From Desulfosarcina sp. (GTDB lineage Bacteria; Desulfobacterota; Desulfobacteria; Desulfobacterales; JAFDCJ01): 45,947 nt of DNA. Position numbers and translations under genes: made by a program. Each line of letters begins with the position of its first letter. The first letter of the stretch is position 1. The notes beneath the pieces are model-generated. The model searched no databases, was not told where the DNA came from, and saw only the letters and a program-made list of their open reading frames with translations. Positions 1 to 45,947 of this stretch are shown here, piece after piece. The DNA lies in contig JARFPZ010000140.1 in assembly GCA_029288035.1 (NCBI GenBank), positions 1 to 45,947 on the forward strand. Reading direction: 5' to 3'.

Positions 1-125
1 TCACCCACGGCAATCACCGCGGTGATACCGGACTCGCCGGCTCTTTCAAGCACCTCGCTGCGATCCTCGTCGAACACCGGATCGCAGATGTGAGCGTGGG
101 TATCAACAAGTTGCCAGATTGGCAT
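1..125 (-). CDS. tatD: TatD family metal-dependent hydrolase, N-terminal part only
   Basis: The reverse strand from 125 encodes about 41 residues beginning MPIWQLVDTHAHICDP and continuing to the window edge, so the 3' part is missing. The early DTHAHI is the first metal-binding HxH motif that opens TatD-family (amidohydrolase fold) DNases, and the following VLERAGESGITAVIAVG matches the first alpha/beta unit of the family. TatD enzymes are metal-dependent 3'-5' exonucleases or deoxyribonucleases acting in the cytoplasm. The ATG at 125 has a purine-rich stretch (GGGAAGG) just upstream. The catalytic remainder cannot be judged. Confidence 0.8.
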   Translation of the reverse strand, partial: MPIWQLVDTHAHICDPVFDEDRSEVLERAGESGITAVIAVG

Positions 126-410
126 GCCTTCCCGCTTCTCAAATGCTGGGTTTAGAGAATCAAAACGAATTCAATTGGATTGATTTTCCCGTATGAGTGG
201 CGAATTACCTGGGGCGAAAGCAGACAATGGATGTCTGTCGGTCATCATCATCAAAAGTAGATACAACATTTTTTTCAGAAAAGATCTTTTCCGCTTTTCA
301 TGCCCAATATTCCAAAATTCCACTATTCCATCATTCCATACGGCTCAACAAGAAAATGACCGAAAAAAATACCGTGATTCCAATAAATTGTAGAAATTCC
401 GATACATTTA

Positions 411-2027
411 TTAAAAGTCCATCAGCATGAGCTCGCCGGTCAACTGGCACATGGCGGCCACCTGGGTGACAAACAGTTTTTTGTCAAACTCATCCAGCCG
501 TCCTGTGGTCGACCAGTAGGCGCCTTGAATGCCCATGGCGGCATAAGCCGGCAAATCCCATTCCAGGGCGATTTTTCCCATGCCATACCAAACGCCCTGG
601 GTACGGTTGTGAATACCGGCTCTTTCGACGCTCTGCACCATTACACGAGACCAGTTATTGTCTTTTACCGCCTTTATGGCCTTGTCGATCAAGACCTGGT
701 TATTTCGTGTCCAGAGAAAAGATGGCTCGATTTTTCCAGTGGGCGCAAAAGCATTGCCGACTTCCCTGAACTCTACCTGGCCGAGATGCTCCATGGCAAT
801 CAGTGCTACAATTGATTCCCTCTCTCCGGGATGTTTTGTAAACCAATCCTGATCGATATTGCCTTGCTCCATTCCAGGCATATAATGCCGGTTGTCCAGG
901 AAGACCATCAACGTTCTGGGTCGTGCCGATTTAGGAAAATGAGAAAAATAAGAGACAATACCCAGTAAACCGAATGCACCGTTATCTTGAGAAATCGACG
1001 GTCCGTCGGTATGGGTTATGAGGATAATTTTCTCGTCCCGGGGGGTTCCGTAATCTTTCCCAGGCAGGTAGCCGATTAACTGGTAGGTTTCTGTAGGCTC
1101 GACTTCGGCGACCAGCTTCAGTGTGGCCGTCTTGCCAAGCTGGGCGTCTTCAATAACCTGATCACCAGCATTGCGGTCAAGATATAGGGTGGGGTTATTG
1201 AACATTTTGAGGACCGGAAAGGTATACAAACCAGCCAGGCGGTCATAGCCCATATTAAAAACGACTATCCCGCCGGCAGCGTTACTCTTGGCTAAAAAGG
1301 TATTGATGTTTATCGTCTGCCGAAGTTGCCACCATACATCGTAGGCCACCGAGTTGATCGTCGACACCTTGGTGAACATGGTGGGGAAAGTATCTGCATC
1401 AGACAAATATTCGTAGTCATTTACGGTGAACCATTTCTCGTAGTCTTCTTTGAACGGCGGTTTCGGATGCGGCGTAACCGGCGCAACCACTAGTTTACCC
1501 GAATATGTTGACATCTCGGTCTGGGGATTTAGCAAAGCCAGTTCGGCGGTGATGCCCGCGGGACCGGTCGCGCCCGAATAAGCCCCGTAATGGGCAACCT
1601 TCACTGGCCGGCCGTCGGATTTTAGCGACCAGTCGCTATCATCCGGCCAATCAGAGGTATGCCAGCGGGCATATGTCCATTTATTGGCGGTAAAATCTTC
1701 AACACCAAGCGCCTTTAATTTCTTTTTCGTAAAAGAGAGAAATTTATGCCAGGATTTATTACCTGAATACGTAGGACCAAATTGGTCTTTGTATCTATGC
1801 CAGGCCAGGGCTTCCGAGGTAGTTATCATAAACTCAGGATTGACGGTGGTGAGAAATCTCTGGTAGTCTAAGGGTTGATCGATGTTGGTCCTTTCGGCCG
1901 AACATGCCGCGAGCATGCAAACAAAGACGACGATCGCTGTTTTAAGTATCGATTTCTGATACTTTCCAGACCTTAGTGCCGCACTCGTGGTTAGTCCCCT
2001 CTCATTCGGGGAATTTGAGCGTGACAT
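411..2027 (-). CDS. M28-like peptidase-fold lipoprotein with incomplete active site
   Basis: This is a 538-residue protein. A hydrophobic stretch at about residues 29-41 ends in LAAC, a lipobox with Cys42, so it is probably a lipoprotein. Residues 150-320 look like an inserted PA-type domain. Residues 330-420 resemble the M28 zinc aminopeptidase core: HTD (H339, D341) and QDNGA (D348) fit the first two metal ligands, and MEHLG (E413) fits another. The usual catalytic EE pair is replaced by LDN (378-379), and the last ligand His appears to be Ser506 in WSTTGRLDEF. It may therefore be a non-catalytic or altered relative. The 5' end overlaps the preceding gene by 26 bases, which suggests co-transcription. 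The start is the first ATG; the N-terminal extension before the signal is long, so the true start is uncertain. Confidence 0.6.
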   Translation of the reverse strand: MSRSNSPNERGLTTSAALRSGKYQKSILKTAIVVFVCMLAACSAERTNIDQPLDYQRFLTTVNPEFMITTSEALAWHRYKDQFGPTYSGNKSWHKFLSFTKKKLKALGVEDFTANKWTYARWHTSDWPDDSDWSLKSDGRPVKVAHYGAYSGATGPAGITAELALLNPQTEMSTYSGKLVVAPVTPHPKPPFKEDYEKWFTVNDYEYLSDADTFPTMFTKVSTINSVAYDVWWQLRQTININTFLAKSNAAGGIVVFNMGYDRLAGLYTFPVLKMFNNPTLYLDRNAGDQVIEDAQLGKTATLKLVAEVEPTETYQLIGYLPGKDYGTPRDEKIILITHTDGPSISQDNGAFGLLGIVSYFSHFPKSARPRTLMVFLDNRHYMPGMEQGNIDQDWFTKHPGERESIVALIAMEHLGQVEFREVGNAFAPTGKIEPSFLWTRNNQVLIDKAIKAVKDNNWSRVMVQSVERAGIHNRTQGVWYGMGKIALEWDLPAYAAMGIQGAYWSTTGRLDEFDKKLFVTQVAAMCQLTGELMLMDF

Positions 2028-2424
2028 TCTCTTTGCCTTCTTCGGACGTCATCTCTACCTGGACTTCAATGCTGTCATTGCGGATACCCAGCGCCAGAGG
2101 TGTCTTGCCTTTGTCGCTTTCAATATGGGTAATTTCTCTTACAGCCTCCAATATCTTGGTGCCAACATCCGAGCCAGGGGACGGCAGTTCTGATCTGCGA
2201 TAGTTTGCCGTTACATTGATCTCGCCGTCTTTGGAACGGCTAATGGTAATCTTTTCGGCATTGCTATTAACGCCATGCAACGCGGTTAAGGCCAGCCACT
2301 TTAAGGCGGCTTCGTCTTGGTCCTCCTCGTTTTTTATGGTGGACATCTCTTTGAGTGGATCGTTTGTGGCATAACAGTCGCATAATTCCTGAACCTTCAG
2401 ATGCACATTGCGTTTTTCTTTCAT
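2002..2424 (-). CDS. Small acidic protein of unknown function
   Basis: This encodes 140 residues from the ATG at 2424, chosen because a strong GGAGG lies 7 bases upstream; an in-frame ATG six codons earlier would sit before that ribosome site. The protein is soluble, rich in Glu, Lys and Asp, with no signal peptide or membrane segment. The C-terminal half alternates beta-like stretches (KITISRSKDGEINVTANY, then SIEVQVEMTSEEGKENVTL). I do not recognise the family. Its end overlaps the start of the M28-like lipoprotein gene by 26 bases, so the two are likely one transcript. A possible promoter with a TTGCAT-like -35 lies roughly 70 bases upstream. Confidence 0.7.
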   Translation of the reverse strand: MKEKRNVHLKVQELCDCYATNDPLKEMSTIKNEEDQDEAALKWLALTALHGVNSNAEKITISRSKDGEINVTANYRRSELPSPGSDVGTKILEAVREITHIESDKGKTPLALGIRNDSIEVQVEMTSEEGKENVTLKFPE

Positions 2425-2642
2425 ATTTACGCCTCCTTTCAACTAAATCCTTTCGGGTTTTAAATGCTATTAAACTATGCACTTTTAACTAAAATGCAAG
2501 ATGACGCCGATATCAGTGGCGCAAGTCCGCTGCAAGGTTGGAGCAATCCGCTTGATCTGAAAAAGAGTTCCGGCCTTATACGCAAGTAAAAGCCAATCTT
2601 CGATAGGCGGACACGTGTCGGATATCGAAGTATCGTTTCTTG

Positions 2643-3152
2643 TCAACGATTATTCAATGAAGATTCCGGCAATGCCAACTCATATTTCTGCTCTTTAATA
2701 TTCTGCCCCCACTGCAAAACATCGCTTTCCTCGCACAGCCGAAAATCAGCGGCTTCATAAAGCCTGCGGGCACTTTCAAGTCCTTTGAATGTCCACAGGT
2801 ATACTTTGGGATATCGTTTTTTTTTACAAAATTCAACCGCCTTCCTGATCAAGCTTTTTCCAATGCCGATGTTTTGAAATTTCGGTTCAACAATAAACCA
2901 GCGCAAGCGCACCCCTTCAGTAACTGCCTGACGACCGTCAATGGCAAGTGCACCGGCAAACTTTTTTTGTCGGGTCACCACCCACAGGCTGTCGCGGTTC
3001 TTATCGAAATTACTGACGAATTCGGATAGTTCCCGGCCCACCTGGGTTTCAAAGGTGACATCAAACCCCCAGTTTTCAAAATAATAGACGGCGTGGGATT
3101 CAATTATTTTCCCGACAACCCCTGGATAATAGCCGTGAAATTCGACGTCCAT
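2643..3152 (-). CDS. GNAT family N-acetyltransferase
   Basis: The protein of about 169 residues has the GNAT acetyl-CoA-binding motif A, FIVEPKFQNIGIGKSLI, where QNIGIG fits the Q/RxxGxG/A signature at about residues 95-100. The downstream KVYLWTFKGLESARRLYEAADF is motif B (substrate strand plus the YE.. .GF element). The N-terminal half carries no second domain. GNATs move an acetyl group from acetyl-CoA to an amine, but the substrate here cannot be told. The start is either ATG 3152 or the adjoining TTG 3155, both served by a GGAG 7-10 bases upstream. The gene stands alone between two other minus-strand units. Confidence 0.8.
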   Translation of the reverse strand: MDVEFHGYYPGVVGKIIESHAVYYFENWGFDVTFETQVGRELSEFVSNFDKNRDSLWVVTRQKKFAGALAIDGRQAVTEGVRLRWFIVEPKFQNIGIGKSLIRKAVEFCKKKRYPKVYLWTFKGLESARRLYEAADFRLCEESDVLQWGQNIKEQKYELALPESSLNNR

Positions 3153-3187
3153 CAATGCAAATCTCCGTTTACTTTCAGATCTTTAGA

Positions 3188-4354
3188 TTATGGTTCCTTC
3201 GGCCCCGGCAGCCTGCGCTGTTTCAAGGTATCCAACCACTGGGCGGCACCGACCAGAGCTATTAATGCGTCGTCGATGGCACCCAGTATCGGTATGCTGT
3301 CCGGGAACAAATCAATAGGGGAAATCAACCAGATAAATGCAATACCGGTTATGATGATTTTTCGAATCCATACGGCGATTTCATCGAAAAGTGATTCAAT
3401 TTTGAAAATCGCGCCATAGGGCGTCAGGAAAAAGCCTCTTTCATCACCATGAAGCTCCAGAATCCGGTGCTCTCGCACCAGGCGGTGAGAAATTGCCTGA
3501 GCAATCCCGCCGGCCGTGGGCACATTCAGCTCGTATTGTTTGCCGTATTCGCGCTGAACGATAGCGAGGACACCATCTTCGGTGATAAAACCGTCCGCTA
3601 CTGCACGTTTGGCGATTCTCAGACTGCATTTAAATTCCAGGCGATCGTCGACGGCGTGCAGCCTGCTGAGTACATTTTGCTGCCCGATAATATTACCGTA
3701 TTTGCTGTATTGCAGGGCGATCCCTGCCAGCAAAGCAATACACCCGAGGCCGAATAAAAAAGAAGGTCTCGGATTGTGCGATAGGGTTTGCAGAGCAGGG
3801 ATGAGAAAGGCCACTGTTACCAAGGCAAACCGCCGACCGGCTTTTTTCTGAGTGAAGGCAATAGAGGTAAAAAAAATCAGCAACAAAATTCCGGGATTAC
3901 GAAAAATATCCTGAATCCAGACCGGCAAAATACTCCCCAAACCGGCGGTGTCCTTTAGGCTGATCACATAATCTTTGAGATGCCCCAGCAGACCGTATGA
4001 TGATTCCGGGGCCGGAGGCAATCCCGCAATGCGACCGATCAGCAAGGTGACAGGAACGATCAGGAGACCATGTAAAATAAGATTGATACCCAAAGGCCGA
4101 CCCAGCAGATAGATTTCCCAGCAAAAACCGGCCACCAGGAAAATTGCAAGAATGCCGACAAAAATACCCTGGTTATAGGTAAAAAATTTTTCTCCAAACC
4201 AGGGGTCCTGACCCATTAATGCGATGGCCGCAATATAACACAAGGCGACAACAATCCATTTCGGATCACTGATACCGGCCACACCGGCGCGCAGTTCACT
4301 TTTGATGGGTCTCCGGTTTTTACCGGCCGGTACTTGTGATGCCGTATCATTCAT
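3188..4354 (-). CDS. Multi-pass membrane protein with C-terminal DUF1232 (YkvA-like) domain
   Basis: This is a 388-residue protein. Residues 30-215 hold about six hydrophobic segments (for example WIVVALCYIAAIALMG). A soluble region of about 90 residues follows (LRIAKRAVADGFITEDGVLAIV). A final hydrophobic hairpin contains SPIDLFPDSIPILGAIDDALI, the hallmark of DUF1232/YkvA proteins. DUF1232 has no agreed biochemical role. The start ATG overlaps the stop of the upstream gene by four bases (ATGA), so the two are translationally coupled and their products probably work together at the inner membrane. The fusion of DUF1232 to a large polytopic N-terminus is longer than the usual DUF1232 protein of about 100-150 residues. 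Confidence 0.75.
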   Translation of the reverse strand: MNDTASQVPAGKNRRPIKSELRAGVAGISDPKWIVVALCYIAAIALMGQDPWFGEKFFTYNQGIFVGILAIFLVAGFCWEIYLLGRPLGINLILHGLLIVPVTLLIGRIAGLPPAPESSYGLLGHLKDYVISLKDTAGLGSILPVWIQDIFRNPGILLLIFFTSIAFTQKKAGRRFALVTVAFLIPALQTLSHNPRPSFLFGLGCIALLAGIALQYSKYGNIIGQQNVLSRLHAVDDRLEFKCSLRIAKRAVADGFITEDGVLAIVQREYGKQYELNVPTAGGIAQAISHRLVREHRILELHGDERGFFLTPYGAIFKIESLFDEIAVWIRKIIITGIAFIWLISPIDLFPDSIPILGAIDDALIALVGAAQWLDTLKQRRLPGPKEP

Positions 4355-5460
4355 AATTTTTTGGTTTTTTCGAGTTCTTGGATGAGGGATTCAAGCTTTT
4401 TCTGCAGATCTTTTCGTTTTTGTTCATGATTTTGGACGATCTGCCGGCCTTCAAACCAATGCCAGCGATCAAGAATATGGGTGTAGATGACTGCTCTCAA
4501 TGCTCTGGCCTCTTTCTTATCGACAAGGGCTTGACTTTCACAGATATCCAGGGCCTTGTCTCTGTATGCGACATCCGGGTGTTCATCTTCTTCATAGCCG
4601 CCGAGTTTCCAGATCAGAACATACAATTTGGCCTGTTCCAGGCGCAGTTTTTGATAGAGGTCCGTCAAAGCCGCTGCTCTATCTTCATTGGCCTGGGGGT
4701 GTTGTTTCCGAGCCACCAGTGTATTGCAGGCACTGTTAATCTGCTGTGCAACCGTTTCGGCCTCCTGCCGATAGGCCTTTTTTGCTTCCGGTGTGTAGGC
4801 CCCTATGCGATCGGTAGCGGTTAGAAATGCACGGGCATAATAGTAATTGGCAAAAGGATCTTCTGGAAATCTGGTCAAATAAGCCCGGGCCGAAGTTTTC
4901 AAGACCTGGATACGGCCGGCATCGGATAAAAGCTCCCAGTAACGATAGTATACTTTTTGCCATAATTCCCAATCTTTTTCCGGAATCTCACCAAGGGCTG
5001 ATTCCGCTACCTTGATGGCCTCGGTTAATTTTCCTTCACGGAAATAAAGCTGGTCGATTTTGACTAACACCCCGAGCCAGGGCTTGTTTCGGACATTCGC
5101 GCCTGGTGACGCTTTTTCCATGATGGGGCCGCCGATACTCATGAGACCAAGATCCCGGGGAGTCGGTTTGAAAAAGCGGTAGAAAGGAAAAAAAACGGAA
5201 ACCAGGAGTGCGGCCACCACGGCCAGAAGGAGCAACCGCAATTTATCCGTAGGGGTGGATGCAGGCGGATTCAAGGCCAGTTCAATGGCCATGGGATCAT
5301 AGTCTTCTTGCCGGGCGATATGTATTTTCTCATCTGCTTCGATGGTTCCCGTTTTGGGTAGAAATCCGATGGACGCCTTGACATCCGTCTCCGGCCGGAT
5401 CGGCGCACCAGAGGGTAAGCGTCTGGCAGGCAACCGGGATTTGTCTTGTTCTGAGCTCAT
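4351..5460 (-). CDS. Membrane-anchored TPR-like helical-repeat protein
   Basis: This is a 369-residue protein. About 75 polar cytoplasmic residues are followed by one membrane segment (about 75-96, LRLLLLAVVAALLVSVFFPF) and then an all-helical periplasmic-looking domain. YFREGKLTEAIKVAESALGEIP resembles one tetratricopeptide unit, and FPEDPFANYYYARAFL another. The C-terminus is a charged coiled-coil (KRKDLQKKLESLIQELEKTKK). No enzymatic motif is visible, so a scaffold or partner-binding role is the sensible reading. It is the first gene of a two-gene operon with the DUF1232 membrane protein, coupled by a 4-base overlap. The start is the ATG at 5460. Confidence 0.65.
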   Translation of the reverse strand: MSSEQDKSRLPARRLPSGAPIRPETDVKASIGFLPKTGTIEADEKIHIARQEDYDPMAIELALNPPASTPTDKLRLLLLAVVAALLVSVFFPFYRFFKPTPRDLGLMSIGGPIMEKASPGANVRNKPWLGVLVKIDQLYFREGKLTEAIKVAESALGEIPEKDWELWQKVYYRYWELLSDAGRIQVLKTSARAYLTRFPEDPFANYYYARAFLTATDRIGAYTPEAKKAYRQEAETVAQQINSACNTLVARKQHPQANEDRAAALTDLYQKLRLEQAKLYVLIWKLGGYEEDEHPDVAYRDKALDICESQALVDKKEARALRAVIYTHILDRWHWFEGRQIVQNHEQKRKDLQKKLESLIQELEKTKKL

Positions 5461-5905
5461 CGCAGCGTTCTATTGCTTGTGATAACTTTTTCTACTTTTG
5501 TTTGTTTTCACAATCAAAATTATATTTCTTTGAATTTCGACCAAAATATTTTGCTCCGATAATGTGACTAAATAGTAATGAAAAGAATAGGAAAGATTTC
5601 TTCAATAGTCAAATCATTTGAATTTTTCATTTCAACAGATGGTGTATTGGTCCCTTTGATACAAGGATCCCCATTTATAACTGTAAAGTTACTTGCTATT
5701 TTATTGGGATCAGTGTAAGTTTGCTCGACAATTTACACCCCCACAACGAATAAACTCCAACCATGCCACTTTAGTTCAATTTATGAGCCGCCGGCATTGA
5801 TCAGATTTGCACTCATCAATCATGCCCTCGCGGTAACACTAGGATATTCAAATTTCTTATCCTGATAGGGCGGAGTGGCTCATGAATTGAGTCAGGAGAA
5901 AGCCG
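5461..5905. other. Divergent intergenic region, 445 bp
   Basis: This AT-rich spacer lies between two divergently transcribed units and must hold promoters for both. On the minus strand a TATAAT hexamer at 5519-5524 lies about 60 bases before the TPR-like gene, but I see no convincing -35 at 17 bases. On the plus strand the sigma-54 activator is preceded by an AGGAGA ribosome site. No sigma-54 -24/-12 pair with good consensus was found. No coding ORF or RNA gene is supported. Confidence 0.5.
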
Positions 5906-7465
5906 ATGACAGCGTCCGATCAAGATATATTGCTGACCGGCGAGGATTTCGATTTGCTTTATCAGATATCTAAATCCATCCATTCCATTCATGATCTGGC
6001 AAAGATGCTCCAGAATATCCTGCTGAAGATAAAGGAAGTGTTCGCCGTCGAAGGTGCATCCATTGCCCTGCATGATGCCGGCAACAAAGAATTTTATTTT
6101 ATCCGAACTGTGGAAGAGCAGTGCGGTATCGAACAAAAAAGAATGGATCAAATGCGGTTTCCGGATGACTATGGTGTGGCCGGCTGGGTGTTGCGTGAAA
6201 ACCGCTCGGTGATAATTCCGGATGTTTCCTGCGACGAAAGATTTTCCGACAAACTCGACATCCAGCATGATATTGTCACTCGCTCTATGATTTGCGTCCC
6301 TCTTAAAACGCGCAAAGGATCGATTGGGGTGCTTTACGCGTTAAATAAATTGGAAGGAGAATTTACCCCGAAAGCTGCGCGTTTACTGGAAATTTTATCC
6401 GGCACCATCGCCATTGCCATTGAAAATGCAAAACTCTATGGCGAAATAAAACAATATGCCACATCTCTGGAAAAAGAAAATGTCAGGCTCAAATCCGAAG
6501 TGCAAAACCGGTTCAACCTTCAGGGAATAATCGGTTCAAGTGCTCCCATGCAGAGAGTCTTTGAGCTCCTGAATAAAGTCATCGAGACGCCGACTTCCGT
6601 GTTGATTCAGGGAGAAACCGGCACTGGAAAAGAACTTCTCGCCAAAGTTATTCATTACAACAGCGCCATGAAAGACAAGCCTTTTATTGCAGAAAATTGC
6701 GGGGCCCTATCCGAGAATCTTTTAGAGAGCGAACTTTTTGGTCACGTCAAGGGTGCATTTACCGGGGCAATCGCAGATAAAAAGGGGCTGTTTGAAATGG
6801 CCGATGGCGGGACGGTTTTTCTTGATGAGATCGTGGATATGCCCCATTCCATGCAAACGAAACTGTTGCGGGTCCTGCAAGAAGGGCAGGTGAGACCCGT
6901 GGGTGGCAGTCATTTCCGGGAGGTGAATTTTAGACTCATTACTTCCTCCAATCGTGAATTGCTGAAGGAAGTAGAAGCCGGAAATTTTCGGGACGATCTT
7001 TATTATCGCGTCCAGGTTTTTCCCATTAAGCTGCCGCCCTTAAGACAAAGAAAAGAAGATATTCCGCTTTTGGCAGCACATTTTCTCGAAAAATATGCAG
7101 AGAAGCTAAACCAGCCGGTTGCACGATTAACGCCATGGACCTTGGATCTATTGGTGCAATTTGATTGGCCGGGCAATGTCAGAGAGTTAGAAAACGAGAT
7201 TGAGCGGGCATTAACGCTGGCTGGGGGAGATCGCGAGATTCAGGCCTCGTATCTTTCAGAAAAAATCACCGGTACCGTCGGCAAGATGGACACCAATCAG
7301 ATGGATGGTATGAGCCTGCGAGATGCCATCGAACGAATGGAGCTGCAAATGGTCACCAGGGCGCTACGCGATGCAATTGGAAACCGTTCCAAAGCGGCAC
7401 GCATGCTAGGCCTGACGCGCCAGGGATTAATAAACAAAATTGCCCGCTATAAAATAGAAATATAA
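5906..7465 (+). CDS. Sigma-54-dependent transcriptional activator with GAF sensor
   Basis: The 519-residue protein has three domains. An N-terminal GAF domain (about 15-175) would bind a small ligand or cofactor. The AAA+ sigma-54 interaction domain (about 205-435) has Walker A GETGTGKE (236-243), the sigma-54-contacting GAFTGA loop (283-288), Walker B GGTVFLDE (301-308) and an arginine-finger region FRDDLYYR. A C-terminal Fis-type helix-turn-helix ends in AARMLGLTRQGLINKI. There is no receiver domain, so control is probably by ligand rather than a kinase. All motifs needed to activate sigma-54 RNA polymerase are intact. GGAGA precedes the ATG. No target operon is adjacent apart from the HDOD gene downstream. 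Confidence 0.93.
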   Translation: MTASDQDILLTGEDFDLLYQISKSIHSIHDLAKMLQNILLKIKEVFAVEGASIALHDAGNKEFYFIRTVEEQCGIEQKRMDQMRFPDDYGVAGWVLRENRSVIIPDVSCDERFSDKLDIQHDIVTRSMICVPLKTRKGSIGVLYALNKLEGEFTPKAARLLEILSGTIAIAIENAKLYGEIKQYATSLEKENVRLKSEVQNRFNLQGIIGSSAPMQRVFELLNKVIETPTSVLIQGETGTGKELLAKVIHYNSAMKDKPFIAENCGALSENLLESELFGHVKGAFTGAIADKKGLFEMADGGTVFLDEIVDMPHSMQTKLLRVLQEGQVRPVGGSHFREVNFRLITSSNRELLKEVEAGNFRDDLYYRVQVFPIKLPPLRQRKEDIPLLAAHFLEKYAEKLNQPVARLTPWTLDLLVQFDWPGNVRELENEIERALTLAGGDREIQASYLSEKITGTVGKMDTNQMDGMSLRDAIERMELQMVTRALRDAIGNRSKAARMLGLTRQGLINKIARYKIEI

Positions 7466-7605
7466 TCATTCCCCTAAACTTTCCTTATTATTGTCCGATA
7501 TTGCTGTAAACGTCTCTTGAGAATTATGTTTGTGCCCTCCAGGTGGATCTACGAAATTATGCGGTTAGGCTTATAGAATCTTAGTCACTATTTGCAAGGT
7601 GTGAA

Positions 7606-8655
7606 ATGATTATAGAATGTTCGAATTGCACAAAAAAGTTTAAAATCCAGGAAGATCGACTGCCTCAAGACAAAATTGTCGCTTTCCCCTGCAAAAATTG
7701 TAGTGAAAAAATCCGCCTCGATCTTCGGATCGGACAAACTATCAATGAACCATCCAATGAACCGGGTCCTGGTAGTACAAAATTGGCGCAAACTCCTCCG
7801 CTAACGAAAAATGAAGCCGATGAAGAGGATCTAAAGGCTAAAATATTAAAAAGCGTCAAAGAACTGCCGCCGATGCCCCAGGTTATTATTAAAACCCAGG
7901 AAGTAATTTCGGATTCAAAAGCAGATGCAAAAAAAATAGCCGAGGTTATTGGAACCGATCAGAGTATTGCCACGAAGGTTCTCAAAGTTGCCAATTCCGC
8001 CTATTTCGGTATGAGCGGTAAGATATCTTCGATATCCCATGCATCGGTGGTGCTCGGTCACAAAATTTTAGAAGAAATTGTTACGCTGGCAGGAGCCGAA
8101 GGAATATTGGCCGGGAAACTCCCGGGTTATGGATATGATTCACAGGATTTATGGAAACACTCCCTCGCTGTGGCATTTGCATCGAAAATTATCGCTAATT
8201 CAAAAAATCCCGGACTTGTCAAAGAAGCCCATATGACCGGTCTAATCCATGATGTTGGAAAAATTATTCTTGATAGCTATATTGTGGAGAAAAAAGCAGA
8301 AATTGAATCCTTCATGGAAAAAGAAGAAAAAACGTTTTTTGAGGCAGAAAGCCAATATTTGGGATTCAACCATGCGGACATTGCCTCAGATGTTTGTAAA
8401 AAATGGAACTTTCCCGAATCCATAATTATCGCAATTAAATACCATCACCAACCTGCAGGCTCGGATGGTAACGAGCTGTGCTATATTCTTCACATGGCGG
8501 ATTATATCGCTACATTGAGCGGCATTGGATATGATAGTGATGATATCCTGTATGAACTTGAAGAGGGAACCATGGACTATCTAAGATTTTCAAATGAAAA
8601 CGTGAGTGAAATCGTCCTGAAAGTTACTGAATCCGTAGACAAGATCTCTGCTTAA
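7606..8655 (+). CDS. HDOD domain signalling protein with N-terminal zinc finger
   Basis: The 349-residue protein begins with a small finger: C5, C8, C29 and C32 in the style of the MJ0042/zinc-ribbon domain seen at the N-terminus of many deltaproteobacterial regulators. A proline- and acid-rich linker follows (about 45-85). The HDOD domain starts at LPPMPQVIIKTQEVI and contains VLKVANSAYFG and a preserved GLIHDVGK (HD at about 215-216). HDOD proteins act in signalling and stress or motility control, usually without proven phosphodiesterase activity. The gene lies 140 bases after the sigma-54 activator on the same strand and may be co-regulated, though the gap is long enough for its own promoter. 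Confidence 0.85.
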   Translation: MIIECSNCTKKFKIQEDRLPQDKIVAFPCKNCSEKIRLDLRIGQTINEPSNEPGPGSTKLAQTPPLTKNEADEEDLKAKILKSVKELPPMPQVIIKTQEVISDSKADAKKIAEVIGTDQSIATKVLKVANSAYFGMSGKISSISHASVVLGHKILEEIVTLAGAEGILAGKLPGYGYDSQDLWKHSLAVAFASKIIANSKNPGLVKEAHMTGLIHDVGKIILDSYIVEKKAEIESFMEKEEKTFFEAESQYLGFNHADIASDVCKKWNFPESIIIAIKYHHQPAGSDGNELCYILHMADYIATLSGIGYDSDDILYELEEGTMDYLRFSNENVSEIVLKVTESVDKISA

Positions 8656-8719
8656 TATAACCAATATAGTTCGACCCGCTCCCTCTCACTAGCCTTTGAT
8701 TAAATAACAATTTCAACCT

Positions 8720-9448
8720 TCAAAACGCGGTTTTGCCGGACGTGGCCCTCTGCTGTTCTTTTCTTTTCGCCTCATCTCTTTCTATGTCGATGAGTTCTTT
8801 TAGGTTTTGAACGAAATAAATGACAATTTGATATCCGTGACGGCCGAACTGGTCGGGTACCAGAGACACAAGTAACACGTCTAGGTTCTTTCTCCAAACC
8901 ATGGTTTTGCCATTTTCTTCCTTCCATTGGATGATCTGCGGCGAACCGTATTTTGTTTTCAGTGTTTCAACAATGCCGGTTTCATCAATTTTGAAATTGA
9001 TTTTAAACAGCAACGGGGTCCTTGTGTATTCCGAGAATACAAGCGCCACGTAATCAAAAGGCGTATTTTTTTTTCTTGCATAGCGATACATAAGCTTGAG
9101 GATGTTATGTTCAACTCTTTCGCCGGGCGGGAAATTTAACTTTTGATTCAGTTCATTGATTTTAGGAAGATATTTGCTGATAAATCCTGCATAATTGGTG
9201 TCCAAATCCAGGATGCCGCGACCCTCGATGGCGTCACGACCTAATTTTTTGCCAAGATCTTCCCGAATTTGCTCGGTTAACTTTGTATTCGTTCCAAGCT
9301 CAAAAAAGGTGAAGCTCTCGGATTTGACGGTCGCCGGTTCTGTTTCGACCGATTCGCGATTGTCTCCGCAAGAAATTGAAATAAACAAGATGCCAATGAG
9401 CGTATAGATGCAGATGGTCTTATTTTGAAATTTCGTTCGCAATGGCAT
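8720..9448 (-). CDS. Probable exported lipoprotein of unknown function
   Basis: This is 242 residues from the ATG at 9448. A longer reading begins at a GTG 26 codons upstream and would overlap the nudix gene, so the shorter form is preferred; it places a normal signal peptide at the N-terminus (TICIYTLIGILFISISC). Cys27 follows a marginal lipobox, so lipidation is likely but not certain. The mature part is mixed alpha/beta, and its last 25 residues are a charged helix (KELIDIERDEAKRKEQQ). No family is recognised. It starts 25 bases after the stop of the nudix gene, so the two form a likely operon. Confidence 0.65.
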   Translation of the reverse strand: MPLRTKFQNKTICIYTLIGILFISISCGDNRESVETEPATVKSESFTFFELGTNTKLTEQIREDLGKKLGRDAIEGRGILDLDTNYAGFISKYLPKINELNQKLNFPPGERVEHNILKLMYRYARKKNTPFDYVALVFSEYTRTPLLFKINFKIDETGIVETLKTKYGSPQIIQWKEENGKTMVWRKNLDVLLVSLVPDQFGRHGYQIVIYFVQNLKELIDIERDEAKRKEQQRATSGKTAF

Positions 9449-9473
9449 ATAAATACCCCATACAATTGAACGT

Positions 9474-10022
9474 TTACTTTTTTTTAGAAATATTCCCGAC
9501 ATAAAACGGAAACAGCCCGGTTGCACGGTCTTTGAAAAATTGAACCAGGGTTTCCTCCATCACCCGGAATGCGATGTCATCCCATGGTACCTCGGCTTCC
9601 GAAAACAGGCGAACCTCCAAACTTTCACTGCCCGGTCTGAAATCGTGATCCATCAGACGGGCGCGAAACATCAAATAGACCTGATTTACATAGCAGATAT
9701 TGTATAACGCATATGGCGCCAGTATTTCAACCCTGGCCCGAGCTTCTTCAAATGTCTCGCGTCGGGCGCCGGCCGAGACGGTCTCGCCGTTTTCCAAATA
9801 ACCCGCCGGCAATGTCCATTTGCCGTAACAAGGTTCGATAGCGCGTCGGCAGAACAGGATTTTATCTTCCATTTCGGGGATGCATCCGACGACCATTTTA
9901 GGATTCTGATAGTGGATTGTTCCGCAGGATTCACAAAAATATCTGGAACGATCGTCGCCCGGGGGTATCAAGCAGGTCAGTGATTTACCGCATTCGCTGC
10001 AGTAGTTCATTTGCATTGCCAT
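9474..10022 (-). CDS. Nudix hydrolase with N-terminal zinc ribbon
   Basis: The 182-residue protein has C8, C11, C30 and C33 forming a zinc ribbon of the NADH-pyrophosphatase type. It is followed by a complete nudix box at 74-93: G74, E80, R88-E89 and E92-E93 in GYLENGETVSAGARRETFEE. Nudix enzymes hydrolyse nucleoside diphosphates linked to another group; the ribbon-plus-nudix arrangement fits NADH/ADP-ribose-type substrates, but this is shorter than NudC and lacks its N-terminal domain. Three in-frame ATGs occur within six codons and any could be the start. The downstream lipoprotein gene follows by 25 bases. Confidence 0.88.
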   Translation of the reverse strand: MAMQMNYCSECGKSLTCLIPPGDDRSRYFCESCGTIHYQNPKMVVGCIPEMEDKILFCRRAIEPCYGKWTLPAGYLENGETVSAGARRETFEEARARVEILAPYALYNICYVNQVYLMFRARLMDHDFRPGSESLEVRLFSEAEVPWDDIAFRVMEETLVQFFKDRATGLFPFYVGNISKKK

Positions 10023-10211
10023 ATTTTACAGACCGGTCATAACAACTGCGATGGTGCTGTGGTCTGAAATCTCGACCAAATACGCGAGAAGAAATGATCA
10101 AAATGACTAAAAATTAAGGAAACGCTGCGCTCTATCTGTTTTTTGAAATCGGCATAATACCATAACTTTAGCTCATTTTAGTTTATTTCAAATTTTAGTT
10201 CATTTTTTCTA

Positions 10212-11060
10212 TTATGAATCCAGCATGATATAGTCCGCATCTTTACTGGTGACAGTTTCAGGATCGACGCTCTCTTTTACTTCCGGTAAAATAACCGCAA
10301 GAGGCGTTTGCGAGCGTTCGCGGATCTGGCGCGGGACGGCACCCTTTTGGGCATGACCCATGCCAGTCAAGACAACGACCACTGCATCCGGATATTTTTT
10401 CAAATAATTAAGCGTATTAATGGCCATCACAGTGTCCCATACCAGCTGAGCCTCACAGAAATAGTTGAAATTAAGATCGCCGTGGGCATGGGCACCGAAG
10501 GCGCTTTTTATGTAATCCATATACGCTTTATCGACCCTGCAAGTCACATCCGATAGTTTTCCTCTCTGCTCCGGGGTAAGAGATTTAAATCCGTGCTGGG
10601 CCACCTGCCGGGTGATGTTTCTAGAAACATTGAGTCCGATCAGCGGAATTTTTTCTTCTCTGGCATAGTCAAAAATCACACGATAGGCTGACCACGAATA
10701 ATTCCAGTTATTGTAATATATTTGCTGGAATTTCTCTTCACCGATCTCTCCCTTGATCCAGCGATCGAGTGCCTTTTGGCTGTCACTTCTAAACATTTCC
10801 AGCCCGATGGCCACCTGCATACCGGCCTCTTTCAGCGTCCGAATGACATCCCGTTGCATTTCATGGTGTTTTTTGTTGCTGTGGTGTTCCCCCACCAGAA
10901 TAACTTGCTTTTGTTTCAGCACCGTGAGCGCCTCAGACATAGAAATTTCTTTGCCACGGTTCAGATCATACATTTGCTGGTCTGTCTGTTTGTAACCGGC
11001 GCCCACGACACCCGCAATAATCAATATCAACGAAAATAACATCTTGAATCTTTTTATCAT
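10212..11060 (-). CDS. ChaN-like (haem-binding uptake, DUF399) family protein
   Basis: The 282-residue protein has an N-terminal hydrophobic export segment (about 7-22) without a lipobox cysteine. The motif VGEHHSN (GEHH at 57-60), then GLEMF (86-90), the internal NWNYSWSAYR, and the C-terminal VVVLTGMGHAQKGAVP region are those of ChaN/DUF399 proteins. ChaN from Campylobacter binds a pair of stacked haems at the membrane and is linked to iron uptake; that role is inferred here by family only. GGGAG lies 6 bases before the ATG. The gene follows the M1 peptidase by 54 bases, so the two are likely co-transcribed. Confidence 0.82.
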   Translation of the reverse strand: MIKRFKMLFSLILIIAGVVGAGYKQTDQQMYDLNRGKEISMSEALTVLKQKQVILVGEHHSNKKHHEMQRDVIRTLKEAGMQVAIGLEMFRSDSQKALDRWIKGEIGEEKFQQIYYNNWNYSWSAYRVIFDYAREEKIPLIGLNVSRNITRQVAQHGFKSLTPEQRGKLSDVTCRVDKAYMDYIKSAFGAHAHGDLNFNYFCEAQLVWDTVMAINTLNYLKKYPDAVVVVLTGMGHAQKGAVPRQIRERSQTPLAVILPEVKESVDPETVTSKDADYIMLDS

Positions 11061-11114
11061 ATGGGCTCCCTTCTTGAATTCCGGTTCGTTTGATATAGGT
11101 TGTTATTCGCGGGA

Positions 11115-13196
11115 TTATTTCCATTCATATATTAGCGGAGAGGTCTCCACCGGCCAAATTCCCTTATCCAGATTTTTGCCGCCTTGGAAAGCGAGATAGC
11201 TGTACTTTCCGTAGTGGGTGATTTTTCGGGCCACCACCTCGGCATATTGAACTGATAGCGGCATAAACAACGCAGCGACACGATTGGTGGCGGTGGGATG
11301 TTCGAACACACCCAAAAAAGTATCGGAGGCCTTGTCATGGCGCCTGTCATCCAGCACAAAGGAATCTGATTGTACCGTGATTCGGGCCGGCATTTTTGAT
11401 AACAGATCGTTGCGCCGGGGAAGTCCGATTACCAATATGTCATTCTCAGCAAGCATTTGCCCGTTCAACTCGCTTTCAGTGACGAACCTATTATGTTTCA
11501 ATCCCAGTGAAAGGGCAAGTATTCCGGCAGCTTTTTTTATTTCCGGATCGAGTTTTTCGGACAAAACGGTCAACACTGTTGACGCGCTTTTAAGGGTGTT
11601 AACGGCAGGCGGTATTTCCGAAGGTAAAAGCCGCCGGAAAATATCCTCATTGGGATCGGCTATGAGTTTTTGAGGCTGGTGATCGCTGTCCAGCTCAAAT
11701 GGCGTCGCCCGTCCAGAGACAAAAATTTTCTGGTATGCCGTCTGTTTCGCGTTTTGAAGCGCAAGTGTCAGTGGAACATCAAAATAGGGCATAGACTGGA
11801 GGATCTGCCCCTTCACTTTCCAGATCCCGCCGGTGAAATCGGCCCGAATCCCATTCAGCGATAATTGGGGTGCCCCCCGGCGGTACACCCACTGGTCAAA
11901 AAAAACCTGTAGGGAGCGTTTGCCGCGGATTTCAAACGCTTGCTGCAGGTCTGACCAGGATGTCTGTTTGAACAGGCGGGTGCGGTATATATCTTGCAAG
12001 GCACCCCAGAAAGCTTCTTCACCCAGGGTTTGTCGGATCATGTGAAAAATCATGGCCCCCTTGTCATAGCCGATCGTTCGGGTGATTGGGTCATATCTGC
12101 TTTGAAAGCGCTGCAGCGCAAAATCGTTTTGCGGCGACACCAAGGTAGAATAGTTTCTCAGCCATTGTCGTCTGTGATCCCGGGCAGCCTCATACGATTT
12201 CATCTCTTTGAACCGATAATCCGACACATATGCGGTCAGGCCCTCACTCCAGTTGCCCTGGGATGAATCCACATAAACCCCGTTCCCCCACCAGCAATGA
12301 GCGATTTCATGACCCAGACTGGTATGAATGATAAACGGCAACTGCAGCACCCGGCCCCCCAACAGCGTATAGGAAGGAAAACCAAATCCAGTGGGGAAGA
12401 AATTTTCTACGACGGCAAATTTCTGAAACGGATAAGCCCCAAAAAGATCCGAATATAACGACAGATAATCGGCGGTCGCCTCCAGATATGCTTCAGCCAG
12501 GTGGTTGTTTTGCGGCAGCAAATAGGTCGCCACGGTTATATTGTCCACAGATTTCTCTTCCACCAGATACCGGGCAACCGAAAGGGATAGACCCTCTACG
12601 GGATAGGTTACCTCCCATCCGGATACGGTTTTACCGCCGTTGACCCTGTGGCCAAGTGATCGGCCGGCCGTCACTGCGATCAGACCAGACGGGGCTGTGA
12701 CCGTTAACCTGTAAGTTGCCTGGCTGTCCAGGAGCTCAGGATACCAGCCGGCACCGGCCAGCAGAAAGCTGCCTTGTTGCGAGATGGTCGCAGTCACGCC
12801 GAAGCCGGGATTGTCCATGTTTACGGGGCGTGTCGGAACCGGATCGTCAAATATGGCCGTATAATGGATGGCAACCCGTACTTCGCCGGATCGCTCATGC
12901 AGTTTGAGCGGTATCCGCAGGCGGCCGTTATTAAAATTGAATTCACGCGGCGTCCGGTTAACACGCGTTTCGACTTGGGTTGCGCGTTTACTTAGGCGAA
13001 ATTCAAGGACGCCGTTGCCATCGTTTTTAATGGTGACCTCATTTTGGCCGATTAACTTCTTTTCATTGGGAATCAATTCAATTTGAATGTGATGCGCTGC
13101 GTTCAAGCCTGCAGCCTGAGAAAGTACGGCAGAGCTCAACAGCCCCAACAAGATGCCCATTGTCTTCAAACCGGGTTTTAGTTTAAAAAATTCCAT
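11115..13196 (-). CDS. M1 family metallopeptidase (exported aminopeptidase-like)
   Basis: This is 693 residues from the ATG at 13196; a TTG 11 codons earlier is possible but lacks support. A signal peptide (GILLGLLSSAVLSQAAG) directs export. The zinc site is intact: HEIAH with the second Glu 18 residues later in NWSEGLTAY (307-311 and E329, counted from the TTG). The usual GAMEN exopeptidase motif is not visible; instead VVENFFPTGFGFPSY occupies that position. The C-terminal 270 residues include a beta-sandwich (SLNGIRADFTGGIWKVKGQ) and an extra alpha/beta region ending at the stop. It is probably a periplasmic peptidase, with specificity unknown. Confidence 0.85.
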   Translation of the reverse strand: MEFFKLKPGLKTMGILLGLLSSAVLSQAAGLNAAHHIQIELIPNEKKLIGQNEVTIKNDGNGVLEFRLSKRATQVETRVNRTPREFNFNNGRLRIPLKLHERSGEVRVAIHYTAIFDDPVPTRPVNMDNPGFGVTATISQQGSFLLAGAGWYPELLDSQATYRLTVTAPSGLIAVTAGRSLGHRVNGGKTVSGWEVTYPVEGLSLSVARYLVEEKSVDNITVATYLLPQNNHLAEAYLEATADYLSLYSDLFGAYPFQKFAVVENFFPTGFGFPSYTLLGGRVLQLPFIIHTSLGHEIAHCWWGNGVYVDSSQGNWSEGLTAYVSDYRFKEMKSYEAARDHRRQWLRNYSTLVSPQNDFALQRFQSRYDPITRTIGYDKGAMIFHMIRQTLGEEAFWGALQDIYRTRLFKQTSWSDLQQAFEIRGKRSLQVFFDQWVYRRGAPQLSLNGIRADFTGGIWKVKGQILQSMPYFDVPLTLALQNAKQTAYQKIFVSGRATPFELDSDHQPQKLIADPNEDIFRRLLPSEIPPAVNTLKSASTVLTVLSEKLDPEIKKAAGILALSLGLKHNRFVTESELNGQMLAENDILVIGLPRRNDLLSKMPARITVQSDSFVLDDRRHDKASDTFLGVFEHPTATNRVAALFMPLSVQYAEVVARKITHYGKYSYLAFQGGKNLDKGIWPVETSPLIYEWK

Positions 13197-13370
13197 GGTC
13201 CATTTTAAGTACTGTAAAGGATATGTCAAAATTTGGCAGGTGATTGACTTCTCTTCTTAGGGTGTTAGTTTATCGGGGTGAACACTTGTGTGTATCGTCC
13301 GAACATGAGAATCTTTCAGATTGCCCTGACCATGGGGTGATTATAATTAAATATTTTAGTGGGTTATAAA

Positions 13371-13982
13371 ATGGCGAAACAGTCAAGAAAGGTTGAGGGA
13401 CAGTATGTTCGCAAAGAAACCTTCTGGTTGGTAACACTTCTGGCCCTTTCAGTGGGTTTTTTTGGGGGCGTAATGTTTGGCGTGTTTAAAACCGACACAG
13501 TGGACATGCCCGGGCGGCCTGCACCTGCCCCAACAACGGCAACCGATCCCAACAACGCCGGCATGATCGCCGCACTTGAGAAGGAAACCCGGTCCAATCC
13601 CGGCAATCTTGACGCCTGGATTTCGCTGGGAAACGCATACTTTGATTCGAACCAATACGAAAAATCAATCGGCGCGTACCGCCAAGCGCTGGAAATTAAC
13701 CCAAACAATGCAAATGTCTGGACCGACATGGGCGTCATGTATCGTCGCAACGGCAATCCCCAAGAAGCGATAAAAGCATTCGAAAAAGCCATGGAGACGG
13801 ATCCCAAGCATGAAGTTTCTCGTATGAACAAAGGAATTGTGCTGCTACATGATCTGCAAGATGCCGACGGTGCAATTGAAGCCTGGGAAGAACTGCTGGA
13901 AATTAACCCGGTCGCGATGGCACCCACCGGCCGATCCGTGGATGAAATGGTGCAGCAAATGAAAAAGCAGAAAAGCCAGTAG
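13371..13982 (+). CDS. Membrane-anchored tetratricopeptide repeat protein
   Basis: This is 203 residues from the ATG at 13371; a GTG four codons earlier is possible. A short basic N-terminus is followed by one membrane segment (WLVTLLALSVGFFGGVMFGVF), a Pro/Ala/Thr-rich linker and about three TPR units. Clear units are AWISLGNAYFDSNQYEKSI, VWTDMGVMYRRNGNPQEAI and RMNKGIVLLHDLQDADGAI. The topology resembles the TPR half of cytochrome c biogenesis factors (CcmH/NrfG-like), but no cytochrome genes are adjacent and the role is best left as periplasmic protein-protein interaction. It is a single gene between divergent and convergent neighbours. Confidence 0.8.
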   Translation: MAKQSRKVEGQYVRKETFWLVTLLALSVGFFGGVMFGVFKTDTVDMPGRPAPAPTTATDPNNAGMIAALEKETRSNPGNLDAWISLGNAYFDSNQYEKSIGAYRQALEINPNNANVWTDMGVMYRRNGNPQEAIKAFEKAMETDPKHEVSRMNKGIVLLHDLQDADGAIEAWEELLEINPVAMAPTGRSVDEMVQQMKKQKSQ

Positions 13983-14014
13983 CACGGCGCGGAAAAGGCA
14001 ATTTCTCAGGAAAA

Positions 14015-14956
14015 TCAATTGTTCGGATAGCGCTGTCCGTAGATTTTCCGAATCTCTTTCTCCGCGAAATGATACACCGTATTACAGAAATGGCAGCGCA
14101 ACTCCAAGGGAAAAGGTCCGTTATCCCGGATGTCTTTAAGTTCCTCGATCGGCAACAACGTCAACAAATTGCGAAGCCGTTCCTGATTGCAATGGCACAT
14201 AAATTCAATCCGACGACTGGCTAAAAAGCGGGGTGAATACTCTCCAAAGGCGTCAGCAATCAGATTCTCCGGATCCTCATCGTTCGAAAACACTTCTCCC
14301 AGAGAAGCTAAATCGGTTACCCGCTTTTCCATGCCGGCGGTCAATTCATCATCCGCTTGGGGTAAGACTTGCAAAAACAACCCACCGGCCCCTGTCACCC
14401 GACCCTGCTTGTCGAATTTTATACTCAAATTAAAGGCTGTCGGGATTTGTTCGGAAATCAGGTAATAGTTTGCCAGATCCTGGGCGATATTGCCATATTT
14501 GAGCATGACTTTGCCGGTAAATGGCTGTTTGGCATCTTCTAACTGCTTGGTCACGGAAAGAAAACCGGCACCGAAAAAGGGCGACAGATCGAAGTCTTCC
14601 ATGGGCTTTGTTATGGGTATCGCGACATTTTTCAAAAAACCGCGCACTTCGCCGAAAGCATTGGCTTCTACGACCAGTCCTTTAATCGGTCCTGAACAAT
14701 CAAATTTTAGGGCGATCCGGTCATTGCTTTTTAAGCTTGACGACATTAACCCTGCGCCTAAATAGGCTCGCCCCAGCACCAAAGTTTCCAGAATCCCCAG
14801 TTCGTGGTTGGCCCGCATTTCGTTGACCATCCGCGTACCGTTCAAAATCACTCCGCGGATGGCGCCATCGGACAGCAAAAAGTTATAGAGACGATCCCTG
14901 GCGCCAGCCAGCAATTGTTCTTTGAGGGTGTCTCCGTATGGCTTTTTCTTTATCAT
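14015..14956 (-). CDS. hslO: Hsp33 family redox-regulated chaperone
   Basis: The 313-residue protein has the Hsp33 N-terminal fold and the C-terminal redox switch CxC...CxxC: C254, C256 in CHCN and C288, C291 in CHFC. In Hsp33 these four cysteines hold zinc when reduced; under oxidation they form disulfides, releasing zinc and activating holdase function in the cytoplasm. Length and cysteine spacing match the family. In an anaerobe it would guard against oxygen or hypochlorite exposure. The gene is the last of a minus-strand run (uvrA, lon-like, DUF401, hslO) with an 82-base gap before it. Confidence 0.93.
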   Translation of the reverse strand: MIKKKPYGDTLKEQLLAGARDRLYNFLLSDGAIRGVILNGTRMVNEMRANHELGILETLVLGRAYLGAGLMSSSLKSNDRIALKFDCSGPIKGLVVEANAFGEVRGFLKNVAIPITKPMEDFDLSPFFGAGFLSVTKQLEDAKQPFTGKVMLKYGNIAQDLANYYLISEQIPTAFNLSIKFDKQGRVTGAGGLFLQVLPQADDELTAGMEKRVTDLASLGEVFSNDEDPENLIADAFGEYSPRFLASRRIEFMCHCNQERLRNLLTLLPIEELKDIRDNGPFPLELRCHFCNTVYHFAEKEIRKIYGQRYPNN

Positions 14957-15038
14957 GTTCCTAACCGTTCACAGGTTCCAGGTTCCCCGTTCAGGGTGAA
15001 CGTCTAAGGGTTGCACAATAACTGTCCAGGTTAAAAAT

Positions 15039-16349
15039 TCATGGAATGACGGCAACCAACATGCTGCGCCCCCAATGCAGCAATCCAAAATATCCGAAAG
15101 CAGATACAACCAAGGCAAGGCATGGTAGCCACAGATACCGGTACACGGACGATAATCCGGTCTTGAAATATTCGTTGGAAAGAACCAGGCACAGATGTAG
15201 CGGAGATAAAAGTACGCCGGCAAACCCGCATACCATGGCCAGCATCATATAGGCAAGCATGTACTGGGTCTCGCCCATTGAATGGATCATAGGAATTAAA
15301 ATAGGAAAGGTCCCGCCCACAAAAGCGATGGCGATACCGCCGACCAACCCCACCACAAAAGGCAAGAGCGCGACGATGACCAGCAGGGGTACTTTCAGGT
15401 TCATCAAATCGTTGCTGATAGCATCAATCGCCTGGCTGTCCGTTAATACCCCTTTAAAAATGAATATCGCCAGCACCATATAAACCATCGTCAGAAGATG
15501 TTTATTGAGCAACACGTCGTGTGTCTGCCGGCTGGTAAAATTGTTTTTGCGCCATATCCAAAAAATGGCTATCGATAGACAGACAATCAAGCCCGTTTCC
15601 TTGGCCAGGAAAAAGTCAGGGAAGAGCCTTGAAAGGAGCAATCCGGAGCTTAATCCCGGTACGATGACAATCAGTATCGGCGTGAGCTCATTTAAAAAGG
15701 GCATGATCGGCGGGCGCCGGACATGGACTGCCTGAGGCCTTGATCTTTCGATGATCCTTATAGCGTTCTGGCCAAAAATGATGGCGGTCAGCGTCAAGGG
15801 CGCCATAAATAAAACAAAAACTGAAAGATTGAGGTCGGCAAGAACCACCGTCATCAGCACCCCCGGGTACAGCGGCCACCAGTACTCCCAGATATGGCGA
15901 AACCAGTAATTGACAAAGCTGAGCTGACCGCCGTTAAGCCTTAATTGGGTAGACAGTTCTTTGACCATCGGGGCAGAAAATGCTGCGCCGCCAGGCATCG
16001 GGAGGAGTCCGATAAGCGCCGGAAATATGGTTAGATTCAAACGTGGGTTTGACACCAGTCCTCGGAAACTGGTTAAAAGACGTTGCATTTGCCCGGCTTT
16101 TTCCATGCTGTTGCTCAAAATCAGGATGAGACTTACAATTAAAGCCAGAGAGACCGATTTCGGGTCCAACAGGGATTCGGCAGCGGAGATCGCGATGGCC
16201 CAAAGGCTTTCCTCAAAAAAAATCCCTAGAGCAATGGCGCCGAGCACAAAGGCATTGCCGAGTGACAGCTTTTTGCGAATAGCCATGAGCATCAGTACAA
16301 ATACAATGGTTATCCGAAGCAGCGCCGGTATCTGGTATAGTATGGTCAT
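15039..16349 (-). CDS. DUF401 family multi-pass membrane protein (permease-like)
   Basis: The 436-residue, strongly hydrophobic protein has roughly ten to twelve membrane segments. The stretch IGLLPMPGGAAFSAPMV together with FRHIWEYWWPLYPGVL is the recognisable DUF401 signature. DUF401 proteins are distant relatives of ion/anion transporter folds, but no substrate is established. The gene begins 19 bases after the Lon-like protease gene, so the two probably share a transcript, although a functional link is not evident. No unusual base use is seen. Confidence 0.82.
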   Translation of the reverse strand: MTILYQIPALLRITIVFVLMLMAIRKKLSLGNAFVLGAIALGIFFEESLWAIAISAAESLLDPKSVSLALIVSLILILSNSMEKAGQMQRLLTSFRGLVSNPRLNLTIFPALIGLLPMPGGAAFSAPMVKELSTQLRLNGGQLSFVNYWFRHIWEYWWPLYPGVLMTVVLADLNLSVFVLFMAPLTLTAIIFGQNAIRIIERSRPQAVHVRRPPIMPFLNELTPILIVIVPGLSSGLLLSRLFPDFFLAKETGLIVCLSIAIFWIWRKNNFTSRQTHDVLLNKHLLTMVYMVLAIFIFKGVLTDSQAIDAISNDLMNLKVPLLVIVALLPFVVGLVGGIAIAFVGGTFPILIPMIHSMGETQYMLAYMMLAMVCGFAGVLLSPLHLCLVLSNEYFKTGLSSVYRYLWLPCLALVVSAFGYFGLLHWGRSMLVAVIP

Positions 16350-16368
16350 ACGAGTTGCGGGTTGCGGG

Positions 16369-18765
16369 CTATTTAATTTCTTTTTTAAATTTTAATGCGC
16401 GTTTAAAGTATTGTTCTAATTGTTGTTGGACGGCGCCGTAGACGGTTCCATCGGGATATTTGCCGTCTTTATCTGCTTTTCCCGCCGGCACCCCGGTTAA
16501 TATTTCGATGCCTTCTTCCACCGTTGAAACCTGATAAACATGGAACTCTCGCCGTTTGACGGCATCGACGACGTCTTTTCTGAGCATGAGATTCTTGGTA
16601 TTCGCCCGGGGTATGATGACCCCCTGGGTTCCACTAAGGGTCTTGGTTTTGCACACCTCAAAAAATCCTTCAATCTTTTGATTGACCCCACCGATGGCCT
16701 GGATTTTTCCCTTTTGATTGACCGAACCGGTGACGGCAATCCCCTGTTTGACAGGAAGGCCCGATAAGCTGGAAAGAATGGCATACAGCTCGGTGGACGA
16801 AGCGCTGTCCCCATCGACGCCGCTGTAGCTCTGTTCAAAGGTGATACTGATGGCCAGGTTCAGCGGATAATGCTGAGCGAATGTTCTGCCGAGGTATCCG
16901 GAGAGAATCAACACCCCCTTGTCATGGGTCTTGCCGCTTAATTTTGCTTCCCGTTCAATGTTAATGACCCCTTTTTCACCCATAAAGGTTTCGGCCGTAA
17001 TTCGCAAAGGACGACCGAATGAGAAATTGCCGACCTGAAAGACGGCCAGACCGTTGACCTGACCGTTGACCGCGCCCTCGACATCGATCATGATGGTTCC
17101 ATCGCGATAGGAATCGTGGGTTTTTTCTTCATAAAGATTATAACGGAACCGATGTTCGTGAAAGGCCTTGACGACATATTTATCGGAAATTAACCTGGCC
17201 TTGTTCCTGCGCGCCCAATAGTCCGCTTCTTTTAATACGCCCATCAATGGACCGAATCGGATGGAGAGTTTGTCTTTATCGGATGCGTATTTTTCACCAT
17301 ATTCAACGATGGCGGCCACACCTTTGGGGGTGAAGGGTAAAAGGCCCTCTTCTATGCACACCCGGGCTATAAACTGTGCATATTGCTGAACCGTGTCCGG
17401 GTTTTTTTGGACTTCGTAATCAAAATCCGCCCGTACCTTGAAAATTTTGTTGAAGCGCGGGTCCTGGTCCTGCAGGATGTCAAAATTGTCATAGCTGCCC
17501 AATAATATCACCTTGACTTCGAGAGGAATGGGCGCCGGCCGCAGGGACACCGTGCCAAATCCGGATTCCTCGGGAATATCCTCGATGGTAAGGCATTTTG
17601 TACGCAAAGTGCGTTTGAGTGTTTCCCAGACATAGGGATTCATCAACACAGATTCCATATCCATAATCAGGAAGCCGCCGTTGGCGTTTAAGAGGGAGCC
17701 GGCTTGAACCATGGTAAAGTCCGTCGTCACCGTTCCCATATATGCACGTTTTTCGATGCGACCCATCACATTGTGATAGGTGGGATTGGCTTCGAAGATA
17801 ACCGGTGCCCCCTTTTTCGTCTCCTGATTGGTTAAAATATTGACACGGTAACGCTGAAGTTTGGATTGTTGAGGCGAACCAACAATGTTTTTCTCACTGC
17901 TGTTGTTTTCCTCCGAGGGCATAAACAAATTGACGTTTTCGACGATGTCCTGTTCAACTTCATCTAAATGGGTCAGGATGCTCGGGTTGTCTTTAAATTC
18001 GGACCTGATTTTTGCCAAACGCGATTTTACGACGGACAGGGTCGTTTCATCCATCAATTTTTCGATATCCGTGTGCAACGCGGATGTTAGTTTATCGACT
18101 TCCACAGATGCAATCTCTATTTGAGATTGGACCAGGCGGATATTTGTCTCGATTTCAGTTTTTTTTCTTTTTGAAAGATTTGAGAAATCCTCGGGGGTGA
18201 CCGGTTTACCGGCCACTAATGGAATCGTTTCAAACTCATCGTCAGATTTTACGATCTGAAGCTGTTTGTCCGCGGCAAACTTTTCAATCTTTTGAAACAG
18301 CTGGTTTTGCTTATCCGAATATCTTTTTTTAATGACGGTTAGCCGTTTCAAATATGGTTTGCTCTCAAATGCCGACGGCAAATCCTTTGCTAAATTTTCG
18401 ATGAGTTTGTTCATTGATTTGCTGAACCGGATGGATTTGCCGTCAGAAACCGCAATGGATTTGGGACGGAATTGATCTTTAAAATTGTTGACCAGACACC
18501 AGCCATCCGGTGCGGGCAGGGTTTTGGCATGCTGGGTAACGATATCTCTAACGATGGTTGATTTTCCCGTGCCGGCAACTCCGGTGACAAAAATGTTGTA
18601 TCCGGGGCTTTTCATGTTCAGCCCGAATTCGATGGCCTGGACCGCCCGCCTTTGACCGATGACTTCGTTAAGGGGCTTGATCTCCGATGTATTTTTAAAC
18701 TTAAAAACCCTATGGTCGCATATATCCCGAAGGTCGGCGGTTTTTACTTCAAATTTTTTGGACAT
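16369..18765 (-). CDS. LonB-like AAA+ ATP-dependent serine protease (S16)
   Basis: This is 798 residues from the ATG at 18765, preferred because GGGGG lies about 6 bases upstream; an ATG 15 codons earlier is possible. N-terminal Walker A is GVAGTGKST (about 62-70), followed by a long coiled-coil insertion (about 130-280) and a second nucleotide-binding part with GGFLIMDME. The C-terminal Lon protease domain has the Ser-Lys dyad: Ser in DGDSASST (about 654) and Lys in AIGGVNQKIEGF (about 697). This is the AAA_32/Lon-related family, distinct from housekeeping LonA, which has an N-terminal substrate domain. It degrades cytoplasmic or membrane-near proteins using ATP. It has no membrane segment, unlike archaeal LonB. 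Confidence 0.9.
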   Translation of the reverse strand: MSKKFEVKTADLRDICDHRVFKFKNTSEIKPLNEVIGQRRAVQAIEFGLNMKSPGYNIFVTGVAGTGKSTIVRDIVTQHAKTLPAPDGWCLVNNFKDQFRPKSIAVSDGKSIRFSKSMNKLIENLAKDLPSAFESKPYLKRLTVIKKRYSDKQNQLFQKIEKFAADKQLQIVKSDDEFETIPLVAGKPVTPEDFSNLSKRKKTEIETNIRLVQSQIEIASVEVDKLTSALHTDIEKLMDETTLSVVKSRLAKIRSEFKDNPSILTHLDEVEQDIVENVNLFMPSEENNSSEKNIVGSPQQSKLQRYRVNILTNQETKKGAPVIFEANPTYHNVMGRIEKRAYMGTVTTDFTMVQAGSLLNANGGFLIMDMESVLMNPYVWETLKRTLRTKCLTIEDIPEESGFGTVSLRPAPIPLEVKVILLGSYDNFDILQDQDPRFNKIFKVRADFDYEVQKNPDTVQQYAQFIARVCIEEGLLPFTPKGVAAIVEYGEKYASDKDKLSIRFGPLMGVLKEADYWARRNKARLISDKYVVKAFHEHRFRYNLYEEKTHDSYRDGTIMIDVEGAVNGQVNGLAVFQVGNFSFGRPLRITAETFMGEKGVINIEREAKLSGKTHDKGVLILSGYLGRTFAQHYPLNLAISITFEQSYSGVDGDSASSTELYAILSSLSGLPVKQGIAVTGSVNQKGKIQAIGGVNQKIEGFFEVCKTKTLSGTQGVIIPRANTKNLMLRKDVVDAVKRREFHVYQVSTVEEGIEILTGVPAGKADKDGKYPDGTVYGAVQQQLEQYFKRALKFKKEIK

Positions 18766-18878
18766 ATAGGCCCCCGTATATTGAATATTGTCGATTGAAT
18801 ATTCAATCAATGCGATGTGTGATTTGCTGAAATCTCCATTTCTTTATAACATCTTGTCAGAAAAATACCCATAGTGGC

Positions 18879-21800
18879 CTAGCTACCCTGCAGGTACTTC
18901 TTAAGCCAACTCGCCGTATGGGATTTTTTGACCGCTTTTAGAAGCTCCTCAGGGGATCCGCAGGCCACCACCCGACCGCCTTCGTCACCGCCTTCGGGTC
19001 CCAGATCGATGATATAGTCGGCTTCACGGATGATCTCCATGTTGTGCTCGATAACTGCCACCGTGTTACCTTCATCCACCAGTTTCTGAAAGACGTCGAT
19101 CAAACGCTGCACGTCGGCCATATGCAGCCCTGTGGTGGGTTCGTCCAGGACATAGAGGGTGTGGCCGTCGGATCGTTTGACCAGTTGTTGTGCCAGTTTA
19201 ATGCGTTGGGCCTCACCACCGGACAGGGTCGGACTGGGCTGTCCCAGACATAGATACCCCAAGCCGACGTCGCAGACAAACTGCACGGCCCGCCGTATGG
19301 CGGGAATGGCCGAAAAAAAACGGGCCGCTTCGGCAAATGTCATCTCGAGGATCTCCGATATATTCCGGCCTCGATACTGAACCGCCAGGGTTTCGCTGTT
19401 GAATCGACTTCCCCGGCAGACCTCACAGAGGACATACACGTCGGGCAAAAAGCTCATTTCAACTTTGGGCCGGCCCTGTCCCTTGCAGTGCTCACAACGA
19501 CCCGCGGCGACGTTAAATGAAAAACGACCGGCTGAATATCCTCTGGCCCGGGCCGTGGGCGTCAGGGAGAAAAGCTTCCGGATCTCCGATAAAAATCCTA
19601 CATAGGACGCCGGCACGGAGCGCGGGGTGCGGCCGATGGGGCTGTGGTCCACTTCCAGCACACGGGTGAGGGCCCGCCAACCCGCGATATCTTGACATTT
19701 ACCGGCCGGACGACGCTGCTTCAACAACCGGTTGCGCAAACCCCGATAGATGGTTTCTTTGAGCAGGCTCGATTTTCCCGATCCCGACACACCGGTGACA
19801 CAGATCAGGCAGCCCAGGGGAAGATCGGCCTTGATTTTTTTCAGGTTGTTGACCGCAGCCCCCCGAATTGAAATACCGGGCATTTTTTTGTAAGGCCTCA
19901 AACGCGATGTTATTTTTTTGCGATGGCCGTCCATCAGAGCCCCGGTCACCGAGCGGGAAACTTTTCTCAAATCGGAAAGGCTGCCGTAAGCGGCTACGCG
20001 GCCGCCGTCCTGTCCGGCTCCAGGACCCAGATCGACAATGGTATCGGCGGCCCGGATGGTTTCTTCGTCATGTTCAACAACCAGAATGGTATTGCCCCTG
20101 TCCCGCAACGTTTTGAGGGCATCGATCAGGATCTTATTGTCCCGGGCATGCAGGCCGATGGTGGGTTCATCTAGAATATAGCATACTCCGGTCAGGTTCG
20201 ATCCGAGCTGGGCGGCCAGACGGATACGCTGGGCTTCTCCCCCGGAAAGCGTATCCCCGCTGCGGGCCAGGGAAAGATAGGAAAGCCCCAGTTGATTCAG
20301 CAGCGCAAGCCGGGTCAGCAGCTCGGCCACAATGGGTTCGGCCACCGGTTTGTCATGGGCCTTGAATTTCAATTTTTTGATGATCTCATAGACCTGCCGG
20401 GCCGGTTTTTGTACCAAATCCCAGAGTGTATAGCGGTTGACTTTGACTGCCAGGGCCTGGGGTTTCAACCGGCTGCCGTCGCATTTAGGACAGATATTTA
20501 CAGCGGTATTCTCTTCATCTTCCGGTTCCCCGATGGTCCCCAGCCCGTTGCATTTCTCGCAGGCCCCCTGCTTGCTGTTAAACGAAAACAAGCGGGGATC
20601 GAGGCTCTCAAGCCCGATGCCGCAGGTGGAACAAATGCCGTGCAAACTAAACACGTCTTCCTTGCCGCGACGGTCTAAAATCACCAAACTACCGGCGCCC
20701 TCCTCCAGAGCCCGGTCTGCCAGAGCTTCCAAATTCCCGTCCGAAAGACGTCCGATGACCAGGTCGATGTTGTGCTCGTGATATCGGCTCAAGGCCATGC
20801 CCTGCTTCAATGGCGTTATTTTGCCGTCAATGCGGGCCTTTTTGAATCCTTTTTTAAGGGCCCGGGCAAACACATCCTTGTGAAATCCTTTACGGCCGAA
20901 CACCTTGGGCGACAGCACCGTGGCCGGGGTATCGGGGTAACGACGGCGGATCTGATCGACGATGGCGGTCCGGGTCTGGGCGGTCAAGCGGCGGCCGCAG
21001 CCCGGACAGTGCTGTACTCCCAGTTTACTGAAAAGCAGTCTCAAGTAATGATAGATTTCGGTCAGAGTGGCCACGGTGGACCGGCGGCTGGCGTAACTGG
21101 TACGCTGTTCAATGGCCACCGTCGGGGCCAAGCCGGTGACTAGATCGACATCCGGTCGTTCCAGAATCTTCATATATTGACGGACATAGGGTGCCAGACT
21201 TTCCAGATAGCGACGTTGGCCTTCGGCAAAAAGAATATCAAAGGCCAGGGTAGATTTGCCCGAACCGGATACACCGGTCAGCACAACCATTTCGTTGTGG
21301 GGTAAGGTCAGATCGATGTCCTTTAAATTATGTTCACGTGCACCTTTCAATGCGATAACGTCCGAGATCACCGGATCTGAATATGCTGCCACCGATTCGG
21401 CAACACCGACAGGTGATACTTTTTGAGGTTTCAAGCGCCCCGTTCCTTTTAGATAGGCTTTTAAGAACCGGCCGGTGTGAGACCTTGTGTGTTGCGCCAC
21501 CTTTTCCGGCGGCCCGGTTGCCACCACCTGGCCACCGGCATCGCCGCCTTCGGGACCCAGATCGATGACCCAGTCGGCGGTCTTGACGACATCCATATTG
21601 TGTTCGATCACCAGGACCGTGTTGCCGCTGTCGACCAGGCGCTGTAAAGCGGTCAGCAGCCTAGCGATGTCATCAAAATGCAGGCCGGTGGTGGGTTCGT
21701 CAAATATGAACAATTTGCGGGAAAGCGCACCGGAGCCGTTGCCGACGTAGCGGGAAAGTTTGAGACGCTGGGCCTCGCCACCGGACATGGTGTTGATTGG

Positions 21801-24194
21801 TTGGCCCAGCCGGATGTATCCCAGACCAACATCGGCCAGCGGCTGGAGTGTCGATACGACCTTTTTGTTATCTTTGAAAAACGTCAGGGCCTGGTCAACC
21901 GTCATGGTCAGAATATCGTGAATGTTGTTTCCCCGGTATCGGACATCCAGAACGTCGGGATTAAAGCGCTTCCCTTGGCAATCCGGACACAATATGAACA
22001 CATCGGAAAGAAACTGCATTTCTACCTTTTCATATCCTTCGCCCTTGCAGGTTTCGCAGCGTCCGCCGGTCACATTAAAGGAGAAGTGACCGGGACCAAA
22101 TTTTCCGGCTTTGGCGGCGGCAGTATCTGCCAGCAGCTGACGAATCGGGCCCAGGGCTTTTGTGTACGTCAACGCATTCGCCCGTGGGGTGCGACCGATA
22201 GCCCGCTGGTCCACCAGCACGACATCATCGATATGGCCCATTCCCTGGATGGCAGCGTGTTTACCGGGACGGCCCTCCTGGATCCCCAGAAATTTTTTGG
22301 CGGCTTTATAAATAATGTCTTCAGCCAGGGTCGATTTGCCCGATCCGGACACACCGGTTAAGCAGACAAACAAACCGAGCGGTATCTGCACATCAATCTT
22401 TTTCAAATTGTTTTCGGCCGCTCCCTTGATTGTCAGCCAGCGGTTGCCGCGGGGGCTTCGCTGTCGATCGGCGGCGGCGATTTTACGTCGACCCTTTAAA
22501 TACTGCCCGGTAAGAGAGCCGTTGACGTCGGCGGTGGGGCCGAAATACATGACCGCGCCACCCTGTTCACCGGCTTTGGGTCCCATATCCAGCAGATAAT
22601 CGCTTTCGCGAATGATTTCCGGATCATGTTCGACCACGACGACGGTATTCGATAAATCACGCAGACCCTTCAATATGCGGATTAACCGATGGTTGTCCCG
22701 AGGGTGCAAACCGATGCTGGGTTCATCCAGAACATAGAGGGTGTTTACCAGCGAGGAACCTAAGGCGGATGCCAGCGCCACCCGTTGGACCTCGCCCCCC
22801 GAAAGGGTGCGCGACTGCCGATCGAGGGTCAGGTATCCCAAACCGACATCCCTGAGATAATCCAGACGATTGCGGACTTCCTCCCATATCAGTTGACTGG
22901 CTTCATCCCGGGGAGACATCGGCAAGGTCTTGAAAAAATCACGGGCCTGCTCGACGTTCATGGCGTAGATCCGCGCGATGTTCTGTCCGCCGAGGCGGAA
23001 GAGCAATGTCTCTTCCTTAAAGCGCGTGCCGTTGCATTCTCGGCAGACATCATAGCTACGATAGCGGGATAGAAATACCCGCGCAGTCATTTTGTAGCTT
23101 CTGGATTCCAACCAGCGGAAAAACCCTTCGATGCCGTAATAACTGCTGGTCCCTTTAACGATGGCTTTTTTGTGGGCGGCCTTCAGTTTTTTAAATGGGA
23201 TATTTGTCGGAATTTTTTGACGCCGGCAGAAGTCCATTAGGTCCGCAAATTCCATGCGCTTGTTTTCCGGATTGCCAAAGGCCTTGACGGCGCCCTCTGC
23301 CAGGGAGAGTGAATGGTCCGGTATGACGAGATCCATGTCAATCCCGATGGTGCGACCAAAACCGCGACAGGTATCACACGCACCCATGGGACTGTTAAAC
23401 GAGAAAAGATTGGGCAGAGGTGCGTTATATTCGATATTGCAATCAGCACAGGTCAGATGGCTGCTGAAGGCATAATGTTGATCCGGCCCCAGCCAGACAT
23501 CCAGTCGTCCGCCGCCGAAGCGAAAGGCCAGCTCGAACGAGTCCAGCACCCGATCTTTGTCAACTGGACGTAGGATTAACCGATCGGCCAGCACCGGTAT
23601 CTCTTTTTGGCGGCGTGCGGGCTGCCAGTCTTCCAAAGCGACAATTTGTTTTTTGAGATACAGTCGATCAAATCCCATCTGCCTGAGCGCCCCCCGAGCC
23701 TGGTCCGGCGAGGAACCGTCAACCAGATAAGGAAACGTGATGACGAGAGCCAACCCGGGCTGATGCTTTTGCAGCAGATTCCAGATATAGGCCGGCGTCT
23801 CCGGTATCACAGGTTTGCCGCATGACCGGCAGTGAAGCTGTGCCAGCCGTGCGTATAGCAGCTTGACATAATCCGTGATTTCGGTCATAGTGCCCACCGT
23901 CGAGCGCGAGGTCCGGACCGGATCTTTACGGTCGATGGCAATGGCTGGTGGGATGCCTTCGATCTTATCAACCCGGGGACGATCCATGCGATCCATGAAT
24001 TGTCGCGCATACGGTGAGAAGGTTTCCACGTAGCGGCGCTGGCCTTCGGCATACAGGGTGTCAAAAGCCAGAGACGACTTGCCCGACCCGCTGACGCCGG
24101 TGACCACGGTAATCTGATTGAGCGGAATGGCGAGATCCAGATTTTTAAGATTGTGCTGACGGGCACCGGTTACTCGAATAGATTGATTTTTCAT
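18879..24194 (-). CDS. uvrA: Double-length UvrA excinuclease ATPase (tandem fusion of two UvrA units)
   Basis: This is 1771 residues from the ATG at 24194; an upstream ATG adds 12. It is two complete UvrA copies head to tail. Numbering is from the longer start. Walker A GVSGSGKS occurs four times (about 45, 626, 986, 1480), ABC signature L/MSGGE four times (476, 815, 1328, 1669), and DEP Walker B four times. Zinc-finger cysteine pairs occur in each copy (for example [16 protein letters not shown]). The linker between copies is about 935-955. UvrA normally is 940 residues and works as a dimer; one fused chain could supply both protomers. The family damage-recognition role in nucleotide excision repair with UvrB is expected. 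Similar duplicated UvrA is known from chlamydiae and some deltaproteobacteria. Confidence 0.95.
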
Positions 24195-24474
24195 TCTGTT
24201 GTAATTTCCGATTAAATTTCCACAGGGCATAAACTAATTCCCTTTTTCAAGATAGCAATCTGGTTTTTGATCGAGAATTTCCCGGTGAGCTTGATTTGAA
24301 ATATAAGCTCGGCCACCAGGAAAGGAAGACGCAAAAAAATCGTTTGGAGTTAATCACAGCTGTGATATTAATAAAGATATCGCTGGTTGGTTGATTGGTT
24401 GATTGGCTAAGTGTTTGTAAACATGGATTTATCTCATATTTGCAAAATAACTGCTTAACCTGGATAAAATACAA

Positions 24475-25656
24475 ATGATTCTCTGCAGAATATTAGTCAT
24501 AATTACCGGGATATGGTCGATAGGCCTGCTTTTATCGACCGGGTCCCAAGCGAATGAAAATCTGGCGGAGCTAGAAGTTCCACAAGCGCTCTCTGCCGGA
24601 CTTCATCATTTCCTCGACCTTACCGATCCCGATAAAACCATCGCTTTTGATCCTAAAAAGGTTGCCGGCGTGTTGGATTTCATCAACCAACCCGGCAAGG
24701 ATGCTGCTCTGTATTATGCAGATAGTATCCTTGACGCTCCTTCAGCTTATTATGAATTTGATATTCATGAAAATCTTAAGAAGATCGTGTCATATTCGTT
24801 TAATCCCGATATTCCCGAGATCGCCACGATGCCTTCTTCGATGCGTCTGCTCTACTGGTTGGATAGAAGGAAGCATCGGCAATTAGCGCCTCGAATCAGT
24901 CATTATCTGGATCGCCTCGATTCTCCGGTCGTTGTCAATGGTCTTCTACATATGGAGATTGCGCCGGACACTCATTCGGGTGCTTACTACGCGTATAACA
25001 TGCACCAAACCGTACTTATTCTTAAGTATCGCCAACGCAACGTCCTGGTTGTCGCATCCAAACAGGAGGATGTCTCCACAGTCGGCAAGAAAGGCTATGT
25101 ACTGGGTGCAGACGATGATTGGGACTATCTTTATACCGGCAAACCCGGTCTGACACTCCCCGCGTTGGGGTGGGTTAAATCTTATATGTATGGGTCCAAT
25201 GGGATCACTATTTATGATGAGGTCGACCCGGTCGCAGGGAGAGTCCGCTGTGCCGCGTTCAAATGGCTCCAGGCCGGCTGGTCTGGCATCAACATGGTGC
25301 GAAGGAAACATATTTACAGCGGTCTGAAACGCTTTGCAAAACCCATGAAAGAGATTCTGGAATATCATTCACTACCGACGATGGAATCTATGGTCTGCAA
25401 TTTTTCGCGGATCAGGGGTTTTTCCGAAGACACCCTGAGATCTAAAATGCAAATATATTCCGGCATTTTGCAAAATAGGTATGATGGGGGGAATGGTCAT
25501 GCCAAAAAACTGCCTGCATATTTGTTCAAAGACAACAACCACTGGGCCCAGATGTCGAGGGACGAAATGGAATCGGCCCTGGTGATAGAATATATGAAAT
25601 ATGCCGTTGGAAAAACCCGGGCGGATGAAGTGGAGGAGCTTTTAGACTTGAAATGA
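24475..25656 (+). CDS. Exported protein of unknown function
   Basis: The 393-residue protein has a clear N-terminal signal peptide (ITGIWSIGLLLSTGSQA) and a mature soluble domain. Notable features are HENLKKIVSYSFNPDIPEI, a long VVVNGLLHMEIAPDTHSGAYY segment, and scattered Trp and Tyr. I recognise no catalytic motif and no lipobox. It probably acts in the periplasm. Its TGA stop overlaps the start of the SDR gene by four bases (ATGA at 25653-25656), so the two are translationally coupled. Confidence 0.7.
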   Translation: MILCRILVIITGIWSIGLLLSTGSQANENLAELEVPQALSAGLHHFLDLTDPDKTIAFDPKKVAGVLDFINQPGKDAALYYADSILDAPSAYYEFDIHENLKKIVSYSFNPDIPEIATMPSSMRLLYWLDRRKHRQLAPRISHYLDRLDSPVVVNGLLHMEIAPDTHSGAYYAYNMHQTVLILKYRQRNVLVVASKQEDVSTVGKKGYVLGADDDWDYLYTGKPGLTLPALGWVKSYMYGSNGITIYDEVDPVAGRVRCAAFKWLQAGWSGINMVRRKHIYSGLKRFAKPMKEILEYHSLPTMESMVCNFSRIRGFSEDTLRSKMQIYSGILQNRYDGGNGHAKKLPAYLFKDNNHWAQMSRDEMESALVIEYMKYAVGKTRADEVEELLDLK

Positions 25657-26447
25657 ATGACACTCCAGTAGTCATCGTAACCGGCGCGTCCCGCGGGCTC
25701 GGAGCGGCCGTGGCTCACTGGCTGGGCAAAGCAGCGGCGACGGTCACGCTTGTCGCCCGATCGGAAGAAAATCTTGACGAAACCGGCGATACGGTTCGAC
25801 GTCTGGGCGGCAAGCCCCTGGTATGCAGAGCGGATGTCTCCCAATACGATGCCTGCCGTGACGCCGTTGACAAAACGTTGGACCGTTTCGGACGGATTGA
25901 TGCGGTGGTGAACAATGCCGCTGTTGTTCAACCGATTTCTGCCGTCGCTCAAAGCGATCCCGCCGAGTGGCGATACAACCTGGAAGTGAATCTGCTCGGT
26001 CCGTACAATCTGATCAGAGCCTCCGCCGATGCTTTACGTCGGCAAAAGGGACGGGTTGTAAATGTAAGCAGCGGTGCCGCCAATTTGGCGCTGGAATCCA
26101 TGAGTGCCTATTGCACCGGCAAGGCCGCCTTGAATCATTTTACTCGGGTCCTGGCGGTCGAGGAACCTGAATTGACGGCATTGACGGTACGGCCGGGAGT
26201 GGTTGACACGGACATGCAGACCTATATTCGGCAGGAGGGCCGCCAGGCCATGCCGTCCGGCCAGGCGGACTTCTACCGGCAGCTTAAAGTTCGAGGAGAA
26301 CTGGAGCCGGCAGAAGTTCCGGCCCGCTCCATTGCCTGGCTGGGGTTGTATGCACCCCGGGAGTTTAGCGGCAAGTTTCTGGATTACGATGATCCGCTTA
26401 TTGGTGGACCCGCCTTGAAAGTGTTTGGGGAGCGTGTCACTGATTGA
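25653..26447 (+). CDS. Short-chain dehydrogenase/reductase
   Basis: The 264-residue protein has a classical SDR pattern: cofactor motif TGASRGLG (10-17), NNAA (87-90), catalytic Ser at about 140 and YxxxK as Y153-K157 (YCTGK). An Arg after the first strand (VARSEEN) hints at NADP(H). SDR enzymes oxidise or reduce hydroxyl/keto substrates in the cytoplasm; the substrate is not evident. It is coupled to the upstream exported-protein gene by a 4-base overlap. A decayed copy of this gene's 3' end lies 1.3 kb downstream on the same strand, beyond an AT-rich gene. Confidence 0.9.
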   Translation: MNDTPVVIVTGASRGLGAAVAHWLGKAAATVTLVARSEENLDETGDTVRRLGGKPLVCRADVSQYDACRDAVDKTLDRFGRIDAVVNNAAVVQPISAVAQSDPAEWRYNLEVNLLGPYNLIRASADALRRQKGRVVNVSSGAANLALESMSAYCTGKAALNHFTRVLAVEEPELTALTVRPGVVDTDMQTYIRQEGRQAMPSGQADFYRQLKVRGELEPAEVPARSIAWLGLYAPREFSGKFLDYDDPLIGGPALKVFGERVTD

Positions 26448-26491
26448 GCGAAAAATCAAGATAAACAAAAACGTTAGGTAAATTAGATCTT

Positions 26492-27607
26492 TTAACCAAC
26501 CAAATTATATGAGGTACTCTTCTCCAATCCACATAATTTTAATTTTTCTTTGTCTTTGGGTAAATATGGACATTCATTGGAACTAGGGTCAGAAAAGGTT
26601 GCTAGGGTAAGGCTGTTTCTATTTCTCAATATAAAGGGATTGGATGATAAAAAGCTATTTAAGCATTTATTTTTTGATAGTAAAGACAGCAGAAACGCAT
26701 TCGATGATTCACAAACAATTTTTGCACCCCAATTTAGTTTATGTTGTAAAACACCATCGCTAAAAAATGGCCGTGTTGAGCCAAGACTGAATTTTTCAAA
26801 GTTTCTTTCTTTTAAGTATCGGATCGTGTAGTAGTAAAGGGCGATAAGTGCCCCTCTTTTAACGTACTCAAAATCTCCTTCTAAAACCCCTAATTTGGTT
26901 ATTCTCGGAACACCATTCATCATCTTATAATCTATTATCACGCCTGCAACAATTCTTTGTCCTTCTTTTATCTGGAGCAATTCGCCATTCTCGAAACTTT
27001 CTTTCATTTCTTTATAACTCATTTTGAAAGCTGCGTCGGTGTGTCTTTTTGAAATATAGGGAAGGTGCATTTTATAATAAAAAAAATGGAAATCGACGGG
27101 ATCTTTTGTAGTGGCGTATCTAAAATTACCTCGTTTTATTTTCCTTAAATTATTTTTTAATCTTTTTTTTGACATACTTAGCGATCCCATATCACCGCGC
27201 AGGTCTATCTCACAGTCAACCCAGGCAGGGACCACAAAATTACGTTTCGATTTGAACAGGTTGCACAATTTCATTCTACTTCTGACAATAATTAGATCAT
27301 AGTTTTTTTTGCATCCCAAGTAATAGAATAATAATCTCCAAATCCCTACTCTCCCCAGATAAATATCATCGCAATTTTCATTAAATATGAGATTACAAAA
27401 GTAGTTCTTGTCTATTTCATTTTTTCCTATAAAGAGAACTTTAATAGATTCATCTGCGTCGTGTCTGTTTGAAATAGACCAGGCATCAAATGATAATTTT
27501 CTTTTGATTTTATTCACATGTCTGAAAAAAAAGTTAGGCAGTCTTAATAAAAATATATTTAGCGGGCTTTTTAATACCTGAATTTCAGAATAGGAAATTA
27601 TATTCAT
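26492..27607 (-). CDS. GNAT/FemAB-like acyltransferase, AT-rich
   Basis: The 371-residue protein has features of the FemAB/CelD-like GNAT group used in cell-wall or polysaccharide decoration: MSKKRLKNNLRKIKRGN (arginine/lysine helix typical before the acyl-CoA domain), HLPYISKRH, and LIALYYYTIRYLKERNFEKF with FSLGSTRPFFSDG at the C-terminal GNAT half. The substrate is unknown. Composition is unlike its neighbours: unusually AT-rich codons and a protein rich in Lys, Asn, Ile, Phe and Tyr, which suggests transfer. The start is supported by GGAG 8 bases before the ATG. It runs opposite to the SDR and has flanking 7-base core-like sites. Confidence 0.72.
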   Translation of the reverse strand: MNIISYSEIQVLKSPLNIFLLRLPNFFFRHVNKIKRKLSFDAWSISNRHDADESIKVLFIGKNEIDKNYFCNLIFNENCDDIYLGRVGIWRLLFYYLGCKKNYDLIIVRSRMKLCNLFKSKRNFVVPAWVDCEIDLRGDMGSLSMSKKRLKNNLRKIKRGNFRYATTKDPVDFHFFYYKMHLPYISKRHTDAAFKMSYKEMKESFENGELLQIKEGQRIVAGVIIDYKMMNGVPRITKLGVLEGDFEYVKRGALIALYYYTIRYLKERNFEKFSLGSTRPFFSDGVLQHKLNWGAKIVCESSNAFLLSLLSKNKCLNSFLSSNPFILRNRNSLTLATFSDPSSNECPYLPKDKEKLKLCGLEKSTSYNLVG

Positions 27608-27733
27608 AATAATAACTCCTTTTGTCGCCGGTCTGAAATATCTAATAATAAAGTGATTTTAATAAGTTAAATATAAAAAGAGCCTAACGCCCAATTACTA
27701 CACTATGTTTAAAATGCAACTTCTGGGCCAACA

Positions 27734-27838
27734 ATGGAATATGCACCCCATGAGTTTAGCGGCTGCTTTCTGGATTACGATGGTGGTAGAATGAGCGATC
27801 CGACGTTGGGAGTGTTAGGGAATTGTCTTTGTAATTGA
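27734..27838 (+). pseudogene. Remnant of a short-chain dehydrogenase 3' end
   Basis: From 27740 the plus strand reads YAPHEFSGCFLDYD and ends at a TGA (27836-27838). This lines up with the C-terminus of the SDR encoded at 25653-26447 (YAPREFSGKFLDYDDP), at the same distance from the stop codon. The DNA is likewise similar (shared word GAGTTTAGCGGC, then TTTCTGGATTACGATG). No dehydrogenase sequence precedes it, so only the last ~30 codons survive. The copy has diverged (GGRMSDPTLGVLGN in place of DPLIGGPALKVFGE). It lies just beyond the AT-rich acyltransferase gene and may mark an old tandem copy split by an insertion. Confidence 0.75.
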
Positions 27839-27858
27839 ATGGATTAAAAGCCTGATGG

Positions 27859-28611
27859 TCATTGGTCAACAATCTCTTCAATCGTTGTAGCCAAGTTCAT
27901 AAAATTTACCTGGGATTCTTCTAGCAGGTTTCGCTTCTCACGTCGGCTATAGTCAAGGCCGAAGCGCAGGTCAATATCAATGTCCTTTTTACGGCAGTAG
28001 ACATCCAGAGACGGCTTCGTCATACTACCGACCAAAAAGGCGCCGTTCGCCTTCCCCCATTCAAAGTGGGGCCCATCTCCGCCGCTGTCTCCCAGTAAAA
28101 TTATTTTTGCGACCGGAATGGCCAATGAGCGGGCGACCCTGTCGGTATTTTTGCTTTTGTCCCGGGTTTCCAACAGTTCGTAAAAGCGACAGGAACCACT
28201 GGTGTTCCGAAGGTAGCGTATCAGCGGGTGGGCCGATACCACCGGCACCGGGGGAAGAAAGTTATTGGCGAAGATTTGCTGGAAATAGCCGATCATGCCG
28301 GTGGTATTAATCATAAAGAGAATGTTATGGCTTGAACACCATTCAATCAGTTCCGGCACACCCGTGTAGGTGGTGAAGGATTCGTCCAGGTAGGCATCCA
28401 TTTGATCCGGAGAGATAGGATCTGGCAGCAATTTCCGGATTTGTGCAGCGGCTTCACCCAAGGAAATGATATTGCCGGTGTATTGCTTAAAGATTGCGCT
28501 TAAATCGGACTTCAATCCTGGATATGTAAAAGAAATGAAATCAAACGGTCCGCAGGGTGCCAGACACCCGTTCCAGTCCGATGAAACCATGGCGTTGTAT
28601 CTTCTATTCAC
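27859..28611 (-). CDS. HAD-superfamily hydrolase-like protein
   Basis: This is 250 residues from a GTG start preceded by AAGGTGG. Motif I is SSDWNGCLAP, with the nucleophile Asp in DWNG (a DxNG variant of DxDG also found in other HAD families). INTTG provides the motif II Thr, Lys in RDKSKNTDRV fits motif III, and GDSGGDGPHFEWG is a good motif IV with the metal-binding acids. Phosphatase activity is the likely reaction, with substrate unknown. There is no signal peptide. It is a single gene convergent with the SDR remnant. Confidence 0.72.
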   Translation of the reverse strand: MNRRYNAMVSSDWNGCLAPCGPFDFISFTYPGLKSDLSAIFKQYTGNIISLGEAAAQIRKLLPDPISPDQMDAYLDESFTTYTGVPELIEWCSSHNILFMINTTGMIGYFQQIFANNFLPPVPVVSAHPLIRYLRNTSGSCRFYELLETRDKSKNTDRVARSLAIPVAKIILLGDSGGDGPHFEWGKANGAFLVGSMTKPSLDVYCRKKDIDIDLRFGLDYSRREKRNLLEESQVNFMNLATTIEEIVDQ

Positions 28612-28718
28612 AGTACCACCTTGAATTTCAGAATGATTCGCCCGAAATCCAGCATTGTTGACACGATCACAGTCATTGGTTTTGCATCGGATTTTACGAC
28701 ATGTCAGTAGTTCTGAAA

Positions 28719-29120
28719 TTATTGTTGATGGGTCACAAATTCAAATTGTGGCGGAAACTCAAAATGCTTTTTTAAGTAACACAGCTTCATGGACCGGATC
28801 AGGGCCGAGGTGTATTTTTGTGGAAATTCTGGCGCGAGATCAATATTGAAAATCATTTTTTCGACCAGATGGGTTTTATCATGGGACCGCACGTCAACGG
28901 AAATCTTTAATTGACCAGGATCGATCTTACGCCTTTTACAAAAATCCAACGCGTAAAGCCCCATACATGAACCCACTGCTGCAAAAAATAGATCCGAAGG
29001 CGTCGAAGCGGTATTGTCCCCTCCGTCCTCCTTGCTTTGATCGGTTTTAATCGTAAACCCCTTGTAATCAGAATAAACTTTTCTACCTCCGGGAAAGTGA
29101 ATTTCCATGCTCGCGTTCAT
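28719..29120 (-). CDS. OsmC/Ohr family protein
   Basis: This is 133 residues from the ATG at 29120, chosen because AAGGAG lies 7 bases upstream; a longer in-frame reading begins 24 codons earlier without support. The sequence TPSDLFFAAVGSCMGLYALDF carries the first active-site Cys of OsmC proteins, and MKLCYLKKH the second. OsmC-type thiol peroxidases reduce organic hydroperoxides. Several anaerobe homologues (YhfA-like) have less certain roles. It is a single gene, with the next gene upstream divergent. Confidence 0.88.
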   Translation of the reverse strand: MNASMEIHFPGGRKVYSDYKGFTIKTDQSKEDGGDNTASTPSDLFFAAVGSCMGLYALDFCKRRKIDPGQLKISVDVRSHDKTHLVEKMIFNIDLAPEFPQKYTSALIRSMKLCYLKKHFEFPPQFEFVTHQQ

Positions 29121-29363
29121 TTGGATCTCCTTATGCTCGATACTGGATTTTGATAACATGTGCCGCGTGTTGGTCCAAAAAATATTGCCCAATTATAAAC
29201 AAAATTATGAGGTCTGAGACTATATAACCTACCGAATGGCTTGGGATCTGTCAATTCTGTTATGGACATACGCGATATCTTCCGCTATAAGATGAATTTA
29301 ATACAAGATTCAAAAGTTGTAGAATTCCAAGGCATTAAAATATGATTTATGGAGGTAGCTGAC

Positions 29364-29660
29364 ATGAAGAAATTGGTCTTTTTTTTGAGTCTTATTTTAG
29401 TGGTTTGTATGATATCTGGTTGTGCATCGAAGTCCAGACATCATAAACAAGATTTACCGGACCCAAAGGGCTTTAACGCGCATTTTCCCGATATGGATAC
29501 TGATGGAGATGATTTGGTCAATTGGACGGAATTTAAGGACTATTTCCCGGATGCCCCGCCGGAAGCATTTAAGGCCACCGATCTGAATGGAGATGGAAAT
29601 ATCGACCATGACGAGTGGCACCAATTTAAAGAAGCCCATGGATTGGGGCACAAAGAATAA
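29364..29660 (+). CDS. Small EF-hand lipoprotein
   Basis: This is 98 residues from the ATG at 29364, supported by GGAGG with 8-base spacing; a start five codons earlier would place the ribosome site inside the gene. The signal peptide ends at MISGC, a clean lipobox. Two EF-hand loops follow: DTDGDDLVNWTE and the canonical DLNGDGNIDHDE, so it should bind calcium at the cell surface or periplasm. The stop at 29658-29660 is separated from the next gene's ATG (29662) by one base, so the two are tightly linked. Confidence 0.85.
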   Translation: MKKLVFFLSLILVVCMISGCASKSRHHKQDLPDPKGFNAHFPDMDTDGDDLVNWTEFKDYFPDAPPEAFKATDLNGDGNIDHDEWHQFKEAHGLGHKE

Positions 29661-29661
29661 A

Positions 29662-30951
29662 ATGAAATACTTACCGATTGATACCGATCTGTTCGTTCAA
29701 AACCGTAAACGATTTGTTGAACAGTTGCAGCCGAATTCCATCGCCGTTTTTAATTCAAACGACATCATGCCCACCAGTGCGGATGGCATCCATCCATTTA
29801 TTCAGCAGACTGATTTGTTCTGTTTAAGCGGCATCGATCAAGAGGAGAGCACACTGGTGATCTGCCCGGATGCCAAGGAAGAAAAGCACCGGGAAATTTT
29901 GTTTTTGAGGGAAACCAACGAACAGATTGCCTTATGGGAAGGCCAAAAATACACCAAAGACGAGGCCACGGCCGTTTCCGGAATAAAAACGGTACACTGG
30001 AATCATGAATTTAATACAATTTTCAAAACCCTGGTGTTTCAATCCGAGAAAATCTACCTGAACACCAATGAACATTTACGGGCGGATGACAGTGTGGAAA
30101 CCAGAGACCGGCGCTTTTTGCGCTGGTGCCGCGACACCTTCCCATTGCATCATTACAGGCGACTGGCACCGATCATGCACGACCTGCGCATCGTTAAATC
30201 ACCCATAGAGGTAGACCTGATAAAAAAAGCCGCCGGCATCACCGAACGAGCATTTCGTCGCCTGTTAAGCTTCATCGCACCCGGCGTGTGGGAATTCGAG
30301 ATCGAGGCTGAAATTTGTCACGAGTTTATGAAAAACCGTTCCAGAGGACCCGCCTTTCAGACCATTATTGCGTCAGGAGCTGATTCCTGCATCCTGCATT
30401 ATGTCAAAAACAATAAACAGTGCCGGGAGGGCGATCTGGTTTTAATGGACTTTGGCGCCGAATACGCCAACTATGCGGGGGATGTTACCCGCACGGTACC
30501 GGTAAACGGGCGGTTTTCAAAACGGCAAAAAGCGGTCTATAATGCGGTTTTAAATGTGCATAAAGTGGCCATTCAAATGCTGACACCGGGACAAACCTTC
30601 GATGAGTCTACCCGGGAAGTCGGTAAAGTAATGGAAACCGAATTGATCGGCCTGGGGCTGCTGGACGCCGGGGAAGTGAAAAAGCAATCCGAGGATCAAC
30701 CGCTCTATAAGAAGTATTTTCCCCATGGCACCTCCCATCATTTGGGCTTGGATGTTCATGATTACGGTGACAGATACCGCAAATTTGAACCTGGGATGGT
30801 GCTTACCTGCGAACCCGGTATTTACATCAAAGACGAGGCCATCGGTATCAGGATTGAAAACGATATCTTAATCACCGAGGATGGGCCGGTGGATCTAACG
30901 GAATCAATTCCCAGAGAAGCCGATGAAATCGAAGATTTGATGAATCAGTGA
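29662..30951 (+). CDS. pepP: Xaa-Pro aminopeptidase (M24B, PepP-like)
   Basis: This is 429 residues from the ATG at 29662; an in-frame start 25 codons upstream lies inside the EF-hand gene and is rejected. The N-terminal domain is the aminopeptidase P type (QTDLFCLSGIDQEES). The pita-bread M24 domain has its dinuclear metal ligands: two Asp in LMDFGAEYANYAGDVTRT, His in HGTSHHLGLDVHD, Glu in CEPGIYIK and Glu in RIENDIL. It removes N-terminal residues before proline in the cytoplasm. One base separates it from the upstream EF-hand lipoprotein gene, although the two proteins act in different compartments. Confidence 0.92.
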   Translation: MKYLPIDTDLFVQNRKRFVEQLQPNSIAVFNSNDIMPTSADGIHPFIQQTDLFCLSGIDQEESTLVICPDAKEEKHREILFLRETNEQIALWEGQKYTKDEATAVSGIKTVHWNHEFNTIFKTLVFQSEKIYLNTNEHLRADDSVETRDRRFLRWCRDTFPLHHYRRLAPIMHDLRIVKSPIEVDLIKKAAGITERAFRRLLSFIAPGVWEFEIEAEICHEFMKNRSRGPAFQTIIASGADSCILHYVKNNKQCREGDLVLMDFGAEYANYAGDVTRTVPVNGRFSKRQKAVYNAVLNVHKVAIQMLTPGQTFDESTREVGKVMETELIGLGLLDAGEVKKQSEDQPLYKKYFPHGTSHHLGLDVHDYGDRYRKFEPGMVLTCEPGIYIKDEAIGIRIENDILITEDGPVDLTESIPREADEIEDLMNQ

Positions 30952-31174
30952 AAAGGTTAAACGGTTACGGGTTCAACGTTCAGGGTTAAAAAAACTCCCA
31001 ACTAGCTCTTATCAAAAGGATTCAGCTTTCACATGTCAATAACGCCTTTTCACCCAACGGGTAAAATTGGGTAATATGGATCTTGATCAATATCGCATGC
31101 AGCTTCCAACAGCTGTAACCTTTGAACCCTGAACCTGGAACCGATCAGTTTAGGAATAGTATAGGGACGATTTT

Positions 31175-32293
31175 ATGGGAAAGCATCTGGTTATCGTGGG
31201 TGCCGGCCACGCACATTTAACCGTTTTAAAAAATTTGAAGGAATTTACAAATTCCGGCCATGATGTCACCGTCGTGAGCACAAGCTCACTGCACTATTAT
31301 TCCGGCATGGGACCCGGAATGTTATCGGGGATATACAGACCTGATGAAATCCGCTTCAACGTAAAGAAGTTGTCCGAAGACCGGGGCGCTGCATTTGTCG
31401 AAGACAAGGTCGTCAAGGTCATGCCGGATGAAAGGAAGCTCGAACTGCAGTCCGGTAACCAAATATCCTATGATGCAATTTCTTTAAACACGGGTAGTTT
31501 TGTGCCGCTGGCGGAACCGCTACGCGCTCATAAATCGGTTGTTACGGTCAAGCCCATCGAAAATCTTTTAAAAGCAAATCGCAAAATCATCGAAATTTTA
31601 AAAACCCAGGACTTGAAGGCGACTGTCATCGGAGGCGGTCCCACCGGTGTTGAGGTTTCCGGCAACCTGGAGCGCCTGGTCAGAAATGAATCGGGCAGAT
31701 GCCGGATTACCCTCGTTGCCGGAACGCGCCTGCTTCCTCAATTTAAAGCCGGTGTAAGGCAGCGAGTCCTGAAATCATTGGGTGGCCGGAATGTGCAGGT
31801 CATGGAAGGCGTCAGAATGTCTGCTATCAAGGACGGTGATGTCGAGCTTTCCGATGGTACCGTTCTGAAAAATGATATTATTTTCATGGCGATCGGCGTC
31901 AAGCCATCCCGATTATTTGAAGACTCCGGGCTCCCCACCGGTCCTGACGGCGGCATGCTGGTCAATCAGTTTTTGCAATCTGTAACTCATCCGGAAATTT
32001 TTGGCGGTGGTGACTGTATCAGCTTTGAACCGCGACCCCTCGCCAAAGTCGGCGTGTATGCCGTCCGGCAGAATCCCATCTTGCTGCATAATCTTCTGAG
32101 CACCTTAAATGGTCATGAGCTGCAACAATTTGTACCGCAAAAATCAGTTTTGCTAGCCCTGAATATGGGGGACGGTACGGCCATCGTCGACTGGCATTCC
32201 ATGGTATGGGGCGGCAGACTCGGATTTGCAATGAAGGATTATATTGACCGAAAATTTATGCGAGCCTTTCAGGTGTCGGGTGAGCTGGGTTGA
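31175..32293 (+). CDS. FAD-dependent pyridine nucleotide-disulfide oxidoreductase (NDH-2-like)
   Basis: The 372-residue protein begins with the FAD dinucleotide motif VIVGAGHAHL and has a second Rossmann motif TVIGGGPTGVEVSGNL (about 150-165) for NAD(P)H. The later HPEIFGGGDCISF is the C-terminal FAD contact (GD). The SSLHYYSGMGPGML segment fits the type II NADH dehydrogenase or sulfide:quinone-like subgroup, also seen fused to SelD in some bacteria. No redox CxxC is evident, so it is probably a two-electron NAD(P)H oxidoreductase with an unknown acceptor. There is no adjacent partner gene. Confidence 0.8.
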   Translation: MGKHLVIVGAGHAHLTVLKNLKEFTNSGHDVTVVSTSSLHYYSGMGPGMLSGIYRPDEIRFNVKKLSEDRGAAFVEDKVVKVMPDERKLELQSGNQISYDAISLNTGSFVPLAEPLRAHKSVVTVKPIENLLKANRKIIEILKTQDLKATVIGGGPTGVEVSGNLERLVRNESGRCRITLVAGTRLLPQFKAGVRQRVLKSLGGRNVQVMEGVRMSAIKDGDVELSDGTVLKNDIIFMAIGVKPSRLFEDSGLPTGPDGGMLVNQFLQSVTHPEIFGGGDCISFEPRPLAKVGVYAVRQNPILLHNLLSTLNGHELQQFVPQKSVLLALNMGDGTAIVDWHSMVWGGRLGFAMKDYIDRKFMRAFQVSGELG

Positions 32294-32363
32294 TCATCGA
32301 GCGCTCAGGGTTTCATGATTCGTGAGATGAAATATCATAAGTAAGCAAAAGACGGAGCGAAGC

Positions 32364-32401
32364 CTCCGGCTCGTAGGGGTTGTAGCGCCTACGCCTCGGA
32401 G
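32364..32401. repeat. Intergenic hairpin, two-stem inverted repeat
   Basis: Stem CTCCG...CGTAGG (left) pairs with CCTACG...CGGAG (right) around a 10-base loop, with a symmetric 3x3 internal bulge. It lies about 70 bases after the FAD oxidoreductase stop and lacks a T-tract. It may be a repeated intergenic element or an attenuating structure. Confidence 0.55.
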
Positions 32402-32493
32402 AGCGACTTCCACAAATCTTCAATTTTCAATCTTCAGTCTTCAATTCCGGCTCGGGCGGTTTGGGTTATTTCGACTAGTTACCAGTCAACCAA

Positions 32494-33174
32494 TCAACTA
32501 ATCATTCCTCCTCGCGCCAATCTATCCGCCCGGCGGGTGGTCTCCGGCAGTCGGTACTTGGAACAGCATCTTAAAACCATGTTTATGCTGTCCTGCAAGT
32601 TTATACGATGCCCGATCGACACAAATAACGGCTTGACTTTACTTCGCGTTCGAACCACAGCGCCAATGGTTTCGTCACCATCCTTCAGATAGGAGTAGCT
32701 GCCTTTTTCGATACTCGGCTCTTCATACCGGCCCGACAATCTAGTTTTGGCACAGCCAATGGAAGGTATATCCAACAGCAAGCCTATATGACTGGCAAGG
32801 CCGCAGCGTCGTGGATGGGCGATACCCTGCCCATCGAAAATCAGCAGATCCGGAACAGCGGTTAAATGATCCAGGGCAGCGAGAATTGCTGGGCCTTCAC
32901 GAAACGTAAGCAGCCCCGGGATATACGGAAAACGTATCTTTTTGACAGCGGTTGCATAATCTACTGTCGACAAATCGGATAGCCTGATAACAACCACGGC
33001 CGCAACCGCCAGACCCTGATGGAAATGGGTATCTACCCCGGCCACATTGGTAACATTTACAATGTCGAACCCGGACGCTCTAATTACTTTGCCCGCCAGA
33101 TGCGCTTGCACAGCAATGGCTTCATTGGGTGTCAGGTCCCAGGAATGGGGATTGGTGAGCGGTTTTGAGCCCAT
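32494..33174 (-). CDS. nfi: Endonuclease V (deoxyinosine 3' endonuclease)
   Basis: The 226-residue protein has the family hallmarks: GVDTHF (catalytic Asp at about 48), RFPYIPGLLTFREGPAIL (Glu in FREG, about 93), DGQGIAHPRRCGLASHIGLL (Asp at about 114), and the C-terminal VSIGHRINLQDSI with the conserved GHR. These match the acidic metal-binding residues of bacterial Endo V. The enzyme nicks DNA one base 3' to deoxyinosine or other deaminated bases. Length matches the E. coli enzyme (about 223). It is a single gene. Confidence 0.95.
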   Translation of the reverse strand: MGSKPLTNPHSWDLTPNEAIAVQAHLAGKVIRASGFDIVNVTNVAGVDTHFHQGLAVAAVVVIRLSDLSTVDYATAVKKIRFPYIPGLLTFREGPAILAALDHLTAVPDLLIFDGQGIAHPRRCGLASHIGLLLDIPSIGCAKTRLSGRYEEPSIEKGSYSYLKDGDETIGAVVRTRSKVKPLFVSIGHRINLQDSINMVLRCCSKYRLPETTRRADRLARGGMIS

Positions 33175-33439
33175 GCTCTATACTAATGTCGCTGAAGACC
33201 GTAAATGAGATCGCCCATTGAAGGCAGACCACGGTGATCACTTGACAATTAAGGATATATACTGAAAATCGTGCCGCTTTTCAGAATTTTTACGCGTAGC
33301 AGTCCTTCCAGAGCCGAGAAGTTTTTTGATTTGTCCAGCTGTCAATGGGAAAACCTGTCGTGAGCCTCCCGCCGTGAGCCTCGGGATCGAATGACAAGGT
33401 CGAACGATCCGCAGCGGATCAGATAAATCATCAGCCCTT

Positions 33440-33619
33440 TTATTCGCCGGCGATGTCCTCGGCTGAATAAGTTCCCCATTTGCCGATGGTAACAACTCCA
33501 TCTTCCTGCAAACCTTCGGCGATCGACTCGAAAACCGCATCGACGGCTCTGGCCGCCGTTTTTTGGGACAGCCCATCCAATTTTTCGGCGACCCTTTTGA
33601 CCAATTCTTTTTTATTCAT
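33440..33619 (-). CDS. Truncated HU/IHF-family DNA-binding protein
   Basis: This encodes 59 residues. It begins MNKKELVKRVAEKLDG, then LSQKTAARAVDAVFESIAEG, exactly the HU helical dimerisation part. It continues DGVVTIGKWGTYSAEDIAGE and stops, where a normal HU (about 90 residues) would go on through the beta-arm (RNPRTGE) and C-terminal helix. The DNA-contacting arm and tail are therefore missing. No HU tail is found in the other frames beyond the stop. It is either a pseudogene or a dimerisation-only small protein. It overlaps the preceding 62-residue ORF by one base (TAATG). Confidence 0.62.
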   Translation of the reverse strand: MNKKELVKRVAEKLDGLSQKTAARAVDAVFESIAEGLQEDGVVTIGKWGTYSAEDIAGE

Positions 33620-33807
33620 TATGGTTTTACCGCTGTATATAAATCACCGTTTTTTTGTTTAATGATTCCTTTTTTAAAGAACGTATTCATGATTTCAGTA
33701 TATTTTGCTTCGTACTCGCCGTTGAAATAAAGAGCTACCGTCTCTTTAAACCAATGGTTTTCCATCAGGTATGGGAAAAATGTCGTTTCTCTAATACGCT
33801 TTTTCAT
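33619..33807 (-). CDS. Small ORF of unknown function, coupled to the HU-like gene
   Basis: This is a 62-residue reading with TTFFPYLMENHWFKETVALY and IMNTFFKKGIIKQ. Its TAA stop shares one base with the ATG of the HU-like ORF, an arrangement typical of translational coupling. No clear ribosome site precedes its ATG and no family is recognised, so it could be spurious. The lack of a plausible start for the HU-like gene other than this coupling supports it modestly. Confidence 0.4.
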   Translation of the reverse strand: MKKRIRETTFFPYLMENHWFKETVALYFNGEYEAKYTEIMNTFFKKGIIKQKNGDLYTAVKP

Positions 33808-34440
33808 CAGTAGGGTATAAACGATGATCTTTTTTATCAGATCTTCACCGATCTTGTCCCGGTTTCGACAAAAAAAAGATCCTCTAAAATTTCATTATTT
33901 GCCATGCTTAGATCTCACGATTTACGATACCCTGAGCGAGCCGAAAGCCGCTAACTGCAGAAGGCAATATTGCCTCATAATTATCGCAGGAGCCAATGCG
34001 CCATAGCTGCAATGACAGGTAATGTCATTTGATCGTTTGGTATGGGTGCCTGAATATTATGGGTGCTTGGATAGTATGGGTGTTCGAAACTTCTGTATAT
34101 TTTTACTGAAATTTACAGAGCATTTACTGTGCCAGCTGGAGAAAGGTGAAGGAATAGAAGCAAATTAATGAAGATAAGGTATTGATGAATAGACAAAATT
34201 CTATTGTAAGAATTTTGCGAAAATTGATGTGAGCTCTAAAGGAGCACCGCCAATATTGTCAACGAAATAGACATATTTAAATTTCTATTGTTAACTTGGT
34301 TTAGCTTTTTTTAAATTTTTGGCAGTTTTGTGAAGCGCTTTTCAGTCAGAGTTATGTTGACATATGACCAATGTCCGGATATGACAACCTCTGACCCCGG
34401 GTCTCTGAACATAGAACCGCTTCGTTTAAGGCATATTAAA
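33808..34440. other. Gene-poor region of 633 bp with small repeats
   Basis: No supported gene is seen. It contains the perfect palindrome AGGCAATATTGCCT (33962-33975) and a three-copy 17-base repeat (34040-34090). The sequence is AT-rich. The reading frame upstream of the ArsN2-like gene stays open back to 34330 but looks non-coding. Confidence 0.6.
34040..34090. repeat. Three tandem copies of a 17-bp unit
   Basis: The units read GTATGGGTGCCTGAATA, TTATGGGTGCTTGGATA and GTATGGGTGTTCGAAAC, spaced exactly 17 bases apart. The TATGGGTG core is identical in all three, and decay increases in the last copy. Confidence 0.8.
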
Positions 34441-34881
34441 ATGAAATATTCTTTTGCCATCAAGGACAATGAACCTGAGATAAGGCGGTTACTGGCAGAC
34501 AATGATCTGCACCATGAGGATATCACCACGGCTCGATTAAAGCATTTCGTCCTGGGATGGAATGAACCGAAGTTGGTCGCTGTGGTCGGGCTCGAAATAA
34601 AGAGCCGCAGCGCACTGCTGCGTTCGTTGGCCGTTGATGCAGACTATCGCAACCGCGGAATTGCAACCAGACTGGTCGGTCAAATAGAGGATTATGCTAG
34701 ATCAATGGAAGTGGGTAGCCTCTACTTATTGACCCTGACGGCCGAGAGTTTTTTTAACAAATGCGGTTACCGGCCAATTGCACGGGATTCCGCTCCAGCC
34801 GGAATTCAAGAGACCAACGAGTTTCGTAATTTATGTCCCGCCAGCGCGGTCTGCATGGTTAAGTATCTCGGTGCTGAATAG
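34441..34881 (+). CDS. ArsN2-like GNAT acetyltransferase
   Basis: This is 146 residues from the ATG at 34441; an in-frame ATG 37 codons upstream adds residues with no GNAT homology and is rejected, while AAGG lies 9 bases before the chosen ATG. The motif LRSLAVDADYRNRGIATRLV is GNAT motif A, and LYLLTLTAESFFNKCGYRPI followed by CPASAVCMVKYL is the C-terminal signature seen in ArsN2 (arsenic-resistance-associated) acetyltransferases. No ars genes are visible nearby, so the role is family-based only. It is a single gene. Confidence 0.8.
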   Translation: MKYSFAIKDNEPEIRRLLADNDLHHEDITTARLKHFVLGWNEPKLVAVVGLEIKSRSALLRSLAVDADYRNRGIATRLVGQIEDYARSMEVGSLYLLTLTAESFFNKCGYRPIARDSAPAGIQETNEFRNLCPASAVCMVKYLGAE

Positions 34882-34904
34882 TGCTTCGATGAATCTGGTG
34901 CAGA

Positions 34905-34968
34905 GGACCCTGGTATAAGAAAAAAAGAGGACATCGCTCCGTGTCCCGGGTTCAGAAGTCCAGGGTCC
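34905..34968. repeat. Nested inverted repeat after the ArsN2-like gene
   Basis: Outer arms GGACCCTGG (34905-34913) and CCAGGGTCC (34960-34968) are perfect complements. Inner arms GGACA and TGTCC (34929-34946) form a second stem. There is no T-tract, so it may be a transcript-end structure or a small mobile repeat. Confidence 0.6.
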
Positions 34969-35033
34969 ACATCAAATCTTGCACTATTTTAAATTCCTAA
35001 CCCGGTTCCAATTGTTAACCTGGCAACTAAACT

Positions 35034-35140
35034 CGTCATTCCGGCCGCAGCGGAGCGGAGAGCCGGGCACGTAGTGAAGCTTTAGCGCTATCCAGAAAAG
35101 GCCTTGCGATTTCTGGATTCCCGTATTCGCGAGAATGACG
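35034..35140. repeat. REP-like element with terminal inverted repeats
   Basis: The 107-bp element starts CGTCATTC and ends GAATGACG, perfect inverted repeats. Inside are a CCGG-rich segment and the word CTGGATTCCCG common to this repeat class in Proteobacteria. A shorter relative lies at 38893-38964. Its right end is 48 bases from the M28 gene start. Confidence 0.75.
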
Positions 35141-35188
35141 GGCTGGTGGCTATCTGATGGTCTATTTAATTGCAGCGTTAATATAAGG

Positions 35189-36187
35189 ATGAAGTATATT
35201 GTCATTTTGTACACTGCTTTTACCTGCTTAATTTCAAGCTATCCTTTACACGCTGCCGACAGTAACGAACTTCGGATACGAACCATGATCGACATCCAGC
35301 AGACCGCAGAACGACTCGAGGCGCATCTTCGAGCTCTGACGGAGACCATTGGTGAGCGTAGCGTACGTTACCCTGAAAATCTGGACAAAACTGCTGATTA
35401 TATCCGGTTGTTCTACGAAAATATTGGAATTGCGGTGCAAAGGGACCCATATGATTACGTCGATTTCAAAGTTGACAACGTCATTGCCGATATTTCCACC
35501 GGCGCTCAACCCTCCCGTCGATACCTGCTGGGAGCCCATTATGATTCGGTTTCCGGTACCGTCGGGGCCGATGACAACGCCAGTGCAATTGCCGTCCAGC
35601 TGGAGACCGCCAGGGGCCTAAAGGCATTATTCAAGCAAGCCGGCCTCGATCTGACGGTGACTTTTGTTTCCTTTGCCCTGGAGGAACCACCGGCTTATGG
35701 TACTCGCTACATGGGAAGCAGGGTTTACGCCAAAAGGGCACGCAAGGAACAGGAAAAGATCGATGGCATGATTTGCCTCGAAATGGTGGGTTATGCCTGC
35801 TATGAGCCGGGATGCCAGAAGTATCCGTTTCCGCTGGGATTTTTCGGTTATCCCAAACAAGGAAACTATATCGGTATCGTCAGCAACTTCAAATCCGGAA
35901 AATTTACCCAAGCCCTGTTTAACGCATTTCAAAACAACCCGGAACTTCCGGTAATAAAAACAAAAATTCCGTTCAACGGCAGGATCGTTCCGGCTGTCAG
36001 ACTCAGTGATCATGCTTCCTTCTGGGATCAGGGATTTAAGGCGGTCATGATCACGGACACCGCTTTTTTCCGCAACCCTCACTATCATTGTCCATCGGAT
36101 ACCATAGAAAAACTGGACTACCGGTTCATGGCTGAGCTGGTGGAAAGTTTGCTCCTATTTTTCAAATCTCATCAAAGCGAACCCTAA
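35189..36187 (+). CDS. M28 family zinc aminopeptidase/carboxypeptidase-like, exported
   Basis: This is 332 residues from the ATG at 35189, chosen because it places the signal peptide (YIVILYTAFTCLISSYPLHAA) at the N-terminus; an ATG 18 codons upstream would run into the neighbouring repeat. Numbering here is from the longer start. All M28 features are present: HYDS (H135, D137), GADDNAS (D146), the catalytic EE pair (183-184), ICLEMVGY (E216) and the final His in HYHCPSDT (H318). It is a periplasmic dinuclear zinc peptidase with unknown specificity. It contrasts with the M28-like protein at 411-2027, which lacks several of these residues. Confidence 0.88.
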   Translation: MKYIVILYTAFTCLISSYPLHAADSNELRIRTMIDIQQTAERLEAHLRALTETIGERSVRYPENLDKTADYIRLFYENIGIAVQRDPYDYVDFKVDNVIADISTGAQPSRRYLLGAHYDSVSGTVGADDNASAIAVQLETARGLKALFKQAGLDLTVTFVSFALEEPPAYGTRYMGSRVYAKRARKEQEKIDGMICLEMVGYACYEPGCQKYPFPLGFFGYPKQGNYIGIVSNFKSGKFTQALFNAFQNNPELPVIKTKIPFNGRIVPAVRLSDHASFWDQGFKAVMITDTAFFRNPHYHCPSDTIEKLDYRFMAELVESLLLFFKSHQSEP

Positions 36188-36210
36188 TTTCATCCGGATC
36201 TCTTTAACAC

Positions 36211-36239
36211 TTGACAGATAATTGCAATTTCCATAAATT
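36211..36239 (+). promoter_or_regulatory. Sigma-70-like promoter upstream of the MoaD/AOR genes
   Basis: A perfect TTGACA (36211-36216) is followed after 17 bases by TAAATT (36234-36239; four of six matches to TATAAT). It sits about 180 bases before the MoaD-like gene, leaving a long leader with two short hairpins (AATCTG/CAGATT and TCCGG/CCGGA). No molybdenum-cofactor riboswitch consensus was recognised. Confidence 0.5.
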
Positions 36240-36420
36240 TCCACCCATTTGTGGGGATAAAGCCAGACATCGGCCGGATTTATCTTTGCCTTGCAAACTG
36301 CGTTTGCTGATCACTGTTTTTTAATCTGCCTTAACAGATTTAAAGCCGAAACGCACTTCCTGATCCGGGATACCGGATTTAGGCATTCGGATCGGACCTA
36401 AAAATAACGGAATCAGAATC

Positions 36421-36684
36421 ATGAAGTTAAAATTATCTTGCGGTAGGAACATCTTAATTTCGGAAATTCCAGAAAAGGGGCCGGTTCGCCTCAAACCGCT
36501 GCTGCAGTCCGTTAAGGAAAGCCATCCCCAAGTATACCAAAGCTGGTGCGAAGGTGACGGAAAACTTCGCGAGGCCTTGCCGGTATTTGTAAACGGCGAA
36601 CATATTCGCTATAGAGACGGCATGCAAACTGAACTCCACAATGGCGATGAAGTTTACATCGTACCCCTCATCACGGGAGGATGA
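36421..36684 (+). CDS. MoaD/ThiS-like sulfur-carrier protein next to AOR
   Basis: The 87-residue beta-grasp-sized protein ends in LITGG, the C-terminal Gly-Gly that MoaD/ThiS proteins use for adenylation and thiocarboxylation. HNGDEVYIVPLI is the typical strand before it. The C-terminus and position directly upstream of the aldehyde oxidoreductase support a dedicated role in making pterin dithiolene for that tungsten enzyme (inference from context). The ATG has only a weak ribosome site. The gap to the AOR gene is 171 bases. Confidence 0.82.
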   Translation: MKLKLSCGRNILISEIPEKGPVRLKPLLQSVKESHPQVYQSWCEGDGKLREALPVFVNGEHIRYRDGMQTELHNGDEVYIVPLITGG

Positions 36685-36855
36685 TTCACAATGGGTTAAA
36701 GGGTTCAATTTAAGGGTAATAGCACAGTCTACAAAGCACTACGGTCAATTTTATTTAATTAATAACCAGAGCTGTGTCTAATAAAACCTTGCCAATTCCA
36801 GCTGTGATACGAAAGAAAAAAAATACCGACTAACCAAAACCACAAGGAGGAAAAA

Positions 36856-38748
36856 ATGGCAAACGGGTATATGGGTAAAATTTTAAATATTGATCTCACC
36901 ACCGGCAGTATTGAAACCGAAGCGCTTGAGGAAAGCATTTGTCAGGACTATATCGGCGGTTATGGGCTCGGTGCCAGGCTTTTATATGATCGCATACCAA
37001 AAGGTGCCGATCCACTGGGACCGGACAATATTCTGGGCCTCCTGACAGGTCCGCTCACCGGTACGCCTGCGATCATTGGGTCGCGCTTTGTGGCCGTCGG
37101 CAAGTCTCCTAAAACAGCCGGGGGCTGGGGAGATGCCAATTGCGGCGGCTTTTTCGGACCCCATCTCAAGTTTGCCGGCTTTGACGGTGTGCTATTCAAG
37201 GGCATTGCAGACAAACCGGTTTATCTAATGATCGATGAAGGCCAGGCAGAGCTTCTGGACGCCAGCGATCTGTGGGGCCAAGGCGTGACATCTTTAGAGG
37301 ATCTGCTGAAAGAGCGTCATGGAAAAAATATCCAGATCTGCTCCATCGGTCCCGCCGGCGAGAAGCTGTCTTTGACCGCTTGTATCATGAACGACAAGGA
37401 ACGCGCTGCAGGCCGCTCCGGGTTAGGCGCAGTCATGGGCGCCAAAAAACTAAAAGCGGTGGTGGTCAAGGGTAAAATGAAGGTTCCCATGCACGATGAA
37501 GGCAAAATGAAGGAACTTCGTAAAAAGTATCTAAAAGAGGCCACCGGTGCCTATGAGGTATTCAATAAGTATGGTACCGCCGGCATCACCCATGATGCTA
37601 TCCTGAGCGGAGACAGCCCTGTAAAGAACTGGGGCGGCGCCGGAACGACGGATTTTCCATCAGAGCCGAGCCGCAAAATCAGTGACGACGCCGTCATCGG
37701 AATGGAGGGCTATAAGCCATACGGCTGCTGGCATTGTCCCATCGCCTGTGGTGGAAAATTGGCACAAAAAGGCGGTAAATTTTCCCTTGAGCTGAATGAT
37801 GGTATCGGCCACAAGCCCGAATATGAAACCCTGGCAATGTTCGGTGCCAACCTGCTAAACGACGATCTGCCCTCCATCGTCAAGGTTAACGAAATTTGCA
37901 ACAACTATGGCATGGACACAATTACCGTGGGCGCCACCATCGGCTATGCCATCGAATGTTACGAAAACGGCCTGATTACCGCCGCCGACACCGATGGACT
38001 GGAGATGACCTGGGGCAATGCCGAATCCATTGTCGCAGTGACGGAAAAAATCGGCAAGCGGGAAGGGTTCGGAGAGGTGCTGGCGGACGGTGTCAAGGTC
38101 GCCTGGGAAAAACTCGGTCAAAAGGGTACGGAGTACGCAGTCCACATTCAGGGTGAAGAAATACCGGCCCATGACCCGAAGTTTATACCCGGCCTGGCGA
38201 TGACGTATTATTTGTGTGCCACACCCGGCCGTCACACCCAGGGCGGGGAAATGATTCCGGCACCCGACCTCGAACTGGATCAAGTCGATAAATATACATA
38301 TTCCGGTCATGCGACCAATCATCTGAAGTGCGTGGCGTTGATGGAGGTATGCAATGCAGCGGGGCTATGCATGTTCGGTTATTTGAGTTATCCGGTCCAG
38401 TCAATGCCGGACCAGCTTTCGGCCGCCACCGGTTGGGAATTCGATATGGACAGTCTCCTTGAAACGGGATTGAGAATCTTCACCATGCGCCATGCCTTCA
38501 ACTTGCGTGAAGGAATCAATCCCCTGGCCCGCAATTTACCGGGACGGATCGTGGGTGATCCCCCGCTCAGCGAGGGCAACGTAAAAAACATCACGGTGGA
38601 TCTCAAAACCCTGTCCCGGGAATATCTCGAAAATATAGGATGGGATATTGACAGCACGATCCCCGGCGATGAAAGTTTGCGCAAGCTGGGTATGGATTTT
38701 TTGATCGACGATATGAAAAATGTGAAGGTTCCCGGACCGGCTTGGTAG
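36856..38748 (+). CDS. Aldehyde:ferredoxin oxidoreductase (tungsten/molybdopterin)
   Basis: The 630-residue protein starts with GYMGKILNIDLTTGSIE, a typical AOR N-terminus. The tungstopterin-binding first domain includes GGWGDANCGGFFGPHLKFAG and GRSGLGAVMGAKKLKAVVVKG. The 4Fe-4S ligands are C291, C294, C298 (CWHCPIAC) and C505 (NAAGLCMFG). It oxidises aldehydes to carboxylates with ferredoxin as acceptor, or runs in reverse, in the cytoplasm. Length is that of the AOR family. The ATG has AAGGAGG 6 bases before it. The real substrate is not certain, since the family is broad. The adjacent MoaD-like gene supports cofactor supply. Confidence 0.92.
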   Translation: MANGYMGKILNIDLTTGSIETEALEESICQDYIGGYGLGARLLYDRIPKGADPLGPDNILGLLTGPLTGTPAIIGSRFVAVGKSPKTAGGWGDANCGGFFGPHLKFAGFDGVLFKGIADKPVYLMIDEGQAELLDASDLWGQGVTSLEDLLKERHGKNIQICSIGPAGEKLSLTACIMNDKERAAGRSGLGAVMGAKKLKAVVVKGKMKVPMHDEGKMKELRKKYLKEATGAYEVFNKYGTAGITHDAILSGDSPVKNWGGAGTTDFPSEPSRKISDDAVIGMEGYKPYGCWHCPIACGGKLAQKGGKFSLELNDGIGHKPEYETLAMFGANLLNDDLPSIVKVNEICNNYGMDTITVGATIGYAIECYENGLITAADTDGLEMTWGNAESIVAVTEKIGKREGFGEVLADGVKVAWEKLGQKGTEYAVHIQGEEIPAHDPKFIPGLAMTYYLCATPGRHTQGGEMIPAPDLELDQVDKYTYSGHATNHLKCVALMEVCNAAGLCMFGYLSYPVQSMPDQLSAATGWEFDMDSLLETGLRIFTMRHAFNLREGINPLARNLPGRIVGDPPLSEGNVKNITVDLKTLSREYLENIGWDIDSTIPGDESLRKLGMDFLIDDMKNVKVPGPAW

Positions 38749-38892
38749 ATGGGGTGGGTTCTGGGGTTCAAGGGTTCAGGGTTGCCGCTGGCCTGAAAAG
38801 TGGCCAGTAAAATCGAAAATCAAACTGATGAACGTCGAGCATCGAACGTCCAATGATGATAAACTCGTAAAAAGCCAATTCTTACGCTTTAC

Positions 38893-38964
38893 CGTCATTC
38901 CGGCGAAAGCCGGAATCCAGTATTTTCAATAGGTTCTGGATGCCGGATCAAGTCCGGCATGACG
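38893..38964. repeat. REP-like element, two hairpins
   Basis: The 72-bp element has terminal arms CGTCATTCCGG and the complement CCGGCATGACG. It consists of two perfect stem-loops: TTCCGGC with a GAAA loop, and ATGCCGGA with TCCGGCAT. It is related to the longer element at 35034-35140. Confidence 0.85.
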
Positions 38965-39106
38965 ATTCGCCGACTTTTTACGAAACCGTCAATGATAGAA
39001 TTCTGTCTGTTTTAAAAAGTGATTGAGCGCAGCGATTTCACTTTTCGAAATTCTACGGTTCGATATTCTGCTGTTCGCTCTTCAAGCGTGGCGAATTATA
39101 GATACG

Positions 39107-39177
39107 TAACCTCTGATCCCTGAACCTGTGAACCTCTGAACCTATAAACTCTTGAACCCCGAACCACTGAACCTGCT
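39107..39177. repeat. Short-word tandem tract (GAACCTCTGAACC type)
   Basis: Degenerate repeats of TGAACC/GAACCTCT-like words run directly before the dehydratase start. Similar words in inverse orientation occur at 38755-38785, 30955-31140 and 14957-15012. Confidence 0.6.
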
Positions 39178-39183
39178 ATCGCC

Positions 39184-40134
39184 ATGGATATTGCCAAAGA
39201 AGTCATTGCCGCCGCAATACGAATCCGTCCGTACATAAGGAAGACGATACTGGAATATTCCCCGTATTACAGCCGGCTGACAGAAGCAAATGTCCACTTC
39301 AAACTGGAGAATCTGCAGCACACCGGCTCCTTTAAATTAAGGGGTGCGATGAATAAGATGCTGTCGTTTAGCCCCGCGCAGCGGGATCGGGGGGTTGTCA
39401 CCGCCTCCACCGGCAATCATGGCGCAGCAGTCGCCTACGGCCTTGGGAAATTCGGTGGCAGGGCAATCGTTTTTGTGCCGCAGAATGCCTCTCACGGCAA
39501 ACTACAGGTTATCGAAGACCTGGGAGCCGAGGTTCACCATTTCGGCGGCGATACGGCCGACACCGAAGCGCATGCCCGCAAATTCGCTGAACAAAAAGGG
39601 TTGACGTATATACCCCCCTATAACGACGTTCAGGTTATCGGCGGCCAGGGTACCATTGCCGTCGAGCTTGTAAACGAATTGAGCCGCATCGATACCGTCT
39701 TTGTCGCACTGGGCGGCGGCGGATTAATATCCGGCATCGCCGGTTATCTCAAATCAAATCAGCCCTGGGTGGAAATTATCGGTTGCTCACCGCAAAATTC
39801 CCAGGTGATGATCCAGTCCGTCGACGCCGGCCAAATTCTCGACGTGCCGTCTCTGCCGACCATTTCCGACGGCACGGCAGGTGGCATCGAACCGGGTGCG
39901 GTTACCTTCGATTTATGCCGCCAATGGGTCGATGATTATGAAACCGTGACCGAAGATGAAATCAAAGAATACCTGCGGGAATTTCTGCAAATACAACACA
40001 TGCTGATCGAGGGCTCTGCAGCCGTGGCCATAGCCGCCATGGTAAAGCGTCGGCATCGCCTGGCCGGAAAAAATGTCGTTGTGATTATCTGCGGCGCAAA
40101 TATCAGCCTTGAGACTCTGAAAACGATATTATGA
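39184..40134 (+). CDS. PLP-dependent threonine/serine dehydratase
   Basis: The 316-residue fold-type II enzyme has HTGSFKLRGAMNKM, containing the PLP Lys51, and VALGGGGLISGIAGYL, the glycine-rich phosphate loop. There is no C-terminal regulatory domain, so it matches the catabolic (TdcB-like, about 320-residue) form rather than IlvA. It would deaminate threonine or serine to 2-oxoacids. The enzyme stands near the aldehyde oxidoreductase, but a shared pathway cannot be shown. The ATG at 39184 has no clear ribosome site, and the repeat tract lies right upstream. Confidence 0.88.
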   Translation: MDIAKEVIAAAIRIRPYIRKTILEYSPYYSRLTEANVHFKLENLQHTGSFKLRGAMNKMLSFSPAQRDRGVVTASTGNHGAAVAYGLGKFGGRAIVFVPQNASHGKLQVIEDLGAEVHHFGGDTADTEAHARKFAEQKGLTYIPPYNDVQVIGGQGTIAVELVNELSRIDTVFVALGGGGLISGIAGYLKSNQPWVEIIGCSPQNSQVMIQSVDAGQILDVPSLPTISDGTAGGIEPGAVTFDLCRQWVDDYETVTEDEIKEYLREFLQIQHMLIEGSAAVAIAAMVKRRHRLAGKNVVVIICGANISLETLKTIL

Positions 40135-40170
40135 ATTAATATTCGAATCCATTCAACACTCAGTGTCCTT

Positions 40171-40731
40171 GTGGAAAAAAATACTGGTAAAATATTAAAC
40201 CAGCGGGTGCACCAGCCCGATACGGTTATTCGAAAAGCCCACCGGCAGGATGCTGAATTGCTCGTTGAACTTGGCAAGCGCACGTTTCGTGAAGCATTTG
40301 CCGCGCAAAACTCACCCGAAGATATGGCATCGCATTTGCGGACCACATTTTCTTTGGATGATATCAAAACACAACTGGACGACAAAGATACCCTTTATCT
40401 CATCAGCGACCTTCAGGCCGAGCCCGTAGGCTACGCATATTTATATCCAACCCAGCCCCCTGCCGCCATCAAAGATCCGATGGCCATCCAGTTGATAAGA
40501 TTCTACCTGCTTGAAAAATGCTACGGACTCGGGGTGGGCAATACCCTGATGAAAAGCTGTCTGGCTGAATCCGGCGCCCGGGGTTATCGAACCGTCTGGC
40601 TCAGTTCGTGGGAGTTAAACGGGCGGGCAAATGCCTTTTATAGACGATGGCATTTTAAAGTTGTCGACCGGCAACAATTTGTGGTCGGAAGCGATGTCCA
40701 GAATGACTTTATCTTGAGACGGGATCTTTAA
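40171..40731 (+). CDS. GNAT family N-acetyltransferase
   Basis: This is 186 residues from a GTG. The GNAT core begins at VIRKAHRQDAELLVELG. Motif A is IRFYLLEKCYGLGVGNTLM (YGLGVG), and SWELNGRANAFYRRWHFKV is motif B. The protein closely fits the RimI/PhnO-size single-domain acetyltransferase; its substrate is unknown. The start codon lacks a clear ribosome site and could be a later one. It lies 36 bases after the dehydratase gene on the same strand and converges with the NuoG-like gene, 15 bases away. Confidence 0.8.
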   Translation: MEKNTGKILNQRVHQPDTVIRKAHRQDAELLVELGKRTFREAFAAQNSPEDMASHLRTTFSLDDIKTQLDDKDTLYLISDLQAEPVGYAYLYPTQPPAAIKDPMAIQLIRFYLLEKCYGLGVGNTLMKSCLAESGARGYRTVWLSSWELNGRANAFYRRWHFKVVDRQQFVVGSDVQNDFILRRDL

Positions 40732-40746
40732 AGACTGATGCTGCTA

Positions 40747-41508
40747 TTATTGTTGAACCCTTTTGCTGAATGACTTCACGCGGTCTGAAAAAAGCTTGGC
40801 ACACGTCGAGCAATAGTTATGGGGAGACTTCATTTCCGTATGCGAGGAAGTTCGTTTATGAATATGATCCAAAAATTTAGGGGTCGCATATAGCTTTCCG
40901 CAGCCCTCACATCTTTCCAGTGGATGCTTCCCAATGACTTCGTCCCGAATTTTGATGGTTCTGGTGTTTTCGCGATCTTCAACCAAAATAACCTTGGTTG
41001 GACATATATTCGCACAGGTTCCACATCCGATGCAAAGGCCCTCGATGGGTACGGCATAATTCACGCCATCCCTTTTTTCCATTCTAAGGGCACCAGGTCC
41101 GACAATTTCTTTGCAGACCCGGACACACAGGCGACAGCGAATGCATCCGTCTGGCGGCGGACCTGGATCAATGCCGAAGGAATTGGCCATCGCAATGATT
41201 GACTTGGCCTGGGGTGCCATCTGGAGCAGATTCTTAAACGCTCTGGTTCTGGCCCTGTTAACCGCCTTGCTTTCGGTTTTTACCTCCATCCCGTTTTTTA
41301 CCTTCAAAATACAGGATAGCATGGTGGTTTGTCTTCCACTTGACCGGCCGGGCACTTCCACAACACACAGCCGGCAGGACCCGGAAGGCTTGAGCGAGGG
41401 ATGATAACACAAGGTCGGAATTCGAAGACCGTTGGCCCTGGCCGCCTGAAGTACGGTCATATCCTCTTCGGCTTCGTATTCCTTTTCATCAATGGTAATC
41501 GTAACCAT
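40747..41508 (-). CDS. NuoG-like 2Fe-2S / 2x4Fe-4S protein with zinc-ribbon tail
   Basis: The 253-residue protein has an N-terminal 2Fe-2S domain with ligands C34, C45, C48 and C66 (CYHPSLKPSGSCRLC). Residues 80-115 replace the part where NuoG carries a His-Cys 4Fe-4S cluster, which is absent here. Two 4Fe-4S clusters follow: C122-C132 (CIRCRLCVRVC) and C159-C169 (CIGCGTCANIC). The C-terminal tail has C200, C203, C233 and C236, identical in spacing to the tail of the GltD-like protein at 42870-45041. A role passing electrons between NAD(P)H-side flavin and the Mo enzyme is inferred. RBS AAGG precedes the ATG. Confidence 0.85.
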   Translation of the reverse strand: MVTITIDEKEYEAEEDMTVLQAARANGLRIPTLCYHPSLKPSGSCRLCVVEVPGRSSGRQTTMLSCILKVKNGMEVKTESKAVNRARTRAFKNLLQMAPQAKSIIAMANSFGIDPGPPPDGCIRCRLCVRVCKEIVGPGALRMEKRDGVNYAVPIEGLCIGCGTCANICPTKVILVEDRENTRTIKIRDEVIGKHPLERCEGCGKLYATPKFLDHIHKRTSSHTEMKSPHNYCSTCAKLFSDRVKSFSKRVQQ

Positions 41509-41610
41509 ATATAATCCTTATTCTAATTAGTGGTTGAATGAAAACCAGGCTAATTTAGATTTGTTGGGTTTCGCCCTTTGAGATGATGTTCCGGTAAATG
41601 CATAATTTTC

Positions 41611-41667
41611 GTAGGTTGGGTAGAGGTACGAAACCCAACATATATGATCAGGCTCTACCCAACCTAC
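41611..41667. repeat. Long inverted repeat 1
   Basis: The perfect 15-base arms GTAGGTTGGGTAGAG and CTCTACCCAACCTAC enclose a 27-base loop. It lies in the 387-base gap upstream of the NuoG-like gene and resembles a small non-autonomous mobile repeat. Confidence 0.85.
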
Positions 41668-41708
41668 CAAAACTAGCATTAACCCCAACGTTGTATATTT
41701 TTTTTCTC

Positions 41709-41777
41709 GTAGGGTGGGCATTGCCCACCATTAACTGCCTCAATTAGCTGAATTCGGTGAGGCAGTGCCCACCCTAC
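41709..41777. repeat. Long inverted repeat 2
   Basis: Arms GTAGGGTGGGCA and TGCCCACCCTAC are perfect complements, and the inner GCCTCA/TGAGGC bases add to the stem. It lies next to inverted repeat 1 and is similar in style (GTAGG...CCTAC ends). Confidence 0.85.
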
Positions 41778-41895
41778 CAAAATACTGCTGGAATCCACTC
41801 ATAATGAATTCCAGAAACAAGAATAAATTTTCGTGTAATTCTTGTGTTTAAAGGCTAAAAGGAAAATATTCAGTATAAATTCTGCAACAACAAAG

Positions 41896-42345
41896 TTAGT
41901 CCAGCCCGGCCTCATGCAGATCGGCGATATAGTCTTTCAACTGATGAATCTCATCGATCAATGCATCGATTTGATGCTTCATCATATCCTTTAATGTCAG
42001 TATTCCAATTATTTTCTTCTCTTCTATCACCGGCAAGTAAGTAATATCGGCTGCGATCATCTTACTCAAGACAGTTGTGATGGGATCTTCGGGTTTAGCT
42101 AAAAGTAAATTGCGAGTCATCGCATTTTCCAATTGTATTTCGGAAAACGCCGCCATTTTTTTTCCCAGCAAGAATTTGAATAGCTCTTCTTTGCTAAAGA
42201 TACCGGCCGGCTGCTCATTTTCCATTACCAGTAGCACACTGACCTTGCGATCAGCCATCAAGCAGATGGCATCTTCAACCGATTGGCTGCTTGCAATCGT
42301 ATGCACCCGTCGGCCTTTGTCCTTTAACAAGGCAAGCACTTCCAA
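41896..42345 (-). CDS. CBS-domain pair protein
   Basis: This is 149 residues from a TTG with AAGGAAGG upstream. It contains two CBS motifs: residues 15-55 (SVEDAICLMADRKVSVLLVM) and about 70-125 (DPITTVLSKMIAADITYLPVI), the second ending EKKIIGILTLKD. A C-terminal helix follows (IDEIHQLKDYIADLHEAG). CBS pairs bind adenosyl ligands and often act as energy sensors. It lies 22 bases after the 70-residue gene, so both are likely one unit. In this redox cluster it may report adenylate state, but that is inference. Confidence 0.88.
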   Translation of the reverse strand: MEVLALLKDKGRRVHTIASSQSVEDAICLMADRKVSVLLVMENEQPAGIFSKEELFKFLLGKKMAAFSEIQLENAMTRNLLLAKPEDPITTVLSKMIAADITYLPVIEEKKIIGILTLKDMMKHQIDALIDEIHQLKDYIADLHEAGLD

Positions 42346-42367
42346 AGCGTCAGCCTTCCTTCACTTT

Positions 42368-42580
42368 TTAGTCATCCAGGCGCTGAAGACAATCCTGGGG
42401 AAAGCGGTGGGTACCTTTGCCTTCCAGACTTACCGCCACCAGGGCATCCGGGTCGTTGATGGTGGCATCCGGATCGGTTATGATGCCGTGCAGCCCGATA
42501 AATTCATCCATGTAGCTTTCCCAGCTTTCATCTTCCGATTTTCTAAATATTTCAACTTTTTGGCCGTGACGAAAAACCAT
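42368..42580 (-). CDS. Small beta-rich protein of unknown function
   Basis: The 70-residue protein has GQKVEIFRKSEDESWESYM and DPDALVAVSLEGKGTHRF, consistent with a small SH3/KOW-like barrel. It contains one Cys. GGAG lies 7 bases before the ATG, so it is a credible gene. No family is recognised. It precedes the CBS gene by 22 bases. Confidence 0.7.
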   Translation of the reverse strand: MVFRHGQKVEIFRKSEDESWESYMDEFIGLHGIITDPDATINDPDALVAVSLEGKGTHRFPQDCLQRLDD

Positions 42581-42639
42581 TGAAGTTCTCCTGTTTTGGG
42601 CTTAATTTCACCATAGGATGATTTAGTTGGTTAGGATCG

Positions 42640-42869
42640 TTGTAATCGTTTGGGTGGCTAGAAGCCGATGTCTTTCCCTTTTTAGGCCTTCATCTATAAT
42701 CCATAGTTTTATCTTCTCACCTTCCAATCTTCTATCCTTCTTGCCTCCAACCTCAATCCGCCTTCAGCCTCCGAGCTTCCCAGCCTCACAGCCTCCTAGC
42801 TTCCCGGCTTCTCTTTTTTATCCCCCATTCCGCCTTCTGCCCTCTACCCTATGCTCTATGCACTATGCC
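42640..42869. repeat. Pyrimidine-rich short-word low-complexity tract
   Basis: The tract contains words such as CCTTCCAATCTTCTATCC, CAGCCTCACAGCCTCCTAGC and TATGCACTATGCCCTATGC, each a 6-12 base phrase repeated with drift. It lies in the gap between the 70-residue gene and the GltD-like gene. No coding sense was seen. Confidence 0.65.
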
Positions 42870-45041
42870 CTATGCTCTGCGCCCCTTCACCGGCGCACCA
42901 GCAGCGCTGTATTTTGCCGTTGATTTTCGGGCGCAGACCTCGCACAATCGACGATCGTCGGCAACCCTGGCGACTGCGTGGGTCCGTTTGTGAACAAAGT
43001 CAAGATATCTTTCCGGCCCCAGCACGGCCCCGCAACTTTGACAATACAGCAATTTTTTTCGGTTGAGTAAGGTACCGCAGAGAGAAAGAACTCTTTCGCC
43101 GCCCCTGTCTTCCATTCTCATCGCACCGGTGGGACAATTGGTGGCGCAGGCACCGCATAAAATACACCGATCTTCGGTCACTCTGAAATCGGTTGCCACC
43201 GGGTGATCAAAATCGAAATAACCCATTTGCAAGGCGTCCACTTTCATCCTGTCACGGCAGACCTCAACGCATTTGCCGCATCTCAGGCAGATATCGCAGC
43301 GCAGGCAGCGCCGGGCCTCTTCGCGTACCATGTTTTCGGTGTGGCCCAGCTCGACCTGCTGGAATGTCGTGCGGCGACGGTCAATATTCAGCAGCGGCAT
43401 CTCGGGCCGTTTCAAGGTCATTTTGGTAATGGCGGGAACTTCCAGGTACTCGACCCTTCTACGGCGGGTCGGCACCGGCGGCATACTGGGCTGGGGAATA
43501 CCGGATAACCAACGGTCTATAGACTCGGCCGCCCGCTTACCGCCGCCAATGGCTTCGATGACAGTTGCCGGTCCGGTGACGGCATCGCCGGCCGCAAAAA
43601 TGCCCTCAAGGGAAGATTCCATGGTTGCCATCTGAACGTTGATCGTTCGACGGCGCGTCCATTCCAGGCCCTTGACGGATTCCATGCAGGCGGCATCGAC
43701 CTGTTGGCCGATGGCACAGATGATGACATCCGCACCGATGGTATATTCGCTGCCTTCGATGGGAACCGGGTATTTTCGGTCCTGTCCTTTTTTACTGACC
43801 AATTTGGCCTTCAGGCATCGCAGACCCTCCAAACGGCCCCCGCTGCCGATGATTTCGCTCGGAATATTTAAAAATTCAAACCGGATCCCTTCTTCCTCCG
43901 CCTGCTCCACTTCTTCATGGTCGGCCGGCATTTCAGAACGCGCCCGGCGGTAGGCCAGAGTCACCGATTCACATCCCAGCCGCAGACAGGTTCTGGCCGC
44001 ATCAATGGCCACATTGCCGCCGCCGATCACGACGGCATGTTTCCCCGGCACCTGCCGGTCTCCCAAGGCCACTTCTCTCAGGAAATCGATGGCTTGTTTG
44101 ACCTGGGGAAAATCCGATTCTCCGGGAATGCCCAGTTTAAATGACTGGTGGGCGCCGATGGCAAAGAAGTAAGCTTCAAAACCTTCGGTTTTCAATTGCG
44201 CGAGGGTGATATCAGTGCCGAATGCGGTATTAAACTGAAATTCCACACCCAAATTTTTTAACATGACCACTTCGCGATCGATGACCTCTCTTGGAAGCCG
44301 ATAGCGGGGTATGCCCAACAGCAGCATTCCGCCTGCCACCGGCTGTTGCTCGATAACGCGAACGCCATAGCCCTTCAATGCCAGGTAATAAGCTGCGCTC
44401 ATACCGCCGGGGCCGGCGCCGATGACGCACACCTTCTTGTTTTTGTCCGGTTCCTTGGGCGGGTTTTTATAACTGCCTTCGGACATGGCCCTCTCAGCGG
44501 CAAAACCCTTAAGCGATTTTATGGAGATCGGGGTATCAATGCGTGCTCGCACACACATGAATTCACAGGGTCTGGTACACACCAGGCCGCACACCCAGGG
44601 AAAAGGGCAATCCCGGCGGATAACGTCGATGGCCTCGGCATCGCGTCCCATTCCGATGAGGGTGACGTAAGTCGGAATATCCAGTCCGGCCGGGCAGGTC
44701 ATCTGACAGGGCGCCGGGGCCAGTCTGAGACAATCTCCTGATGAGCAGTTATGGGTGTCGATATGGCTGATAAAGATTTCGTGATGCTGCGCCAGCGCCG
44801 TTCGTACCAATTTCCCGGCATTTTTGGAGGGTTCTGATTTGCCCTGTTCTTCCAGTTTTCGGGCCAGCGATTCCATGGTCGGCAGATGCTCGGTATCACC
44901 TCTGCCATAGGCAACATCGTTTAGTAATGCCAAAATATCTTCCGCCCTGCGTCTGCTTCTAGGGTCCGTTAGACCACCAGACTCGATGGCGGCCCTCAAT
45001 TTACCGATAATATCAGTTACCGGGCATTTTGTTTCGGGCAT
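42870..45041 (-). CDS. GltD-like flavoprotein with NuoF-like N-terminus, 4Fe-4S clusters and zinc-ribbon tail
   Basis: The 723-residue protein has, in order: an N-terminal region (about 1-100) resembling the C-terminal helical domain of NuoF, with the four cluster cysteines absent; a GltD-type cysteine region (NCSSGDC, CQMTCPAG, CGLVCTRPCEFMC, about 99-163); the FAD site CVIGAGPGGMSAAYYL (about 205); the NADPH site VIGGGNVAIDAAR (about 338); and two C-terminal 4Fe-4S clusters (CLRCDICLRCGKCVEVC, CILCGACATNC). It ends in a ribbon with C667, C670, C700 and C703. It follows the ferredoxin gene by 57 bases. It should act as NAD(P)H oxidoreductase for the complex; partners are inferred. Confidence 0.87.
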   Translation of the reverse strand: MPETKCPVTDIIGKLRAAIESGGLTDPRSRRRAEDILALLNDVAYGRGDTEHLPTMESLARKLEEQGKSEPSKNAGKLVRTALAQHHEIFISHIDTHNCSSGDCLRLAPAPCQMTCPAGLDIPTYVTLIGMGRDAEAIDVIRRDCPFPWVCGLVCTRPCEFMCVRARIDTPISIKSLKGFAAERAMSEGSYKNPPKEPDKNKKVCVIGAGPGGMSAAYYLALKGYGVRVIEQQPVAGGMLLLGIPRYRLPREVIDREVVMLKNLGVEFQFNTAFGTDITLAQLKTEGFEAYFFAIGAHQSFKLGIPGESDFPQVKQAIDFLREVALGDRQVPGKHAVVIGGGNVAIDAARTCLRLGCESVTLAYRRARSEMPADHEEVEQAEEEGIRFEFLNIPSEIIGSGGRLEGLRCLKAKLVSKKGQDRKYPVPIEGSEYTIGADVIICAIGQQVDAACMESVKGLEWTRRRTINVQMATMESSLEGIFAAGDAVTGPATVIEAIGGGKRAAESIDRWLSGIPQPSMPPVPTRRRRVEYLEVPAITKMTLKRPEMPLLNIDRRRTTFQQVELGHTENMVREEARRCLRCDICLRCGKCVEVCRDRMKVDALQMGYFDFDHPVATDFRVTEDRCILCGACATNCPTGAMRMEDRGGERVLSLCGTLLNRKKLLYCQSCGAVLGPERYLDFVHKRTHAVARVADDRRLCEVCARKSTAKYSAAGAPVKGRRA

Positions 45042-45098
45042 TTTTTCTCTCGTATACCGAAATCCCTCGGTATGGATGGTGGATATCGTTGATTGGTT

Positions 45099-45602
45099 TT
45101 ATTCGAAATCGGCAACTTTTTTTGCGTGCCGGTCACGTTTGGACTGGGATTTTTTTGCCGGATCGCCGAAATGAAGACATTTTGTGATACATTTGGTTAC
45201 GCAGGCCGGTTCCAGGCCCTGATCAACTCGGTCCATGCAGTAATCGCACTTGACGGCTTTTCCGGTCTCCGGGTTCCACTGGGGAGTTCCCCATGGACAG
45301 GCTGTAATGCAGGCTTTACAGCCGACGCAAAGTGTCTCGTCGACGAAGACGATACCGTCCTTGGGTCTTTTTTGCATCGCGCCGGTCGGACAGGCAGCCA
45401 CACACCAGGGCTCCTGGCAGTGAAAACAGGGCATAAATACATAAGACATGCGCGGTAGATTGTTTAATTTTTTGGGGCCTACCGGAATGATCTGTGACAA
45501 TCTGGGGCCAATCGGCAAGTTGTTTTTTGTTTTGCAGTGTGACTCGCAACTGAAACATCCAATGCAGCGTTTGGCATCCTGGTAAATATAGTACTTGCTC
45601 AT
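45099..45602 (-). CDS. Four-cluster ferredoxin subunit of a molybdopterin oxidoreductase
   Basis: The 167-residue protein carries sixteen cysteines in four groups: CIGCFSCESHC (13-23), MPCFHCQEPWCVAAC (59-71), CVGCKACITAC and CDYCMDR...CVTKC. This is the DmsB/PhsB/NrfC type, which wires the active-site subunit to a partner. There is no Tat signal or membrane anchor. The end has a basic tail (KKSQSKRDRHAKKV). GGAGG precedes the ATG. The gene starts 15 bases after the molybdopterin subunit stop, so co-transcription is near certain. Confidence 0.93.
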   Translation of the reverse strand: MSKYYIYQDAKRCIGCFSCESHCKTKNNLPIGPRLSQIIPVGPKKLNNLPRMSYVFMPCFHCQEPWCVAACPTGAMQKRPKDGIVFVDETLCVGCKACITACPWGTPQWNPETGKAVKCDYCMDRVDQGLEPACVTKCITKCLHFGDPAKKSQSKRDRHAKKVADFE

Positions 45603-45617
45603 GTGTTTTCCTCCGTA

Positions 45618-45947
45618 TTATTCCGCTTTTTCAACCTTTACGAAACACTCCATCAGCGAATTGGCGCCTCCCACCGGATCGTAAACGCCCAACAGACCGG
45701 TTTCAAAACGATAATCTCCCAATCCCTTGTTATACCCGCGGGTTTGCCAGGGCACTTTTCGGCCGAACCCGTGGACCATGAAAACCGATTCCGGGTGAAT
45801 GAATTCGGTCACGTAAACGTTGATCGTCCCCGAATGGCTGCCGTCGGCGGAAGTCACCCGCACCCGATCACCCTTGGCAATGCCCAGTTTTGCGGCCTCT
45901 TCATCATTGAGCCATAGCTGGTTTTCAGGCATAATTTCGCTGAGCAC
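45618..45947 (-). CDS. Molybdopterin oxidoreductase, C-terminal domain only (partial)
   Basis: The gene runs off the right edge, and only the last 109 residues are visible. WLNDEEAAKLGIAKGDRVRV and the following VTSADGSHSGTI are the molybdopterin-dinucleotide binding domain of DMSO-reductase-family enzymes. The final DPVGGANSLMECFVKV resembles polysulfide/thiosulfate reductase-like catalytic subunits. The rest, including the metal ligand, lies outside the window, so substrate is unknown. It is followed directly by the ferredoxin gene. Confidence 0.88.
   Translation of the reverse strand: MLSEIMPENQLWLNDEEAAKLGIAKGDRVRVTSADGSHSGTINVYVTEFIHPESVFMVHGFGRKVPWQTRGYNKGLGDYRFETGLLGVYDPVGGANSLMECFVKVEKAE

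Follow-up and report, generated by a model that had tools for sequence, protein, structure and literature searches.

A HycF-type module with a four-cysteine tail on two redox proteins encoded beside a PhsA-like molybdenum enzyme in Desulfosarcina

What does it mean that two redox proteins of different families, encoded on either side of a CBS-domain gene, both end in four cysteines with the same spacing? The question is raised by a contig of 45,947 bases from Desulfosarcina, a bacterium of the sulfate-reducing type; the contig is referred to here as the window. The two proteins, A and B, are real open reading frames on the minus strand at the coordinates listed below, and the plus strand in this region is stop-rich.

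40747..41508, minus strand: protein A, 253 residues, with a [2Fe-2S] domain, a 2[4Fe-4S] domain and the four-cysteine tail; homologue of type-2 BfuA and WorA
Residues 1-80 of A: [2Fe-2S] domain (Fer2_4)
41002..41145, minus strand: 2[4Fe-4S] ferredoxin domain of A, Cys122-Cys169
40801..40911, minus strand: four-cysteine tail of A, C200 to C236
42870..45041, minus strand: protein B, 723 residues, with Fer4_20, FAD/NAD(P) domain, ferredoxin domain and the four-cysteine tail
Residues 104-188 of B: Fer4_20 domain
Residues 202-500 of B: FAD/NAD(P) domain
43134..43307, minus strand: ferredoxin domain of B, Cys579-Cys636
42933..43043, minus strand: four-cysteine tail of B, C667 to C703

The two proteins and their tails

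Protein A scores far below the equivalog cut-off for canonical NuoG (79.8 bits vs 470), and its domain list contains no match to a further NuoG Fe-S domain. The nearest solved relative is WorA, the A chain in structure 9MQX of an electron-bifurcating tungsten aldehyde oxidoreductase; it matches A over the full length with an E-value of 6.9e-78. Type-2 BfuA proteins are defined by clusters A1, A2 and A4 only (PMC9304861), and this set is represented in A by Fer2_4 and the dicluster domain. Judged by sequence, A fits type-2 BfuA: its size, the order of a [2Fe-2S] before a 2[4Fe-4S] domain and the tail are as in WorA and its Bfu relatives. WorA itself bears such a tail (CPICG...CPTC) with a shorter loop. 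Unlike type-2 BfuA and WorA, A has no BfuB or BfuC gene at its side in the window, and neither do most A orthologues. No NuoF- or NuoE-like gene that could provide a BfuBC core was found among the window's open reading frames around A and B, where the contig ends 0.9 kb past B. A NuoF-like gene is likewise missing beside most A orthologues, with one locus (L091) as the exception.

Protein B contains Fer4_20 and pyridine nucleotide-disulphide oxidoreductase domains. The model PRK12771 matches it with an E-value of 1.5e-150 and 502 bits, slightly under the cut-off of 516. B shares Fer4_20, FAD and NAD(P) domains with GltD/NfnB-like proteins (PRK12771, PRK12814), from which it differs by the additional HycF-type tail and by its tie to a PhsA-like and DmsB-like pair. 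It is the GltD-like flavoprotein that accompanies a PhsA-like molybdenum enzyme and a DmsB-like subunit. Canonical NuoG and GltD lack such a tail, as the initial annotation had held.

In A, the tail reads C200xxC203G, 28 residues, C233xxC236A and 16 residues to the end; in B, it reads C667xxC670G, 28 residues, C700xxC703A and 19 residues to the end. The gapless correspondence claimed earlier was confirmed: 38 aligned residues contain 12 identities and score 80 with BLOSUM62, while shuffles with fixed cysteines score 6.9 ± 11 and none of 200,000 reaches 80. The likeness is far above chance. The segments FLDHIHKRT and YLDFVHKRT are both present, one in each tail. BLASTP extends the similarity upstream through the 2[4Fe-4S] domain, and in several loci a relative's A or B matches the window's B or A at 31–34% over about 123–134 residues. 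All four cysteines are kept without exception in the 35 A-type and the 11 B-type sequences compared, an invariance that is partly selected because the A-type set was gathered partly by requiring the tail; six A orthologues chosen without this requirement also keep the four cysteines. The motif is rare elsewhere: C-terminal CxxC-x29-CxxC occurs in two of 2,889 unrelated open reading frames of the loci read, both from one unrelated family. A tail query over the genome (6.68 Mb) returned A and B as sole matches at E<1e-4, and a profile of the whole module added a third tailed protein.

In this third protein (L166:814-1830, contig C520 of the same genome), a HycF-type 2[4Fe-4S] domain and tail are joined to a membrane anchor resembling TmcC/HmcE. 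Its gene lies directly downstream of a HydN/PadI-like polyferredoxin gene.

The predicted model of A (pLDDT 91) shows a mostly confident tail fold: the first CxxC lies at a beta-hairpin, a helix follows, and a further helix begins with the second CxxC. For B the model is weaker (mean pLDDT 64, poor in the tail region) and has the same order of secondary structure elements in its tail.

Relation to HycF and the metal site

The initial annotation knew of no named domain for the tail. Pfam indeed holds no model for it, but the module is known from E. coli HycF of formate hydrogenlyase. In HycF, Cys117, Cys120, Cys155 and Cys158 hold a single metal ion, tentatively iron; they belong to a C-terminal extension that contacts HycB close to where FdhF is bound (PMC9474812). 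The 2022 report describes the site as unpredicted and conserved in formate hydrogenlyases (PMC9474812). Like A and B, HycF (7Z0S, PRK12387) carries a 2[4Fe-4S] domain followed by a CxxC...CxxC quartet, with a gap of 42 residues as compared to 41 in A and B. The loop between the CxxC pairs is 34 residues long in HycF and 29 in A and B. A HycB-type subunit and a Mo-bisPGD enzyme are the partners of HycF as well, but HycF contains no flavin or [2Fe-2S] domain and belongs to a membrane hydrogenase complex.

The HycF-family model PRK12387 matches residues 105-238 of A, including the tail, with an E-value of 5e-10, and it also matches the third tailed protein of the genome. A HycF-family search over the phylum found relatives, none of them above the cut-off. 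With profiles built without HycF, the HycF tail contributes 18–20 bits when scored with the mixed or the NuoG-type profile and 8 bits with the GltD-type one; none of 1,000 scrambles that preserve the cysteines reaches the true score. In the same way, the tail adds 39 bits when A is compared to the GltD-type profile and 28 bits when B is compared to the NuoG-type profile. Searches of the PDB with the tail alone are too weak to serve as proof of homology once HycF is left out of the profile. With a tail-only profile, HycF comes up no better than at E 0.014 and in the company of zinc fingers, and the A and B tails by themselves do not retrieve it; a tail-only match at E 1.3e-13 is circular, since HycF was part of that alignment. 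Because these searches are weak, homology to HycF rests on the whole module. On this basis, sequence comparison makes common ancestry of the modules of A, B, HycF and WorA well supported. The NuoG N-terminal domain accounts for most of what Foldseek and VIA list as matches to A, so the absence of HycF from these lists is uninformative. Rubredoxins were rejected as relatives of the tail: their matches were weak and at chance level.

By analogy to HycF, each tail is expected to bind one ion, zinc or iron, in a small treble-clef-like finger. A shared metal site, as proposed in the initial annotation, is likely. What might such a site do? The HycF metal lies 17 Å from a [4Fe-4S] cluster and a role in affinity for FdhF was suggested (PMC9474812). 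Together with the tentative assignment of iron, this proposal for HycF allows the quartet to be read as a redox-active centre with a single Fe, whose redox state adjusts how tightly subunits bind. HycF Arg122 lies next to the ion; its position, just after CxxCG, is Lys or Arg in 28 of 35 A-type sequences, as this reading would favour, but the basic residue is mostly not retained in B-type sequences, with alanine in six of 11. Furthermore, the HycF authors saw no close match to rubredoxins (PMC9474812), and the identity of the metal was never settled. We consider a redox-active centre unlikely.

A simpler assignment gives the tail a purely structural role, as a zinc finger that caps the ferredoxin domain and does not dock. 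Zinc is the usual ion of CxxC/CxxC fingers. In addition, a zinc ion stabilizes a linker in the related subunit StnB (PMC10482914). Among Syntrophaceae, a DmsB-like neighbour is missing for many NuoG-like proteins with the tail, which also speaks for a cap. On the other hand, the HycF tail touches HycB (PMC9474812), and HycB/DmsB-type genes are enriched beside tailed NuoG-like proteins. Such a neighbour was found for 18 of 35 tailed but one of 21 tail-less proteins (p 3e-4), and after removal of the A orthologues for six of 19 compared to one of 21 (p 0.04), both values being uncorrected for relatedness. A finger without any docking role is doubtful, if worth keeping in mind.

Gene neighbourhoods and the docking partner

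The surroundings of A and B in the window contain the following genes.

41896..42345, minus strand: CBS-domain protein, between A and B
45099..45602, minus strand: DmsB/HycB-like 4[4Fe-4S] subunit, candidate docking partner
45618..45947, minus strand: PhsA-like molybdenum enzyme, C-terminal fragment cut by the contig end
36856-38748, plus strand: AOR gene, preceded by a ThiS/MoaD-like gene at 36421-36684

Orthologues of A with at least 50% identity come, among named genomes, mostly from Desulfobacterota, for example Desulfosarcina cetonica and Desulfocicer vacuolatum. The expected co-occurrence of the two proteins is borne out, as a B gene lies within about 1 kb in 13 of 15 loci; the other two are a 3.2-kb contig (L087) and L088. 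Full loci are arranged as PhsA-like, DmsB-like and B, in many cases CBS, and then A; the CBS gene stands between B and A in several A-orthologue loci. B adjoins PhsA- and/or DmsB-like genes in most loci, and a PhsA-like gene was found in 12 of 15 further B loci. In one genome (G105), A lies with a NuoF-like, a PhsA-like and another A-like gene, and none of the B matches there extends as far as the tail. Of the two kinds of metalloenzyme neighbour anticipated for the tails, the PhsA-like molybdenum enzyme was found and the AOR was not: AOR genes adjoin A orthologues in none of the 15 loci, and in the window the AOR gene lies on the strand opposite A and B with other genes between. The AOR was rejected as a partner because it is not kept beside A in relatives. 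The catalytic partner of A would be PhsA-like, unlike the AOR-like enzyme of the WorA system.

The initial annotation took the shared tail as a sign that A and B may dock to each other or to a common partner. Their proximity in 13 loci and the identical spacing within 37 residues are in line with mutual docking, but several observations argue against it. None of the 15 further tailed-B loci inspected in the phylum sample has a tailed A-type gene near B. In a sample of 198 genomes, about 25 contain a B match through the tail, and besides the window's own genome four of these also contain an A orthologue. All of the GltD class shares the x29 spacing. Finally, in a tree of 103 modules A clusters with NuoG-like and B with GltD-like proteins, and the two are no nearer to each other than to other families. 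Mutual docking is therefore unsupported, and we regard it as very improbable.

The neighbouring genes and similar tails could also suggest that one protein acquired its tail from the other by a recent duplication or by gene conversion. Each tail, however, groups with its own orthologues from elsewhere, and the tree distance between A and B is 3.7, compared to 0.6 to the nearest orthologues, in a FastTree tree whose supports are modest on such short sequences. Since A and B fall into separate clades with their own families, the shared tail was inherited with an old module rather than copied between neighbours, and copying deserves next to no credence.

The tail is not private to this pair; the likeness stems from a widespread HycF-type building block rather than from a fit peculiar to A and B. 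The loci read contain the full tailed module in 66 NuoG-like, 27 GltD-like and nine NuoF-GltD proteins, counts that are not frequencies because A and B were the queries that led to these loci. Five loci (L075, L076, L079, L080 and L081) encode fusions of 1,000–1,230 residues that join NuoF, GltD and a tailed ferredoxin module. These fusions mostly adjoin a PhsA-like molybdenum enzyme. One single cluster (L091:856-10798) contains PhsA-like, two DmsB-like, NuoF-like and B genes together with two different tailed A-type genes.

A proposed role and minor features of the locus

The comparisons show that both proteins exist, that the cysteines are conserved, that the module is homologous to that of HycF and WorA, and which genes lie nearby; which metal is bound, which subunit the tails dock on and which way electrons flow are inferences. 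With modest confidence, we think it probable that both tails are HycF-type, metal-stabilized fingers on relay modules that dock on a HycB/DmsB/WorS-type subunit and are not themselves electron carriers. Docking of both proteins on a common subunit, the better half of the earlier idea, is plausible, with a HycB/DmsB-like subunit as the candidate. The module would then be used twice in this cluster, once in A and once in B. The relay parts match those of formate hydrogenlyase, with the PhsA-like enzyme in place of FdhF, the DmsB-like subunit in place of HycB and the C-terminal part of B in place of HycF. The tail of B is proposed to dock on the DmsB-like subunit. Such docking would couple the molybdenum enzyme to NAD(P)H through the FAD/NAD(P)H site of B. 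Protein A may provide a second outlet through a [2Fe-2S] relay of the BfuA/WorA type, with the module at its end. In both proteins the tail would act as a metal-stabilized docking pad. The transhydrogenase subunit StnC of Sporomusa (PMC10482914) similarly combines NuoG-like and GltD-like parts with Fe-S relays. StnC is a single chain with an FdhF-like domain, whereas A and B are separate proteins, each with its own tail.

A bolder generalization makes the quartet a plug that joins otherwise unrelated NAD(P)H, quinone and hydrogenase modules to HycB/DmsB-type subunits of molybdenum and tungsten enzymes, with a redox-active iron as the latch; we find this distinctly unlikely. The comparisons in any case extend a known but little-studied metal site of HycF to further protein families. 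HycF-type modules are common on subunits that feed other molybdenum and tungsten enzymes, and Pfam does not describe their tail. Should it turn out to be a docking pad for HycB/DmsB-type subunits, the tail would allow flavoproteins in genomes to be assigned to their molybdenum or tungsten enzymes, and its four cysteines would offer a simple handle for testing assembly.

A TauE/SafE permease gene (PF01925) is often found near the cluster. The permease and the PhsA-like enzyme together hint at a sulfur compound as a possible substrate. In several genomes (L035:16976-18703 and relatives), the PhsA-DmsB-B-A cluster is flanked by the permease and by a 209-residue protein that matches no Pfam or NCBIfam model. 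Within the window, the stretch between the CBS gene and A (41600-41830) contains two imperfect inverted repeats of the type GTAGGGTGGGC...GCCCACCCTAC, and short repeats of GGAAGCTnGGAGGCTG lie between B and the next gene (about 42700-42830). Farther away, an open reading frame of 1,783 residues on the minus strand (18879-24230) resembles two UvrA proteins in tandem.
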